Positions 1-54,970 of a DNA stretch of 54,970 bases are shown piece by piece. This stretch comes from an uncultured Bacillota bacterium (GTDB lineage Bacteria; Bacillota; Dethiobacteria; DTU022; UBA8154). A program made the translations under genes and the position numbers. Below the pieces are notes generated by a model. It had not been told where the DNA came from. It saw only the letters and a program-made list of their open reading frames with translations, and did not search any database. The stretch spans positions 1 to 54,970 of the forward strand of contig CALJJZ010000063.1 in assembly GCA_937973635.1 (NCBI GenBank), given 5' to 3'. The first letter of the stretch is position 1. Each line of letters opens with the position of its first letter.

Positions 1-19
1 TCTTTCCCTGTTCTTGCAT
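1..19 (-). CDS. 5' end of the gene following the NuoE-like subunit (partial)
   Basis: An ATG at 19-17 opens a reading frame (M-Q-E-Q-G-K) that leaves the window at its left edge. A strong ribosome binding site, AGGAGGTG, lies at 25-32 with ordinary spacing. The frame starts 25 bases after the stop of the NuoE-like gene on the same strand, so the two are very likely cotranscribed. In bifurcating hydrogenase and formate dehydrogenase operons a NuoE subunit is normally followed by a NuoF/HydB or ferredoxin-like subunit. Six codons are too few to identify the product, so that is only an expectation. Confidence 0.6.
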
Positions 20-44
20 ACAGGCACCTCCTCGCTCCCTTGCA

Positions 45-557
45 TTAGTTTTGTGCCGCTTGCTCTTTTTGCTGATACTCTTTAATAATTTTGCGGGTGG
101 CATCGGGCGTTAGCTTAGCGTAAGTCTCTTCGCCGATGACCATGACAGGCGATAAGCTGCAACACCCGATACAAGCTACTTTCTCCAGTGTAAAAAGTCC
201 GTCGGGGGTTGTTTCCCCTCCCTTGATGCCCAGCTCATCAGTAATGGCGCCGGAGATAAGCTTGGCCCCGTTAACATGGCAGGCTGTCCCTTCGCAAAGC
301 ATGATAATGTGTTTACCCAAGGGCTGCAGTCGAAATTGAGCGTAAAACGTAACAATTCCATAAATCTTGGCCGGTGAAACCCCAAGTTTATCGGCCACAT
401 AAGCAATACTGTCCTTGGGCACGTAACTAAGCAGTTCTTGAATGTCCTGGAGAATAGGGATAATGGCACTGGGATCTCCCTTGTATTTCCCGACAATTTC
501 GTCGATCTGCCCGTAAGGGATATTTCCTACCCCTAAAGTTTCGGCCGCTCCGGCCAT
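45..557 (-). CDS. NuoE/HydC-type [2Fe-2S] thioredoxin-like subunit of an NAD(P)H-linked redox complex
   Basis: This is the 24-kDa subunit family of complex I, also found as HydC/HndA in NAD(P)-dependent or electron-bifurcating hydrogenases and formate dehydrogenases. It binds one [2Fe-2S] cluster and passes electrons to or from the NuoF-like flavin subunit in the cytoplasm. The four cluster cysteines are visible as CEGTAC (C-x4-C) and CIGCC (C-x3-C) in the second half, after an N-terminal helical domain. Length (170 aa) is normal. I place the start at the ATG at 557 because AGGAG at 567-571 is spaced 9 bases from it; a TTG at 566 is too close. It is the first gene of an operon that leaves the window, so the host complex cannot be named. 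Confidence 0.9.
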   Translation of the reverse strand: MAGAAETLGVGNIPYGQIDEIVGKYKGDPSAIIPILQDIQELLSYVPKDSIAYVADKLGVSPAKIYGIVTFYAQFRLQPLGKHIIMLCEGTACHVNGAKLISGAITDELGIKGGETTPDGLFTLEKVACIGCCSLSPVMVIGEETYAKLTPDATRKIIKEYQQKEQAAQN

Positions 558-672
558 AAGCAACAACTCCTTTACGTGGTTTTCCCCCGTAACACGGGCG
601 GTTTTACAGAACCGTACACTAATTCGCCATTACGTTTAAATTTCCTCTTGCTCTCATATATTCGCAATATTC

Positions 673-1098
673 TCACTCACGCTCCTCCTCACTTAGCCTG
701 ATCCGGTCCAGGACAGCGTTAACAAAACGAGAAGATTCCTCATCCTGATAAAGCCTGGCGAGTTCAATAGCTTCGTTTATAGTTACGGCAGGAGGGATAT
801 CTTTCATATAAAGGGTTTCATAAAGGGCCATTTGCAGGATATTACGTACAACAGGAGCAAGGCGATCTAGCTGCCAGTTAACCAAATAAGGGGCAAGTTT
901 TCTGTTCAATTCTTCTCTCCTGGAGACAACACCCTGTACCAGGTCATTACAAAACGCCTCATCGTGCGGGGACAATGCCAGATGCTGCCCATCACCATTT
1001 TCGATGATATTACGCAGCGCTTCAGCGGGATCATTTGCCCCCATATCATTCATGAACAGAACTTTTAAAGCACATTCACGGGCCAATCTTCTTCTCAA
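673..1098 (-). CDS. nusB: Transcription antitermination factor NusB
   Basis: NusB is a small all-helical RNA-binding protein. With NusE (ribosomal protein S10) it binds boxA in rRNA leaders and supports antitermination. The 141-aa length and family features are clear: an N-terminal RR-LARE-ALK-LF segment, the central APVVRNILQMALYE helix, and the C-terminal PPAVTINEAIELA and FVNAVLDR segments. The start is TTG, chosen because GGAGGG lies 9 bases upstream. A strong terminator between it and the upstream DUF2273 gene suggests that it has its own promoter, and a pair of 13-bp tandem repeats lies just upstream. Confidence 0.95.
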   Translation of the reverse strand: MRRRLARECALKVLFMNDMGANDPAEALRNIIENGDGQHLALSPHDEAFCNDLVQGVVSRREELNRKLAPYLVNWQLDRLAPVVRNILQMALYETLYMKDIPPAVTINEAIELARLYQDEESSRFVNAVLDRIRLSEEERE

Positions 1099-1112
1099 AC
1101 AGCCTTCCCTCC

Positions 1113-1138
1113 ATATTAGCGTAAAATATTAGCGCAAA
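1113..1138 (-). repeat. Two tandem copies of a 13-bp AT-rich unit upstream of nusB
   Basis: On the plus strand the unit ATATTAGCG(T/C)AAA occurs at 1113-1125 and again at 1126-1138, differing at one base. The pair begins one base beyond the GGAGGG ribosome binding site of nusB, so it lies in the nusB leader or promoter. In the sense direction it contributes TAATAT-like hexamers. A regulatory role is only a possibility. Confidence 0.5.
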
Positions 1139-1157
1139 ACGTAAAATTAAGTAAAAT

Positions 1158-1181
1158 AAAAAAAACCACCCGCTCGGGCGG
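1158..1181 (-). terminator. Intrinsic terminator of the asp23-amaP-DUF2273 operon
   Basis: On the minus strand a GC-rich stem (CCGCCC paired with GGGTGG, loop GAGC; 1166-1181) is followed directly by eight T residues (1165-1158). It begins one base after the stop codon of the DUF2273 gene and separates that operon from nusB. Confidence 0.9.
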
Positions 1182-1182
1182 C

Positions 1183-1401
1183 TTAGTGGTCCCGGCCATG
1201 CCACAGTCTGTTTAACACATTTTGAATTTCTTTGCACAGTTCAGTGCGACTGCCAATATATATGCCGGCCAGGACAAAGGCGATAATAAAAAAAGCTTTC
1301 CAGAAACCAAAAATAAGGAAAAGCAATGCCAGAAAGAAGCCTATCAGCCCACCGGCAATTTTTCCCCTGTGCTCATGGACAAAATCATTATTATCGTACA
1401 T
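1183..1401 (-). CDS. DUF2273 small integral membrane protein
   Basis: This 72-aa protein has two closely spaced hydrophobic segments (about residues 16-32 and 35-50, separated by a short FGFWKA turn) with a charged C-terminal tail. That matches the DUF2273 family, which is regularly encoded beside Asp23 and AmaP in Firmicutes. Its biochemical role is not known; the constant neighbourhood suggests that it belongs to the membrane platform for Asp23-type proteins. It follows amaP by 12 bases with its own AAGGTG ribosome binding site and is the last gene before a strong terminator. Confidence 0.85.
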   Translation of the reverse strand: MYDNNDFVHEHRGKIAGGLIGFFLALLFLIFGFWKAFFIIAFVLAGIYIGSRTELCKEIQNVLNRLWHGRDH

Positions 1402-1413
1402 ATTTTCACACCT

Positions 1414-1977
1414 TTAACGGGGGGTTTTCTGTATTTTATCTTGAGCAATATTTTCTACTAAAACTTTTACTTCACTAACGTTCGTCCCGCTAATTTCCTG
1501 GACGTAATCACGCACCTGCCGCTGCAGTTCTCCTGCCAGAGCAGGAATGGGAATATCCGGCAACACCTTAACACGAACATAGATAATCAGTCCCTGCTCT
1601 ATGGCATCAATACGCGTAATGACTTCCCTGATACCGTTAACCCTACGGGAAGCGGCCAGCACCATATTTTCCACGGCTTTAAAAGAAATGCGCACCTCAC
1701 CGATTTCTGTATAACTAACGATATTACCAGTCTCTGATATTTTTTCTTCTCCTTTTGCCCTAGTGCGGCCGCTGGTAAAGAGAGCAATAAGCAAGACCCC
1801 CACTACTACTATAAGGAAACCAAAGGCCGTATAACTATAATTATTAATAAAATGGCTTAAATCAAGTCCTAAAAACATGTTCCCGGGGAAAAGCCCCAGT
1901 GTGAGAAAAACAAAGAGCAGACCACCAATTAATAATATTATCCCAACGATAGTAAAAAAGGCTTTTACACCTGTCAT
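1414..1977 (-). CDS. amaP: Alkaline shock response membrane anchor protein AmaP
   Basis: In staphylococci AmaP anchors Asp23 to the membrane. Here two N-terminal transmembrane helices (about residues 7-30 and 50-68) precede a cytoplasmic DUF322/Asp23-like domain recognisable from the pattern around EVRISFKAVENMVLAASRRV and the later LAGELQRQVRDYV-EISG segment. Length (187 aa) is typical. The gene lies between asp23 and DUF2273 on the same strand, with a 14-bp perfect inverted repeat between asp23 and its ribosome binding site. That hairpin may lower AmaP synthesis relative to the abundant Asp23. Confidence 0.88.
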   Translation of the reverse strand: MTGVKAFFTIVGIILLIGGLLFVFLTLGLFPGNMFLGLDLSHFINNYSYTAFGFLIVVVGVLLIALFTSGRTRAKGEEKISETGNIVSYTEIGEVRISFKAVENMVLAASRRVNGIREVITRIDAIEQGLIIYVRVKVLPDIPIPALAGELQRQVRDYVQEISGTNVSEVKVLVENIAQDKIQKTPR

Positions 1978-2004
1978 TTTTTTTCTCCCTTCTCTGAAAA
2001 CAAA

Positions 2005-2045
2005 GGTAACCTGCCGGCATTAAAAGTAAAAGCCGGCAGGTTACC
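2005..2045 (-). repeat. Perfect 14-bp inverted repeat between asp23 and amaP
   Basis: Arms at 2005-2018 and 2032-2045 (GGTAACCTGCCGGC and its exact complement) flank a 13-base loop. In the transcribed direction the stem is followed by TTTGTTTTC, a broken T-tract, and then by the amaP ribosome binding site. It therefore looks like a leaky terminator or an mRNA-stabilising hairpin rather than a full operon end. Confidence 0.75.
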
Positions 2046-2052
2046 ATTAGCA

Positions 2053-2445
2053 TTACTTGCTCAAATCATCTGTTTCTTTTTCCTTTTGTTGAGGGAAACT
2101 GACGCCCTGTACATGAACGTTAACGCTTACTACACTTAAGCCGGTCATTGTTTCTATTGCTTTTTTTACGTTTTCCTGAACGTTCCAGGCAACATCAGGG
2201 ATACGGGAGCCATAACCTACAATAAGATATAAATCAACAGCAGCTTCCTGTTCCCCTACTTCCACTTTAACCCCCTTGGACAAATTTTTGCGGCCAAGGG
2301 CCTCGGCGATTCCTCCCACAATGCCACCGCTCATGCTGGCCACGCCTTCAATCTCTGTTGCCGCAAGACCGGCAATAATGGAAACAACTTCATCAGCTAT
2401 GCGAATGGCACCAAGCTCAGAAGGCAAAGAACGACCTTCACTCAT
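2053..2445 (-). CDS. Asp23/Gls24 family envelope stress response protein
   Basis: This 130-aa protein has a single DUF322 (Asp23/Gls24) domain. Its signature is clear in GAIRIADEVVSIIAGLAATE near residues 11-30, in the glycine-rich GGIVGGIAEALG loop, and in the VDLYLIVGYGSRIPDVAW strand region. Such proteins are abundant, membrane-associated through AmaP, and linked to cell-envelope stress. It is the first gene of the asp23-amaP-DUF2273 operon, preceded by AAGGAGGG and a well-formed sigma-A promoter about 50 bases upstream. The product also resembles Bacillus YloU/YqhY, so I give no symbol. Confidence 0.9.
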   Translation of the reverse strand: MSEGRSLPSELGAIRIADEVVSIIAGLAATEIEGVASMSGGIVGGIAEALGRKNLSKGVKVEVGEQEAAVDLYLIVGYGSRIPDVAWNVQENVKKAIETMTGLSVVSVNVHVQGVSFPQQKEKETDDLSK

Positions 2446-2494
2446 TTTGTTTTATCCCTCCTTTTATATTGGCAATGAAAAGCGGGACATCATT

Positions 2495-2522
2495 ATTATA
2501 GCACAAAACACATAATTTACAA
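2495..2522 (-). promoter_or_regulatory. Sigma-A type promoter of the asp23 operon
   Basis: On the minus strand TTGTAA (-35, 2522-2517) and a perfect TATAAT (-10, 2500-2495) are separated by 16 bases. A TGC just before the -10 gives an extended -10 element. The predicted start lies about 40 bases upstream of the asp23 ATG. Spacing is one base short of ideal. Confidence 0.65.
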
Positions 2523-2587
2523 GGTTAACGGCCTAATCCTGTCATTATCTTCCCTATTTAGCTCATTTTGCTGCGGTATTTTATTTC

Positions 2588-3142
2588 CTATTGTTGTTGT
2601 ATAACCTGTATTTTTTCCCGAGGGAACCCGGCAACTGCTGCAACCATTTCTGCAATACGCCAGAATTCTTCCTCACTGAGCCCTTCGCTGTGAACCATTA
2701 CCGTAACACCATCTTTACCGCCAAAAAAAATAGCATCTTTATATCCCTGAGCCTTTAACATATTTTCCACGATTAATTCTTTTTCCATAAGTTCCACAAG
2801 CTTTAGCACCTGGATTTCTGCTTCACGGCGGGAATCGGCACCGGCATAGGTATTGTTTATAATATCATTCAGGACTTCCAACTCCTGCCCCCTGACCCGA
2901 TCCCTTTCCAGGCGGTACTCTACAAAGAAAGCATGGGCATCATCATATTTCCACCCGGCTGGGTCGTTGGGCATTTCCTCTGCCAGCAGTGATTGAATAA
3001 CTGATTCATCGGGGACTACTTCAATTAAACTCATCTCTTTCTCCAAGGTATGCACTAAAAAATAGATGAGAATTAAACCAAGAATAATACCGATTAACCA
3101 ATATTTTCTTTTCTCCACATAGGCCGGCCCTTCTTCTTTCAT
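2588..3142 (-). CDS. spoIIIAH: Stage III sporulation protein AH
   Basis: SpoIIIAH is anchored in the mother-cell membrane and projects into the space between mother cell and forespore. There it binds SpoIIQ (or its clostridial equivalent) and forms part of the feeding-tube channel. The protein has one N-terminal transmembrane helix (about residues 13-30, YWLIGIILGLILIYFLV) and an extracytoplasmic YscJ-like domain carrying the conserved EAEIQVLKLVELMEKELIVE-type helix and KGYKDA-like strand (here AQGYKDAIFF). Length is 184 aa. It is the last gene of the eight-gene spoIIIA operon, followed by 142 bases that hold the asp23 promoter. Confidence 0.93.
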   Translation of the reverse strand: MKEEGPAYVEKRKYWLIGIILGLILIYFLVHTLEKEMSLIEVVPDESVIQSLLAEEMPNDPAGWKYDDAHAFFVEYRLERDRVRGQELEVLNDIINNTYAGADSRREAEIQVLKLVELMEKELIVENMLKAQGYKDAIFFGGKDGVTVMVHSEGLSEEEFWRIAEMVAAVAGFPREKIQVIQQQ

Positions 3143-3172
3143 TCTTCAGGCACCTCTTTCCCTGAATCTCTT

Positions 3173-3811
3173 TTATTGCTTGCCAGTTTCCATGCCAAAA
3201 GGAAGGAAAGCAATACGGTGGACCGGTATGTTAAAGACGCTCTGGACAGCGCGCACTACCTTCAGGCGAAGAAAACTATTTTCCGCTCCTTTAGCTACAA
3301 CGATAACCCCCTTTATTTCCGGCATATTTTCCTTTAAAAGGAGCGCCTTTTCACCTCCCCCTCCCTCTCGTAAAAGAACCTGGCTTTCACGACGGTTTAA
3401 ATCTATTATTTCCCTGGTGCCCCCTTCCCGGTCCTGTTCCAGTGTATTACGCCTGCTTTCATCATATGCTCGGGCATAGATGGCTTCTTTACTGCTATAA
3501 TATGTAATAAATACCCGTACATTGCTTATTCCATCTATATGCTCCAGTACCTCTTCCAATGCACGTGCCAGCTCCGCTTCATAGCTCTGTCCCTGTAACA
3601 CGGGCAATGTTTCCTGAACGTTTCTTGTCTTTTCTGTCTTCGGCTGTATATACATGAAAGGACCGGCAAACATTAATATTATACCCAGCGAAAGCAATAA
3701 TAATAGAAAGAGACCTTTTTTACCTTTTTCACCCTTTCCCGTCATATCTAAAAGCCCTCTCCAGGAGGAAAAAAAGTTTTTATTATTTGTTTTCTGTTGC
3801 AATTTTTTCAC
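3173..3811 (-). CDS. spoIIIAG: Stage III sporulation protein AG
   Basis: SpoIIIAG forms the large oligomeric ring of the SpoIIIA-SpoIIQ channel. A cytoplasmic lead of about 30 residues precedes one transmembrane segment (about residues 33-55, KKGLFLLLLLSLGIILMFAG). The extracellular part has the ring-building motif seen around YEAELARALEEVLEHIDGISNVRVFI, a middle insertion, and a VKGVIVVAKGA-like strand (here IKGVIVVAKGA). The annotated GTG at 3811 nearly abuts the spoIIIAF stop. A TTG at 3802, with AGAGGTG 6 bases upstream, is an alternative start that removes three residues. Confidence 0.93.
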   Translation of the reverse strand: MKKLQQKTNNKNFFSSWRGLLDMTGKGEKGKKGLFLLLLLSLGIILMFAGPFMYIQPKTEKTRNVQETLPVLQGQSYEAELARALEEVLEHIDGISNVRVFITYYSSKEAIYARAYDESRRNTLEQDREGGTREIIDLNRRESQVLLREGGGGEKALLLKENMPEIKGVIVVAKGAENSFLRLKVVRAVQSVFNIPVHRIAFLPFGMETGKQ

Positions 3812-3814
3812 CTC

Positions 3815-4465
3815 TCAGCGAACAATATTTACACTGACCCTTTCATCCGCAAGCAGGAAATAGCCAGCCAAATATTTTGCAATAGCGGCCTCTTCTGCTG
3901 TTTGACCGGGAAATTTTTCCTCAGCCTTTTCTGATTCCTGAAACTGAGATCTTTTCTGTCCACGTGCCACAGAAATATTAACTTCCTCTACAGGAAAGCT
4001 GCCAGTGTCAGCATTATTACTACTTATTTTGACCATGAACACAATCATATTTTTAATTGCACCAAAATATGGGCTCTCCGGATCTTCATCCAGGACTACT
4101 TCCAACTCAATTAGGTCACCTCCATATTCTCTGGCAAGAAGGTTCTCTACGATTATGAAAATATGGTAACGATAATCATTTATCGCCTCTTTAAGTCCGT
4201 CATCCCTCATCTTTTTGCCACGCTGCATAATCATGGCAAGTTCTTCTTTTCCACTAGGAACGGCAAGGAAAACAGGCGTATCCCAGACAGGAGCCAGCCT
4301 CATAATCTGTTTGATCGGCGACAGAAGCGTAAGGATGAGCAGAATACCTACCAGCATCCGCAGGTAACGGCGAAACTGACCATGGGGTAAGATCATCTCC
4401 AACAATGTGGCCAGAAAAATAAGAATAACCAGATGACGGATTAACCCCCCTAATATTTCCATCAT
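3815..4465 (-). CDS. spoIIIAF: Stage III sporulation protein AF
   Basis: SpoIIIAF is a membrane component of the mother-cell SpoIIIA channel complex. Two N-terminal transmembrane helices (about residues 8-25 and 35-52) are separated by the family-typical short loop LPHGQFRRYLRMLVGILL. A soluble domain with a ring-building-like fold follows. The ATG is preceded by AGGAGG at good spacing. The reading frame ends 3 bases before spoIIIAG, so the two are translationally close. At 216 aa it is of ordinary length for the family. Confidence 0.92.
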   Translation of the reverse strand: MMEILGGLIRHLVILIFLATLLEMILPHGQFRRYLRMLVGILLILTLLSPIKQIMRLAPVWDTPVFLAVPSGKEELAMIMQRGKKMRDDGLKEAINDYRYHIFIIVENLLAREYGGDLIELEVVLDEDPESPYFGAIKNMIVFMVKISSNNADTGSFPVEEVNISVARGQKRSQFQESEKAEEKFPGQTAEEAAIAKYLAGYFLLADERVSVNIVR

Positions 4466-4482
4466 TTTTCTTTCCTCCTACC

Positions 4483-5709
4483 TCATCTTAACATCATAAC
4501 CCCATTGCTCACCCCAACAATAATTGCCACGCCGATAAAAAAAGAAAGGGCAACTGTGACTACAGCGGCAAAAATCAGTGTCAGGCAATTTCCCATAGTA
4601 TCAAGGGCGGCAGCAAGGCTGTTTTCACCAAGGGGTTGAATTAAGGCCCCCGATAACTTGTAAATTATTACCAGAGAAAGCAGCTTTATTAACGGAAAGA
4701 CGACTATCAGCACTAAAAGAACAAGGCCTGTAATTGTAGCTGTATTTTTTAAAAGTAAAGAATAACCGAGCACTGTCTCCACCGCATCGGCCATGGCCCG
4801 TCCTACTACCGGGACAAATGTTCCCGTTACAAACTTTGCTGTACGCAGGGATACTGCGTCCCCGATCCCGGCGGCTACTCCCTGCACCCCGGTAATGCCT
4901 ACAAAAACAGTAAGCATCAGGCTAATCCCCCAGATACTGATATCGCGGAAAAAAGAAGCCAGACGATCAATTTTAAAGTCAGGAGAGAAATGATTAAGCA
5001 AATAAAGTATGGTAGAAAAAAAAATTAAAGGGAAAAAGATATTTTTTACCAGTGACGCAATCAAATTTATGGAAACAATAATAAGGGGATGGAAAAGGGC
5101 TGCAGAAGTTATATGTCCAAGGGAAGCAATCAGCGTCAGCAGTACAGGTAAAAGGGCAAGCATAAAGTTTACCATATTATTGATAGTCTCCCTACCGATT
5201 TGAATTGCCAGGGAAAAACTGCCCAAGGCCAGACCTAAAAGGATAAAAAAGATAACTGCTTCTGTCATGCGGGCCACTTCCTGACTGGCAAATGAACCCT
5301 GCAAACTTTTTAGCAAAGATGCGGCCACAGCAAGTAAAAGTAACTGCCCCATTAGTCTTATATTTGCCAGAATTTCTTTAAAGAGATATTGAAGCAGTCC
5401 ATTAAACAACTCCCCTAGGCCAGGCAATAGTTTATTACCCTCGTGTCGCCAAATTTCCCTGATATCCCAGACAGGCAGGTACTCCCCCAAATCTCGTTCC
5501 AGTTCGCGCCAGTGGTCTTCAACCCTTTGCCAGCCTTCAACAGGCAAAAATGGCTCCTTTTCTTCTGCCGTATTAAAGGCACTGCTTTTCCATTCCCTTG
5601 TTGGTAAAGGAACAATACTCTCCTCTGCCGCCGCGAGAGAAAATAAAAACAAAGGGAAAAGTAAGCTAAACAATAAAAGGCATTTATTTTTCTTCTTCTT
5701 CTTCTTCAT
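4483..5709 (-). CDS. spoIIIAE: Stage III sporulation protein AE
   Basis: SpoIIIAE is the polytopic membrane subunit of the SpoIIIA complex. A basic, lysine-rich start and hydrophobic run (about residues 9-27, ending SLAAAEE) form a signal peptide. A periplasm-side soluble stretch and then about seven to eight transmembrane helices follow. Family landmarks include the segment containing GITGVQGVAAGIGDAVSLRT and the following KFVTGTFVPVVGRAMADA. The 408-aa length is typical. It sits in the canonical order between spoIIIAD and spoIIIAF. Confidence 0.95.
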   Translation of the reverse strand: MKKKKKKNKCLLLFSLLFPLFLFSLAAAEESIVPLPTREWKSSAFNTAEEKEPFLPVEGWQRVEDHWRELERDLGEYLPVWDIREIWRHEGNKLLPGLGELFNGLLQYLFKEILANIRLMGQLLLLAVAASLLKSLQGSFASQEVARMTEAVIFFILLGLALGSFSLAIQIGRETINNMVNFMLALLPVLLTLIASLGHITSAALFHPLIIVSINLIASLVKNIFFPLIFFSTILYLLNHFSPDFKIDRLASFFRDISIWGISLMLTVFVGITGVQGVAAGIGDAVSLRTAKFVTGTFVPVVGRAMADAVETVLGYSLLLKNTATITGLVLLVLIVVFPLIKLLSLVIIYKLSGALIQPLGENSLAAALDTMGNCLTLIFAAVVTVALSFFIGVAIIVGVSNGVMMLR

Positions 5710-5728
5710 AGTTCATCTTTCTCCAGCT

Positions 5729-6115
5729 TCAGGGAATAATATTAACAATACTTTCCAACACCATAATTAATATAGGGATAGTCATCACCAGGATCATAAG
5801 TTTTCCAGCAAATTCGATTTTTAAAGCCACATTTCCCTCGCCTGCGTCACGACAAATCTGGGCACCAAACTCCGCCAGATAAGCTATGCCTATAACCCGT
5901 AGAAGGGTGCGTAAAAAAACTGCATTCACCTCTGCTTTTAAGGCAAGTTCGCTAATAATCTCTACAATTAAGCGAAGATAGTCAAGAAGATAAAGAATAA
6001 AGATAATGCCGACAGCAATGGAGAGAAGCTGTCCTATCTCCGGGCGCTGTTGGCGAATAAACAAGATAAAAACAGTAGCCATAACGCCAAAACCGACAAG
6101 TTGCCCTATTTCCAT
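5729..6115 (-). CDS. spoIIIAD: Stage III sporulation protein AD
   Basis: SpoIIIAD is a small membrane protein of the SpoIIIA complex with four predicted hydrophobic helices in 128 aa. The ends are characteristic: an N-terminal IGQLVGFGVMATVFILFIRQ helix and the EFGAQICRDAGEGNVALKIE loop before the last membrane segment. I chose the ATG at 6115 because GGGGC lies 8 bases upstream. A TTG six bases further up (6121) would add two residues. Confidence 0.93.
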   Translation of the reverse strand: MEIGQLVGFGVMATVFILFIRQQRPEIGQLLSIAVGIIFILYLLDYLRLIVEIISELALKAEVNAVFLRTLLRVIGIAYLAEFGAQICRDAGEGNVALKIEFAGKLMILVMTIPILIMVLESIVNIIP

Positions 6116-6163
6116 ATTCAACGCCCCATTGAAGGTTATTTTTTAGTTTTTTAAAGAGCTGTT

Positions 6164-6370
6164 TCAATAAAGATTAAAAATAACCCTAATGTTGGCAAAA
6201 AGATCAGCGAGCAATTGGAGCACAAGCAACAGCACAATTACCACGCCTACCAGGGTAAGCATCTGGGCTTGCTCCTCTTTCCCTGCTTGTTTAAGCACAA
6301 TATTAAGTACAGATATAAAAATTCCAATGCCGGCAATTTGAAACAGCAAGTCCACCCTCAGGTTTTCCAC
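6164..6370 (-). CDS. spoIIIAC: Stage III sporulation protein AC
   Basis: This 68-aa, two-helix membrane protein resembles the F-type ATPase c-subunit in layout and belongs to the SpoIIIA channel. The conserved stretch LLFQIAGIGIFISVLNIVLK followed by QAGKEEQAQM identifies it. The start is GTG, with AAAGGGG 7 bases upstream. It lies between spoIIIAB and spoIIIAD in the standard order. Confidence 0.94.
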   Translation of the reverse strand: MENLRVDLLFQIAGIGIFISVLNIVLKQAGKEEQAQMLTLVGVVIVLLLVLQLLADLFANIRVIFNLY

Positions 6371-6408
6371 ATTTTAACCCCTTTCAAAAAAATAGGTCGT
6401 TACGGTCG

Positions 6409-6933
6409 TTACAGCAGGAGAATTACAATGGTAAGGCCACCAAGAAGGCCTAGATAACGCCATACTTTTTCGTTCTTCCCCTGCTCGTTTTTTGCTTCCA
6501 GCAAGGCCTGTCGTAACAATTCTTGCATCAGGGTTACCTGTTTTAATTGGTCCTTTTTATCTCCCCGCCCCCAAATTAAGCCCATCTTGTTCAGCAACTC
6601 CATTTGCCCTCCAGCCAACTCCATTTCATCCTGCCTGTCCTGCAGAGCTTTATGCCAGCACTCTGTAGCGTTTAACCCTTCTTTTTTTTCCAGGTACGCA
6701 GCAGATTGCATGAAGAGTTGACCAACCGGCCCGTGTACCCTTTGAGCTATGGACTGGAATACTTCTGGCAGCAGGGCAACCCCAAAATTTATTTCAGCTT
6801 TAAATATTTCCAATGTTAGAAGAAATTCTTCAAGATACCGCACTCTATTTTTATAAGTTGCAGCAATAGAACAACCAAAGAGATAGGCAGAAGTTATGAT
6901 TAAAGCCGCTCCCATCAGGCTGGCAGTGAACAT
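6409..6933 (-). CDS. spoIIIAB: Stage III sporulation protein AB
   Basis: SpoIIIAB is a GspF-like membrane component of the SpoIIIA complex. The protein has an N-terminal transmembrane helix (about residues 4-22), a helical cytoplasmic domain starting RVRYLEEFLLTLEIFKAEI, and a C-terminal hydrophobic helix (about residues 160-174). Its GWGRGDKKDQ-like loop (here GLIWGRGDKKDQLKQ) is a family landmark. The ATG lies 3 bases after the spoIIIAA stop, so translation is probably coupled. Confidence 0.93.
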   Translation of the reverse strand: MFTASLMGAALIITSAYLFGCSIAATYKNRVRYLEEFLLTLEIFKAEINFGVALLPEVFQSIAQRVHGPVGQLFMQSAAYLEKKEGLNATECWHKALQDRQDEMELAGGQMELLNKMGLIWGRGDKKDQLKQVTLMQELLRQALLEAKNEQGKNEKVWRYLGLLGGLTIVILLL

Positions 6934-6936
6934 CTT

Positions 6937-7926
6937 TTATTCCCCTTTGCCCCGGGCAGTGAACAAAGGCAATCCACGTTCTCCTTCAATAATCGCCTCT
7001 AGTGTCCCAGGCCCTTTTGTCCTGCTAAGGAAAACAAGCCTTTCAAAGTAACTGTTTTCCAAAAGTGAAGATAAAGCAGGTCGATGGCATATTTCTTCCA
7101 GGGTAGCCCCATGTACAGAGCTGATGATCGTAACCCCGCAATGAATAGCTTCTTTTACAGCTAAAACATCTTCTTCCCGCCCTAGTTCGTCAGTGATAAT
7201 TACTTTGGGTGAAAGGGAACGTAGCATCAACGGAATACCTTCAGCTTTTGGGCAGGCATCCAGGACATCGGTACGCATCCCCACTTCCAGCTGTGGTACT
7301 CCCTGATATGAACCGGCTATCTCGGAGCGTTCATCTACAATACCTACTTTTTGACCTTCCCCCAATATGCTTGCTCCGTCACTAATAAGACGGGCCAGGT
7401 CCCGCAACAGCGTGGTTTTTCCTCCTTGGGGAGGAGATATAATCAGGGTATGGAAGATACGCCCCTTTTCTCGCTCTACAAGAAAAGGCAAAACCTTCGC
7501 GCCGGCGCCTTTTACCTGTCGTGCCAGACGAAAATTCAAGCTGCCAATATGAGAAAAAATCTTCACCTTGCCTTTTTCCATAATCGCCCTGCCAGCCAGC
7601 CCCACCCGATGCCCTCCCGGTAAAGTAATATATCCCTGCCTTAATTCTTCCTCATAGGCATACAGGGAATGGTTGCAAATTAACTCTAGTGTTTGTTCAA
7701 GATCCTCGCCGTTAATTTTATAAGCTTCTTCCATCCGGTGGACTATACCGTTTTCCCCAAGGAAAGCCTCCCCACCGGCCCAGTGCAAGATCAGGGGGCG
7801 TGAATGACGCAAACGAATTTCTTCGACTTTTTCCCCTAACTCAGATGGTAAAAACTCTATAAAGCAACGCAGGCGTGGTGGCAAAAAAGGGTATATTTCT
7901 TTTATTGCGCTGGGGTATTTAAACAA
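6937..7926 (-). CDS. spoIIIAA: Stage III sporulation protein AA, AAA+-type ATPase
   Basis: SpoIIIAA is the cytoplasmic ATPase of the mother-cell SpoIIIA channel, related to secretion ATPases. A modified Walker A, SPPQGGKTT, lies near residues 164-172. The Walker B region appears in SPKVIITDELGREED, and a GVTIISSVHGATLEE stretch follows. The 329-aa length is normal. The start is TTG; GGTG lies 7 bases upstream and no better start is visible. It is the first gene of the operon and lies behind a candidate sigma-E promoter. Confidence 0.95.
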   Translation of the reverse strand: MFKYPSAIKEIYPFLPPRLRCFIEFLPSELGEKVEEIRLRHSRPLILHWAGGEAFLGENGIVHRMEEAYKINGEDLEQTLELICNHSLYAYEEELRQGYITLPGGHRVGLAGRAIMEKGKVKIFSHIGSLNFRLARQVKGAGAKVLPFLVEREKGRIFHTLIISPPQGGKTTLLRDLARLISDGASILGEGQKVGIVDERSEIAGSYQGVPQLEVGMRTDVLDACPKAEGIPLMLRSLSPKVIITDELGREEDVLAVKEAIHCGVTIISSVHGATLEEICHRPALSSLLENSYFERLVFLSRTKGPGTLEAIIEGERGLPLFTARGKGE

Positions 7927-7977
7927 GAATATTCACCATCCATTTTTAAAAGTGGGATATACCTTTGTCCTAAAAAA

Positions 7978-8006
7978 TAACTATGGCAGGGAAAGTACTT
8001 TTATGC
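7978..8006 (-). promoter_or_regulatory. Candidate sigma-E promoter of the spoIIIA operon
   Basis: On the minus strand GCATAAA (8006-8000) and CATAGTTA (7985-7978) are separated by 14 bases. This resembles the mother-cell sigma-E consensus (KMATATT, 14-15 bases, CATACAHT). It lies between the terminator of the upstream gene and spoIIIAA, leaving a leader of about 45 bases. The spoIIIA operon is sigma-E dependent in Bacillus, which fits, but the -35 and -10 each carry mismatches. Confidence 0.5.
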
Positions 8007-8027
8007 CCCTCTATAGTTTCTTTACAT

Positions 8028-8052
8028 AAAAAACCCGGCTACATTAGCCGGG
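8028..8052 (-). terminator. Intrinsic terminator upstream of the spoIIIA operon
   Basis: A perfect 8-bp stem, CCCGGCTA paired with TAGCCGGG (8034-8052), with a 3-base loop is followed by six T residues on the minus strand. It ends the transcript of the acidic zinc-ribbon gene and isolates the sporulation operon. Confidence 0.93.
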
Positions 8053-8111
8053 AGTTTATCTCAGATTACAGACAACCATGAATTAAATGTTAGTTTAATG
8101 TTCCTTTATCT

Positions 8112-8633
8112 TTATTTTTTCTTTTCTTCTTCCTCATCCTCTTCCTCATCCTCGTCATCGTCCAGGGCTTCGCTCAATTCATCTTCCCATTCTTCATCAT
8201 TAACAAAGACAACACGCCCACATTTGGGGCAGAGTACTTCCAGAGACTCCTCATCCTCCAGTATATCCTCGTCTATGGTTACCTCATACCGGCATTCGGG
8301 GCATTCCACCGTAAAACAAATATCTTCCTCACCCTGGTCAGGTTCATAATCATCTTCTTCGTAATAGTTGTCATCGTCTTCATCATCTTCATCGTCTTCT
8401 TCGTCGTCATCCTGCATAAAACTATCTTCCAGTTCGGTCAGATCTTCATCAATCGATTCCACATAGGAAAAAAGTTCTTCATAATCTTCCTTAAGCGCTT
8501 CCAAACTGCCAATCATATCATCAAGGACAGCAATAATTTGCCGGATTACCTTACCTTCAGCTGTACTCTCACCAACATTTAGCCCGTCTGCCAGACCACG
8601 TAAATAACCAAGACGACTGCGTAATTCCTCCAT
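8112..8633 (-). CDS. CD1247-type acidic protein with zinc ribbon
   Basis: The N-terminal 70 residues (starting MEELRSRLGYLRGLADGLN) match the helical domain named after Clostridioides CD1247. A very acidic Asp/Glu run follows (about residues 73-105). After it comes a zinc ribbon with CPEC near residue 113 and CPKC near residue 140, then a second acidic tail ending in lysines. Function is unknown for the family. It lies downstream of efp on the same strand and is closed by a strong terminator. The acid runs are encoded by GAC/GAA/GAT-rich repeats that could vary in length. Confidence 0.8.
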   Translation of the reverse strand: MEELRSRLGYLRGLADGLNVGESTAEGKVIRQIIAVLDDMIGSLEALKEDYEELFSYVESIDEDLTELEDSFMQDDDEEDDEDDEDDDNYYEEDDYEPDQGEEDICFTVECPECRYEVTIDEDILEDEESLEVLCPKCGRVVFVNDEEWEDELSEALDDDEDEEEDEEEEKKK

Positions 8634-8675
8634 GGGAAAAGCCTCCTTATAATGATTTCTCCATCACAATTCCTA

Positions 8676-9233
8676 TTAAACCCGTTCCAGGTACTCGCCG
8701 CTTCGCGTATCTATGCGCAGTATATCCCCTTCATTGATGAAAAAAGGCACCTGCACAACCAGCCCCGACTCCAACTTTGCCGGCTTACTGCCGCCAGAGG
8801 CTGTATCCCCTTTAAATCCTGGATCTGTTTCCACAACTTTTAATTCTACAGAATGGGGCAATTCAATACCCACACATTCGCCCTTAAAAACCATCATCGT
8901 CAGATGCATATTTTCCTTCATAAATTTGGTGTGTTCAGCCAGTTGTTGCGCCCTAAGGGAGACCTGCTCATAGGTTTCCAGATCCATCAAAATATATTCT
9001 TCCCCATTATTGTAGAGGTATTCCATTTCTTTCCTTTCGATCATAGCACGGGGAACTTTCTCCCCCGCACGAAAAGTCTTCTCCGTGATCGAGCCAGTAC
9101 GCACATTCTTTAAGCGGGAACGGACAAAGGCAGCTCCTTTCCCCGGTTTAACATGTTGAAAATCAATTACTGTGTAAATTTCTCCGTCAACCTCAATCGT
9201 TAAGCCGGTATGGAAATCATTGGTAGAAATCAT
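8676..9233 (-). CDS. efp: Translation elongation factor P
   Basis: EF-P binds between the ribosomal P and E sites and relieves stalling at polyproline stretches. The three beta-barrel domains are present in 185 aa: KOW-like N-terminal [16 protein letters not shown], the OB domain, and a C-terminal domain ending near [12 protein letters not shown]. The loop KPGKGAAF places Lys32 at the position modified in other bacteria. I chose the ATG at 9233 because it gives the family N-terminus and lies 9 bases after AGAGGTG. The GTG and ATG immediately upstream overlap that binding site. It follows pepP, the usual arrangement in Firmicutes. Confidence 0.97.
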
Positions 9234-9265
9234 CCATCCCATCACCTCTCCAACAAATATTTTTG

Positions 9266-10351
9266 TTATATAAGCAGTTCCCGGCTGCTGCTCGTAAGCA
9301 ATCGGGGGCCTTGAGATTGCAAGACAACTAGATCCTCGATCCTGACACCTCCCTGTCCCGCCAGATACAGCCCCGGCTCCACAGTAAAAACCATCCCTTC
9401 AGCTAAAAGTTCAGTGCCTTTGGGCGAAAGGGTAGGCCGCTCATGCACTTCAATACCTACCCCGTGCCCCAGACCATGTCCGAAAGCATGGCCGAAACCC
9501 TCTTCTGCGAAATAACGGCGTACCGCAGCGTCAACAGCCTTGACTTGTTCCCCTGGTTTGATTGCTTGCAGGGCTATCTCACGGGCCTGGCAAACTACCC
9601 TGTGAATCTTTTCTTGCTGTGGTGTCGGCTCACCCAGGACAAATGTCCTGGTCATATCCGAACAATAGCCTTCCCAAACGGCACCAAAATCGATCATAAT
9701 CAGTTCCTGTTCGCTAATTTTACGTGTATCGGCCAGGCCATGGGGCAATGCAGAACGGGGACCAGAAGCTACAATGGTGGAAAATGCTATGCCTGCCGCT
9801 CCAGCTCGGCGCAGGCGGTATTCAAGCTCTGCAGCGATTTCCCGTTCACTCACCCCCGGTTTAAGTAAAGGCAGCGTCTCCTTCAGTGCAGCATCAGCCA
9901 GACGGGCTGCTGTGGCAATACATTCTATTTCCTCTTTGTCTTTTTTAACCCTGATATCTTCTACTACACCGCTGCATGGAATCAATGTAAGAGTTGTTTC
10001 TCCGTGCTCTTTTAGCTTATTGAACTCCTGCAGCGTCAGATAAGTTTCCTCTACTGCCAGAGAGGAGAGCCCTTTATCTTTGAGTATATTCTTGATCTGA
10101 TGAAAAAGAGCTGGCGCTGGGGAGAGCTCCAACCTCGCTATTTCACAAAAAGGAGCTTGCTCTTCTGCCTGAGCAAAATAACGAAAGTCTGTAAAAAGGA
10201 CAGAGTGCTTCCCTGTCAGCAATAACCAAGCACTGCTGCCTGTAAAACCAGTAAGGTAAAATATATTGGGAAGATGGCTAACCAGTAGTGCCGGCAGGCC
10301 TCTTTCCTCCATTTTAAGTCTGACCAGTTCAACCCTTTTCTTAAATAACAC
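9266..10351 (-). CDS. pepP: Xaa-Pro aminopeptidase, M24 family
   Basis: This is a cytoplasmic metallopeptidase that removes an N-terminal residue preceding proline. It has the two-domain layout of Bacillus YqhT/PepP: a creatinase N-terminal domain and a pita-bread catalytic domain. Metal ligands can be read in [16 protein letters not shown] (two Asp), [14 protein letters not shown] (His), VEPG (Glu) and VRIEDLV (Glu). Length is 361 aa. The start is GTG with GGGAGAGG just upstream. The gene immediately precedes efp, which it accompanies in many Firmicutes. The symbol pepP or pepQ is used inconsistently for this family. Confidence 0.92.
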
Positions 10352-10500
10352 AGGCCTCTCCCATTAACTGGTTACAAATCATTTGTTTCCTACTACTATT
10401 CCCCTGTGTTTTATCTTAATTCCATTTTCCTTAAGAAAAATCCTTCATAAAAAAAGAAAAATAGTTTTTTAAGGACAAATACCCTATTTAACAACCATTT

Positions 10501-11019
10501 TTACCAGTTTTGCGGAGGCTCCAGGGAAACTCTGATTCTGCCTGTAACAGGCGTAATAATTATATAGCGTTTGGCATTACCAGATTTTAAAATTACAGTT
10601 CCTCCGCTGCCGGGACGGCCCAAAGAATTAAAGGTAAGGGTAGGAGGCAATCCGCTGAATGTTGTACTTCCTTCAAATGTCACCGTATCCGGGAGATAAA
10701 CATGCCGCTTGCCCTGCGGCGTAGTTAAAGTATAACGGTTCAAATAAATATAAAACTCCGCTTTACACTGGTTGCCGCTTTTGACTGCTTCCTGGCGCAG
10801 CAGGCGTAACTCTGAAGCCAGCTGCCGCGATGCTGTATCCAGGTGCCAGGAGGAAGTTAAAAAGTTTAAACGGGGCACAGCCAGCGCAGCCAAAAGAGAC
10901 AGCAAGGCAAGAACTGCGATCAATTCAACCAGAACAAAGCCGGTAGCTGCTGCAGGGAAAAATGCTCTTCGCAAAACAAATGTAGAAGCGGCTGGCAGCG
11001 GTTTTTTATGTGCCGGCAC
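10501..11019 (-). CDS. GspH/FimT-type pseudopilin
   Basis: A type IV-like prepilin with an unusually long leader of about 27 residues, a cleavage site G|FVLVE with Glu at +5, and a hydrophobic helix (FVLVELIAVLALLSLLAALA). A GspH-like beta-rich domain follows, with SGNQCKAEFYIYLNRYTL and GGTVILKSGNAKRYIIITP. Such minor pilins prime assembly of a pilus or pseudopilus at the membrane. The start is GTG with GGGAGG upstream. It is the last gene of the gspF-gspI-gspJ-gspK-gspH run. Processing would need a prepilin peptidase, and the one in this locus is truncated. Confidence 0.8.
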   Translation of the reverse strand: MPAHKKPLPAASTFVLRRAFFPAAATGFVLVELIAVLALLSLLAALAVPRLNFLTSSWHLDTASRQLASELRLLRQEAVKSGNQCKAEFYIYLNRYTLTTPQGKRHVYLPDTVTFEGSTTFSGLPPTLTFNSLGRPGSGGTVILKSGNAKRYIIITPVTGRIRVSLEPPQNW

Positions 11020-11025
11020 TTTAGC

Positions 11026-11940
11026 TTACCTCCCCTCCCGGCGGATCATAGTTCCCGGCACTACGGGCAAAACACGATAAAGGTAAGCTTCCTGAGGGAA
11101 TATGTCAGCTGTAAATTGAAAACCATGGGGGAAATCATATACTCCCGGCCCCAGCAGCAAACGAGAACTAACGTCCACAGCCCCTTCCTGGAGATAAACA
11201 CGCAGTGGAGAAGCAGCAGGATGAGAAAGATGGAGCATTCCTGCCGAGGGGGACAAAATAATCCTGCCATAAAAAACTACAACTTCCGCCTGTAGTTCAA
11301 GGTATTCTTCCAGATAAAGGCTGGTAGGCAGACCTAAAAAATAAAGTTGTTTGGCGGCAAAAATCGCCCTGCCGTTTCCTTCTTCCAACCTGTAAAGGGA
11401 AAGGGGCAAAGCAAGAGGGGCAGAGCCCAGCAGGACAGTTTCTATTCCTGAGATATGTTCTCCCGGTGTAATCCTGCCGTCTGATGGGTCATACCAGCCT
11501 AAAAATGTACCGTCTGTACCGGCAGGCCGGGAAGGAATAGATTGGAAGTGTAAGTTAAGTGACTCCACCGCTGTTCCTACCGTGCCTGTGGAAGAGATAT
11601 TAACGTGGCGACTACCGTTTTCCTTAGCTTCTGCTTCCACTTTTAAGCTAACAATGCCACCGCCAAAGGGGAAGCTTTTATGGCCTACATAGAACGAGTC
11701 ACCGTGCTTTAATAAAGCCAAAGCAACTTCCATACCCGTTTCCGCCAGGTAATAGGCCTGCAAACTGTCTCGCTGGTTGGCAGCAATTTTCAAATCTATG
11801 CTATTCAGATCTACCAGAGTTGCGCTAAGAAATAAAAGGGCAGCGCAGATTATTAACACAAAAACCAGGATCGATCCTTTTTGCGAGGATAAAATGCCAC
11901 GGGCCGGCCCTTTCCTTGTAGAGCAACTTTTATAAAGCAT
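11026..11940 (-). CDS. PilX/GspK-like pseudopilin
   Basis: The N-terminus reads QKG|SILVFVLIICAALLFLSA, a prepilin-like cleavage site without Glu at +5, followed by LQAYYLAETGMEVALALL, a typical PilX/GspK helix. The remaining 200 residues are predicted beta-rich and resemble no domain I recognise. I chose the ATG at 11940, which overlaps the end of the gspJ-like gene by 11 bases; a longer frame would extend 96 bases into it. The assignment to GspK rather than PilX is by layout only. Confidence 0.7.
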   Translation of the reverse strand: MLYKSCSTRKGPARGILSSQKGSILVFVLIICAALLFLSATLVDLNSIDLKIAANQRDSLQAYYLAETGMEVALALLKHGDSFYVGHKSFPFGGGIVSLKVEAEAKENGSRHVNISSTGTVGTAVESLNLHFQSIPSRPAGTDGTFLGWYDPSDGRITPGEHISGIETVLLGSAPLALPLSLYRLEEGNGRAIFAAKQLYFLGLPTSLYLEEYLELQAEVVVFYGRIILSPSAGMLHLSHPAASPLRVYLQEGAVDVSSRLLLGPGVYDFPHGFQFTADIFPQEAYLYRVLPVVPGTMIRREGR

Positions 11941-12448
11941 GGCCCATATTCTGGAGAAGCACGGCAGAGCGCAAACGATAATTTTGCCGGCTTGCAGTTC
12001 CTTCAATTGTATAATATAGTATTTTCCGCGTAGCATCCCAATTAAAATAAAGAGATTCGATATCGTATGCTATTTTTGTCTCGGTATTATTGATGAGAAG
12101 AACAATTTCTTTGTTTTTTTGTTTAATTGCATAGCGATTTGCATCGTCTGGAAGTCTGTACCTAACTTCACTCGCTCCATTTAACTGCAGATTAATGGCA
12201 TGACGCATCTCCCTGTTAATAAAATCTCCGGCCAAACGTATATTTTGTTGCAGATCCAAAAGCATAAGACCATGATGATAGGTATTCAGACCAAGCTGAT
12301 AAAAAGTAAAAACAGAGACTAAGACCAGGGAGAAGACAGCAATTGTTGCCAGGATTTCCAGGATCGTAAATCCTTTTTGCCCAGCTAAAGAGTGCATATA
12401 AGCGGCAAACCTTTTGCTCCGTTTATTTTTCGCCCATAAAAAAAGCAT
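11930..12448 (-). CDS. PilW/GspJ-like pseudopilin
   Basis: A prepilin with cleavage motif QKG|FTILE (Glu at +5) and hydrophobic helix ILATIAVFSLVLVSVFTFYQ. A GspJ/PilW-type domain follows, with DLQQNIRLAGDFINREMRHA. The start is placed at the ATG at 12448, because GGGAGG is spaced 9 bases from it; the gene then overlaps the end of the gspI-like gene by 26 bases. Mature length is about 135 aa, short for PilW. Confidence 0.78.
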   Translation of the reverse strand: MLFLWAKNKRSKRFAAYMHSLAGQKGFTILEILATIAVFSLVLVSVFTFYQLGLNTYHHGLMLLDLQQNIRLAGDFINREMRHAINLQLNGASEVRYRLPDDANRYAIKQKNKEIVLLINNTETKIAYDIESLYFNWDATRKILYYTIEGTASRQNYRLRSAVLLQNMGHAL

Positions 12449-12854
12449 ACCTGGCAACCTCCCTGTTTTTTTCCTGCAAAACAACTACTTCCAGGGTCAG
12501 CCCCTTTAGCATATATTCATTAAATTCCAAAACATCACAGGTTATCGTAAAATAGCGTGTAAACCCCGGGAATCCAGGCACGTCTTCCGGCGTTGAAGAA
12601 ACAAATCCCGGGCAAAAAGAAGACCCAACCTCTAGTTCCGAGCCGATAGCCAATAATTCAGCATAGGAACAGGCACGCAGTTCTTCCATTGTCTCCTGGG
12701 CCAGGGATGCTGCCTGGCTGATACGGCCTGACTGTATGCTCGCAGCATAGCCGCTAAGAAAAAGGTTGATAAAAGAAAGAATTACAGTAGCAAGGATTGC
12801 CATACTAAAAACCACTTCCAGCAACGTCAGTCCCTCCTCAGCGGACTGCTGCAT
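12423..12854 (-). CDS. PilV/GspI-like pseudopilin
   Basis: Short leader (MQQSAEE) and cleavage site G|LTLLE with Glu at +5, then the hydrophobic helix VVFSMAILATVILSFINLFL. A small C-terminal domain follows, starting SQAASLAQETMEELRA, as in PilV/GspI minor pilins. AGGAGG lies 10 bases before the ATG. It follows the gspF-like gene by 29 bases in the same operon. Confidence 0.8.
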   Translation of the reverse strand: MQQSAEEGLTLLEVVFSMAILATVILSFINLFLSGYAASIQSGRISQAASLAQETMEELRACSYAELLAIGSELEVGSSFCPGFVSSTPEDVPGFPGFTRYFTITCDVLEFNEYMLKGLTLEVVVLQEKNREVARYAFFMGEK

Positions 12855-12883
12855 GCATACTGTTCCTCCTTTGGCTAAAAATT

Positions 12884-13984
12884 TCAGAGATAAAATTCAA
12901 AAACAGTAAAAAGGGGGATAAAAACTGCAAGCACTATGGCTCCAACTACCAAAGACAGGAAAACAATTAAAACAGGTTCCAACAAAGACCCCAGTCTGTC
13001 CACCGCATAATTAACTTCTGTTTCAAAAAGGTTGGCTGCTCGGGATAGCATTTCTTCGAGCTTTCCCGACTGCTCACCAACATTGGTCATACTGATAAGA
13101 AGCATGGGAAAAAAATCCGTTGCCTTAAGGGCTGCAGCCACCGTTTCCCCTCTGACAATATGCTCTCTAATTATATCAATGCGCCTGCCGAATAGATGAC
13201 TGGAGACCACGTTCTTTGCCTGTTCCAGCGCTGTTAAAAGTGCTATGCCATTCCCCAGCATGGTACTAAGAGTGCGGCAGAAGCGAGCCAAAATTAATTT
13301 GCGCTTAAGTTGCCCCACAATGGGCAAGTGTAAGATCACAGAATCACGATAACAAGACCCTCTTTTTGTCTTCAAAAATATAGCTAAAGCAAAATACACA
13401 ACAATTATGCTCATAAATATAATCAGCCAGTAAGCGCGCATCGCCTCGCCTGTGGACAGCAAGATGCGCGTGGCAAAGGGTAATTCTATTTTTAAACTTT
13501 CGAAAACACTTGTAAAAGCAGGCAAAATAAAAGTAAGCAAAAAAAAGACCAGGACGAGAATTGCCAGAATTACAAATTTGGGATAAGCAGTAGCCGTCTT
13601 GATTTTCTGTTCCAGCTCCCATTTTCTTTGAAAATAAAGTGCCAGCAGATGCATAGAATGGTCAAGATCCCCGCTTATTTCTCCTGCTTCCACCATGCTT
13701 ATGAAAAAAGACGGGAAGAGCTCTTTCTCCCTGGAAAAAGCAGCTGCCAGAGTATTACCCCGTTCCACTTCTTTGATCACTGCAAGAATTCCCGCTTTAA
13801 GACGAGGATGCACAGCCTGTCGCTGTAAGATCTCCAAAGCGGCTAAAACGGAAATACCGGCAGACAACATGGTAGCAAACTGTTGAGAAAAAGTCATTAA
13901 TTCTTGTAGTCCCGGCAGCCTAAAAGTAAAGACTAGTTGCCTCAAAACAGTTACAACGCGGTGTAGGGAAGGGAATCTCTCCAA
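12884..13984 (-). CDS. GspF/PilC-type inner membrane platform protein
   Basis: The protein has two tandem T2SF domains, each starting with a helical bundle and ending in membrane helices: FSQQFATMLSAGISVLAALEIL near residues 28-49, and FCRTLSTMLGNGIALLTALEQA in the second half. Three transmembrane segments are visible (about 140-160, 190-210, 340-362). Such proteins form the membrane platform on which GspE/PilB-type ATPases drive pilin polymerisation. At 366 aa it is slightly shorter than typical PilC because the N-terminus is brief. The start is TTG with AGGAGA upstream. Confidence 0.88.
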   Translation of the reverse strand: MERFPSLHRVVTVLRQLVFTFRLPGLQELMTFSQQFATMLSAGISVLAALEILQRQAVHPRLKAGILAVIKEVERGNTLAAAFSREKELFPSFFISMVEAGEISGDLDHSMHLLALYFQRKWELEQKIKTATAYPKFVILAILVLVFFLLTFILPAFTSVFESLKIELPFATRILLSTGEAMRAYWLIIFMSIIVVYFALAIFLKTKRGSCYRDSVILHLPIVGQLKRKLILARFCRTLSTMLGNGIALLTALEQAKNVVSSHLFGRRIDIIREHIVRGETVAAALKATDFFPMLLISMTNVGEQSGKLEEMLSRAANLFETEVNYAVDRLGSLLEPVLIVFLSLVVGAIVLAVFIPLFTVFEFYL

Positions 13985-14010
13985 TGTTATCTCCTGCTTC
14001 TACAGTTGTA

Positions 14011-14049
14011 TAATTTCTAACAAAGTTGTCTATCCTGGTAATTTCTAAC
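14011..14049. repeat. Pair of 11-bp direct repeats upstream of the gspF-like gene
   Basis: TAATTTCTAAC occurs at 14011-14021 and again at 14039-14049 on the plus strand, 28 bases start to start. It lies in the 88-base gap between the EAL-HDOD gene and the gspF-like gene. The spacing is close to three helical turns, which could suit a dimeric regulator, but no binding protein can be named. Confidence 0.45.
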
Positions 14050-14072
14050 TATCGTCAGGCCACTGGTCATAG

Positions 14073-15281
14073 TTAAAGAAAAGCTTTATTTGCAAAGGCA
14101 AGGGCTTCCAAATAACATTTTATTATTTCTTTCTCTTTTAAATTAAGTTTGAGGGCACAAGAGAAAGCTTCATCAAAAATTCCTCGTTCATAAGCCAATA
14201 CAAGTTTATAAACATCTCCAAAGAGGCTTTGCTCTCCTAAAAGGGCTCTTTTTAAATCTTTGGCCAGAGGCAATTCTTGCAGGATCTGCGCAAGGGGTTG
14301 ATCTAAAAAGGCATCAAGTAATGAAAAAAGGCCCATTAAAAACAGATCCTGGCTTCTGTTTTTCAAGCCAATATGTGGAGCAATAAGTTCGCAGAACCTG
14401 GCGCGGCTGACTGCTGTAATTATAAGTTCTTCAGGTTTGTCTTCACCGATCTTTTTTAAAGCAAGCAAGGAAAACCATTTGCTGATTTCGCGCTGACCTA
14501 AAAGGGTAAGGGCTTGTTTAATATTATGGATCTCGATTTCAAAATGAAATGCTGCTGAATTTATGAATTTTAGCAACTTATAGGAGAGGGAGAGGTCACT
14601 TTTTATCAAACTTTCTATCCGTGGGAAATCGATATCCGGCCTGTTAATTTCCTGCAAAATGCGTAAATAGTTCAGCTTAAAAACAGGGATATCTCTGCCT
14701 GAGACAATAACCGGCTTGCTGAAAAAAAAACCCTGGAAATATGAATACCCCAGACTAATCGCTTCTTCGAGATCTTCCCTTTTTTCGACCTTCTCAGCCA
14801 GGTACTTTATGTTTGGACGGTTGACCAGCTTTATTATTTCTTTTCTCCTCTCCCCTCTGGTGTTTAGAAAATCCACTTTGATAATATCTGCCAGATCCAG
14901 CAGAGGACGAAACCTCTCTGCATATGCAAAATCATCAAGGGCCAGTAGATAGCCTTCATCCTTTATTTTTTTACACACATTTAACAGTACTTCATTCGGC
15001 TCCACATTTTCCAATACCTCTATGATGACCCTATCCCGGGGTAGAAGTGAAGTTACACCGGCTTCCAGCAGTTTGGCCGTGAAATTAATAAAAGCTTTAT
15101 GGCCGCGTGTCAGGTTTTCCAGACCAAACAATAATAGGCTGTCGCTTATCAGTTCAGAAGAAGCCTGGTCTCCGTTCAAAGCGGTATAGATATTGGCACT
15201 ACTGGATCTGTAAAGCAGTTCATAGGCAAATAATTTTAGTCTGCGATCAAAAATGGGCTGCCGCGCCAGATAAGTTTCCAT
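14073..15281 (-). CDS. EAL and HDOD domain signalling protein (YuxH/CdgJ type)
   Basis: An N-terminal EAL-related domain (about residues 1-200) is followed by an HDOD domain (about 200-400). EAL landmarks are present: YELLYR, the Asn in AFINF, the Glu in VIIEVLE, LALDDF, IIKVDF, LAEKVE and FQGFFFSKP. However, the loop after DDF reads AYAERF instead of the usual G(T/S)G. Phosphodiesterase activity is therefore doubtful. Family members regulate motility and type IV pili, which fits its place among pseudopilus genes. The ATG at 15281 is chosen for its excellent GGAGGTG 7 bases upstream; the frame is open for another 132 bases but without support. The IS110 relic lies directly upstream. Confidence 0.87.
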   Translation of the reverse strand: METYLARQPIFDRRLKLFAYELLYRSSSANIYTALNGDQASSELISDSLLLFGLENLTRGHKAFINFTAKLLEAGVTSLLPRDRVIIEVLENVEPNEVLLNVCKKIKDEGYLLALDDFAYAERFRPLLDLADIIKVDFLNTRGERRKEIIKLVNRPNIKYLAEKVEKREDLEEAISLGYSYFQGFFFSKPVIVSGRDIPVFKLNYLRILQEINRPDIDFPRIESLIKSDLSLSYKLLKFINSAAFHFEIEIHNIKQALTLLGQREISKWFSLLALKKIGEDKPEELIITAVSRARFCELIAPHIGLKNRSQDLFLMGLFSLLDAFLDQPLAQILQELPLAKDLKRALLGEQSLFGDVYKLVLAYERGIFDEAFSCALKLNLKEKEIIKCYLEALAFANKAFL

Positions 15282-15394
15282 AAAGTCACCTCCTATCTCT
15301 TCTTTTGAAGAGTATCTTTTAATATCTCCGTCATTCTTAGAATTACGAAGAATTTGGAACCTTGGTTTAAAATCTTTTATTGTAACAGTGCCGG

Positions 15395-15674
15395 GTGGAG
15401 AGCTTGTGGGCAACCCTGTCCTGGAGCCCCTGGAGGGTTATTCATAAATCTATGCCCACAGCATATCTACGGCCTTGTGTATTTAGGCTAATCTTGTTAA
15501 TGCAGCCGGTCTTATCCCAAAACTCACCCTATCATGTCTCGCTGGGTCTATGCCCTTACATTCCTTCGTTCTGCTTTAGGGATAAAAGCAGAGATAGTTT
15601 TAAGCTTGTATGCTGCCTCAGTGGGCTAATGGAGGTGAACTCCTTATCTCCGCTCTATCGGCATGTTTGACTGT
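15395..15674 (-). ncRNA. Non-coding 3' end of the IS110 relic, candidate bridge-RNA region
   Basis: About 280 bases after the transposase stop contain no gene. The stretch has hairpin potential, including a perfect 8-bp stem TCTGCTTT/AAAGCAGA at 15570-15592, and a doubled CCTGGAG motif at 15419-15434. In IS110-family elements a non-coding end encodes the bridge RNA that pairs with donor and target DNA. In the IS1111 subgroup it lies downstream of the transposase. Assignment to that RNA is inferred from position and length only. The remaining 113 bases to the EAL-HDOD start show nothing recognisable. Confidence 0.35.
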
Positions 15675-16935
15675 TTATGCAGCTTGCTTCATCTGGTTCT
15701 TTCTGAACTCACCCAAAACTAATTCTGCTTTGTATTCCATTTGCTTTTTCATCAGGTTGTAGATGACGGTCACTATCTTCTTTGAGATTACTACAAGTGC
15801 TTGGATTATTTGGGCGTGTTTTTAAGTATTGATACAACTCCTTCATCTCGGCGTTTACGGCAACCATGGTTCTGGCCATTTGGTAAAGCACATTCCTTAG
15901 ATTCTTCCGCCCTCGCTTCGATATGGAGGTCCCACTAATATTTTTTCCTGAGCTGTCTTCAATCAGGTTGTAGCCTGCCATCTTGCTTATCTGACGGGGA
16001 TGGTCAAATCTCAAGGGATCTCCAATCTCACCGAAGAAACTGGCGGCTGTCACTATGCCTATGCCTGGAATACTAAGAATTGTTCCTTTCATCCCTGTTT
16101 CGGTCAGGGCTTCTTCTATGGCATTTTCTATCTGTTCAAGTTGCTTTGTTAACATTTCTAATTCTCAAGCATGAGCTCTAATTTTAGTTTTGCTGATGCT
16201 AAGCCATATTTTACGCCGATAGATTCTTTTGCTGTCTCTACAAGTTGCCTAGCTTTTTTGAGACCAACGCTTTTTTTTACGGCCTTTCTTATCTCGGCCA
16301 GCACTCCATTTACACCAAGCTCTAGAATTAGTGACGGAAAGGGGCAGGACTTCATGATCTGCATGGATGTTTTACCCTTAAATGGCTGATACTGCTACAA
16401 ACTCAGGAAAGTACTCATCTAATACTGTAGTAATGGTATTCTTTAGGGCATTGTGTCTTTTCATCAAGCTTACTCTTGAGTTGGACAGCACTCTTAGTTC
16501 TGCAAATACATCCTGGGGCATGTATACGTCATAATATCTACCGTCACGGATTAATCTTGCTATGGTCAATGCATCTTTTTTGTCATTCTTCGTAGGGCTG
16601 TTATCGTCAAGTTCTTTGGCCCGCTTAGTATGATAAGGGTTGACCATTACTACTGTTATTCTGTTTGAAATTAGAAAGTTCACAAGGGGTTTCCAGTAAT
16701 GACCCGTCGGTTCCATGCCCACGATAACTTTATCCAGTTTCTTGAGCTTGCAAATATTTTGGATACTTTTTAGAATCTTTTCAAAGCCATTTTTATCATT
16801 CCTGAATTTTAGGGCTTTGCCTAATTCCAAGCCACGGTAATCTGTGAATCTTGCCCATTGAAGCTTCTTTGCAATATCGACTCCAACTATTAGTGTGCTT
16901 GTTGTTATTGCTTCTAGTTTCTGAGAGTTAAATAT
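15675..16935 (-). pseudogene. IS110-family transposase, inactivated by frameshifts
   Basis: Translation in three joined frames gives a nearly full-length IS110 transposase. The N-terminal DEDD domain begins TLIVGVDIAKK and includes IVGMEPTGHYW. The C-terminal Transposase_20 domain includes SIPGIGIVTAASFFGEIGD and ISKRGRKNLRN, and the protein ends EFRKNQMKQAA. Frame breaks occur near 16380-16392, 16158-16163 and 15803-15810. The codon at the expected start position (16935-16933), 10 bases after GGAGG, is ATA instead of ATG. Four independent lesions make it a dead copy. Three shorter open frames in this interval are its fragments and not separate genes. Confidence 0.92.
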
Positions 16936-16941
16936 TTGCTT

Positions 16942-17004
16942 ATAACCTCCGGCTTATGGTTTTTGTGCGTGTCGCAGCACACATTAATCATAACTGGAGG
17001 TTAT
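16942..17004 (-). repeat. Inverted repeat that can mask the transposase ribosome binding site
   Basis: Perfect 9-bp arms ATAACCTCC (16942-16950) and GGAGGTTAT (16996-17004) on the plus strand enclose further partly complementary sequence, including TTATG/CATAA and GTGTG/CACGC pairs. In the transposase mRNA the downstream arm contains the GGAGG ribosome binding site. Transcripts entering from outside would therefore fold and hide it, a known way for insertion sequences to avoid translation from neighbouring promoters. Confidence 0.6.
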
Positions 17005-17053
17005 TTATTTTTCAAAGAGCATTTTCACGGATTATAGGAATGCTTATATAGTT

Positions 17054-18238
17054 TTAGAAGGCATAGTAGGCTTCACGAATCACTTCCTGCAGGGTTGTAT
17101 CTGCCTGGGCTGCCCGTTCCAGGCCATCTTGCAGTAGAGGCTTCATCCCCCTGGATAGAGCATAATTGCGGATTTCCTGTCCACTGTGGGAATGGTGGAT
17201 CAGATTACGTATACCCTCGTCTACGATCATTATTTCATGTATGGCAGTACGCCCTTTAAAGCCTGTATAGTTACACTTTTCACAGCCTCTGCCCCGGTAA
17301 AATTCCGGTTCTTTGCTGTTCCCACATATCTCAGCGTAAAGGGAAAGGGCGGCGGGGGAAGGATTTTCCCGTTCCAGGCAATTTCGGCAGTTTAAACGAA
17401 TTAAACGCTGTGAGACGACACCAACCAGCGAAGAATTAAGCATATAGGGCTCTACCCCCATATCCAGAAGCCTCGTCACAGCCCGTGGTGCGTCACTGGT
17501 GTGTAAGGTGGAAAAGACCAGATGGCCGGTTAGCGCAGCCCTGGCAGCAATCTCCGCAGTTTCCGTATCGCGAATTTCACCCACCATGATGACATTGGGA
17601 TCCTGTCGTAAGACGGTACGCAGAGCACGGGCAAAAGTAAGACCCGTTTTGGGGTTTACCTGGACCTGGTTGACATGCTTAAGCCGGTATTCTACCGGGT
17701 CCTCTACGGTAATTGTATTAATCTCTGGGCTGCTGATATGACGGAGCGTACTATATAGCGTAGTAGTTTTTCCACAACCAGTTGGCCCGGTTACCAGGAT
17801 CATACCCCAAGCATGGGCAAGAAAATGAAGATATTTGCTTTTGTTTTGAGCATTAAACCCCAACGTATCTAGCGCCATAATTAAGGCTTCGGGGTTTAGA
17901 ATACGTAGTACAACCTTTTCCCCATAGATAACAGGAAGAGTAGAAGCCCGAATATTAATCTCCTGCCCTTCTCTGTTCAGGTAAATATTCCCATCCTGGG
18001 GCAACCTCTTCTCGGTTATATCCATCCCTGCCATAATCTTAAGCCGGGAGATAATTTGCAACATAACCTCCCTGGCATAGGTACGCAACGGATAAAGGAC
18101 ACCATCTATGCGTAACCTGACAGAGAGGCCTTCTTCTGCCGGTTCCAGATGTATGTCACTGGCTCCTCTACGAATCCCTTCCAGGATCATTTCATTAACA
18201 AGTTCAATAATAAGGTCTTCTTCTTTTTTGCTCATCAA
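17054..18238 (-). CDS. GspE/PilB-type secretion ATPase
   Basis: This hexameric ATPase would power pilus or pseudopilus assembly from the cytoplasm. Walker A GPTGCGKT lies at residues 151-158, the Asp box in ITVEDPVEYRL, Walker B in NVIMVGEIRD and the His box in LVFSTLHTSDAP. A tetra-cysteine zinc motif, CRNC and CEKC, follows near residues 283 and 319. At 394 aa it lacks the N-terminal MshEN domain of most PilB/GspE proteins and starts directly with the SDIHLEP segment. The next gene upstream is the remnant of a prepilin peptidase, 15 bases away. The IS110 relic lies just downstream. Confidence 0.9.
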   Translation of the reverse strand: MMSKKEEDLIIELVNEMILEGIRRGASDIHLEPAEEGLSVRLRIDGVLYPLRTYAREVMLQIISRLKIMAGMDITEKRLPQDGNIYLNREGQEINIRASTLPVIYGEKVVLRILNPEALIMALDTLGFNAQNKSKYLHFLAHAWGMILVTGPTGCGKTTTLYSTLRHISSPEINTITVEDPVEYRLKHVNQVQVNPKTGLTFARALRTVLRQDPNVIMVGEIRDTETAEIAARAALTGHLVFSTLHTSDAPRAVTRLLDMGVEPYMLNSSLVGVVSQRLIRLNCRNCLERENPSPAALSLYAEICGNSKEPEFYRGRGCEKCNYTGFKGRTAIHEIMIVDEGIRNLIHHSHSGQEIRNYALSRGMKPLLQDGLERAAQADTTLQEVIREAYYAF

Positions 18239-18253
18239 ATTCCTCTTTCACGA

Positions 18254-18544
18254 CTACATATAGAGCACATAGCAGTGCCATATTTCCAAACCCCAGAATT
18301 TGGTAATAATAAAAGCGATTATGAGGAAAGGAGCGAAAGGCAGAGGGTCGCTACGCCTTTTTTTGCCTGCAAAGATAAGCACAAGACCAACTGCAGCCCC
18401 AAGTAAGAAGGACAGCAGAAAGACAACAAGCACCATGGGCCATCCCGAAGCCAAGCCGAGGACAGCCATGAGTTTAATATCTCCGCTATCCATGCCCCCT
18501 CTGCTCAATACGGCAATCAGGGAAAAAAGCCCCCCGCCGGTCCA
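18254..18544 (-). pseudogene. Prepilin peptidase (A24) C-terminal remnant
   Basis: The sequence GGMDSGDIKLMAVLG near the start carries the second catalytic aspartate of the A24 aspartic prepilin peptidases (GxGDxKL). Two membrane helices and the KRRSDPLPFAPFL segment of the family C-terminus follow. The N-terminal 150 or so residues, with the zinc-binding N-methyltransferase domain and the first catalytic Asp, are missing. Homology stops at about 18544, and 17 bases further is the stop codon of yqeG. A deletion or rearrangement probably joined yqeG to the middle of this gene. A TTG at 18508 could start an 84-aa protein, but it would lack one catalytic Asp. Confidence 0.8.
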
Positions 18545-18560
18545 TGAATTATAATTAAAG

Positions 18561-19064
18561 TTACTTCAAGTGTCCTTTGCGGCGCAGGTTGTAAAGAATA
18601 AACTTCTCCACCTGGCGCATAATTTTCGTGCCAATAAATTCCTGTTTTTTTAGGGGTCGGACAAGGATTGTATAAAGTCCCAAACGGTTACCACCCAAAA
18701 TATCAGTAAAAACCTGATCACCTACTACTGCTGCCTGGGAAGGTTTGATTTTCATCAGTTCAAGGGCTTTCCGAAAAGCGCGTCTGCGCGGCTTTACTGC
18801 CTGCCAGATAAAAGGTATGCTGAAGATCCCTGCCAGTGTTTTTCCTCTTCTGGGGTGGTTGTTGGAAACTATGCAGACAGAAAACCCGGCTTCTTTAATC
18901 TTTTGTAACCAGGCTACAGCTTCGGGGTAGTGAGCATCTTCATTCCAGGGAACAAGTGTATTATCAAGATCTGCAATGATCCCTTTAATTCCTTTTTCTT
19001 TCAGTTGTTTCAGATCTATTTGCTGTACACTATTAACGTATTGCCGCGGGTAAAGAAGGCGCAA
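18561..19064 (-). CDS. YqeG family HAD-type phosphatase
   Basis: HAD superfamily subclass IIIA phosphatase of the YqeG type, 167 aa. Motif I DLDNTLV lies near residues 32-38, motif II is VSNN, the motif III lysine is in VKPRRRAF, and motif IV is GDQVFTDILGGN. YqeG in Bacillus is encoded with aroE and yqeH; here it follows sigK instead. The substrate is not established. The start is TTG with GGAGG 9 bases upstream. Its stop codon borders the truncated prepilin peptidase. Confidence 0.9.
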   Translation of the reverse strand: MRLLYPRQYVNSVQQIDLKQLKEKGIKGIIADLDNTLVPWNEDAHYPEAVAWLQKIKEAGFSVCIVSNNHPRRGKTLAGIFSIPFIWQAVKPRRRAFRKALELMKIKPSQAAVVGDQVFTDILGGNRLGLYTILVRPLKKQEFIGTKIMRQVEKFILYNLRRKGHLK

Positions 19065-19255
19065 TTATATAAACCTCCGGTCTTGTTACCATTATTATTT
19101 CCCCTTTTATTCTAATGCAGGCAGATAAAATATTTCCCTTTAACAACAATTATTTCTACACTTTTATGCATATACCTTGTCTTTTGCCAGAAATATGTTT
19201 TTTAAAAGCCTGTCCTCAATAAAAAGCAAAAAGCAAAAAATATTTAGGGGTACCG

Positions 19256-19969
19256 CTAACCATTACAATTTATCTGGTAACCCTCCAAGGCAAACTCAGA
19301 GGCGATCTGGTTAATAATTTTTTTTTCGATGCGGGAAACATAAGAACGGGAAATGCCCAGGTCCCCTGCCACTTCCCGCTGGGTATGTCTCCTGCCGTTT
19401 AAACCGTAACGCATAAACAGAACTTTACGCTCCCGGGGTTTCAGTTTGGTAAGAACACGTTGCAGTTTCTCCTCGAGGATAATAGCTTCCACTGCATCAA
19501 GGACCAAATCAGAGTTGCTGCCCAGAACATCTTCAAGGGTTATCTCGTTTCCATCTTTATCTACACCTATGGGATCGTGAAGTGACACATCCTGTCTGTT
19601 TTTTTTCCTTGACCTTATATGCATCAGAATTTCATTTTCTACACATCTTGCCGCATAAGTAGCGAGACGAGTTCCCCTTTCCAGATTAAAAGTTTTAATG
19701 GCCTTGATTAATCCAATAGTGCCAATGGAGATAAGATCCTCCCTGTCTTCACCTGTGTTTTCAAATTTCTTGACCACATGGGCAACCAAACGCAGGTTAT
19801 GTTCAATCAAAACCTTTTGGGCGTTTTCATCCCCGTTATGCAGTTGTTCTAAATATTTTTTTTCTTCCTCACTGTCCAGTGGCTGAGGAAACGATTCACT
19901 GGTAATATAAGATACAAGGAGCAGCATGCCCCTTAGCATCGCTATTGCCAATACCAATAAAGCAAACAT
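19256..19969 (-). CDS. sigK: Late mother-cell sporulation sigma factor SigK
   Basis: Sigma-K directs late mother-cell gene expression. The protein starts with a hydrophobic pro-sequence (about residues 1-20) ending SYITSESFPQPL, as in pro-sigma-K. Region 2 follows (HNLRLVAHVVKKF, GEDREDLISIGTIGLIKA) and then region 4 (KPRERKVLFMRYGLNG and DLGISRSYVSRIEKK). It is a continuous 237-aa frame, so no skin element interrupts it as in Bacillus subtilis and some clostridia. It lies 32 bases downstream of addA. The pro-sequence suggests activation by a SpoIVFB-like protease, consistent with a BofC-like gene elsewhere in the window. Confidence 0.95.
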   Translation of the reverse strand: MFALLVLAIAMLRGMLLLVSYITSESFPQPLDSEEEKKYLEQLHNGDENAQKVLIEHNLRLVAHVVKKFENTGEDREDLISIGTIGLIKAIKTFNLERGTRLATYAARCVENEILMHIRSRKKNRQDVSLHDPIGVDKDGNEITLEDVLGSNSDLVLDAVEAIILEEKLQRVLTKLKPRERKVLFMRYGLNGRRHTQREVAGDLGISRSYVSRIEKKIINQIASEFALEGYQINCNG

Positions 19970-20001
19970 GCCCTCTGCCCCACTTTAGCATTAGATCAGT
20001 A

Positions 20002-23000
20002 TCACTCTATATTAATATGAGGGTTAAAGGGTTTATGTGCATGTCCCAGGCAATTGATACGTATTGTTTCCTCTCTGTTGATGAGATAGACATATGCTTC
20101 CTTTACTTCTTTCCCATAGATTTCTTCTGCTGCCAGAGCATAATAGCGAAGCTGCCAATAGTATTGCTCTGCCAGCAAATCTAGATTCGTGCTTTTTCCT
20201 CCCCCATACTTGTAATCTATAAGCACAAGGCCATCATCTTCTTCAAAGAGGCAATCGATTACTCCCTGAATAAAAACCTTTTCCATTTCCCCCTGCCATT
20301 CTGGATATATTTCCCCGGCAGGCAAAGTCATAGTAAAAGGTAGTTCTCGCCAGATCTGACGGGCTTTAAGAAGCCTCTTTCCCAGAGGTCCCTGGAAAAA
20401 AGCAGCGATTAGTCCAGGCTCGACCAGACTATGTTCCTGCGGCGTTAATTGTTCCCTTGTTACCATTTCAGCAAGTTGCTTTTTTATAGATAACAGGTCG
20501 AGAGGCTGATTTAGATCCAGATATTGCATAACAAGGTGATAAACTGAACCACGCCTAGCCGCATCTGGTTCAGCGTCCTGGATAAAGCGAGGGACAATAT
20601 TAACATTAGGATAAGGCAGCTCCAACATTCTTAGTTTATCTCCGTCATCTCCTTCCAAACCAGCATTTTGCAGTTTATATAGAGCAGAAACAGATAATTT
20701 GGCAAAATGAGTGGTCGCTGCAGCATAAGGATATTGCCATGCCAGACGCCGTTCAATTTCACCCTGCCAGAGCGTTGACTCTGCTACCGGTTCCAGGTTT
20801 TTTATTTTTTCATCATATACTAAAATCTTGCCGGCAGCTACTTCTTTCAGCGCTTGCTCTTGCTTAAGCAAGGAAGAAATTCCTAAAATTTCCACCCGCC
20901 AGGCAGGAGTTTCGGAAGTTAAAATTCCTACCTGTTTTTCTTTCTGCATAAATTGAGTTAAAGCATGGGCCTGGGGATGCCTAAGCAGGGCCGGGCCAAT
21001 CCAGTCCAGATAATTAGAAGCCCGAACACGTTCAAATACCGGCAATAATAGATCCTGCTGCTGAATTTGTTCTTCCCACCGCCTGACCCTTGCTTTTAGA
21101 TCCTTTAAGGCGGCTACGAGAATTAATTTTTGTTCAGCCCTTGTCAGCGCAACATATAAAATACGCATTTCTTCCGCCAGGAGCTCCTGCTCCAGCTTTC
21201 TTCTAACCGCAAGCCAGGGGAGGGTCGGATAAACCAGGCGTAAATTCATGTCTATATATTTGGGGCCAAACCCTAAATCCCTGTGAACTAAAAAGTTTCC
21301 GCCAAGATCCTGTTTATTAAAGCGCCTGGTCAGACCTGCCACAAAGACTATGGGGAATTCCATGCCTTTACTTTTATGTACAGTGAGCAGACGTACCACA
21401 TCTTCTTGTTCGCCCAGGGCCCGTGCTGTTCCCAGATCGCTTCCTTGCTCACGCAAACGTTCCACAAAATGGAGAAAACGGGAAAGACCTCGGAATGAAG
21501 TAGCCTCATACTGTCTTGCCCGGTCATAGAGGGCACGGAGATTAGCCTGCCGCTGCCTACCACCAGTCATACCGCCCACAAGGTCATAATAGCCGCTATC
21601 CGCATAAATTTGCCAAATTAATTTCCCTACCGAATCCTGTCTTGCTATTTCTTGCCAGCTGCCAAGCTGTTCCAGAAAAAATGAGAGCTTTTTCTTGAGA
21701 ACAGCAGCTTCCCCTGTCACCTCATCGGAAGTTAAAAAAGCCAGTAGTGCCTCATAATAAAAGCCATGGGGTAAAGCGTTACGGATCTTGGCCAGCTCTT
21801 CGGCTTTCAAGCCCACAAGGGGAGATCTTAAAACTGCGGCCAGAGGAATATCCTGGTAAGGATTGTCAACTATTTTTAGCAGGGAAAGCATCACCTCAAC
21901 CTCTACAGCAGAAAAATACCCCGTTGATAGCTCTGCATAGGCAGGAATGCCGCACTGCTGCAGTTCTTCAAGGATAACAGGAGCGATGTTTTTGTAAGAA
22001 CGCATTAAGATCACGATGTCCCGGTAAGCAGGCAGGCGATATATTGCTTTTTCCTTGTCATAGATGAAAAGAGGCTTTCTTTCTCCTTCACCCCTTAACT
22101 CTCTAATGCGACGTGCGATGAGTTTGCCTTCGAGAGCAGCCATTTCCCATTCTTCCTCCGCCTCAGCAACGGCATCTTCCTCCGTTTCTCCCTCTTTTTC
22201 CTCCCTATCCCCGTCCGTATTAAATGGCTCAACGATATCTTCCTCAGCGGAAATATCCTGTCCTAAATCGAAGCAGGGATCATCCGCAGAAAGGAGCAGT
22301 GTTTCTAGAGCATAGGGATCTTTCCAATCTGTATCTTCAGGATAAGCGGGGTAAGAAGCAGCATAACGCAGCCAGGCTTTCTGATCATAGGCAATTTCAC
22401 CAAGTTGCTCGTCCATAAGCTGACTAAAGAGATAATTTACTCCATCCACCACTTCCTTACGGCTGCGAAAGTTATGTCTAAGGGGGATCGTCATCCCGCT
22501 ATTAGCATCACTATCATAAAGGTGCTGCTTTTTAAGAAAAAGCTCCGGCGCAGCAAGACGAAAACGGTAGATACTTTGCTTTACATCTCCTACCATAAAA
22601 TTGTTTCCAGGACTTTCCCTAGATACAAGGTTAATAATCGTTTCTTGCAACTGGTTGATGTCCTGATATTCGTCTACCAGTACCGATATAAACCGCTCAC
22701 GGTAAGCAAGGGCCGCCACAGAAGGAAGATATTTCCCTGGAGGGGATTGAGGATCCCGTAAAATTTGCAGAGCATAATGTTCAAGGTCGTTAAAGTCGGC
22801 CATGCCCTTTTCCGCTTTTAAGGCAAAATAACGTTTGTGAAAATCTCGGACAAGTTCCACCAGAATTTGCATTAAAGGAGCCAGGCAGGCCAACTCTTTC
22901 CTGTGCGCCTCCAAGTTACGGGAAAATAAGCCTTTATACAGATTTGTTAATACTTTTTTGCAGCGGTTGCGCAGATCAACCACCTGTTTGCGCAACATAG

Positions 23001-23916
23001 GATTAAAAGCATCACCGCGACAAGGTTTAAGCCTGTCAAAGGAGATCTGTTGCATCGCCAGGCCAAGCTCATCCCACGAACCATGGACAGCCCCCAGCGC
23101 TTTTTCTACCATCAAAAGTTCCGCTTCCAAGTTATCGCGGTAAGGGGCAGGTCCGCCGGGTTGTCCGGCTATTTCCAGGGCCAGCTCCAAAAGCTTTATT
23201 ATCTGCAACAACTCCCAGCGGCAGATTTCTCTTAATATCTCCAACCAAGGACGAAGGCTGTTTTCCTCTCCAGAGTGAAAAACCGCAGCTTTTTCAATCA
23301 ACCATTGTTCAGGTTCGGGGTGACTCCAGGCAAAACGGTAAAGCTTTAAAATAAGATCCTGCAGCGGTTGGTCGCCCCGTGCGCTGCTATAGCCCTCTAC
23401 CAGGCGGTAAAAAGGGCTGTCAAGTTCCTGGTTGGCATAATAATCTTCCAGTAGTTCATCAAGAAGATCCTGCTGTAAGACAAAGGCTTCGCCTTCATCC
23501 AGTAAACGCATTGCAGGATCAATGCCTAGAAGATAATAGTGTTCGCGTATTACCTCCAGGCAAAAAGAATGGATTGTACTAATTTGGGCTTTGTGCAACA
23601 GCAAAAGCTGACGTCTCAACTGGGAGGAGTGAGGATTTTTACGCATTTCTTCTTCCAGTGCGACCGCCAGCCGTTTTTTCATCTCAGCAGCAGCTGCATT
23701 GGTAAAGGTCACTACAAGGAGCCGGTCCAGTTGTACAGGCGGATCATCATTACAAATCTGCTCTATCAAGCGTTTAATTAAAACCATCGTTTTCCCCGCA
23801 CCTGCGCCGGCAGTTACCAAAATATTGTCTCCCTGGCTTTTTATGGCCTTCCATTGCTCTTCTGTCCATCGAGACTCAGCAGGAGGACATTTAAGCCCTT
23901 CTCCATTGTGATTCAT
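20002..23916 (-). CDS. addA: ATP-dependent helicase/nuclease subunit A
   Basis: AddA is the UvrD-like 3'-5' helicase and nuclease subunit of AddAB, which processes double-strand breaks up to Chi sites for RecA loading. The helicase signature includes Walker A AGAGAGKT near residue 38, LVVTFTNAAAAEM, LVDEYQDINQLQ, VGDVKQSIYRFR, LLTVHKSKGMEFPIVFV and ILYVALTRAEQKL. The C-terminal RecB-like nuclease domain has GVIDCLF followed by VLIDYKYG. Length is about 1304 aa. I chose the ATG at 23916 because the upstream ATG at 23937 has no ribosome binding site and the intervening codons contain GGAGG and AGGGG. It follows addB in the usual order. Confidence 0.96.
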   Translation of the reverse strand: MNHNGEGLKCPPAESRWTEEQWKAIKSQGDNILVTAGAGAGKTMVLIKRLIEQICNDDPPVQLDRLLVVTFTNAAAAEMKKRLAVALEEEMRKNPHSSQLRRQLLLLHKAQISTIHSFCLEVIREHYYLLGIDPAMRLLDEGEAFVLQQDLLDELLEDYYANQELDSPFYRLVEGYSSARGDQPLQDLILKLYRFAWSHPEPEQWLIEKAAVFHSGEENSLRPWLEILREICRWELLQIIKLLELALEIAGQPGGPAPYRDNLEAELLMVEKALGAVHGSWDELGLAMQQISFDRLKPCRGDAFNPMLRKQVVDLRNRCKKVLTNLYKGLFSRNLEAHRKELACLAPLMQILVELVRDFHKRYFALKAEKGMADFNDLEHYALQILRDPQSPPGKYLPSVAALAYRERFISVLVDEYQDINQLQETIINLVSRESPGNNFMVGDVKQSIYRFRLAAPELFLKKQHLYDSDANSGMTIPLRHNFRSRKEVVDGVNYLFSQLMDEQLGEIAYDQKAWLRYAASYPAYPEDTDWKDPYALETLLLSADDPCFDLGQDISAEEDIVEPFNTDGDREEKEGETEEDAVAEAEEEWEMAALEGKLIARRIRELRGEGERKPLFIYDKEKAIYRLPAYRDIVILMRSYKNIAPVILEELQQCGIPAYAELSTGYFSAVEVEVMLSLLKIVDNPYQDIPLAAVLRSPLVGLKAEELAKIRNALPHGFYYEALLAFLTSDEVTGEAAVLKKKLSFFLEQLGSWQEIARQDSVGKLIWQIYADSGYYDLVGGMTGGRQRQANLRALYDRARQYEATSFRGLSRFLHFVERLREQGSDLGTARALGEQEDVVRLLTVHKSKGMEFPIVFVAGLTRRFNKQDLGGNFLVHRDLGFGPKYIDMNLRLVYPTLPWLAVRRKLEQELLAEEMRILYVALTRAEQKLILVAALKDLKARVRRWEEQIQQQDLLLPVFERVRASNYLDWIGPALLRHPQAHALTQFMQKEKQVGILTSETPAWRVEILGISSLLKQEQALKEVAAGKILVYDEKIKNLEPVAESTLWQGEIERRLAWQYPYAAATTHFAKLSVSALYKLQNAGLEGDDGDKLRMLELPYPNVNIVPRFIQDAEPDAARRGSVYHLVMQYLDLNQPLDLLSIKKQLAEMVTREQLTPQEHSLVEPGLIAAFFQGPLGKRLLKARQIWRELPFTMTLPAGEIYPEWQGEMEKVFIQGVIDCLFEEDDGLVLIDYKYGGGKSTNLDLLAEQYYWQLRYYALAAEEIYGKEVKEAYVYLINREETIRINCLGHAHKPFNPHINIE

Positions 23917-23989
23917 TTCCCCTGCTTTACCTCCCATTCAGCCATACTTTTGTGTCCTTATGCTCCCGGACAAGCACAACCATACAGCG

Positions 23990-26900
23990 TCAATTCAACC
24001 TTGACCGGCAGCCGCTTTGCTTAAGCCACTCAAAAACTTTTTCCTCCGGGCCACTTTGTAAAATATGAAAACGGTTTTCCTCCAACAGCAAATCGAATTG
24101 ACAAACAGCCTTGTAGGGGCAGAAACGGCAGGCTCTTTTTTGTTTCAAACTAACAGGGCTTATTTCTACACGTCCCTCTAATATATCTCTGCCCGTCTCT
24201 ACAACAAGGGAGGAAACATGACGGCGCAACAGAGCAAGACCATCTCCTGTGAGCAAAGATTTGCCGCCATATAATTCCCCCTGCTTATTTATGGCAGCAG
24301 GTATTATCTGGGAATGACCGGACAGCAACTCGCTGTCCATCAGTTTAACTGCTACAAGATCAGCCAGCAATTTACCCCTTAGTCTAAACCGCTTCAATAA
24401 TTCCGCTTTTACAGCATCTTCTTCTAAAGGAGAACTGCCGCTGATTAATGGGTCATGGACGTGGAAATAAAAAATTCCCGCAGGTACCACCTCGACTTTT
24501 AGCATTTCCCGGGCATGGGCAAGAGCGGCCTCCAGATAAAGGACAAGTTGCAGAGAAAGCCCATGCCATACCTCAAGCAGATTTAAATTCATTTTACTCA
24601 TCTTATAATCAATAATGCGCAGGTAGGCTATTCCTTCTTCGCCCCTGGCTACATCCAGACGGTCTATACGCCCTGTTAATTCCAATCTGGAACCATCGGG
24701 CAGTATATAATAAAGGGGGGGGATTTCTCCCCCTTCACCAAAGGTAATTTCCACGGCAAAAGGTTTAAAAAGACTGCGACGGTCATGTTCGGCCAAGTAA
24801 AGGACAGAACGTCCCACCGTATCTTCTATCTTTTTAGCAATATGTTTGTAACGGGACGTACTGAGCAGTATTTCCTGCTGCAAACGGGGCAACAGTTTGG
24901 CCGTTTCTGTGGATACCAGGGTTAATAATTCTTCACGGCTGCAATCACCCCAGTGTTTCCCCCGTGCTTGCAGGGCACGGGCAACATTACGTAAAGTTGC
25001 ATGGAAAAAACGCCCCGTATCGGGAGCTTCAAGGCGGTATCTGGATCTTTCCTTTAAACGCAGCCCATAAGCGCTAAAATAAGCAAAAGGGCAATGACGA
25101 AAACGCTCCAGGCGAGAGACACTACTTCTGAGCTTTGAACCGTATAACGACCTGCTGGTCTGAGGGCTTAAGGGTTCCTCTAGATTACGATAAAAAAGAC
25201 CGGATAAAAAAACCTTAACCGTTTCTTTTTCCATATTGCCCCGGGCATACCAATTATAGACATCCCACCAAAGGGGATTTATAGATTCGCCCTTTTGCCA
25301 GCGTCCTAACTGTATCGCTAAAGAGGAGAGGGTACGGCGAGGGTGTGAGAGAAAAGATAAGAGACGGCCTGCATCGACATAATCTAAGGTGTCCTCCTGG
25401 TACTCAGTTGAAATCAACTCCTCTGTGAGAGTGGGGAAAAGGTATTTAAGGCGATTGATTAAAAGCGAAGGCAACAGAGCCTTTCCCTCCGCATCAGCCA
25501 GAGCATAACTTACCCACAGTTTCTCCCGGGCCCGGGTCAAGGCCATATAAATAAGGAATTGCTCATCCAATAACTGCCTCCTGGGCCCTGCTGCCTGTTC
25601 AAAGCCCAATTCCTCCAGGATCTCCCTTTCCTTTTCTGTAAAGATTGCCCCCTTCTCTGGTCGTGAAGGCAATACATCATTATTAACACCCAAAAGAAAA
25701 AGTGCCCTGACCTCACCTGTTCTCGTCCGTTCCAGGTTGCCCACCAATACCTGGTCCAGGGACGGGGGCACAAGTCCTAAACTTAAATTACTTAGACCTA
25801 CATCAATAAGACGGGCAAATAAAAGGTTGGAGACCTCTTCCTCCCCCAGAAGATCTACCAGCTGGTCCATCAGGTTAACAATTCCGCGGTAAACCTGTTC
25901 CTGAGAACGGGCTTTTTCCATTTCCCCGGCTTGCCTTGCCTGGCTGGCGGCAAGTTGTAAATGTTCCACAGTAGAAACGTCCTGCAATAAGCCAAAAAGA
26001 GCCTTTACTTTGTCTTTTACCAGAGATGAGGAGCTAAGAGCGTCCTGGAACTTTAACAGTGGTTTACTTAAATGCTTCCTTGTCTTATCCAGTCGCTGCA
26101 GGAAAGCACTATCGGCAGAAGCTTCATCGGGAAGCTCTTCTTCTTCCCTTTCCAGAGTATCTTTATCCTTATACGTATACCGCCACATTTCTTCTTGCTG
26201 CCAGTGTGTACCTTTGATACCAAAAGCAAGCACATAATTTTCCAGCTTCGCCGCTCTGTTTCGCCATCGCCTAATTTGAGTGTCATCAGCCCCAACAGGA
26301 TATAAAAAACCACTTTTTATACAACGGAAAATAGCGTCAGGACGCCAGTTTCCGTTGATTACCTCCAGGGCTGAACGGATAAATTCTACCAGAGGATGGT
26401 GCAAAATTGTTTTCTTTTGGTCAAGGAAAAAAGGAATACTGTAATCCCGGAAAACCATCGCAATCAGATCGCCGTAATCCTGCAAATTATGAGCTATAAC
26501 GGCAAGATCCCGGTAACGGAAATGTTTATCCCGCACCAATGCTATAATTTCCCGAGCTACCGCCTCCACCTCGCTGCGCCTGCTTGTTCCTGCAACCAAG
26601 CGTAAAGGAAACTCATCTGCCCTTTCCTTTTCTGTAAAAGGAAGAAGCGGCCAGCAGTGCCAATTGCTCTCCAGATAGGCAAGGGCAGGATTATCCTTAA
26701 AACGAAACAAACGTGCCCCTTCTCCCTGGGGCAGCATTATTTTTTCCACTGGTACGCCGCAACGTGCAGCAAGGTGCTGTAATTGCAGACAGGTAAAGGC
26801 TGTGGTATAGAAGGGATTAAGTTCATCCACCTTTTCTTCCGGCGTATAGTCACGGTCAAGACAGAGTGTTACAGTAAGTTCTTTTACATGTCTCAAGAGG

Positions 26901-27562
26901 GCTTGCAAAACCAGGTATTCCAGCTGGGTAAAGCTGTAAAAACCATCCACCCACACCATAGATCCTTGTAGAAACCTGGAGTCGGGCACTTTAAGCGCAA
27001 GGAGCAACAGATAATCTTCTGTATCAATGTAGTGAGTGCTTAGCTCTTGCTCCACCTCTTCCAGGATAAGGGTAACTTCTAACAGTTTTTCCTTAAGTAT
27101 ACTATTTCCAGATCTTTCTTGCTTTTGCTTATCTGCATATTCTTTTAACTGGAAAACCGATACTCCGGCACGCCGCAGCTCATTATACAGGCGGACAAGC
27201 TCATTAATTATTCCTGGTTTATCTCCTGCATGGCGAAAAATCTTTAGGGATGATTTTTTGCGCTCCAGGATCTTGCGCATTACCATACCTTTACCCGTAT
27301 CGTCGATAAAAAGGCGCCTTCCTCCCCCCGTTTCCTGCAAAACTCTCCATGCCATGCGACGGAAGCTTAACACTTGAGCTCGCATAGAGCCTTTCACCCC
27401 CTGCGTGGTAACCAGGGCATATTCTCCTTGAAAGGCAGCCTGCTCTGGTACCAGGTATATAAGGGATGGCCCGCCCTTTCCCTGTTGCAGCTCCTTTTTT
27501 ATCTGCTCAAGGGAGAAGGCGGTTTTTCCGCTACCAGCCCGTCCAATCAGCAGTCGCATCAT
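23990..27562 (-). CDS. addB: ATP-dependent helicase/deoxyribonuclease subunit B
   Basis: AddB is the second AddAB subunit. It has an inactivated helicase core that recognises Chi and a nuclease domain holding an iron-sulfur cluster. Walker A GRAGSGKTAF lies near residues 7-16. The nuclease motif includes GRIDRLDV and LRIIDYKMSK. Cluster cysteines are visible as one in RFRHCPFAYFS and three in CRFCPYKAVC near the C-terminus. Length is 1190 aa. GGAGG is spaced 9 bases from the first of two ATG codons. The gene is directly upstream of addA with a 73-base gap. Confidence 0.96.
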   Translation of the reverse strand: MMRLLIGRAGSGKTAFSLEQIKKELQQGKGGPSLIYLVPEQAAFQGEYALVTTQGVKGSMRAQVLSFRRMAWRVLQETGGGRRLFIDDTGKGMVMRKILERKKSSLKIFRHAGDKPGIINELVRLYNELRRAGVSVFQLKEYADKQKQERSGNSILKEKLLEVTLILEEVEQELSTHYIDTEDYLLLLALKVPDSRFLQGSMVWVDGFYSFTQLEYLVLQALLRHVKELTVTLCLDRDYTPEEKVDELNPFYTTAFTCLQLQHLAARCGVPVEKIMLPQGEGARLFRFKDNPALAYLESNWHCWPLLPFTEKERADEFPLRLVAGTSRRSEVEAVAREIIALVRDKHFRYRDLAVIAHNLQDYGDLIAMVFRDYSIPFFLDQKKTILHHPLVEFIRSALEVINGNWRPDAIFRCIKSGFLYPVGADDTQIRRWRNRAAKLENYVLAFGIKGTHWQQEEMWRYTYKDKDTLEREEEELPDEASADSAFLQRLDKTRKHLSKPLLKFQDALSSSSLVKDKVKALFGLLQDVSTVEHLQLAASQARQAGEMEKARSQEQVYRGIVNLMDQLVDLLGEEEVSNLLFARLIDVGLSNLSLGLVPPSLDQVLVGNLERTRTGEVRALFLLGVNNDVLPSRPEKGAIFTEKEREILEELGFEQAAGPRRQLLDEQFLIYMALTRAREKLWVSYALADAEGKALLPSLLINRLKYLFPTLTEELISTEYQEDTLDYVDAGRLLSFLSHPRRTLSSLAIQLGRWQKGESINPLWWDVYNWYARGNMEKETVKVFLSGLFYRNLEEPLSPQTSRSLYGSKLRSSVSRLERFRHCPFAYFSAYGLRLKERSRYRLEAPDTGRFFHATLRNVARALQARGKHWGDCSREELLTLVSTETAKLLPRLQQEILLSTSRYKHIAKKIEDTVGRSVLYLAEHDRRSLFKPFAVEITFGEGGEIPPLYYILPDGSRLELTGRIDRLDVARGEEGIAYLRIIDYKMSKMNLNLLEVWHGLSLQLVLYLEAALAHAREMLKVEVVPAGIFYFHVHDPLISGSSPLEEDAVKAELLKRFRLRGKLLADLVAVKLMDSELLSGHSQIIPAAINKQGELYGGKSLLTGDGLALLRRHVSSLVVETGRDILEGRVEISPVSLKQKRACRFCPYKAVCQFDLLLEENRFHILQSGPEEKVFEWLKQSGCRSRLN

Positions 27563-27580
27563 TTGTTCTTTCCTCCGTAA

Positions 27581-28795
27581 TTAATTGCCAGTTTCCTTTA
27601 GAAAATGATCCATCAAACGGTAGCCCTTTTTAAAACAAGGGCCTTTTTGCGCAGATTCTTCACAGAAAGCGGCTCTAGCATTAACCACCGTCCTGCCTCC
27701 TTTATAGATGCAGTAAGGCACTGCTTCCCGGGTGTGTGTGCGCAAAGCCAAAGGGGTAGGATGATCGGAAAGGGCCATTAATTTGCTCTGCGGAAAATCA
27801 TGCAACCCTCTTAATACTTCGCCTACCACTTTTTCATCAATCTCTTCTATTGCTTTTATTTTGGTCTGCAAATCGCCCTGGTGTCCGGCCTCATCGGGGG
27901 CTTCCACATGGATAAAGACAAAATCAAACCCCTGCTGCAATTTTTCTAATGCTTTTTTTGCTTTTCCTCGAAAATCTGTATGGATATTACCTGTAGCACC
28001 GGGCAAATTAACGGCCTCCAGGCCGGCACAAAGACCAAGGCCCTTAATTAAATCAACGGCAGAGATTACAGCCCCTTCAAGCCCATATTTTTCCTTAAAA
28101 CTATCAAGTTGGGGTTTCCTGCCCTGCCCCCACAACCAGATTGAATTAGCCGGGTTCAAGCCCTTTGCAGCTCTTTCCTTGTTTATGGGATGTTGTTCTA
28201 AAAAGGCATTGCTTTCCATCATTAAACTAAGGAGTTTTTGGGCATATTTGGCATCGGGTAAATAAGGGCCGATCTTTTGCCCATAGATATCGTGGGGTGG
28301 CGTCAAGGTGAAATCATCGGGACCGCCCCGCCAGACCATAAGATGACGATAACTCATACCGGGGAAAAATCGCAGCACTTTGCTGCTAAACAATTTTGAC
28401 AGCCCGTCCACTAGTACTTTTGCTGTAGCGCTGTCAATCTCACCCGCACTATAATCAAGCATCACCTTATCAGCGTAATTTTTTTCCCCGGAAAGGGTTA
28501 CCAGATTACAACGGAATGCCGTATCTTCAGCAGCCAGATCTACACCCATAGCCACAGCTTCAATAGGGGCACGTCCTGTATAGTAACGGGTCGGATCATA
28601 TCCCATAATGGAGAGGTTGGCCACATCACTGCCCGGTGGCAAGCCCGGAGGGACACCATACACTGTTCCCAGTTCACCCCTCTTAGCAAGCCAATCCAAG
28701 TTTGGCGTCCGGGCATATTGCAACGGCGTTTTCCCTGCCAGTTCGTCCAGGGGATAATCAGGCATACCGTCTCCCAGGATCACAATATATTTCAT
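27581..28795 (-). CDS. apgM: Cofactor-independent phosphoglycerate mutase, ApgM type
   Basis: This enzyme interconverts 3- and 2-phosphoglycerate in glycolysis and gluconeogenesis. It belongs to the archaeal-type, 2,3-bisphosphoglycerate-independent family in the alkaline phosphatase superfamily. The N-terminus YIVILGDGMPDYPLDEL has the metal-binding Asp, GSDVANLSIMGYDP contains the phosphorylated serine, and HVEAPDEAGHQGD and ALSDHPTPL supply further metal ligands. I chose the ATG at 28795 because AGGAGG is spaced 6 bases from it; an in-frame ATG seven codons earlier overlaps that site. Length is 404 aa. The gene lies between mltG and addB. Confidence 0.93.
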   Translation of the reverse strand: MKYIVILGDGMPDYPLDELAGKTPLQYARTPNLDWLAKRGELGTVYGVPPGLPPGSDVANLSIMGYDPTRYYTGRAPIEAVAMGVDLAAEDTAFRCNLVTLSGEKNYADKVMLDYSAGEIDSATAKVLVDGLSKLFSSKVLRFFPGMSYRHLMVWRGGPDDFTLTPPHDIYGQKIGPYLPDAKYAQKLLSLMMESNAFLEQHPINKERAAKGLNPANSIWLWGQGRKPQLDSFKEKYGLEGAVISAVDLIKGLGLCAGLEAVNLPGATGNIHTDFRGKAKKALEKLQQGFDFVFIHVEAPDEAGHQGDLQTKIKAIEEIDEKVVGEVLRGLHDFPQSKLMALSDHPTPLALRTHTREAVPYCIYKGGRTVVNARAAFCEESAQKGPCFKKGYRLMDHFLKETGN

Positions 28796-28820
28796 TTCCG
28801 GCCTCCTTCCTCCCATATCC

Positions 28821-28834
28821 TTAGATTAATCTAA
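28821..28834. promoter_or_regulatory. Perfect 14-bp palindrome upstream of apgM
   Basis: TTAGATTAATCTAA is identical to its reverse complement. It lies 26 bases upstream of the apgM start, next to the ribosome binding site. An AT-rich palindrome of this length could be an operator for a dimeric repressor. No matching regulator is seen in the window, and AT-rich palindromes also arise by chance. Confidence 0.25.
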
Positions 28835-28849
28835 TAAAAATTTGCGCTG

Positions 28850-28972
28850 CTAAAATAAACAGAGGATGAAGCATGATACAGAAAAAGCAACAAGAAGGCA
28901 AAATTGCGCCGCTGTTGTAGAGTCAACAACAAAGACAACTCCCCCTTTTGCTGCTCTTACGCTGTTGTTCAT
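28850..28972 (-). CDS. Possible 40-aa hydrophobic small protein
   Basis: An ATG-initiated frame of 40 codons lies in the 195-base gap between mltG and apgM. It encodes a short polar N-terminus (MNNSVRAAKGG) and then a hydrophobic C-terminal half ending CLLVAFSVSCFILCLF, compatible with one membrane helix. The ribosome binding site is weak (GTGGA, 12 bases upstream). I do not recognise the product. It may be a real small membrane protein or a chance frame. Confidence 0.2.
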   Translation of the reverse strand: MNNSVRAAKGGVVFVVDSTTAAQFCLLVAFSVSCFILCLF

Positions 28973-28990
28973 AATAATTTATTCCACAAA

Positions 28991-30073
28991 CTACCTGCTA
29001 CGCTTGCGTTGAATCTCGGCCTTATATCTATTGTGCTCTTGCAGTGTATGGCTAAAATAATGAGTTCCACTACCATCTTCTTTGTTTACAAAATAGAGGT
29101 AGGTTACAGGAGCAGGGTTTATTGCTGCAAGCAGGGCGTTCTTGCCTGGAGAAGCAATGGGCCCCGGAGGTAAGTTGGGATATATATATGTGTTGTAGGG
29201 TGAATCTATCTCTAAATCTTTGTTGGTCAGATAGGCCTTTGTTTCACCCAGGGCATACTGCACAGTAGCGCAAGACTGGAGCAGACGCATATTCCTATCT
29301 TGCAGGCGATTATGAAAAACTGCAGAAATCAGAGGTTTTTCCTCCTCAACCTTAGCTTCTTTTTCTATCAATGAGGCAAGAGTTACTGCTTCATGGAGAG
29401 TAAAGCCCATCTCTGTCACCTGTTGTCGGTAAACGTTATCGCAGATACTACTAAAACGGCGCAGCATCAAGGTTATGATTTCTTCCGCCGTAGCACCTGG
29501 ATAAATCTCATAGGTATCAGGGAAGAGGTATCCTTCTAAAGGGTGATAGACTCCGGCCGGAATATCTTTTAAAAAAGCAAATTCTTCGTTCTGGTAATTC
29601 CTGCAGGCTTCCAGGAATACATCTTTCTCCACCAGCCCTGCAGCATCAAGGCGAGTTCCAATTTGCTCCAGATTAAATCCTTCTGGTATAGTAAACCGGA
29701 GCGTTTCCCTGTATACAACCCCTCTGCGTAGTTCCTGTAAAATATCCTCCATGCTCATGCCGGTACTAAGGGTATAACGCCCTGCCTGCAATTGCTGATC
29801 ATAGCCACGGTAACGGGCATAAAGGCGAAAAAGCAAAGCGCTGCTAATGATTCCCTCTTCCTCCAGCAAAGCGGCAATATGCGCGGTAGAAGACCTCAAA
29901 GGAATCTCGATCTCCTTTTCCAAATATTCCTTTCTAGTATAAATACCGCTGTTGATTGCCGGACTTAAAAGGCTAGAAACACGCCAATAAGCAAATAATG
30001 GCAGTGCCAGACATATAAATACAATTAAGACTGTCAGGATATAAAACTTTTCCTTTCCCCGTCCCATAAACAT
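28991..30073 (-). CDS. mltG: Endolytic murein transglycosylase MltG
   Basis: MltG cleaves nascent peptidoglycan strands at the membrane and sets their length. The 360-aa protein has an N-terminal transmembrane helix (about residues 10-30) and a LysM-like subdomain. The YceG domain contains the catalytic glutamate in LASLIEKEAK. C-terminal signatures are SPYNTYIYPNLPPGPI and ALLAAINPAPVTYLYFV. It follows DUF1292 and ruvX in the same order as Bacillus yrrK-yrzB-yrrL. Confidence 0.95.
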   Translation of the reverse strand: MFMGRGKEKFYILTVLIVFICLALPLFAYWRVSSLLSPAINSGIYTRKEYLEKEIEIPLRSSTAHIAALLEEEGIISSALLFRLYARYRGYDQQLQAGRYTLSTGMSMEDILQELRRGVVYRETLRFTIPEGFNLEQIGTRLDAAGLVEKDVFLEACRNYQNEEFAFLKDIPAGVYHPLEGYLFPDTYEIYPGATAEEIITLMLRRFSSICDNVYRQQVTEMGFTLHEAVTLASLIEKEAKVEEEKPLISAVFHNRLQDRNMRLLQSCATVQYALGETKAYLTNKDLEIDSPYNTYIYPNLPPGPIASPGKNALLAAINPAPVTYLYFVNKEDGSGTHYFSHTLQEHNRYKAEIQRKRSR

Positions 30074-30094
30074 AATACTTCTCCCATGCAGAAT

Positions 30095-30457
30095 TTACTC
30101 TTCTGCCTGATAAAGCCTTTCGAAGGCTATACTTGAAACTTTTTGCCATTCCTCTTCGTCTTCAATCAATTGAAAGGATGTTTCTCCATCGTCGTTCCGG
30201 TAAAGGCGAAAAATGACAGCTTCCTCTTCTTCCATATCATCCCCGTCTGTTTCTTCGGAATTATCCAGATATGCATCATCAATCGCTCCTGCAAATTCAT
30301 CCAGGCAGACAGAAATTTCGTCTTCTTCTCCTTCGTCTGACAACGGCACCATAACAGCATATTCCTGTTCATCCACAACAAAACAATCAACAATCATAAA
30401 ATCGAAGGCTTCCCCTTCTTCGTCAATCAATGTAACAATTCGATCTTCTGTTTCCAC
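30095..30457 (-). CDS. DUF1292 family acidic protein (YrzB type)
   Basis: A 120-aa, strongly acidic protein. The first half (IVTLIDEEGEAFDFMIVDCF-like strand pattern and EYAVMVPL) matches DUF1292, and a second conserved strand pair occurs at EEEAVIFRLYRNDDGE. The function of the family is unknown, but it is almost always encoded between ruvX and mltG in Firmicutes, as here. The start is GTG with AGGAGGG upstream. Confidence 0.88.
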   Translation of the reverse strand: METEDRIVTLIDEEGEAFDFMIVDCFVVDEQEYAVMVPLSDEGEEDEISVCLDEFAGAIDDAYLDNSEETDGDDMEEEEAVIFRLYRNDDGETSFQLIEDEEEWQKVSSIAFERLYQAEE

Positions 30458-30483
30458 TAAATTATCCCTCCTTTTGTTTTAAC

Positions 30484-30927
30484 TTACTTTACCCTATCGC
30501 TGTCCCTTTCATCCATAGACAACCTGCTTTGCAGGTAGCTTTCCAAGATTATCACGGCAGCAAGTTTATCTATGATTTTTTTGCGTCTTGACCTCCTCAG
30601 CCCCGCCTCCAACAACGTCCGCTGAGCGGACACAGTGGTCAGCCGCTCATCCCAGAGCACTACCGGCAAAGATGTGGCCTGCGCCAGCAACTCTTTAAAG
30701 TGGACGATCTCACTTGCTTTAACACCTGGAGTGCCATTCATCTTCAAGGGATAACCTACTACAATTTTTTTAACTTCATATTCCTGCACAAGCTTACACA
30801 GTTGCTCCAGGTCCTTTTTTGTATTACTCCGTTGTAATACCCCTAATCCTTGGGCCGTCACTCCCAGAGAGTCACTGACAGCTATGCCTATATTTTTTTC
30901 ACCTACATCTAGGGCCATAATGCGCAT
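30484..30927 (-). CDS. ruvX: RNase H-fold nuclease RuvX/YqgF
   Basis: YqgF-family nuclease, described as a putative Holliday junction resolvase and implicated in pre-16S rRNA processing. The RNase H fold is visible through the first catalytic Asp in MALDVGEKNIGIAVSD, KKIVVGYPLKMNGT, and the acidic DERLTTVSAQR motif. The late acidic residue lies in KIIDKLAAVIILESYL. Length 147 aa is typical. It sits between the aldo/keto reductase and DUF1292 genes, 10 bases after the former. Confidence 0.93.
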   Translation of the reverse strand: MRIMALDVGEKNIGIAVSDSLGVTAQGLGVLQRSNTKKDLEQLCKLVQEYEVKKIVVGYPLKMNGTPGVKASEIVHFKELLAQATSLPVVLWDERLTTVSAQRTLLEAGLRRSRRKKIIDKLAAVIILESYLQSRLSMDERDSDRVK

Positions 30928-30937
30928 ATTGCCCCTC

Positions 30938-31891
30938 CTAAAAAATCTTCAAACACATCTCCGGACAAGCAGCACCACAATATCCACAGAGAATACAACA
31001 ATTTTCTCTCAGGACAACACGGCCCAAACTATGCTCCACAACTAATGCTCCCTGGGGACAGGCTTCAACACAATAACCGCATCCAGTGCACCAATCTTCT
31101 ATTTTAAGCCGACGTTTAGTTTGGGACAACCTGGCAACCGTATCTTCAGATGGGTCTTTCCCCTGCATATAACAAAGATTTGCTGTTAGTTCATCCAGGC
31201 TCGCCATACCAATAGCTAGAGCATGAAGACACTCCAATTCCAAAGCGAAGGAGATAGCCTCTTTTGCAGAAGCATTTAAATGCCCTCCGCCAAGCACTTT
31301 CATGCCGTAGATCCCAAGGCCATATTTATAGGCTGTTTCTATGGCTGCAAGCATCTCTGCGGCACTGCCGTCCTTGATACCAATACCCCGGTAATTAATC
31401 AGTGGATGGATAAGATCTAGTTCAGGAAAAAGTATAGCCGCTTTAACAGCGGCTACTGTATGACAGGAGATACCAACCGCTTGAATTAAACCCCTCTCCC
31501 TGGCAGCGCATAAATATTCCAGAGCCGGCCGATGACCTTCCAGAGTCAGGGCTGATTCCTGTTCGTGCAACATAAAAATAGGGATCACCTCCAGATCCAG
31601 CTCTACCCGTGCTTTTTCCAGAGATGCCTCCGCCTCCGCCGCGTTGGATGCGTAGGTCCGACTGGCAATTATCGGCATGGAACCGATCTTTTTTAAAGCA
31701 AGACGCAGATAAGGATAATTATGATAGCTCTCAGCGGTATCCCAGAAATTTATTCCGGCAGAAAAAGCTTCGACTAATAAAGATGCACCCTCTTCCAGAG
31801 AAAGATTGGCCTGTAACGGCCCCATCGTAAGCGTGCCAAAACACAACCGGGACACCTTCAGTCCCGTTTTCCCCAGAAGACGATATTCCAA
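30938..31891 (-). CDS. Aldo/keto reductase with C-terminal 2[4Fe-4S] ferredoxin domain
   Basis: An aldo/keto reductase barrel (residues 1-260) is followed by two [4Fe-4S] motifs, CTGCGYCVEACP and CILCGYCGAACP. In the catalytic tetrad Asp51, Tyr56 and His109 are present (NFWDTAESY, MLHEQ), but the lysine position is Arg78 (ASRTY). Ordinary NADPH-dependent carbonyl reduction may be altered; the ferredoxin domain suggests electron supply from or to ferredoxin. The substrate is unknown. It is inserted between ireB and ruvX, which are adjacent in Bacillus, and overlaps neither (gaps of 7 and 10 bases). Confidence 0.88.
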   Translation of the reverse strand: MEYRLLGKTGLKVSRLCFGTLTMGPLQANLSLEEGASLLVEAFSAGINFWDTAESYHNYPYLRLALKKIGSMPIIASRTYASNAAEAEASLEKARVELDLEVIPIFMLHEQESALTLEGHRPALEYLCAARERGLIQAVGISCHTVAAVKAAILFPELDLIHPLINYRGIGIKDGSAAEMLAAIETAYKYGLGIYGMKVLGGGHLNASAKEAISFALELECLHALAIGMASLDELTANLCYMQGKDPSEDTVARLSQTKRRLKIEDWCTGCGYCVEACPQGALVVEHSLGRVVLRENCCILCGYCGAACPEMCLKIF

Positions 31892-31898
31892 GGGAGAC

Positions 31899-32177
31899 TC
31901 ACCTTTCTTTCCCTTTCTCCAACTTGTCTGCCAGATAAAACCTTACCATTTCTTCCAACAAATCATCCCGCTCCAGCTTAAGAATAGTGCTGCGGGCATT
32001 GTTATAACTGGTAATATAGGCAGGGTCACCGGATAAAAGATACCCCACGAGCTGGTTAATGGGATTATAACCTTTTTGTTTTAAAGCTTCGTAAACCTCT
32101 TTCAGTATAAGTTGTGCTTCATTTACTTCTTCCTCTGTCCTGACATTAAACTTCATGGTATGGTTAAGGTTTTCCAT
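31899..32177 (-). CDS. ireB: IreB family regulatory phosphoprotein (UPF0297)
   Basis: In Enterococcus IreB is a small phosphoprotein substrate of the PASTA kinase IreK and influences cephalosporin resistance. The family is conserved across Firmicutes (Bacillus YrzL). The signature is clear: TMKFNV near the N-terminus and [20 protein letters not shown] followed by [10 protein letters not shown] chose the ATG at 32177 (92 aa) because GGGAGGTG precedes it at good spacing. It lies between alaS and the downstream operon, the standard position. Confidence 0.95.
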
Positions 32178-32225
32178 ATGTTTCCACCTCCCGCCGGAAC
32201 ATTGCAAATGCCGCCCGGCAAATTG

Positions 32226-34871
32226 TTACCCTTTTTGTTGCGCCCTTATCAGGTCAGGGACAATCGCCAGGGCCTGCTCAATTTTTTTAATATTTTTGCC
32301 TCCCGCCTGGGCCATATCAGGACGGCCGCCCCCTCCTCCCCCTGTGATGCGGGCTACTTCTGCCACAAGTTTCCCGGCATGTATACCTTTCTTTACCAGG
32401 TCGTTCGTTACAGCGGCAGCGAAGAGTACCTTTCCATTGGTCACAGTACCAAGAAGCACTACCCCGCTTTTTAAACTATCGCGCAGCTTATCCAGATAGA
32501 GACGCAAAGACTCTGCGTCCTGTGCCTCCACTGTTGCCGCTATTAACGGCACACCAGATGAATAGTCTACCTGTCCCAAAAGGCTTGTTGCTTGAGCAAG
32601 CCCTGTTTGCTGTTGTAAAGTTTTAACCTTGCGTTGCAGTTCTTTATATGCACCGAGCAGTTCCTGCAGGCGGGGTAACAGGGCAGCGGGAGTGCTTTTT
32701 AAAAGGGAGGCCGCTTCTTTCAGCATTTTTTCATTTTCAGAAAAATAGCGGTAGGCCCCGGTACCCGTAAGGGCTTCAATACGACGCAGTCCTGCACCTA
32801 TGCCTCCCTCGTGTAATAGTTTAAAGACACCTATCTCCCCCGTGAAAGCTACATGGGTGCCTCCGCAAAGCTCAAGGGAATAGTCAGCAATACGCACAAC
32901 CCTGACTTTTTCCCCGTACTTCTCATCAAATAGGGCTGTCGCTCCCATTTCTATGGCTTGCTGCAGGTTGCTGATAAAGGATTCCACAGCATAATTGCTT
33001 AAAATAGCGTCATTAACCATTTCTTCAATACGCGCCAATTCATCGTTACCGGGAGCTGTTACATGGGTAAAGTCGAAACGTAACCGGTCCGCAGCCACAA
33101 GGGAACCGGCCTGGTTGACATGATCACCCAATACTTTTTTTAATGCCCTGTGAAGCAAATGTGTGGCTGTATGGTTGCGGGCAATAGACTTGCGGCGCTG
33201 CTGATCTACAACTGCTCTCAGGGTGATACCACGGTATAAACTGCCTCGGGTAATAACAGCACGATGCAAAATTTCACCGGAGGGGCCGGCAAGGGTAGCT
33301 GTAACTGTAGCACTTCCTTCATCCCAGTGCAGCTCTCCCGTATCTCCAACCTGTCCTCCTTTTTCCGCATAGAAAGGGGAATGATCAAGGAGAATATACA
33401 CTTCGCTTCCTGCATCACCCTTTTCCTGTTCCCCATAGGCATCATCCTGCCGGCCAATGATAGAAAGGACTCTGGCTGTTGACTCCAGGGTCTCATAACC
33501 AACAAACGGCGTCTCTTGTCCTTTGGTTAATGCATATAGTAAATGGATGTCGCCCTCTTCTTCACGGGTCTGGGTCAGCGCTGCCCGCGCCCTTTTACGC
33601 TGCTCTTCCAGGGCTTCGTTAAAACCGGCCTCATCTATGAGCAAGCCTTTTTCAGCCATGATTTCCCGTGTTAGATCCAGGGGGAACCCAAACGTATCAT
33701 ACAGTTTAAAGGCGTCTCTCCCTGGCATTATCGTTATGTTCTTCTCTTTTAGCGACAGGGACAACTCCTCCAAAAGCTCCATTCCCTGTCCCAGGGTCTC
33801 GCGGAAACGTTCTTCCTCCTGTTTTGTTATTTCCATAACAAAAGCCCTGTTGCGGGACAACTCCACGTATGTATCTCCCATTAATTCAACCAGCAGCGGT
33901 ACCGCTTTATAAAGAAAGGGAGCTTCCATGCCCAGGAGTTTGCCATGTCGCACAGCCCGTCGCAGGATACGGCGCAGCACATAACCACGTCCCTCATTTG
34001 AGGGCAAAATGCCATCTGCCGTCATGAAGGTCAGACTGCGCAAGTGGTCGGTAATTACACGCAGAGAAATATCCTTTTTTTCGTCTTCTCCATAATTAAT
34101 TCCTGCCTTTTCAGCAAAATAATCAAGGAGCGGCCTTACTGTATCAATCTCAAAGAGGGAAGATACTCCTTGCAGTGCTACTGCCAGACGTTCTAACCCA
34201 GCTCCTGTATCAATATTTTTTTGCTTCAAAGTTGTGTAAGAACCGTCCAGCTCTTTATTGAATTGCGTAAAGACAAGGTTCCATACTTCCAGGTAACGAT
34301 CGCAGTCACAGCCCACGGTACAGCTTGCTTTGCCACATCCGTAAGCAGGACCCCGATCATAATATATCTCTGAACAGGGGCCGCAAGGCCCTGGACCAAT
34401 CTCCCAGAAATTATCCTCTTTACCCATGCGGAATATTTTTGCCTCTGGCAGTCCTATAACTTTATGCCAGATTTCAAAAGCCTCGTCGTCATCTTCATAA
34501 ATACTGGCATAAAGCTGCTTTTCAGGAAACCCGTAACCTTGTGTCATTAGCTCCCAGGCCCAGGCAATAGCTTCTTTCTTAAAATAATCTCCAAAGGAGA
34601 AATTACCAAGCATTTCAAAGAAAGTAGCGTGCCGGGCTGTAACTCCTACCTTTTCCAGGTCGGGTGTGCGTACGCACTTCTGGCAAGTAGCAACGCGGCG
34701 GCTCGGGGGCTGCTTTTCGCCTGTAAAGTAAGGCTTAAGAGGAGCCATCCCTGCCCCGATCAATAACAAAGTGGGGTCATTCTGAGGTATAAGAGAAAAA
34801 CTGGGAAGGATTAAATGCCCTTTTCCTTGGAAAAATTGCAAAAATACCTGCCGTATTTCGTTGCTTTTCAT
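32226..34871 (-). CDS. alaS: Alanyl-tRNA synthetase
   Basis: Class II synthetase that charges tRNA-Ala. All domains are present in 881 aa. The catalytic core has TLLLIGAGMAPLKPYFTGE and RVATCQKCVRTPDLEKVG. The tRNA-binding helices and the editing domain follow, with zinc ligands in NHTATHLLHRAL and ELCGGTHV. The C-terminal DHHA1 domain ends GGGGGGRPDMAQAGG. I chose the ATG at 34871, 8 bases after GGAGG; the frame extends six codons further without support. The 71-base gap upstream is too short for a T-box leader. Confidence 0.98.
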   Translation of the reverse strand: MKSNEIRQVFLQFFQGKGHLILPSFSLIPQNDPTLLLIGAGMAPLKPYFTGEKQPPSRRVATCQKCVRTPDLEKVGVTARHATFFEMLGNFSFGDYFKKEAIAWAWELMTQGYGFPEKQLYASIYEDDDEAFEIWHKVIGLPEAKIFRMGKEDNFWEIGPGPCGPCSEIYYDRGPAYGCGKASCTVGCDCDRYLEVWNLVFTQFNKELDGSYTTLKQKNIDTGAGLERLAVALQGVSSLFEIDTVRPLLDYFAEKAGINYGEDEKKDISLRVITDHLRSLTFMTADGILPSNEGRGYVLRRILRRAVRHGKLLGMEAPFLYKAVPLLVELMGDTYVELSRNRAFVMEITKQEEERFRETLGQGMELLEELSLSLKEKNITIMPGRDAFKLYDTFGFPLDLTREIMAEKGLLIDEAGFNEALEEQRKRARAALTQTREEEGDIHLLYALTKGQETPFVGYETLESTARVLSIIGRQDDAYGEQEKGDAGSEVYILLDHSPFYAEKGGQVGDTGELHWDEGSATVTATLAGPSGEILHRAVITRGSLYRGITLRAVVDQQRRKSIARNHTATHLLHRALKKVLGDHVNQAGSLVAADRLRFDFTHVTAPGNDELARIEEMVNDAILSNYAVESFISNLQQAIEMGATALFDEKYGEKVRVVRIADYSLELCGGTHVAFTGEIGVFKLLHEGGIGAGLRRIEALTGTGAYRYFSENEKMLKEAASLLKSTPAALLPRLQELLGAYKELQRKVKTLQQQTGLAQATSLLGQVDYSSGVPLIAATVEAQDAESLRLYLDKLRDSLKSGVVLLGTVTNGKVLFAAAVTNDLVKKGIHAGKLVAEVARITGGGGGGRPDMAQAGGKNIKKIEQALAIVPDLIRAQQKG

Positions 34872-34942
34872 TTCCACTGCCTCCAGCAATAATTAAAACA
34901 ATTATAGCGGTAATATATGGGACTGTCAATGCAGGAGCAAAG

Positions 34943-35941
34943 CTAAACCCAATTTCTACCATTTCTGCGCTTAAAGAAAACGCGCCTTAGTAAAGGAGAA
35001 AAATGCTTGTAAAAAATTAAAAAAACGGCTGTGAGCGGGACAATAAAAATTAACCCGAAAAAGCCTAAATAGATGCCTCCCAATAGCAAGGCAATTACAA
35101 CAACCAGAGGATGAAAGCCCAATTCATACCCCAAAACACGGGGCGCTATTAACTGGCTCTCCACCTGCTGGACGATAATTACAAGCAAAGCTGCCTTCCA
35201 GGCCAGAGCAGGAGACTGGAGCAAAGCAATGACAATTATGGGCAAAGCACCAATAAATGGTCCGAAGTAAGGCACAACGTTGAGCAATGCATTTAAAAAG
35301 GCTAAAAAAAGGGCAAAGCGAATTCCTAGGAAAAGCAGACCCAGATAGAGCATAACTCCTATAGCTATGCTAACAACAAGGACGCCCCGCAGATAAGCTC
35401 CTAATGTTTTGCTTACATCGGCCAGGGTCCTTTCCATACTGCTACGCAGGGAAGAAGGAAGGCGAAGGAGCAGCCACCGTTTGAAGCGGTCGCTATCCCG
35501 CAGAAGATAGAATGTGAAGAGGGGAACCAGCAGCAATCCCATGACGCGGCCTACTGTTGTTAAGAGTTGCAGCGCCAGGATCTCCAGGCTTTGTGCAAGG
35601 ACGCCATGCCATGCTCTAATATTTTCATCAAGGGCAGCACGGATGCCATCGGGATAATTAAAGCCCCTCAGGCGGTTTTCCAATCTCTCGAAAGTAAGCA
35701 TCAATTTTTCTGTAAGTTCGGGTAAAAGCCGCCCAAGTTCCTCAAGTTCTTTAAGCAGAGAAGGAAAGAGACGGAGACAAATTAAGGTTAATAACGAGGC
35801 CAAAAAAATATAGATAATCAGGATCGCTGAAGAACGAGACAACTTTTGTTTTTCCAGGTAACGTACGGGGGGAGCAAGGATATAAGAAAGAAGGACAGCA
35901 AGTAACAGGGGAGTAATTACCAGCTCCACTATTCCCCCCAT
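34943..35941 (-). CDS. AI-2E/PerM family membrane protein
   Basis: A 332-aa polytopic membrane protein of the AI-2E transporter family (Bacillus YrrI/YtvI relatives). The family layout is visible: N-terminal membrane helices, a soluble middle segment rich in leucine and glutamate, and later helices with the motif NVVPYFGPFIGALPIIVIALLQ and the downstream PRVLGYELGFHPLVVVIALL. Substrates differ within the family; some members are Na+(Li+)/H+ antiporters, so transport of AI-2 should not be assumed. It lies between alaS and the zinc-ribbon gene, similar to the position of yrrI in Bacillus. Confidence 0.88.
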   Translation of the reverse strand: MGGIVELVITPLLLAVLLSYILAPPVRYLEKQKLSRSSAILIIYIFLASLLTLICLRLFPSLLKELEELGRLLPELTEKLMLTFERLENRLRGFNYPDGIRAALDENIRAWHGVLAQSLEILALQLLTTVGRVMGLLLVPLFTFYLLRDSDRFKRWLLLRLPSSLRSSMERTLADVSKTLGAYLRGVLVVSIAIGVMLYLGLLFLGIRFALFLAFLNALLNVVPYFGPFIGALPIIVIALLQSPALAWKAALLVIIVQQVESQLIAPRVLGYELGFHPLVVVIALLLGGIYLGFFGLIFIVPLTAVFLIFYKHFSPLLRRVFFKRRNGRNWV

Positions 35942-35960
35942 GTTTTTTCACCCTTCCCGG

Positions 35961-36194
35961 TTACCTCGGCCTTATTTCTTCCCACGAAAACAGTTGTTCA
36001 TCATCCTGAAGGATGTTAACAAGTTGTTGTGCCACGTCAGCATTTTTTAAAGGGACGGGTGTCCCTTCCGGATCAATATAGTAGATATTGATCTTCCCAT
36101 CCTGTTCCTCATACTCCAGCAGACAACTGGCGCAATAATAAGCATTGCCTCCTATTTTTCCGGTGTTGCTTCCCTTACAAATTGGACAGGTCAC
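35961..36194 (-). CDS. Small zinc-ribbon protein of unknown function
   Basis: This 77-aa protein begins with a compact zinc ribbon, CPIC near residue 3 and CASC near residue 22. A strand-rich middle (INIYYIDPEGTPVPL) and an acidic tail follow. I do not recognise a named family. It starts with GTG preceded by GAGGTG, lies between mnmA and the AI-2E family gene on the same strand, and ends 20 bases before the latter starts. It might bind nucleic acid or tRNA-modification partners, but this is only suggested by the context. Confidence 0.7.
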   Translation of the reverse strand: MTCPICKGSNTGKIGGNAYYCASCLLEYEEQDGKINIYYIDPEGTPVPLKNADVAQQLVNILQDDEQLFSWEEIRPR

Positions 36195-36273
36195 TCACTG
36201 CACCTCACGATATATTTATACTTATACTCTCTTTAATAAAGACTATTTTCCCCTAAAAGAGAGGAAAAAATAC

Positions 36274-37377
36274 CTAAGGTAACGCTTCTTCGATTATCCC
36301 ACCGCCTATAACTTCATCATTACAATAAAAAACTGCGGATTGACCGGGTGCAATCGCTTTCTGCGCCTGTTTGAAATAAAGCCTGACCCTATCACCCTCA
36401 GGCGGAAATAAAATAGCCGGCACTGCCGGGGCACGATAACGCACCTTAACCTGTACTTCTATTTTAGCTTCTGGCATAATACCTGATACAAAACTTAACT
36501 TTCCTGCAATTAGCCCTCTGCTAAAAGTATCCTTTTCCTCCCCTACGATAACAAGGTTGCGCTCTGCGTCAATTTTTACCACATACACGGGATTTACAGA
36601 TACCAGACCCAGTCCCTTGCGTTGTCCCACCGTATAAAAAGCAATACCACGGTGACGGCCTAGTTTGTGCCCCGTTGTTGAAACGATATCACCAGGTTGC
36701 AAAGATTGCGGGGATTCGCGTTCTATAAAAGCCCTGTAATCGTTGTCCGGGATGAAACAAATCTCCTGGCTTTCTCTTTTATCTGCAACGCGCAATTTAT
36801 TTGCCTTTGCTATCCCTCGTATTTCTTGCTTGGTCATCCCCCCCAGAGGGAAAAGGAGGTAAGGTAACTCTTTTTGCCCCAACATGTAAAGCATATAACT
36901 TTGATCTTTTTGCTCGTCTCTTCCTTTCAAAAGTCTGTATCGCCCTGTTGTGCCGTTATAATCAATACGGCAATAATGGCCCGTAGCCAATAAATCAAAG
37001 CCCAGGGCACGTACTTTTTCCAGTAACAAAGAAAATTTGAGAGAACGATTACATTCTATACAGGGATTGGGAGTTTTTCCCTGCAAGTAGGCAGTAGTAA
37101 AATTGCCAACAATGTTTTTATAAAACGGCTCTTTCATGTTAAGCATATAGTGGGGAATATCCAGGGCGTCTGCTACCCTGCGGGCATCGTTGACCGCTTC
37201 GAGGGAACAGCATCCCCTCATTTCTATACTAGACCTTTCCTCTGCCTGAGGATCAACCCACAGCCGCATGGTTATTCCCACTACATCGTAACCATCTTGT
37301 TTCAATAGCAGTGCTGCCACAGAGCTGTCTACGCCGCCGCTCATTGCTACTGCCACTTTTTTCTTTTTACTGGACAT
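36274..37377 (-). CDS. mnmA: tRNA-specific 2-thiouridylase MnmA
   Basis: MnmA inserts sulfur at C2 of the wobble uridine in tRNA-Lys, -Glu and -Gln. The PP-loop AMSGGVDSS lies near residues 12-20. The catalytic cysteines lie in NPCIECN (near residue 103) and in SQEICFIPDNDY (near residue 200). The C-terminal beta-barrel ends GGGIIEEA. Length (367 aa) is usual. It lies downstream of rarA as in Bacillus, but without a cysteine desulfurase gene between them, so the sulfur donor is encoded elsewhere. Confidence 0.97.
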   Translation of the reverse strand: MSSKKKKVAVAMSGGVDSSVAALLLKQDGYDVVGITMRLWVDPQAEERSSIEMRGCCSLEAVNDARRVADALDIPHYMLNMKEPFYKNIVGNFTTAYLQGKTPNPCIECNRSLKFSLLLEKVRALGFDLLATGHYCRIDYNGTTGRYRLLKGRDEQKDQSYMLYMLGQKELPYLLFPLGGMTKQEIRGIAKANKLRVADKRESQEICFIPDNDYRAFIERESPQSLQPGDIVSTTGHKLGRHRGIAFYTVGQRKGLGLVSVNPVYVVKIDAERNLVIVGEEKDTFSRGLIAGKLSFVSGIMPEAKIEVQVKVRYRAPAVPAILFPPEGDRVRLYFKQAQKAIAPGQSAVFYCNDEVIGGGIIEEALP

Positions 37378-37420
37378 GAGTTTGCCGGCTCCCTTTAATC
37401 AACAATACAAAATTTATATC

Positions 37421-38776
37421 TTAATCTTCCGTCTTTGCTTTGCCCATCAAGAAACGCCAATATTTCAATCTTTCCCCCAGTTCTTTTTCATATCCCTGTT
37501 CACCGGGCCGGTAAAATATTAACTTTTCCATCCCCTCGGGCATATATGTCTGATTAACAAAATGCTGGGGAAAATCATGGGGATAAAGATAACCCTGACC
37601 GTGACCCAGCCGGGATGCTCCTCTGTAACTGGCATCGCGCAGGTGTTTCGGGACCAAATTGCTAGGCCCCTTCTTTAAGGCAGCTCTAGCCTCCTGAAGC
37701 GCCAGATAGGCTGCGTTACTTTTAGGAGCGGAGGCAAGGTAAGCAGTGGCATGGGCAAGGGGAATTTGCCCCTCTGGCAGACCGATTTGTTGCACAGCCT
37801 GTGCTGCTGCCACAGCAATAACAAGGGCATAAGGATCAGCATTGCCTATGTCTTCACTGGCACTAATCATCAGGCGGCGGGCAATAAACATGGGGTCTTC
37901 TCCACTTTCCAGCATGCGCACCAGCCAGAAGATAGCTGCATCGGGATCAGAACCGCGGATAGATTTGATAAAAGCGGAAATTACATCATAGTGATAGTCA
38001 CCATCTGAGCCATAGCGCAGGTTTTTTTGGGCCAGCACTCCTTGTAGTTGTTCCACGTCAAGGGCAGAAGCCGGCTCACCTTTATCTTTTTTCCCAAATT
38101 GGCTGACCACAGCCGCTTCCAGAGTATTCAGGGCAATACGGGCATCTCCATCAGCCATCTCAACGACAAACTGCATCGCCTGAGGCGTCAGGGTCAAACC
38201 ATATTTACCAAGGCCCCTCTCCTCATCATGAAGAGCTCGTTCCAGCAACTGTCTGACAGCTGCTGGAACAAGGGGCTCAAAAGTAAAAATCAAAGTACGG
38301 GACAGGAGGGGAGGCACAAGGGAAAAAAAAGGGTTTTCCGTAGTTGCACCAATCAAGGTAACAATTCCTTCCTCCACTGCAGGCAGCAAGGCATCCTGTT
38401 GGACCTTATTAAAGCGATGTATCTCGTCAATAAAAAGAATTGTTTTTTTGCCCTGTAAGGAACGCCTTGTTTTTGCTTCCTCCACAACCGTTCTTACATC
38501 TTTTACCCCGGCAGTTACGGCATTAAGGCGCACAAAGGAAGCCTTAGTGCGTACAGCAATAATACGGGCTAAAGCTGTTTTACCCGTACCCGGAGGTCCA
38601 TAAAATACTACCGAAGAAAACATATCTTCCTCAATGAGTCTGCGCAAAGGGCTATCTTTACCCATTAAGTGCTCCTGCCCCACAAATTCATCCAGGGAGC
38701 GAGGGGCCATACGTCTGGCTAGGGGACCATCTTTAACTACTTTTTCTTCCCAATTGTAGGTAAAAATATCTGTCAT
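37421..38776 (-). CDS. rarA: Replication-associated recombination protein RarA/MgsA
   Basis: AAA+ ATPase related to clamp loaders that acts at stalled replication forks. It has RPRSLDEFVGQEHL-like start (here MAPRSLDEFVGQEHL), Walker A FYGPPGTGKTALAR near residue 58, Walker [13 protein letters not shown], sensor 1 IGATTENPFF, and the C-terminal MgsA tetramerisation domain with YLASAPKSNAAYLAL and PKHLRDA. Length is 451 aa. AGGGAGG precedes the ATG. Confidence 0.95.
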   Translation of the reverse strand: MTDIFTYNWEEKVVKDGPLARRMAPRSLDEFVGQEHLMGKDSPLRRLIEEDMFSSVVFYGPPGTGKTALARIIAVRTKASFVRLNAVTAGVKDVRTVVEEAKTRRSLQGKKTILFIDEIHRFNKVQQDALLPAVEEGIVTLIGATTENPFFSLVPPLLSRTLIFTFEPLVPAAVRQLLERALHDEERGLGKYGLTLTPQAMQFVVEMADGDARIALNTLEAAVVSQFGKKDKGEPASALDVEQLQGVLAQKNLRYGSDGDYHYDVISAFIKSIRGSDPDAAIFWLVRMLESGEDPMFIARRLMISASEDIGNADPYALVIAVAAAQAVQQIGLPEGQIPLAHATAYLASAPKSNAAYLALQEARAALKKGPSNLVPKHLRDASYRGASRLGHGQGYLYPHDFPQHFVNQTYMPEGMEKLIFYRPGEQGYEKELGERLKYWRFLMGKAKTED

Positions 38777-38814
38777 GATCTCCTCCCTCTTCTTGCCAAC
38801 CCACTATCCAAAGT

Positions 38815-40182
38815 TTAAACAGCCTGCAGATAGAGGGCACGTTCCAAGCGTATCCGTTGCAAGGCACAGTAAAAAATATCAACGTGCTTTAAATCGCCAG
38901 CCAGAAAATATGATACAGCAGCACAACCACGCCCACAAAGATAACGTGCCCAGCAACTTAAACACGCCTCTCGCTGATCGGCTGAAACAGCCACTTTTTC
39001 CCCTTCTTGAAAGTTAACTAAAGGGGCAGGCTCGCCGAGATGGCCGAGGCAGAACTCTTGTACATCCACAAACTGGTGGCAGGGATAAAGGGAGCCGTCA
39101 GCAGCCACCGCCAGGTATTCCCCTCCTGCACCACAACCGCTCAGACGTTTATAAAGGCAAGGACCTTTCTCTAAATCTAGGTTAAAATGAAAAAAATTAA
39201 AAGGCCGTCCTTGCGCCCTGCGTTCTAAGAATAAATCCACCAGGCGATCGTATTCCTGTTCAAGCAGATCCAGATTCTCCGGATGTAGCGCATACTCAGC
39301 ACTCCTAGGTGCAACTACCGGTTCCAGGGAAAGGTAATCAAAACCCTCACCTAACAAATGTTCTACGTCTTTGCTGAAATCAAGGTTATAGACTGTATAA
39401 GTGCCCCGGATATAATAATTTGTATAACCCCTGCCGGCAAGAAAGTTGTGAATACGCGGCAACACATGTTCATAACTGCCGTCACCATCTGCTGTCAGCC
39501 GCAGGCGATTGTTTACAGCGGGTCTGCCGTCCAAACTGAGAATTACATTTATATTTTCCTTATTTAAAAAAGTAGCAACTTCTTCCGTAAGGGACAGAGC
39601 ATTGGTAGTAAGGGTAAAAGTAAACTCTTTACCACGGCGGTATCCCGCTTCTCGAGCATACGCTACCACATCTCTTACCAGGGGAAAATTTAACAGGGGT
39701 TCGCCGCCAAAAAAATCTATTTCACAATATTTCCCTTCTCTCTGCTCCAAGAGTAGATCCACTGCTTTAAACGCAATCTCGCGGTTCATAAAACCATTGT
39801 TATTTTTGTTAAAGTGGCGAACAAAGCAGTAACGGCATTGTAAATTGCAATTTTGTGTAACAAAAAGACAAAGTGATTTAAGACGCGGCCCACAAGAGCC
39901 TTGTTCCGGCGTTTCAGGTGAACAGCTAAAGAGAACTTTTTCTGCCTTTAAACTTTCTATCTCTTTTTGGACGCGGGCCACATCGTCATAAGGATAGCGG
40001 AGGCCCAGTTCAAGAAGAATATGTTCCTCCTTCATACCTGCCTGGATTAAATTAATATATTCCCAGGCGATAGTATCCACTTCATGTAGCGAACAGCTGT
40101 TGATATCAAAAACCAGTTTTTTTCCCCTGTACTCAAATGTATGGATAAGGGGCTTATCATGGACAAAGCTCGTTTTTTCCAT
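38815..40182 (-). CDS. scfB: Radical SAM maturase for the SCIFF thioether peptide
   Basis: This enzyme forms thioether crosslinks in the SCIFF precursor peptide. The radical SAM cluster motif is NCNLQCRYCFVRH (C-x3-C-x2-C) near residue 110. SPASM-type auxiliary cluster cysteines follow in the C-terminal part, including GCGAGGEYLAVAADGSLYPC, CLSCWARYLCGRGC and a final FYC. The N-terminal region resembles a RiPP recognition element. Length is 455 aa. The precursor gene lies 167 bases upstream, separated by a terminator-like hairpin. AGGAGG precedes the ATG at ideal spacing. Confidence 0.95.
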   Translation of the reverse strand: MEKTSFVHDKPLIHTFEYRGKKLVFDINSCSLHEVDTIAWEYINLIQAGMKEEHILLELGLRYPYDDVARVQKEIESLKAEKVLFSCSPETPEQGSCGPRLKSLCLFVTQNCNLQCRYCFVRHFNKNNNGFMNREIAFKAVDLLLEQREGKYCEIDFFGGEPLLNFPLVRDVVAYAREAGYRRGKEFTFTLTTNALSLTEEVATFLNKENINVILSLDGRPAVNNRLRLTADGDGSYEHVLPRIHNFLAGRGYTNYYIRGTYTVYNLDFSKDVEHLLGEGFDYLSLEPVVAPRSAEYALHPENLDLLEQEYDRLVDLFLERRAQGRPFNFFHFNLDLEKGPCLYKRLSGCGAGGEYLAVAADGSLYPCHQFVDVQEFCLGHLGEPAPLVNFQEGEKVAVSADQREACLSCWARYLCGRGCAAVSYFLAGDLKHVDIFYCALQRIRLERALYLQAV

Positions 40183-40272
40183 CGCCGCCTCCTTCTATAA
40201 ACTCTTTATACAACTCTATACTCTCAAATTACCTGTTGTCCAACATCAACTAACAACGGCCCTCTCCCCATA

Positions 40273-40301
40273 TAAAAAGCAGCCCTGCCGGACTGCCTTT
40301 T
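40273..40301 (-). terminator. Terminator-like hairpin between SCIFF peptide and maturase genes
   Basis: On the minus strand AAAAGGCAG and CTGCTTTTT can pair across a GC-rich loop and end in five T residues (40301-40273). It lies after the peptide stop codon and before the maturase ribosome binding site. Partial termination here would give more peptide than enzyme. Confidence 0.6.
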
Positions 40302-40349
40302 ATCATATATGTTGTCAACAGCTACAGGTATCCTGTTTTCATACAGTCC

Positions 40350-40499
40350 TTAGCACTTCTTTTCTTCCTGCCTGCAGGGCTGACTACTAACGGTGCATGA
40401 CGTTTTGCAGGCAGACTGACAGGAAGCTTGGCATTCCCTGCAGCCCCGCTCTTCTAATTGCTGGAGGTTACCCTTTTTTATTGTCCTTATATGCTGCAT
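40350..40499 (-). CDS. scfA: SCIFF ranthipeptide precursor (six-cysteine peptide) with a seventh Cys
   Basis: A 49-aa peptide read directly from the sequence. It starts MQHIRTIKKGNLQQL and carries the hallmark CRECQASCQSACKTSC followed by a sixth cysteine at position 42. This is the clostridial SCIFF precursor, which the neighbouring radical SAM enzyme crosslinks. Unlike the usual six-cysteine pattern (Cys20, 23, 27, 31, 35, 42), it ends with an additional Cys49 as the last residue, after QEEKK. The ATG is preceded by AGGAG and a strong sigma-A promoter about 50 bases upstream. The biological role of SCIFF is not settled. Confidence 0.96.
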   Translation of the reverse strand: MQHIRTIKKGNLQQLEERGCRECQASCQSACKTSCTVSSQPCRQEEKKC

Positions 40500-40551
40500 T
40501 ACCTATCTCTCCTGTTCTCTTTTATTAAAACCGTAAAAAAGCTTACAACTT

Positions 40552-40580
40552 ATTCTACCCTTTCACTACCCCTGCGTCAA
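40552..40580 (-). promoter_or_regulatory. Sigma-A promoter of the SCIFF peptide gene
   Basis: TTGACG (40580-40575) and TAGAAT (40557-40552) on the minus strand are separated by exactly 17 bases, each with one mismatch to consensus. The predicted leader is about 45 bases. Confidence 0.8.
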
Positions 40581-40597
40581 TATAGTGAAGGAAAAAT

Positions 40598-41521
40598 TTA
40601 ACTATATAAACTTATCTCTCCCTTTGTTGCGGCTTTTGTCCCTTCATGCCCAACTGGATTTGTATGCACAATTATATCAATAATGGAGGGATTTTTCTTT
40701 TGGACAGCATCTTTAATTTTATGGGCAATGTCATAGGCTTCGCGGACCGATAATTCAGCAGCAACCCCCACTTTAACTTCCATAAAAATAAAAGGGCCAC
40801 TGTAACGTCCACGCAATTTATGGATTTCTTTTACGCCTTCTATCCTTTTAATTATGGCAAACACGTCATTTATAACATTTGTATCAGGTGCGGTATCGAG
40901 GAGCCCTTGCAGGACCTGTCGGACAAGACGTAAGGCCATAAAAAGGATTAAAACACTGATTACCAGCCCAACCAGCGGATCCATGATGGGGTAGCCTGCT
41001 CGTGCCGTGCCAACGCCGATTAAGACACCCCCTGATACAAGCGCATCGCTCCGGTGGTGCCATGCGTCTGCTATGAGAGCGGGGCTGTTCATTTTTTGGC
41101 CATAATAAACAGTAAAACGGTACATGGCCTCTTTAAGAATAAGGCTGAAAACAGAAGCCCAAATTGCCAATGTTCCCGGCACCATTATTGCTTCAGTGCC
41201 GCTTATTCTTCTTAATGTACTCGTCAAGAGTTCATAAGCTATAGATAACAATAATAATGAAACGACAGCTGTGACTATATATTCTGCCTTGCCGTGTCCA
41301 AAGTGATGGCACTGGTCCGGCGGGCGGCTGGCATAACGAAAACACAAAAAGATAGCAAGGCTTGCCAGCACATCGCCTCCCGAATGAAAAGCATCGGCCA
41401 AAAGAGCGTCGCTGCCCGCATACCACCCGCTAAAGCCTTTAAGGAGCATCAAAAAAATATTCTCCGACAAAATAAATAAAATAACTTTTTGGCATATACG
41501 CCCCCGTACATATGTATCCAT
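40598..41521 (-). CDS. Cation diffusion facilitator family transporter
   Basis: CDF proteins export divalent metals such as zinc, iron, manganese or cobalt in exchange for protons. Six transmembrane helices are visible. The metal-site motifs DAFHSGGD (helix II) and DAWHHRSD (helix V) are intact, and a cytoplasmic C-terminal domain with HKLRGRYSGPFIFMEVKV follows. Length is 307 aa from the ATG at 41521; a GTG six codons upstream lacks a ribosome binding site. It is divergent from a GDT1-like gene, so the 118-base gap holds promoters for two probable metal transporters. The metal cannot be deduced. Confidence 0.92.
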   Translation of the reverse strand: MDTYVRGRICQKVILFILSENIFLMLLKGFSGWYAGSDALLADAFHSGGDVLASLAIFLCFRYASRPPDQCHHFGHGKAEYIVTAVVSLLLLSIAYELLTSTLRRISGTEAIMVPGTLAIWASVFSLILKEAMYRFTVYYGQKMNSPALIADAWHHRSDALVSGGVLIGVGTARAGYPIMDPLVGLVISVLILFMALRLVRQVLQGLLDTAPDTNVINDVFAIIKRIEGVKEIHKLRGRYSGPFIFMEVKVGVAAELSVREAYDIAHKIKDAVQKKNPSIIDIIVHTNPVGHEGTKAATKGEISLYS

Positions 41522-41585
41522 AACTAATTCAAGCTCCACAACATTATTTGTTTGCTTCTGCTATACTATTAAAAAATATACAGTA

Positions 41586-41614
41586 TGTGAAAGCGGAAAG
41601 ATCTAGGATATAAT
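41586..41614 (+). promoter_or_regulatory. Promoter of the GDT1-like gene
   Basis: A perfect TATAAT (-10) lies at 41609-41614. The best -35 at 17-base spacing is TGTGAA (41586-41591), which is weak. The start would fall near 41621, leaving a leader of about 20 bases, too short for a riboswitch. Confidence 0.55.
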
Positions 41615-41639
41615 AGTTTAAGAAAGAAGGTGTAAACAG

Positions 41640-41915
41640 ATGCAATTCTGGCAGGCTCTTCTAGCGACCTTTTCCCTTGTTTTCCTTGCAGAATTGGGTG
41701 ATAAAACCCAGCTGGCTGTTTTTTTAATGGCCGCCCAGGATCGGCCTATTTGGGGCGTTTTTCTGGGTTCAGCCACAGCTCTTATTCTCTCTTCCCTTAT
41801 CGCCGTATTGCTGGGAGCGACTATTTCACGTTTCATTGCTCCTGCTCTCATACAAAAAGGAGCAGGAATAGCCTTTGTTTTTATCGGCTTCCTGCTCCTG
41901 TCAGGGAAATTATGA
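41640..41915 (+). CDS. GDT1/TMEM165 (UPF0016) half-size transporter
   Basis: The only plus-strand gene. The 91-aa protein has three hydrophobic helices and one copy of the family motif ELGDKTQ, near residue 18, in the first helix. UPF0016 proteins move Mn2+ or Ca2+. Most have two such repeats, so this single-repeat form would need to dimerise or pair with another half. No second copy is visible nearby. The ATG is preceded by GAAGGTG. It converges on the TIGR04086 gene with an 8-base gap and is divergent from the CDF transporter. Confidence 0.85.
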   Translation: MQFWQALLATFSLVFLAELGDKTQLAVFLMAAQDRPIWGVFLGSATALILSSLIAVLLGATISRFIAPALIQKGAGIAFVFIGFLLLSGKL

Positions 41916-41923
41916 GAAAAAAT

Positions 41924-42331
41924 TTAAGAATTGATACCAAGAATTCCTCCCAAGCAACCAAAGGCAAAACCAAGGAACAGCCTGCTCAACACGCTCATTC
42001 TCAATCCCGGCCCAAGGTCCAGAAAAGAACCTAAAATCAGAATAACAATAATATATAACAAACCAGTAATGCCGCCCTGCAGCCACCCTCTCGCTTCTAC
42101 CCTGCGACCCACATAAACTGACCCGCTGATAATGCTAGCAAGCATACCTATCATCACAAAGTAGGGCATGCTCCTTTCTGGCAAGGGGGTTAAATAGAGG
42201 AGCAAGGTTATAATCAGGATAAGCACAAGAGAGACAGACAGAGCTCTTAATAAACCTTTGCATAACAGCACCATACTCGAAGGCAAGAAGAAACCATCCC
42301 TGGCTGCGGAGTGTCCTCTGAGTAGCATCAT
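41924..42331 (-). CDS. TIGR04086 family membrane protein (YrzE type)
   Basis: A 135-aa protein with four predicted transmembrane helices after a short leader; FVMIGMLASIISGSVYVGRR and the final LSRLFLGFAFGCLGGILG are characteristic of TIGR04086. Function is unknown. In Bacillus the homologue yrzE follows yajC (yrbF), and the same order is kept here. A terminator lies between them, but AGGAGGTG gives a strong ribosome binding site, so it may be read by termination bypass or by its own promoter. Confidence 0.82.
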   Translation of the reverse strand: MMLLRGHSAARDGFFLPSSMVLLCKGLLRALSVSLVLILIITLLLYLTPLPERSMPYFVMIGMLASIISGSVYVGRRVEARGWLQGGITGLLYIIVILILGSFLDLGPGLRMSVLSRLFLGFAFGCLGGILGINS

Positions 42332-42350
42332 GACACCTCCTAAGATTCAG

Positions 42351-42379
42351 AAAAAGGCCGGCTAATTGAGGCCAGCCTT
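42351..42379 (-). terminator. Intrinsic terminator downstream of yajC
   Basis: AAGGCTGGC and GCCGGCCTT pair on the minus strand around an 8-base loop, followed by T residues (42379-42351). It ends the tgt-yajC transcript just before the TIGR04086 ribosome binding site. Confidence 0.85.
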
Positions 42380-42445
42380 CTTATTGCCATATATATGTAT
42401 CCCCTTGGCCGGACATACCGACGTTTATAAAGCTAATCTTCTTTT

Positions 42446-42745
42446 TTATTCCTCATCCTTAATTACCCGATCAATGCCGGCACGGGCCATCTTTATGTTT
42501 ACATTGTCGGCTATACGCACAATAACCGTGTCTTCTTTAATTTCCTTAATCATACCGTAAATTCCGCCAATTGTAATAATCCGATCTCCTTTCTGCAGGC
42601 TTCCCAACATTTCTTTACGTTTCTTTTGGCTTTGTTGTTGAGGTCTAATCAGCAAAAAATAAAAAATAACAAACAGCAAAATAATGGGTAAAAAACCCAG
42701 AAGAGGATTGCCGGTAGCTTCCGCCTGTGCCATATATTGTACCAT
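42446..42745 (-). CDS. yajC: Preprotein translocase subunit YajC
   Basis: YajC is a small partner of the SecDF-YajC complex in the membrane. The protein has one transmembrane helix (about residues 17-34) followed by the invariant FLLIRPQQQSQKKRKEM and a cytoplasmic tail with LQKGDRIITIGGIYG. Length is 99 aa. It follows tgt by 80 bases, its normal position. A second ATG four codons in is an alternative start. Confidence 0.96.
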   Translation of the reverse strand: MVQYMAQAEATGNPLLGFLPIILLFVIFYFLLIRPQQQSQKKRKEMLGSLQKGDRIITIGGIYGMIKEIKEDTVIVRIADNVNIKMARAGIDRVIKDEE

Positions 42746-42825
42746 CTCGCTTCACACACCTTTCTTTTTATTCATGCTTCAAAATGGGTTCCCCTATAAA
42801 AATACCTCTTTTTAGAAAAAATATT

Positions 42826-43995
<1,170 letters not shown>

Positions 43996-44054
43996 TCATA
44001 AGTTAACAGCAAAAGTAGATATTCAAAAGCTGTATCCTCCAGAGTCGTAGGTAT

Positions 44055-44083
44055 AATTTATAACATAGGGGAACCTTTGTCAA
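44055..44083 (-). promoter_or_regulatory. Sigma-A promoter of tgt-yajC
   Basis: A perfect TTGACA (44083-44078) and TAAATT (44060-44055) are spaced 17 bases on the minus strand. The start would fall about 75 bases before the tgt ATG. Confidence 0.75.
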
Positions 44084-44140
44084 ATTTTACTTCAAATGAA
44101 AATTATTGTTTAATAAATCTGTACTTTTACTGGATCATCT

Positions 44141-44217
44141 GGAGTGTGCGGGAGGTGCCTTGCCGGCAAGTACGATTATCTTTTTAAAATCCCTGTTGGC
44201 GCTGCCGCACACAGCGG
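44141..44217 (-). other. Structured element between queA and the tgt promoter
   Basis: GTGTGCGG (44144-44151) and CCGCACAC (44205-44212) form a perfect 8-bp outer stem that can be extended inward by further pairs. Inside it lies the palindrome CTTGCCGGCAAG (44159-44170) and an AT-rich loop. There is no T-tract on the minus strand, so it is not a standard terminator. It resembles no riboswitch class I recognise. The gap between the queA stop and the tgt start is 275 bases, and this and the tgt promoter are all I see in it. Confidence 0.5.
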
Positions 44218-44249
44218 CGTAGGGGTCTGCTTCCAATTATTGACTTCTT

Positions 44250-45275
44250 TTAAATAATCAGCATCGCATCCCCGAAGCTGAAAAAACGGTAACGTTCACG
44301 TACTGCCTCTGCATAAGCATGCAATATCAGCTCACGGCTGGCAAAGGCACTTACCAGCATTAACAGAGTGGAACGAGGCAGATGAAAATTAGTAAGCAGC
44401 GCATCAACAATCTTAAAGCGGTAACCAGGGTAAATGTACAGATCCGTTTCCCCTTCCCCGCTGCGTATCCTTCCCTTATTGTCTCCCAGTGTCTCCAGGA
44501 CACGGCAACTCGTAGTCCCCACAGAGACTATCCGTCCCCCCTTTTCTTTCGTTCTATTGATTTGCTCAACTGCCTCAGGGCTTAGCGAAAACCATTCGCT
44601 GTGCATACGGTGCTGGGTAACATACTCCTCTTTAACCGGGCGAAAAGTGCCCACCCCCACATGTAAAGTCAGAAAAACCAGACCAACATCCCGTTGTTGC
44701 AAATCCGAAAAAACCCGCTCTGTAAAATGTAACCCCGCAGTTGGGGCGGCAACTGAACCGCTGTGACGGGCATAAACGGTCTGGTAGCGCTCCGGCTCAT
44801 AAAGTTCCTTTTTGATATATGGCGGCAGCGGCACTTGTCCTATGGAGGAGAGGATAGTCTCCAGCGGCTTCTCGCTGTGTAAAGAGACTATTCTTTCACC
44901 TGTAGGCGTAACAGTAAGCACTTCAGCCCTTAGCTCTGCATCTCCAAAAACAAGCACTTCCCCGGGTTTGGCCCTTTTCCCCGGCTTGCAGAGAGCTTCC
45001 CATTTTCCATCTTCCAAAGGGCGCAGCAGCAGTAGCTCGACCGATCCCCCTTTTCTGTCCTGCCGACCCAACAACCTGGCAGGAAAAACGCGGGTATCAT
45101 TCATTACTAAAAGATCGCCGCGTTCCAGATATAAGGGCAGCTGACGGAAACAGGTATGCTCCAGCGTGCCTTCTTTGCGCCGTAAAACAAGCAAGCGCGA
45201 AGCGTCCCGCTGTGCCAGCGGTTCCTGGGCAATTAATTCTACAGGCAAATCATAATCAAAAGCCTCAGTTTTCAA
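44250..45275 (-). CDS. queA: S-adenosylmethionine:tRNA ribosyltransferase-isomerase
   Basis: QueA transfers the ribosyl group of SAM to preQ1-tRNA to make epoxyqueuosine. Family landmarks are FDYDLPVELIAQEP, RDASRLLVL, NDTRVFPARL, GSVAAPTAGLHFT, LTLHVGVGTFRPV and NFHLPRSTLLMLVSAFA. I chose the TTG at 45275 (341 aa) because it gives the family N-terminus M-K-T-E-x-F-D-Y and is preceded by AGGAACGAGG. An upstream ATG at 45308 would add eleven charged residues without a good binding site. It lies between spoIID and tgt. Confidence 0.95.
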   Translation of the reverse strand: MKTEAFDYDLPVELIAQEPLAQRDASRLLVLRRKEGTLEHTCFRQLPLYLERGDLLVMNDTRVFPARLLGRQDRKGGSVELLLLRPLEDGKWEALCKPGKRAKPGEVLVFGDAELRAEVLTVTPTGERIVSLHSEKPLETILSSIGQVPLPPYIKKELYEPERYQTVYARHSGSVAAPTAGLHFTERVFSDLQQRDVGLVFLTLHVGVGTFRPVKEEYVTQHRMHSEWFSLSPEAVEQINRTKEKGGRIVSVGTTSCRVLETLGDNKGRIRSGEGETDLYIYPGYRFKIVDALLTNFHLPRSTLLMLVSAFASRELILHAYAEAVRERYRFFSFGDAMLII

Positions 45276-45351
45276 TGCCTCGTTCCTTTTGTTCTCGTTT
45301 TCATGCATATTGTTAAATTTTCACCGCAGGGCGTTATATTTAAAAACCAAG

Positions 45352-46725
45352 TTAATAAGCACGTTCTAACATGGTTCCTGGATAGTAAAAATTTAATATT
45401 TCTTCGAAAGTATGGCCAGACCGTGCCCTGTTAAAAGCGCCGTACTGGCTCATGCCAATTCCATGCCCTCTGCCCTGTCCTTCGATAATGTACGACATAT
45501 ATGGTACAGTTTCCCGACGGCCGGCAGCTTGGGCGCTAAATTGTCCCGCAGGAAGAACTTGCTTTGCTCCCTGACCCCTTAGTACCCATTTCCCTTCCAG
45601 GGAAGTATAGCTGGTTTTTTCAGTTTTGCCGCTGCCGGCAGAAGCTATCCATACACGGGGTTCCGCCTGTTCTCTGATACGATACAACTGACTGTTTAAA
45701 TTAAGTACGGTACGTGCTTGTCCCCTGTAAAAAGATAAGCTTCTGCCACCGCCGCTGATCTTAAGCTCATTTACCCTTCCACTGGAAAAAACAGAGGCAA
45801 TATGCACGCTTTCAACGGGGTTATAAATACCCTGGCGTACCAGCAAGCTATTTAAAAAACCAAGGGGGATCTCTGCCTGCCAAACTGCATGGGGGTGAAG
45901 CCTTAGGTCGGGAACTCCCGGGTCATCAAAGGGATCCGGTTCGCTACGCAGATAAGGGTAAGAACTAACCCACACATTTGCAGGACATTCTGTATGCCCG
46001 CCATTAGAAGCATGATAAAAGGCTTCAATCGGCCTACCGTTCCAGATAAGGATCATACTTCTGGTTTCATCCACGGCTCTGTCTGTGTTGGTAGTCCCCG
46101 CATTGATACCGCCATACATCTGGCAACAATGCCCTCTGTCACATAACTGGAAAGGATCTCCTTGGTGCTTCTCCGAACCCAGGGCATAGGTGCGAGCTAC
46201 CACAGCCTGAGCCTTGAGCGCCTCCATGCCGCCCTCATTGCCCCATGCCGCAGGCATCTCAAGAGCAATAACGCCCTGCAAATAAGATTCCAGATCCAGG
46301 ATATTAACGGCAGAAATTACACCGCCTCCTTGTACCCCCACCTCCAACAAGCCTCTATATCTGCTGCCGTTACGAGCATTGCCTATGTAAAAAATACCCT
46401 GTGCCGGTGTAAGCTGTAAAGGGGCATTGAATATACCGCAATTATGGCCGGCAGCATTTATTATTCTAATACCACCGCCACTGTTCTCCATAATATAAAT
46501 ACCAGGTGAAAGCGGAATTGATACTCCACCAGGAACAATGCTTAAAACATCCCCGCTGTTTATAGACACAACCAGATGATTGGCAGATAAAGAAATGCCT
46601 ACGCGCACTGTCGGTGTAGTCAGGGCATGGCCAATCCCTGAGCTTAAAACAGTCAGAGATAAAAAAAGAAGCGGCAAGATAAGAATGAAAAGCAAAAGAG
46701 GCTGCGGGCCTTTTCTTCTCTCCAT
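45352..46725 (-). CDS. spoIID: SpoIID/LytB domain protein
   Basis: SpoIID is a lytic transglycosylase that removes peptide-stripped glycan strands and drives engulfment with SpoIIM and SpoIIP. A signal anchor (about residues 10-32) precedes the SpoIID domain. The catalytic-glutamate segment LDLESYLQGVIALEMPA, the ALKAQAVVARTYA helix, the cysteine-bearing CDRGHCCQMYGG loop and the C-terminal GRGHGIGMSQYGA are all present. At 457 aa it is longer than Bacillus SpoIID, with an N-terminal extension of about 100 residues. The ATG at 46725 is 8 bases after GGAGG; an ATG two codons earlier is too close. Confidence 0.9.
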   Translation of the reverse strand: MERRKGPQPLLLFILILPLLFLSLTVLSSGIGHALTTPTVRVGISLSANHLVVSINSGDVLSIVPGGVSIPLSPGIYIMENSGGGIRIINAAGHNCGIFNAPLQLTPAQGIFYIGNARNGSRYRGLLEVGVQGGGVISAVNILDLESYLQGVIALEMPAAWGNEGGMEALKAQAVVARTYALGSEKHQGDPFQLCDRGHCCQMYGGINAGTTNTDRAVDETRSMILIWNGRPIEAFYHASNGGHTECPANVWVSSYPYLRSEPDPFDDPGVPDLRLHPHAVWQAEIPLGFLNSLLVRQGIYNPVESVHIASVFSSGRVNELKISGGGRSLSFYRGQARTVLNLNSQLYRIREQAEPRVWIASAGSGKTEKTSYTSLEGKWVLRGQGAKQVLPAGQFSAQAAGRRETVPYMSYIIEGQGRGHGIGMSQYGAFNRARSGHTFEEILNFYYPGTMLERAY

Positions 46726-46727
46726 TT

Positions 46728-46949
46728 TCATAACCTCCGGAACAAGTTTAACAACAAGGTCAAGATAAGACTAATAATTAGCATAGAAGCAATAGGGAAA
46801 AAAATAGTAAGGTTTTCCTTGCGAATTATAATATCACCGGGCAACCGTCCCAAACCCAATTTGCCCATCAGCAAAAAAACAAGACCTGCGAGGGCAATGA
46901 GCGCAGCCATACCAAGTAGCATTTTTCCTATATTTTCAGGACTCAACAA
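46728..46949 (-). CDS. DUF2905 family membrane protein
   Basis: This 73-aa protein has two transmembrane helices linked by LGRLPGDIIIRKENLTIFFP, the DUF2905 signature. Function is unknown. It lies between queH and spoIID and ends 2 bases before the spoIID ATG; the overlap of its C-terminal codons with the spoIID ribosome binding site indicates translational coupling. DUF2905 genes commonly neighbour ruvB and queA in Firmicutes. Confidence 0.88.
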   Translation of the reverse strand: MLSPENIGKMLLGMAALIALAGLVFLLMGKLGLGRLPGDIIIRKENLTIFFPIASMLIISLILTLLLNLFRRL

Positions 46950-46977
46950 TATTACCCCCTACTATCCTATAAAAGGA

Positions 46978-47538
46978 TCAACTATTATCTGCCAGTTTTT
47001 CCCCATCGTTCCGGCAGTATCTTTCTTTCTCACTAAAAATACAACCACAATACCCCTGCCGGTACATTTTTTCTGTCCGGGCCTCCTGCATGCTCCTAGT
47101 AAACCCTGAGCGCAAATCGGCATACACAAAAGATATGCCATATCGCCGCGCTGCTTTTTCACCTGTTTCTTTTAAAGCAATATGATCTTGATAAGGGCTA
47201 ATTAAGAGTGTTGTAGAAAAACAATCGATTTCCAGCTCCGCAGCTTTGCGAGCTGTTTCAAATAAACGTATTTCATAACAACTGTGGCAGCGTTTGTTCT
47301 TGGCTTCCACAACCGTTTGCAAGAATTCCTCTAGATGATACTCACGGTTAAAAATAACCTCTCTATTCTTCTTCAGGGAAAACTCATATAATGTCTCCAA
47401 ACGGCGTGAAAACTCACGGTAGGGATGTATATTGGGATTAAAAAAATAACCCCTGGTATTATACCCCAAGCGACAAAAATGTTCCCAGCTGTAAATACTG
47501 CAGGGAGCGCAACAAATATGTAATAACAGCGCCTTCAA
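46978..47538 (-). CDS. queH: Epoxyqueuosine reductase QueH
   Basis: QueH performs the last step of queuosine synthesis, reduction of epoxyqueuosine in tRNA, and replaces the cobalamin-dependent QueG. The conserved cysteines are visible in LHICCAPCS (residues 7-14), in [10 protein letters not shown] (near residue 85) and in QGYCGCIFS near the C-terminus. They bind a [4Fe-4S] cluster and an additional metal. Length is 186 aa. Its ATG overlaps the ruvB stop by 4 bases. Together with queA and tgt it gives the tRNA-level part of the pathway; no preQ1 synthesis genes (queC, D, E, F) are in the window. Confidence 0.94.
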
Positions 47539-48587
47539 AACAGTTCTCCTTGATTGTTATCTCCGATGGTTTGTTGCCGATAATTGCTATTTCCAATTTT
47601 TAGATGTTCATAAACTCTGTCTGTAACAACCCTGCCCCGGGTTGTGCGTTTAAGAAAACCAATTTTCATAAGATAAGGTTCATAAAGCTCTTCAATAGTG
47701 TTTGCATCTTCATTGATTGCAGCAGACAGGGTGTCAATCCCTACCGGACCACCGGAAAATTTTTGGATAATCGTATGCAAAAGCAGATAATCTGTCCGGT
47801 CAAGACCAATATGGTCAATATCGAGCATCTCCAGCGCCGCGCCGGCGACAACAGGATCGATTACACCCTCGGCCCTTACCTGAGCGTAATCACGCACCCT
47901 TTTTAGCAAGCGATTGGCAATTCGTGGTGTCCCGCGCGAAGCAAGGGCCAGCTTTGTAGCTCCCGCAGCTTCAACGCCAATACCCAGTAAAGATGCCGAA
48001 CGTGTAATAATTTCACTGAGGGCTGCTTCATCATAGAATTCCACCCGTTCAATGATGCCAAAACGATCCCGTAATGGTGACGAGATTAAACCGGCCCGGG
48101 TAGTAGCCCCAATAAGGGTAAAAGGAGATATATCCAGGCGGAGCGTTCTGGCTGACGGCCCTTTGCCGATAATAATATCCAGGGCAAAATCTTCCATAGC
48201 AGGATAAAGTATCTCTTCTACACTCCGCTGTAAGCGATGAATCTCATCAATAAAAAGAATATCACCGGGGGACAAAGCGGTCAATAAGGCTGCCAGGTCC
48301 CCCGGCCTTTCTATCGCCGGACCGGAGGTTACCTTAATATTTACCTCCATCTCCCTGGCAATAATCAATGCCAGGGTAGTTTTCCCGAGCCCCGGGGGGC
48401 CGTGTAGCAGCACATGATCAAGGGGCTCCCCCCGTTCCAGGGCTGCTTTAATATAGATAAAAAGTTTTTCTTTCAATTTGTTCTGGCCAATAAATTCTGC
48501 CAGACGTTGCGGGCGCAGGCTGCCTTCTTCCTGAATCTCCTCGCCGCTCATCCTGGCAGATACAATCCTCTCTTCGTCCACCGGCAT
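47535..48587 (-). CDS. ruvB: Holliday junction branch migration ATPase RuvB
   Basis: RuvB is the hexameric AAA+ motor that drives branch migration with RuvA. It shows [19 protein letters not shown], Walker [15 protein letters not shown] near residue 61, Walker [11 protein letters not shown] and sensor 1 [20 protein letters not shown]. The C-terminal winged helix carries [20 protein letters not shown]. Length is 350 aa. It follows ruvA by 30 bases and overlaps queH by 4 bases. Confidence 0.98.
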
Positions 48588-48617
48588 GCCTCCTTGCCGT
48601 ACTGTCCATGGATATAG

Positions 48618-49208
48618 CTACTCCCGGGACAAAATATGCAGGGCCTTTTTAAAAATAGCTTCTACGCTGTCTTTTTCTTTGCCCAATAATTTTCGTGCCC
48701 GGGCAATTTCACTTTGCGAATAACCGAGACCAAGCAGGGCAGCTTCAAGGGTAGCCCATAAATCCGCCTCTTCCGCAGGGACAGAGCTATGATTGTCTTT
48801 ATAAAAAGTAGTTACTTTTTCTTTTAATTCATAAATAAGACGCTTTGCGGTTTTTTGACCAATTCCGGGGACAACACTCAGGGAAGCTATATCCTCCATC
48901 TCCAACGCCTTTACAAGATGGTGAAGCGATAGATGGCCCAACAAAGCAAGGGATACCTTGGGTCCTATCCCTGATACTTTTATCAGCAATTTAAAAAAAT
49001 CCCGTTCTAAGGGACTACGAAACCCATAAATTACAGCCTCATCATCTTTAAGCAAAAAAGCCGTATGGACTGTAATTTCGGCCCCAGGACCGGGCAGATC
49101 AAAATACAGGGACGGTGGAATATTAACCTTTAGTCCCAACCCACCAACCTGAATGACCAGGAACTGGGGACAGGCTTCCACCAGATTCCCTTGTAAGAAG
49201 CTAAGCAA
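48618..49208 (-). CDS. ruvA: Holliday junction branch migration subunit RuvA
   Basis: RuvA tetramers bind four-way DNA junctions and load RuvB. The OB-fold domain (residues 1-65), the helix-hairpin-helix region with LIKVSGIGPKVSLALLG and LSVVPGIGQKTAKRLIYELK, and the C-terminal RuvB-binding domain with LEAALLGLGYSQSEI are all present in 196 aa. The start is TTG with only a modest GGAAGG upstream. It lies between ruvC and ruvB. Confidence 0.97.
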   Translation of the reverse strand: MLSFLQGNLVEACPQFLVIQVGGLGLKVNIPPSLYFDLPGPGAEITVHTAFLLKDDEAVIYGFRSPLERDFFKLLIKVSGIGPKVSLALLGHLSLHHLVKALEMEDIASLSVVPGIGQKTAKRLIYELKEKVTTFYKDNHSSVPAEEADLWATLEAALLGLGYSQSEIARARKLLGKEKDSVEAIFKKALHILSRE

Positions 49209-49231
49209 ATACTGTCACTGCCTTCCCCAAT

Positions 49232-49783
49232 TTATTTAAGACAGCTCTTATTTTTGATCTTTAATTTTAATTTCTTCTGCCAGTTATATGTTTGAAGATG
49301 GCATAAAGCTATCGCCAGGGCATCCGCCGCATCATCAGGTTGAGGTAGACATGGCAACTTTAAAATAAGGGAAACCATCTGCTGAACTTGTTTTTTTTCT
49401 GCTTTGCCATATCCAGTTACAGCCTGTTTAACTTGCAGGGGAGTATAGCCGACAACAGGAATATGCATGGCAGCAGCTGCAGTAAGGATGGCACCCCGGG
49501 CTTCTCCCACCTGCATAGCCGTGCGTACATTTTTACAAAAAAACAACTGTTCCAAAGCAATGCTTTCCGGAGTAAAACAGGAAATTAGGGCCATAATACG
49601 CTCGAAAATTGTAAGCAACCGCTGCGGTAAGTCCTGGGCAGATAACGTCTGGATGCAACCAAAGTCCAGTACACGGTAATAGGTTTTCTCCATCTCCAAT
49701 AAGGCATATCCCGTGGTTGCCAGACCGGGATCAATGCCCAGCACTCTTATTATCCCCTGGTCTTTCCCTGCTACATTTCCCAT
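49232..49783 (-). CDS. ruvC: Crossover junction endodeoxyribonuclease RuvC
   Basis: RuvC resolves Holliday junctions. Catalytic acidic residues are recognisable: Asp in VLGIDPGLATTGYA (near residue 18), Glu in IALEQLFF, and two Asp in QPDDAADALAIALCH. Length is 183 aa. The ATG has GGAGG 8 bases upstream. It begins the ruvCAB run; the BofC-like gene precedes it with a terminator in between. Confidence 0.97.
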   Translation of the reverse strand: MGNVAGKDQGIIRVLGIDPGLATTGYALLEMEKTYYRVLDFGCIQTLSAQDLPQRLLTIFERIMALISCFTPESIALEQLFFCKNVRTAMQVGEARGAILTAAAAMHIPVVGYTPLQVKQAVTGYGKAEKKQVQQMVSLILKLPCLPQPDDAADALAIALCHLQTYNWQKKLKLKIKNKSCLK

Positions 49784-49834
49784 ACAGTTTACCTCCGGGA
49801 AAATAAAAGCTATTGCTCCTTTTAAATATTCGTC

Positions 49835-49861
49835 AAAAAAAAAATAACCCCTGCTCAGGAG
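49835..49861 (-). terminator. Intrinsic terminator of the BofC-like gene
   Basis: On the minus strand a short stem around CCTG-AG-CAGG (49861-49847) is followed by TTA and a run of ten T residues (49844-49835). It overlaps the stop codon of the upstream gene and precedes ruvC. The stem is short but the T-tract is strong. Confidence 0.7.
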
Positions 49862-50271
49862 GTAAGATATTCCAAAATAGATTCTTTTTCTTCTTCTGTA
49901 GAAAAAAAGATGCCTTTCTGTAGCTCCATAAAGTAAGCCTCTTTAGCATGATAAGGCAGAATTTCTACTATTATGGTGCTGCCATCTTCTTTTTGTTCAT
50001 ATATAGCCAGGCGATTATTACCATGAAGCCCTATAAAATATTTTTTGACAGAATTAAGGGGCAGGTAATTATCCCTTTTTTCTTCTTCTTTTTTTATTAC
50101 AGGATAAAGGACACGGCCATCACGCGTTAGATATTGACCTTTATTTTCAATACCTTCAACTTGGGTATACCTTAATAAATACGTCCCGCTAATAATTATA
50201 AAAACAAACAACACAAAAATACTCAGGCCGCGCCAGAAGTAAACCTTCTCCAAATTTTGTTCCCTGTTCAT
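49855..50271 (-). CDS. BofC C-terminal domain-like membrane protein
   Basis: This 138-aa protein has one N-terminal transmembrane helix (about residues 14-33) and an extracytoplasmic domain. Its C-terminal half, with KKYFIGLHGNNRLAIYE and the LQKGIFFSTEEEKESILEYL ending, resembles the C-terminal domain of BofC. In Bacillus BofC is a forespore protein that delays SpoIVB-dependent activation of pro-sigma-K. Its position next to ruvCAB matches the Bacillus bofC-ruvA-ruvB order. The similarity is modest, so the assignment relies partly on synteny. It could represent another small membrane protein of the same fold. Confidence 0.6.
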   Translation of the reverse strand: MNREQNLEKVYFWRGLSIFVLFVFIIISGTYLLRYTQVEGIENKGQYLTRDGRVLYPVIKKEEEKRDNYLPLNSVKKYFIGLHGNNRLAIYEQKEDGSTIIVEILPYHAKEAYFMELQKGIFFSTEEEKESILEYLTS

Positions 50272-50347
50272 TTTTAACCCGTGCTTTCTTGAGTTAATGT
50301 TTTATTTCATTTTTGTATGGAAGGAGCGGCTCATTATTGTTTTAAAC

Positions 50348-51100
50348 CTAAAGGGATTGCATTATCTCCTCAGGAATATCATAATTTGCATAAACATTTT
50401 GCACATCATCCTGATCCTCCAGCGCATCCAAAAGATCAAGCAGCTTTTTTGCCTCTTCTTGATCCGTAACCGCTATTGTATTTTGCGGAACCATGGTAAC
50501 CTCGGCTGTTGCCAATACAAATCCTTGTTCAATCATACGGTTTTTTACCGTTTCAAAATTTTCCGGAGCAGTCAAAATTATATAACTGCCCCCTTCTTCC
50601 TTAAAGTCTTCTGCGCCACTTTCCAGGGCAAGGAGCATCAGCTCATCCTCAGAAATGTTACCACCCTGTCTCTCTATGGCAATAAAGCCCATCCGTTTAA
50701 ACATCCAAGCAACACAACCTGATTCTCCCATATTACCGCCACGGCGGGTAAAGATACTGCGGATCTCTGCCGCTGTCCGGTTGCGGTTGTCAGTCATGAT
50801 ATCCAACAAAACAGCTACACCCCCTGGTCCATACCCCTCGTAGGTAATCTGCTCAAGAGAGATAGCTTCCAGCTCACCTGTGCCTTTTTGGATCGCCCGT
50901 GTAATATTATCTCCCGGCATGTTGGCATCGCGGGCCTTTTGTACAGCCAGGCGTAAACGAAAATTTGCATCAATGTCCCCGCCCCCTTCCCGGGCAGCTA
51001 TAATAATTTCACGAGCCAGTTTAGTAAATATTTTACCTTTTTGGGCGTCAACCCTTGCTTTCCGATGTTTAACATTGGCCCATTTGGAATGCCCAGCCAT
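50348..51100 (-). CDS. yebC: YebC/PmpR family transcriptional and translational regulator
   Basis: YebC-family proteins bind DNA or act on the ribosome at proline-rich stalls. The family N-terminus MAGHSKWANVKHRKARVDA is present, as are NMPGDNITRAIQKGTG, YEGYGPGGVA and the GGNMGESGCVAWMF loop. Length is 250 aa from the ATG at 51100, which has AGAGGTGAG upstream. The extra 14 residues possible upstream are not part of the family. It lies upstream of the BofC-like gene on the same strand. Confidence 0.96.
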   Translation of the reverse strand: MAGHSKWANVKHRKARVDAQKGKIFTKLAREIIIAAREGGGDIDANFRLRLAVQKARDANMPGDNITRAIQKGTGELEAISLEQITYEGYGPGGVAVLLDIMTDNRNRTAAEIRSIFTRRGGNMGESGCVAWMFKRMGFIAIERQGGNISEDELMLLALESGAEDFKEEGGSYIILTAPENFETVKNRMIEQGFVLATAEVTMVPQNTIAVTDQEEAKKLLDLLDALEDQDDVQNVYANYDIPEEIMQSL

Positions 51101-51204
51101 TTTCTCACCTCTTTTGCCAGAAATTAAGTATTCAGCAAGCAAAGGTTTCAGAGCTTATGAACTTCCTTAGTGTATCTGAATTCTGGTTCTTAACGTCTTA
51201 ATTC

Positions 51205-51651
51205 TTATTGTACTACTGTTATTGTATCACCTTTTTTTACCCTTCCGCCCTGCAAAACTTCAGCAAAGATACCTTCACGGGGCATAACACAATCTCCGGC
51301 TTGATAGTAAATTGCACAGCGGTCATGACATTCTTTGCCGATCTGGGTCACTTCCAGGAGTACGCTCTCCCCCACCTGCAGGCGTGTACCTACCGGCAAA
51401 GCATTAAGTATAAGTCCCTTTGTGGTTATATTTTCCGCAAAATCACCGGGATTAACGTCAAGACCTTTTTCACGCATTTTGTCAATACTTTCCAGGGCAA
51501 GCAGACTTACCTGTCTGTGCCATGGACCTGCATGGGCATCGTCCTGCAACCCAAAACCCGGCATAAGGATGCCCTCTTCGTAATCTATTTTCCGTTCTCC
51601 CTTATGTTCGCTACGACAAACAGCAACAACTAGTCCAACTGTAGCCAACAT
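51205..51651 (-). CDS. MOSC domain protein
   Basis: A 148-aa single MOSC domain, the fold that receives or carries the molybdenum cofactor sulfur. Landmarks are GLQDDAHAGPWHRQVSLLALESID, the LPVGTRLQVG strand and the cysteine-bearing IGKECHDRC near residue 108. It follows moaA by 20 bases and ends a Tat-molybdenum cofactor gene cluster, so a role in handling or delivering molybdopterin is likely. Precise chemistry is not known for these stand-alone proteins. Confidence 0.9.
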   Translation of the reverse strand: MLATVGLVVAVCRSEHKGERKIDYEEGILMPGFGLQDDAHAGPWHRQVSLLALESIDKMREKGLDVNPGDFAENITTKGLILNALPVGTRLQVGESVLLEVTQIGKECHDRCAIYYQAGDCVMPREGIFAEVLQGGRVKKGDTITVVQ

Positions 51652-51671
51652 TCTTCCCCCTTTTAACCAAA

Positions 51672-52673
51672 CTAACCACCAATTTGAGACATAAAACGCT
51701 TACCCCGAAACTGGCCACGTCGTTCTTCCGGAGTAGAAGCTACAATGCAAGGGTCGGCTCGTAAAGACATGGCCTCTTTAAATTTTATTTTCAGCGCCTG
51801 TACGTTTCCAAGTGCAGGATATAAATCCACTTCATCTTCAGAAAACAAGCAGGGCTTAAGTTTGCCGTCAGCTGTCACCCGCAGGCGGTTGCACTGTGCA
51901 CAGAAATGGCGGCTTAATGGGGAAATAAGACCGATTTTACCGACAGCACCCTCCAAAGAGTAATAGCGTGCCGGTCCGCCACCGTGTTCCCCCTTCAACT
52001 GCTTTAATGGAGCGATGGATGCACCGATCTCCATAACCCGGGCCAGATCAAGAAAATAGTCCGCCCACTTCCCTTCTTGTCCTGTTGTTGGCATATACTC
52101 AATAAAACGCACATGTAAATCCTGATCCAGAGTAAGCCTAAGAAACTTTTCTATTTCATGATCATTGATACCCTTTAATAAGACCACATTTAACTTTACT
52201 GGGACAAGACCTGCTTTAAGAGCACTTTCAATACCTGTTAAGGCGCTCTCCAGGCAGCCACCCTTTGTAATTTGACGAAAATTTTCTTCATCAAGGGAAT
52301 CAAGGCTTATATTCACTCTTTTTAGTCCCGCTGCAGCCAGATCCTCTGCCATCCTATCCAAAAGCATACCATTTGTGGTCAGCGAAAGATCCCGTATCCC
52401 TTTAGCGCCGGCAACTGCTTCAACAATTTTTACAATATCTGTGCGCAACAACGGCTCTCCACCAGTCAGACGTATCCTAGAAATACCCAGTGCTCCAGCG
52501 ACCTCACTGATCTGGCGATAATGTTCTACTGATAACCTGGCTTCCGAAGGCTCAACAGCACACTTACTCGGATCGGAGCGGCAATAAAAACAGTTAAGAT
52601 TACATTTATCTGTTACAGACAGTCGCAGGTAAGTGATCGCTCTGCCGTAACGATCAACAAGTTTGCTAGCCAT
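51672..52673 (-). CDS. moaA: GTP 3',8-cyclase MoaA
   Basis: MoaA is the radical SAM enzyme that converts GTP to the first molybdopterin intermediate. The N-terminal cluster motif is CNLNCFYCR (near residue 24). The second [4Fe-4S] site is CAQCNRLR with CLF further on. The protein ends in -GG, a functional MoaA feature. GGEPLLRTDIV and NISLDSLDEENF are family landmarks. Length is 333 aa. It follows mobA by 44 bases. moaC, moaE and moeA are not in the window. Confidence 0.96.
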   Translation of the reverse strand: MASKLVDRYGRAITYLRLSVTDKCNLNCFYCRSDPSKCAVEPSEARLSVEHYRQISEVAGALGISRIRLTGGEPLLRTDIVKIVEAVAGAKGIRDLSLTTNGMLLDRMAEDLAAAGLKRVNISLDSLDEENFRQITKGGCLESALTGIESALKAGLVPVKLNVVLLKGINDHEIEKFLRLTLDQDLHVRFIEYMPTTGQEGKWADYFLDLARVMEIGASIAPLKQLKGEHGGGPARYYSLEGAVGKIGLISPLSRHFCAQCNRLRVTADGKLKPCLFSEDEVDLYPALGNVQALKIKFKEAMSLRADPCIVASTPEERRGQFRGKRFMSQIGG

Positions 52674-52717
52674 AGCGCCACGGTTTCTCCCTTCTGTAGC
52701 CTACCTGAGGTTTAATT

Positions 52718-53353
52718 TTAATCTTTAATAAATATACTTTCCGCGTAACGTAAAACATCAGGAGTATTAATATTTAAAAATGAGAGCTGCGCAGGATCAT
52801 ACATCTCTACAATATCCTTATCAATTTTCTTAACTCTGAGTTTATCGAAAAGCGATGTAACTTTATAGTGCTTAAGCTCTAACGCCTCACTAATAGCCGG
52901 CAAGACTCGTTGATTATAAAAACAGAAAAAAGGCTGGTAATATCCATCAAGAAAGGGTGCTACCAAATCGTAGTCCAAAGCAAACACAGCCATATGGCGA
53001 ATAAGCCCCAGAGACAAAAACGGCATATCGCAGGCTGCAATAAAACAGGAAGGGTATGAAGCCGCACTCAGGGCTGCATGAATGCCCCTCAAGGAATTTT
53101 TTTCTCCTTCTCTAAGGATATCTGTTACCAGGCGTACGGATAAATAAGATAACTCTTTATGTTTATCTGAAACAATGATAACTTCGGCAAAAAGACTGTT
53201 TAACTTACGTACAATTATTTCGATAAGACGTTGACTACCAAGTTTAATGAAAGCCTTGTCTTCACCCATGCGCTTGCTTTCTCCACCAGCCAGCACAGCT
53301 GCAGAAAAAGGAAGTATTTCTGTTCCTGTATTTTCCGCATCGCTTTTTCTCAC
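52718..53353 (-). CDS. mobA: Molybdenum cofactor guanylyltransferase MobA
   Basis: MobA attaches GMP to molybdopterin, making the dinucleotide cofactor used by DMSO-reductase-type enzymes such as formate dehydrogenases. The nucleotide-binding AVLAGGESKRMGEDKA lies near residues 19-34, with the FIAACDMPFLS Asp motif in the middle. Length is 211 aa, slightly long because of a 15-residue N-terminal lead. It starts 5 bases after tatC. Its link to Tat genes fits export of folded molybdoenzymes. Confidence 0.92.
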   Translation of the reverse strand: MRKSDAENTGTEILPFSAAVLAGGESKRMGEDKAFIKLGSQRLIEIIVRKLNSLFAEVIIVSDKHKELSYLSVRLVTDILREGEKNSLRGIHAALSAASYPSCFIAACDMPFLSLGLIRHMAVFALDYDLVAPFLDGYYQPFFCFYNQRVLPAISEALELKHYKVTSLFDKLRVKKIDKDIVEMYDPAQLSFLNINTPDVLRYAESIFIKD

Positions 53354-53358
53354 GATAA

Positions 53359-54105
53359 TTATGCCTCCGCCTCTCTTTCCTTTCTCCTTTTGTTTCCTTT
53401 TTCAGTAAGGCGAACCAAAATAATCCCCGTTTCATAAAGGAAAAGGAGTGGAGCAATCATGAGTAATTGGGAGAATACATCTGGCGGTGTAATTATAGCA
53501 GAAACAATCGCCATTACAAGAATAGCAAACTTGCGCTGTTTTTTCAAAAACTGTGATGAAACCAACCCTAATCTTCCCAGGAACCAGAACACAACAGGAA
53601 CCTGGAAAACAGCACCAAAGGAGATTAGAAACGAAACGACAAAGGAAATATAGCGGCTAATTGTAAATAAAGGTTCCAGACTTTCGGTTTGAAAACCCAG
53701 AAAAAAATGTAAAGCAAAAGGGAAAACCAAGTAATAGCTAAACGCCATCCCCAGAAAAAAAAGCAAATTCATAAAGATAATCAACGGTATGACCGTACGC
53801 CTTTCCATACGGCGTAATGCAGGCATAATGAAAGCAAGGATATGATAAAAAGTTATTGGTATGGTCAATACCGTTCCTGCTGTAAAAGCCAGGCGTATCT
53901 GGGCCATAAAAGCTTCTGCAGGCGTAGTATAAATAAGGTTCATTTCTCCTGCAGGAGCAATTAAAAAAGAGAGAATGTCATTTACATAAACAAAGCAGAT
54001 TATGGCAGCAATGAATATAACTAAGGCAATATAAATAATTCGTCTGCGCAGTTCATCCAGGTGTTCAAACAGACTCATTTCCGCTTCCTGATTTTTTGCT
54101 GCCAC
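53359..54105 (-). CDS. tatC: Sec-independent protein translocase subunit TatC
   Basis: TatC recognises twin-arginine signal peptides. The signature MSLFEHLDELRRRI near residue 10 and six transmembrane helices are visible, with FTAGTVLTIPITFYHILAFIMPAL in the second helix region and FYLVFPFAL-like FSYYLVFPFALHFFLGF. The end of the protein has the VVSFLISFGAVFQVPVV region and the charged tail. Length is 248 aa. The start is GTG with GGGGG upstream, and an ATG nine codons in is also plausible. It lies between two tatA genes and mobA. Confidence 0.96.
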   Translation of the reverse strand: MAAKNQEAEMSLFEHLDELRRRIIYIALVIFIAAIICFVYVNDILSFLIAPAGEMNLIYTTPAEAFMAQIRLAFTAGTVLTIPITFYHILAFIMPALRRMERRTVIPLIIFMNLLFFLGMAFSYYLVFPFALHFFLGFQTESLEPLFTISRYISFVVSFLISFGAVFQVPVVFWFLGRLGLVSSQFLKKQRKFAILVMAIVSAIITPPDVFSQLLMIAPLLFLYETGIILVRLTEKGNKRRKEREAEA

Positions 54106-54185
54106 TAAAGCTACCCCCTGTAATTAAACTAATATAACACCGCCGGTAGCTGTTAATTGCTGTTAATTAACGAAAGATAAAATAA

Positions 54186-54377
54186 TTAGGCGTCCTTTTC
54201 TTCTTTTTTGCCCTGTTTTTCTTCGTCATCTTTTCCGCTTACTGCATTCCTAAAATTTCTAACTGCCTGTCCTACTGACTTACTAAGGCCTGGCAATTTC
54301 CCCGGCCCGAAAATAATCAATACTATAACAAGGATTAATACTACTTCTACCCAACCGATCTTACCTAAAAAAGGCAC
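54186..54377 (-). CDS. tatA: Sec-independent translocase subunit TatA (short paralogue)
   Basis: TatA forms the pore with TatC. A short N-terminus (MPFLGKIGWVE) is followed by a transmembrane helix (VVLILVIVLIIF), the FGPGKLPGL hinge and an amphipathic helix SVGQAVRNFRNA with an acidic, lysine-rich tail. I chose the GTG at 54377 (63 aa), because GGGGGGA lies about 7 bases upstream; another GTG five codons earlier has none. It is the second of two tatA-like genes before tatC. Confidence 0.92.
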   Translation of the reverse strand: MPFLGKIGWVEVVLILVIVLIIFGPGKLPGLSKSVGQAVRNFRNAVSGKDDEEKQGKKEEKDA

Positions 54378-54427
54378 CTTAGATCCCCCCACTTAATAAA
54401 AATATAAAACCTTTGTCGAACTAGTAA

Positions 54428-54727
54428 TTAAGCCTTCTCCTTTGCTTCCGTTACAGCTTTGTTTTCATCTGTTTCTGTTGCTATTTCATCATCTTTAAGC
54501 GGCAGTGTTTCTTTGTTCTTTTTCTCTTCATTACCGGTTTGAAATTCACTTTTTTCTTCTTCATCATCCAGGGATACAGTCCTGCTTATTTCTGTGGTAG
54601 CTTGCCTGAACTCTCTTATACCTCTACCAATAGAACGACCAATCTCCGGCAATTTGCGCGGTCCAAAAATAATCAATGCAATTACCAGTATTAATATCAA
54701 TTCCGGAAGACCAATTTTGCCGAACAA
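54428..54727 (-). CDS. tatA: Sec-independent translocase subunit TatA/B (longer paralogue)
   Basis: The N-terminus [20 protein letters not shown], the [20 protein letters not shown] hinge and the amphipathic helix are typical of TatA. A long acidic, lysine-rich tail follows. I chose the TTG at 54727 (99 aa) because AGGAAGG is 9 bases upstream and the family starts MFG-. An ATG twelve codons earlier is possible but poorly supported. A strong promoter precedes it. The longer tail could mean a TatB-like function, but Firmicutes generally use TatA and TatC only. Confidence 0.9.
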
Positions 54728-54780
54728 TATAACCATCCTTCCTAAATAATTCTGATTATCCATTGCCTCTGTGCCTAGCT

Positions 54781-54809
54781 ATTATCTCTTTATTTATCCG
54801 TTTCGTCAA
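54781..54809 (-). promoter_or_regulatory. Sigma-A promoter of the tat-mob-moa operon
   Basis: TTGACG (54809-54804) and GATAAT (54786-54781) on the minus strand are separated by 17 bases, each one mismatch from consensus. The predicted start lies about 45 bases before the TTG of the first tatA gene. Confidence 0.8.
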
Positions 54810-54838
54810 TCCCCCATTGAACATTGACAGAAACAGTA

Positions 54839-54866
54839 TGGAGCAGGGGGCTTTTCCCTCTGCTCC
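54839..54866 (-). terminator. Hairpin downstream of 5S rRNA, probable rRNA operon terminator
   Basis: GGAGCAG and CTGCTCC (54840-54866) pair around a loop containing GGGAAAAGCCCC. The hairpin sits 30 bases after the 5S 3' end and 30 bases before the tat promoter. The following sequence, ATACTGTTTCTG, is only weakly T-rich, so termination is probable from position rather than from a good T-tract. Confidence 0.5.
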
Positions 54867-54895
54867 ATCCTCAAAAGTTTGTTTTTTAAAAATTT

Positions 54896-54970
54896 AATCC
54901 CGGCAGGGACCTACTCTTCCGGGGGCTGTCGCCCCGAGTACCATCGGCGCTGGAGGGCTTAACTGCCGTG
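54896..54970 (-). rRNA. 5S ribosomal RNA (3' part)
   Basis: The minus strand reads CACGGCAGTTAAGCCC, then CAGCGCCGATGGTACTCGGG, GGAAGAGTAGG and CCCTGCCGGG, the conserved loop-B to 3'-end pattern of bacterial 5S rRNA. About 75 of some 117 bases are present; the 5' part lies beyond the right edge. It marks the end of an rRNA operon transcribed towards the tat genes. The exact 3' end is estimated. Confidence 0.93.

Follow-up and report, generated by a model that had tools for sequence, protein, structure and literature searches.

The window, a 54,970-nucleotide stretch of an uncultured Bacillota genome (contig CALJJZ010000063.1 of assembly GCA_937973635.1, here G000), carries a pilus-type locus in which only the 3′ half of the resident prepilin peptidase gene is left. 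This half gene is most likely a pseudogene that arose by 5′ deletion and not a new short protein. The interpretation that we consider probable is that the deletion occurred in a pilus system in patchy decay, where a second peptidase had made the resident one dispensable. The features of the locus are listed in Table 1.

Table 1. Features of the peptidase junction, the window pilus locus, and the second pilus locus of G000
Feature	Position	Strand	Remarks
yqeG, HAD-IIIA phosphatase	18561..19064	(-)	intact upstream neighbor, also the neighbor in relatives
Junction, yqeG stop to first peptidase codons common to relatives	18539..18560	(-)	22 bases
C-terminal remnant of A24 prepilin peptidase (most likely a pseudogene)	18254..18541	(-)	motif, profile, and alignment evidence
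gspE/pilB/comGA-type assembly ATPase	17054..18238	(-)	intact
IS110-family transposase	15709..16953	(-)	at least three broken frames; in the major-pilin interval of G002/G003
EAL-HDOD protein gene	14073..15413	(-)	adjoins IS110; not found here in the relatives compared
gspF/pilC-type platform protein	12884..13984	(-)	intact
Minor pilin (PilV/GspI/ComGE-like)	12423..12854	(-)	class III signal G/LTLLEVV
Minor pilin (HpsC/ComGF-like)	11930..12484	(-)	class III signal G/FTILEIL
Minor pilin (PilX/GspK-like)	11026..12036	(-)	
Minor pilin (GspH/ComGD-like)	10501..11019	(-)	class III signal G/FVLVELI
Second type IV pilus locus, pilC-sigma-pilM-N-O-pilB-pilT-pilD	G000:C24 1-7860		

The peptidase remnant and its junction with yqeG

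The open frame in the translated region 18254-18568(-) (...GGGLFSLIAVLSRGGMDSGDIKLMAVLGL...LYM*) contains the 3′-terminal ~94 codons of an A24 prepilin peptidase gene and lacks the first-Asp region. It matches Peptidase_A24 (PF01478) with 34.4 bits (cut-off, 26.5) at profile positions 55-104 of 104 only, PF06750 (A24_N) has no match in the window locus, and the remnant holds no Cys motif (CxxC-n-CxxC). The translation and the profile positions bear out the sequence-only reading, made before any database search, that the second Asp region alone remains and that the methyltransferase domain and the first Asp are gone. The first catalytic Asp, a few residues before IPN/IPD, is present in 31 of the 33 sequences and missing from the G000 remnant and from a second truncated copy, G014_C1. 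The second Asp is kept in an altered motif: GxGD has become DSGD where GGGD is expected, and all 32 other sequences compared have G[GA]GD. According to one report, the active site of prepilin peptidases consists of two Asp residues, both of which are needed, and the zinc ion and four cysteines serve methylation, not cleavage (PMC3584216). With the first Asp and the CxxC domain missing and the GxGD motif altered, activity of the remnant alone is not to be expected.

The nearest relative of the remnant is the intact copy of G004, with 74% identity. In the C-terminal alignment (32 rows, 30 untruncated), ~15 columns are invariant among the untruncated rows; the remnant alters one of these 15 (the first Gly of GxGD, to Asp) and G014_C1 alters two. 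Among the 30 untruncated rows, G003, G024, and G014_C78 also alter one invariant column each, and at a looser column threshold of 93% several untruncated rows alter two or three. As a sign of lost constraint in the remnant, the altered invariant columns are suggestive, not strong.

Homology of the remnant to the G004 copy begins at the GGG codons (18538 downward), and the stop codon of yqeG lies at 18561-18563. The break is therefore 22 bases from the yqeG stop, not the 17 given initially. The junction bases may include a few codons of leftover peptidase (YNS, common to G004). By arithmetic on coordinates, G004 and G002 have ~571 and ~545 bp of extra DNA, respectively, at this place, and the ~550-570 bp missing from G000 correspond to the intergenic region, the CxxC domain, and the first-Asp region. 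The missing 5′ half was found nowhere else in the G000 assembly, a draft of 2.56 Mb in 98 contigs that is 96% complete, since PF06750 scores above its cut-off on contig C24 only.

Comparison of the yqeG-gspE junction in relatives, which the sequence-only reading had proposed, revealed the full gene. In G002 and G004, yqeG is followed by a full two-domain, two-Asp peptidase and then by gspE; G003 has a full two-Asp peptidase gene, split over two contigs; and in G001 (69% complete) the gene is interrupted by one TAG, and no second copy was found. Of the five genomes examined in the genus, G000 alone has the truncated form. Conservation of the short form in many relatives, which had been named as grounds for regarding it as a genuine protein, was thus not found in the genus, and a conserved short protein was ruled out, because G002, G003, and G004 carry the full gene and G001 a copy with one TAG. 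In G001 (contig C187), both yqeG and the adjoining peptidase gene contain an in-frame TAG, at positions occupied by Q and W in relatives; these codons might reflect decay, errors, or a changed code.

The window pilus locus lacks a major pilin

The frames and profiles agree with the initial description of four pilin-like genes, gspE, and gspF as open. Judged as a Com/T2SS-like/T4P locus, the window has the ATPase, the platform protein, and the minor pilins, and the major pilin is missing. G002 (GFTLLELLVVVVIVGILTA...) and G003 (GFTLVELMVVVVIIGILTA...) have a major pilin gene between gspE and gspF; in the window, this interval contains no major pilin and is occupied instead by the broken IS110 transposase and the EAL-HDOD gene. 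The missing fifth (major) pilin, the two genes in its interval, and the DSGD motif had not been recognized in the sequence-only reading.

A PF07963 search of the whole 96%-complete G000 genome with E values up to 10 detected no major-type pilin; its three matches were all minor pilins of the window, the best with 24.9 bits. The N_methyl scores of major pilins in G002, G003, G004, and G010 are 39.6, 39.8, 43.2, and 32.1 bits, respectively, and because major pilins elsewhere score in this range (32.1-43.2 bits), one in G000 would probably have been seen if it had been assembled. The major pilins of G002 and G003, searched weakly against the window and the C24 and C10 stretches, gave only chance matches or minor-pilin N-termini. 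No match to the secretin profile (PF00263), which was used as the criterion for a T2SS or diderm T4P, was found in the G000 genome. ComEC is present on contig C53, and a GspE scan of viral contigs gave one distant locus.

A full-length peptidase in a second, damaged pilus locus

PF01478 matches G000 in three places, namely the remnant, the complete gene on C24, and a copy of Tad type on C10. The search for a full-length A24 peptidase suggested by the sequence-only reading thus succeeded, at C24:7123-7860, which encodes the sole two-domain peptidase with a methyltransferase domain in G000. It matches PF06750 with 115.2 bits and PF01478 with 86.1 bits, and has the four Cys and two Asp of a bifunctional PilD (CPAC...CRGC, DLEHQIIPN, and GGGDVK). 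A sequence search of the PDB with this PilD returned only a chance zinc-finger match. In the peptidase tree (33 rows, G001 not included), the remnant groups with the locus copy of G004 (94/89), and the C24 enzyme falls in another PilD clade (100/99) with G014_C78, G008, and four others. The rows of the G000 remnant (39% filled) and G014_C1 (47%) are under half filled, so their branch lengths are rough. The C10 stretch of G000 is a Tad-type locus with its own ATPase and a short A24 peptidase.

The genes around the C24 peptidase are damaged. In its pilB, two frameshifts are present and 261 residues of the G004 PilB, the Walker A motif among them, are missing; pilC and pilM have one frameshift each, and the frames of pilT and pilD are open. 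Sequencing errors in G+C-rich DNA could explain the single-base breaks, but not the loss of 261 residues. The G+C content of this locus, 61% versus 53% in its neighbors, might point to a recent foreign origin, but the related module of G004 is also G+C-rich (57%, versus 51% for the remainder of that locus). With only 61% identity to the pilT of both G004 and G017, the C24 pilT does not seem to be the copy inherited vertically within the genus. Contamination was ruled out as the origin of C24: its glyS is 78% identical to that of G004, close to the 83% of yqeG. In G004 (C36:40000-55979), a pilT-pilC-sigma-pilM-N-O-pilB-major pilin module lies downstream of yqeG-pilD-gspE; the same stretch encodes a large LysM-containing protein that looks secretin-like by eye, and the genome has a single two-domain peptidase.

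Taken over the whole assembly, a single intact ATPase of PilB/GspE type (in the window) and one intact two-domain peptidase (on C24) are present in G000, and no major pilin was detected. The sequence-only reading had offered either another peptidase or decay of the locus; both are supported, the former by the C24 peptidase and the latter by the loss of the major pilin, and they are not exclusive. We propose that the C24 peptidase made the resident enzyme dispensable, so that its loss was tolerated, that any prepilins still made would be cut in trans by the C24 enzyme, and that the filament system as a whole may be undergoing piece-by-piece dismantling. Processing in trans is plausible: one study describes many prepilin peptidases as also acting, with some exceptions, on the substrates of further filament systems within their species (PMC4471445). 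In these respects, the case of G000 looks like ordinary reductive evolution by gene loss.

Divergence of the remaining pilus genes

The remaining genes of G000 were compared with those of G002 and G003. In all pairs dS was at least 0.71 and in some it was undefined; because synonymous sites are saturated, the dN/dS test is weak, and relative nonsynonymous rates were used alone. The pN/pS values of G000 versus G002/G003 were 0.42-0.52 for the minor pilins, 0.39-0.43 for gspF, 0.31-0.33 for pepP, and 0.18-0.21 for gspE, as against 0.37-0.40, 0.33, 0.26, and 0.16, respectively, between G002 and G003. The values are therefore raised in G000 by a similar factor for all, including pepP, which lies outside the pilus genes. 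By arithmetic, the nonsynonymous branch of G000 is 0.178 for pepP, 0.099 for gspE, 0.273 for gspF, and 0.23-0.35 for the minor pilins; the ratios of branch to G002-G003 distance are 0.8-1.4, with pepP at 0.9, and no gene is clearly raised. Within the limits of this weak, saturated test, nothing indicates that selection on the remaining genes has been relaxed for long, which points either to recent losses or to continued use of what remains. With gspE, gspF, and the four minor pilins open and diverging not clearly faster than pepP, the locus is unlike an old wreck. The earlier phrase "starting to decay" fell short in that decay is further on, the major pilin being gone, whereas the open state of the other genes and their divergence, not clearly raised, speak against simple decay.

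Occurrence of the second peptidase in the family

Among the 23 genomes of the family set (G000-G022), a peptidase of the C24 type is found in three (G000, G008, and G014), which belong to three genera. None of these three has an intact locus-type peptidase, as against 19 of the 20 genomes without the C24 type (Fisher p ~0.002, that is 4/1771, calculated by hand with phylogeny ignored); in G008, whose completeness is 79%, a locus-type copy may just have escaped assembly. The exception among the 20 is G001, whose locus-type assignment is by position beside yqeG; its peptidase gene is cut and no second copy was found, so loss is not tied to redundancy alone. That every genome with the other type lacks an intact resident copy appears to be an interesting regularity, which rests on three genomes.

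G014, from another genus, resembles G000. Its contig C1 has a peptidase remnant of 126 codons, truncated at the 5′ side and without the first Asp; directly upstream is an open frame that looks PilO-like by reading, and downstream is an open series of pilB-pilT-gspF-major pilin-minor pilins. A full peptidase is encoded on its contig C78 within another pilus locus. G000 and G014 provide two independent natural cases in which the resident peptidase was lost where a second was present, and promiscuity of these enzymes predicts such loss in genomes holding a second one. Only tentatively do we generalize that pilin processing has been taken over recurrently by a second peptidase. All three C24-type carriers among the 23 genomes would have lost the intact resident copy, twice by a 5′ loss that left a C-terminal piece before the ATPase gene, and in G000 the second peptidase would have outlived its own filament genes to become the only full two-domain peptidase left to process the window's minor pilins.

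Alternative explanations

The pilus locus might instead be fully functional, with the C24 peptidase acting in trans and the major pilin located elsewhere or unassembled, so that the peptidase was swapped and nothing is decaying. The full two-Asp, four-Cys enzyme on C24 is consistent with this, as are the open gspE, gspF, and minor pilin genes, the presence of ComEC, which makes DNA uptake conceivable, and G014, where a 5′-truncated locus peptidase similarly lies beside an otherwise open locus that includes the major pilin and a full C78 peptidase is present. We nevertheless regard it as rather unlikely, for no major-type pilin occurs in the G000 assembly and its slot is filled by the broken IS110 and the EAL-HDOD gene.

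An assembly artefact or strain mixture, in which the contig leaves out 550-570 bp of a gene that is actually complete, is suggested by the draft state of the assembly (98 contigs, no reads) and is improbable for several reasons; the deletion may also be specific to the strain. The missing half is on no other contig, the remnant has a private change of the invariant motif glycine, and its branch is long (partly because only 39% of the columns are filled). The order of genes agrees with relatives on either side; the series gspE ... gspF-pilins-pepP-efp is common to G000, G002, and G003, which speaks for a correct join of the contig. A new role for the fragment as a real short protein, for example as a small membrane protein that acts with gspE or as half of a peptidase completed by another subunit, would account for the open frame just upstream of gspE and for a similar C-terminal piece kept independently in G014. 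It is the least credible of these alternatives and highly improbable: no ATG with a sensibly placed ribosome-binding site was seen by eye, both remnants alter otherwise invariant glycines, the catalytic Asp pair is incomplete, and the short form is missing from the rest of the genus. A pseudogene in a decaying pilus system with a second peptidase thus remains our preferred reading.

Comparison with known prepilin peptidases

The remnant corresponds to the C-terminal part of the bifunctional A24 peptidases PilD/ComC/GspO (PF06750 + PF01478), from which it differs in lacking the CxxC domain and the first Asp and in the change of GxGD to DSGD. The short peptidases TadV/CpaA/FppA and FlaK likewise have no N-terminal methyltransferase domain, but they keep both Asp, and with its first Asp missing the remnant cannot be counted among them. 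A further parallel is Escherichia coli, where GspO and PppA are present and one may substitute for the other (PMC4971541); there too a genome has more than one peptidase with overlapping substrates, whereas in G000 one of the copies has been destroyed and the locus of its substrates is incomplete as well. Loci that seem complete by their ATPase, platform protein, and minor pilins can therefore lack the processing enzyme and the major pilin.

A different short form, without the CxxC domain only and with both Asp kept, is conserved within a single clade (90/86) of the family, formed by the peptidases of G007, G005, G015, G009, G019, G010, G016, G021, and G022 together with the G014_C1 remnant. 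The pilus-locus peptidases of these nine genomes all keep both Asp, and the CxxC motif is found in none of the nine. PF06750 has no match in eight of the genomes; in G005 the peptidase gene alone gives a weak match of 22.9 bits. The pilins in the eight locus stretches scanned from this clade (G016 left out) keep the GFTLxE-type signal.
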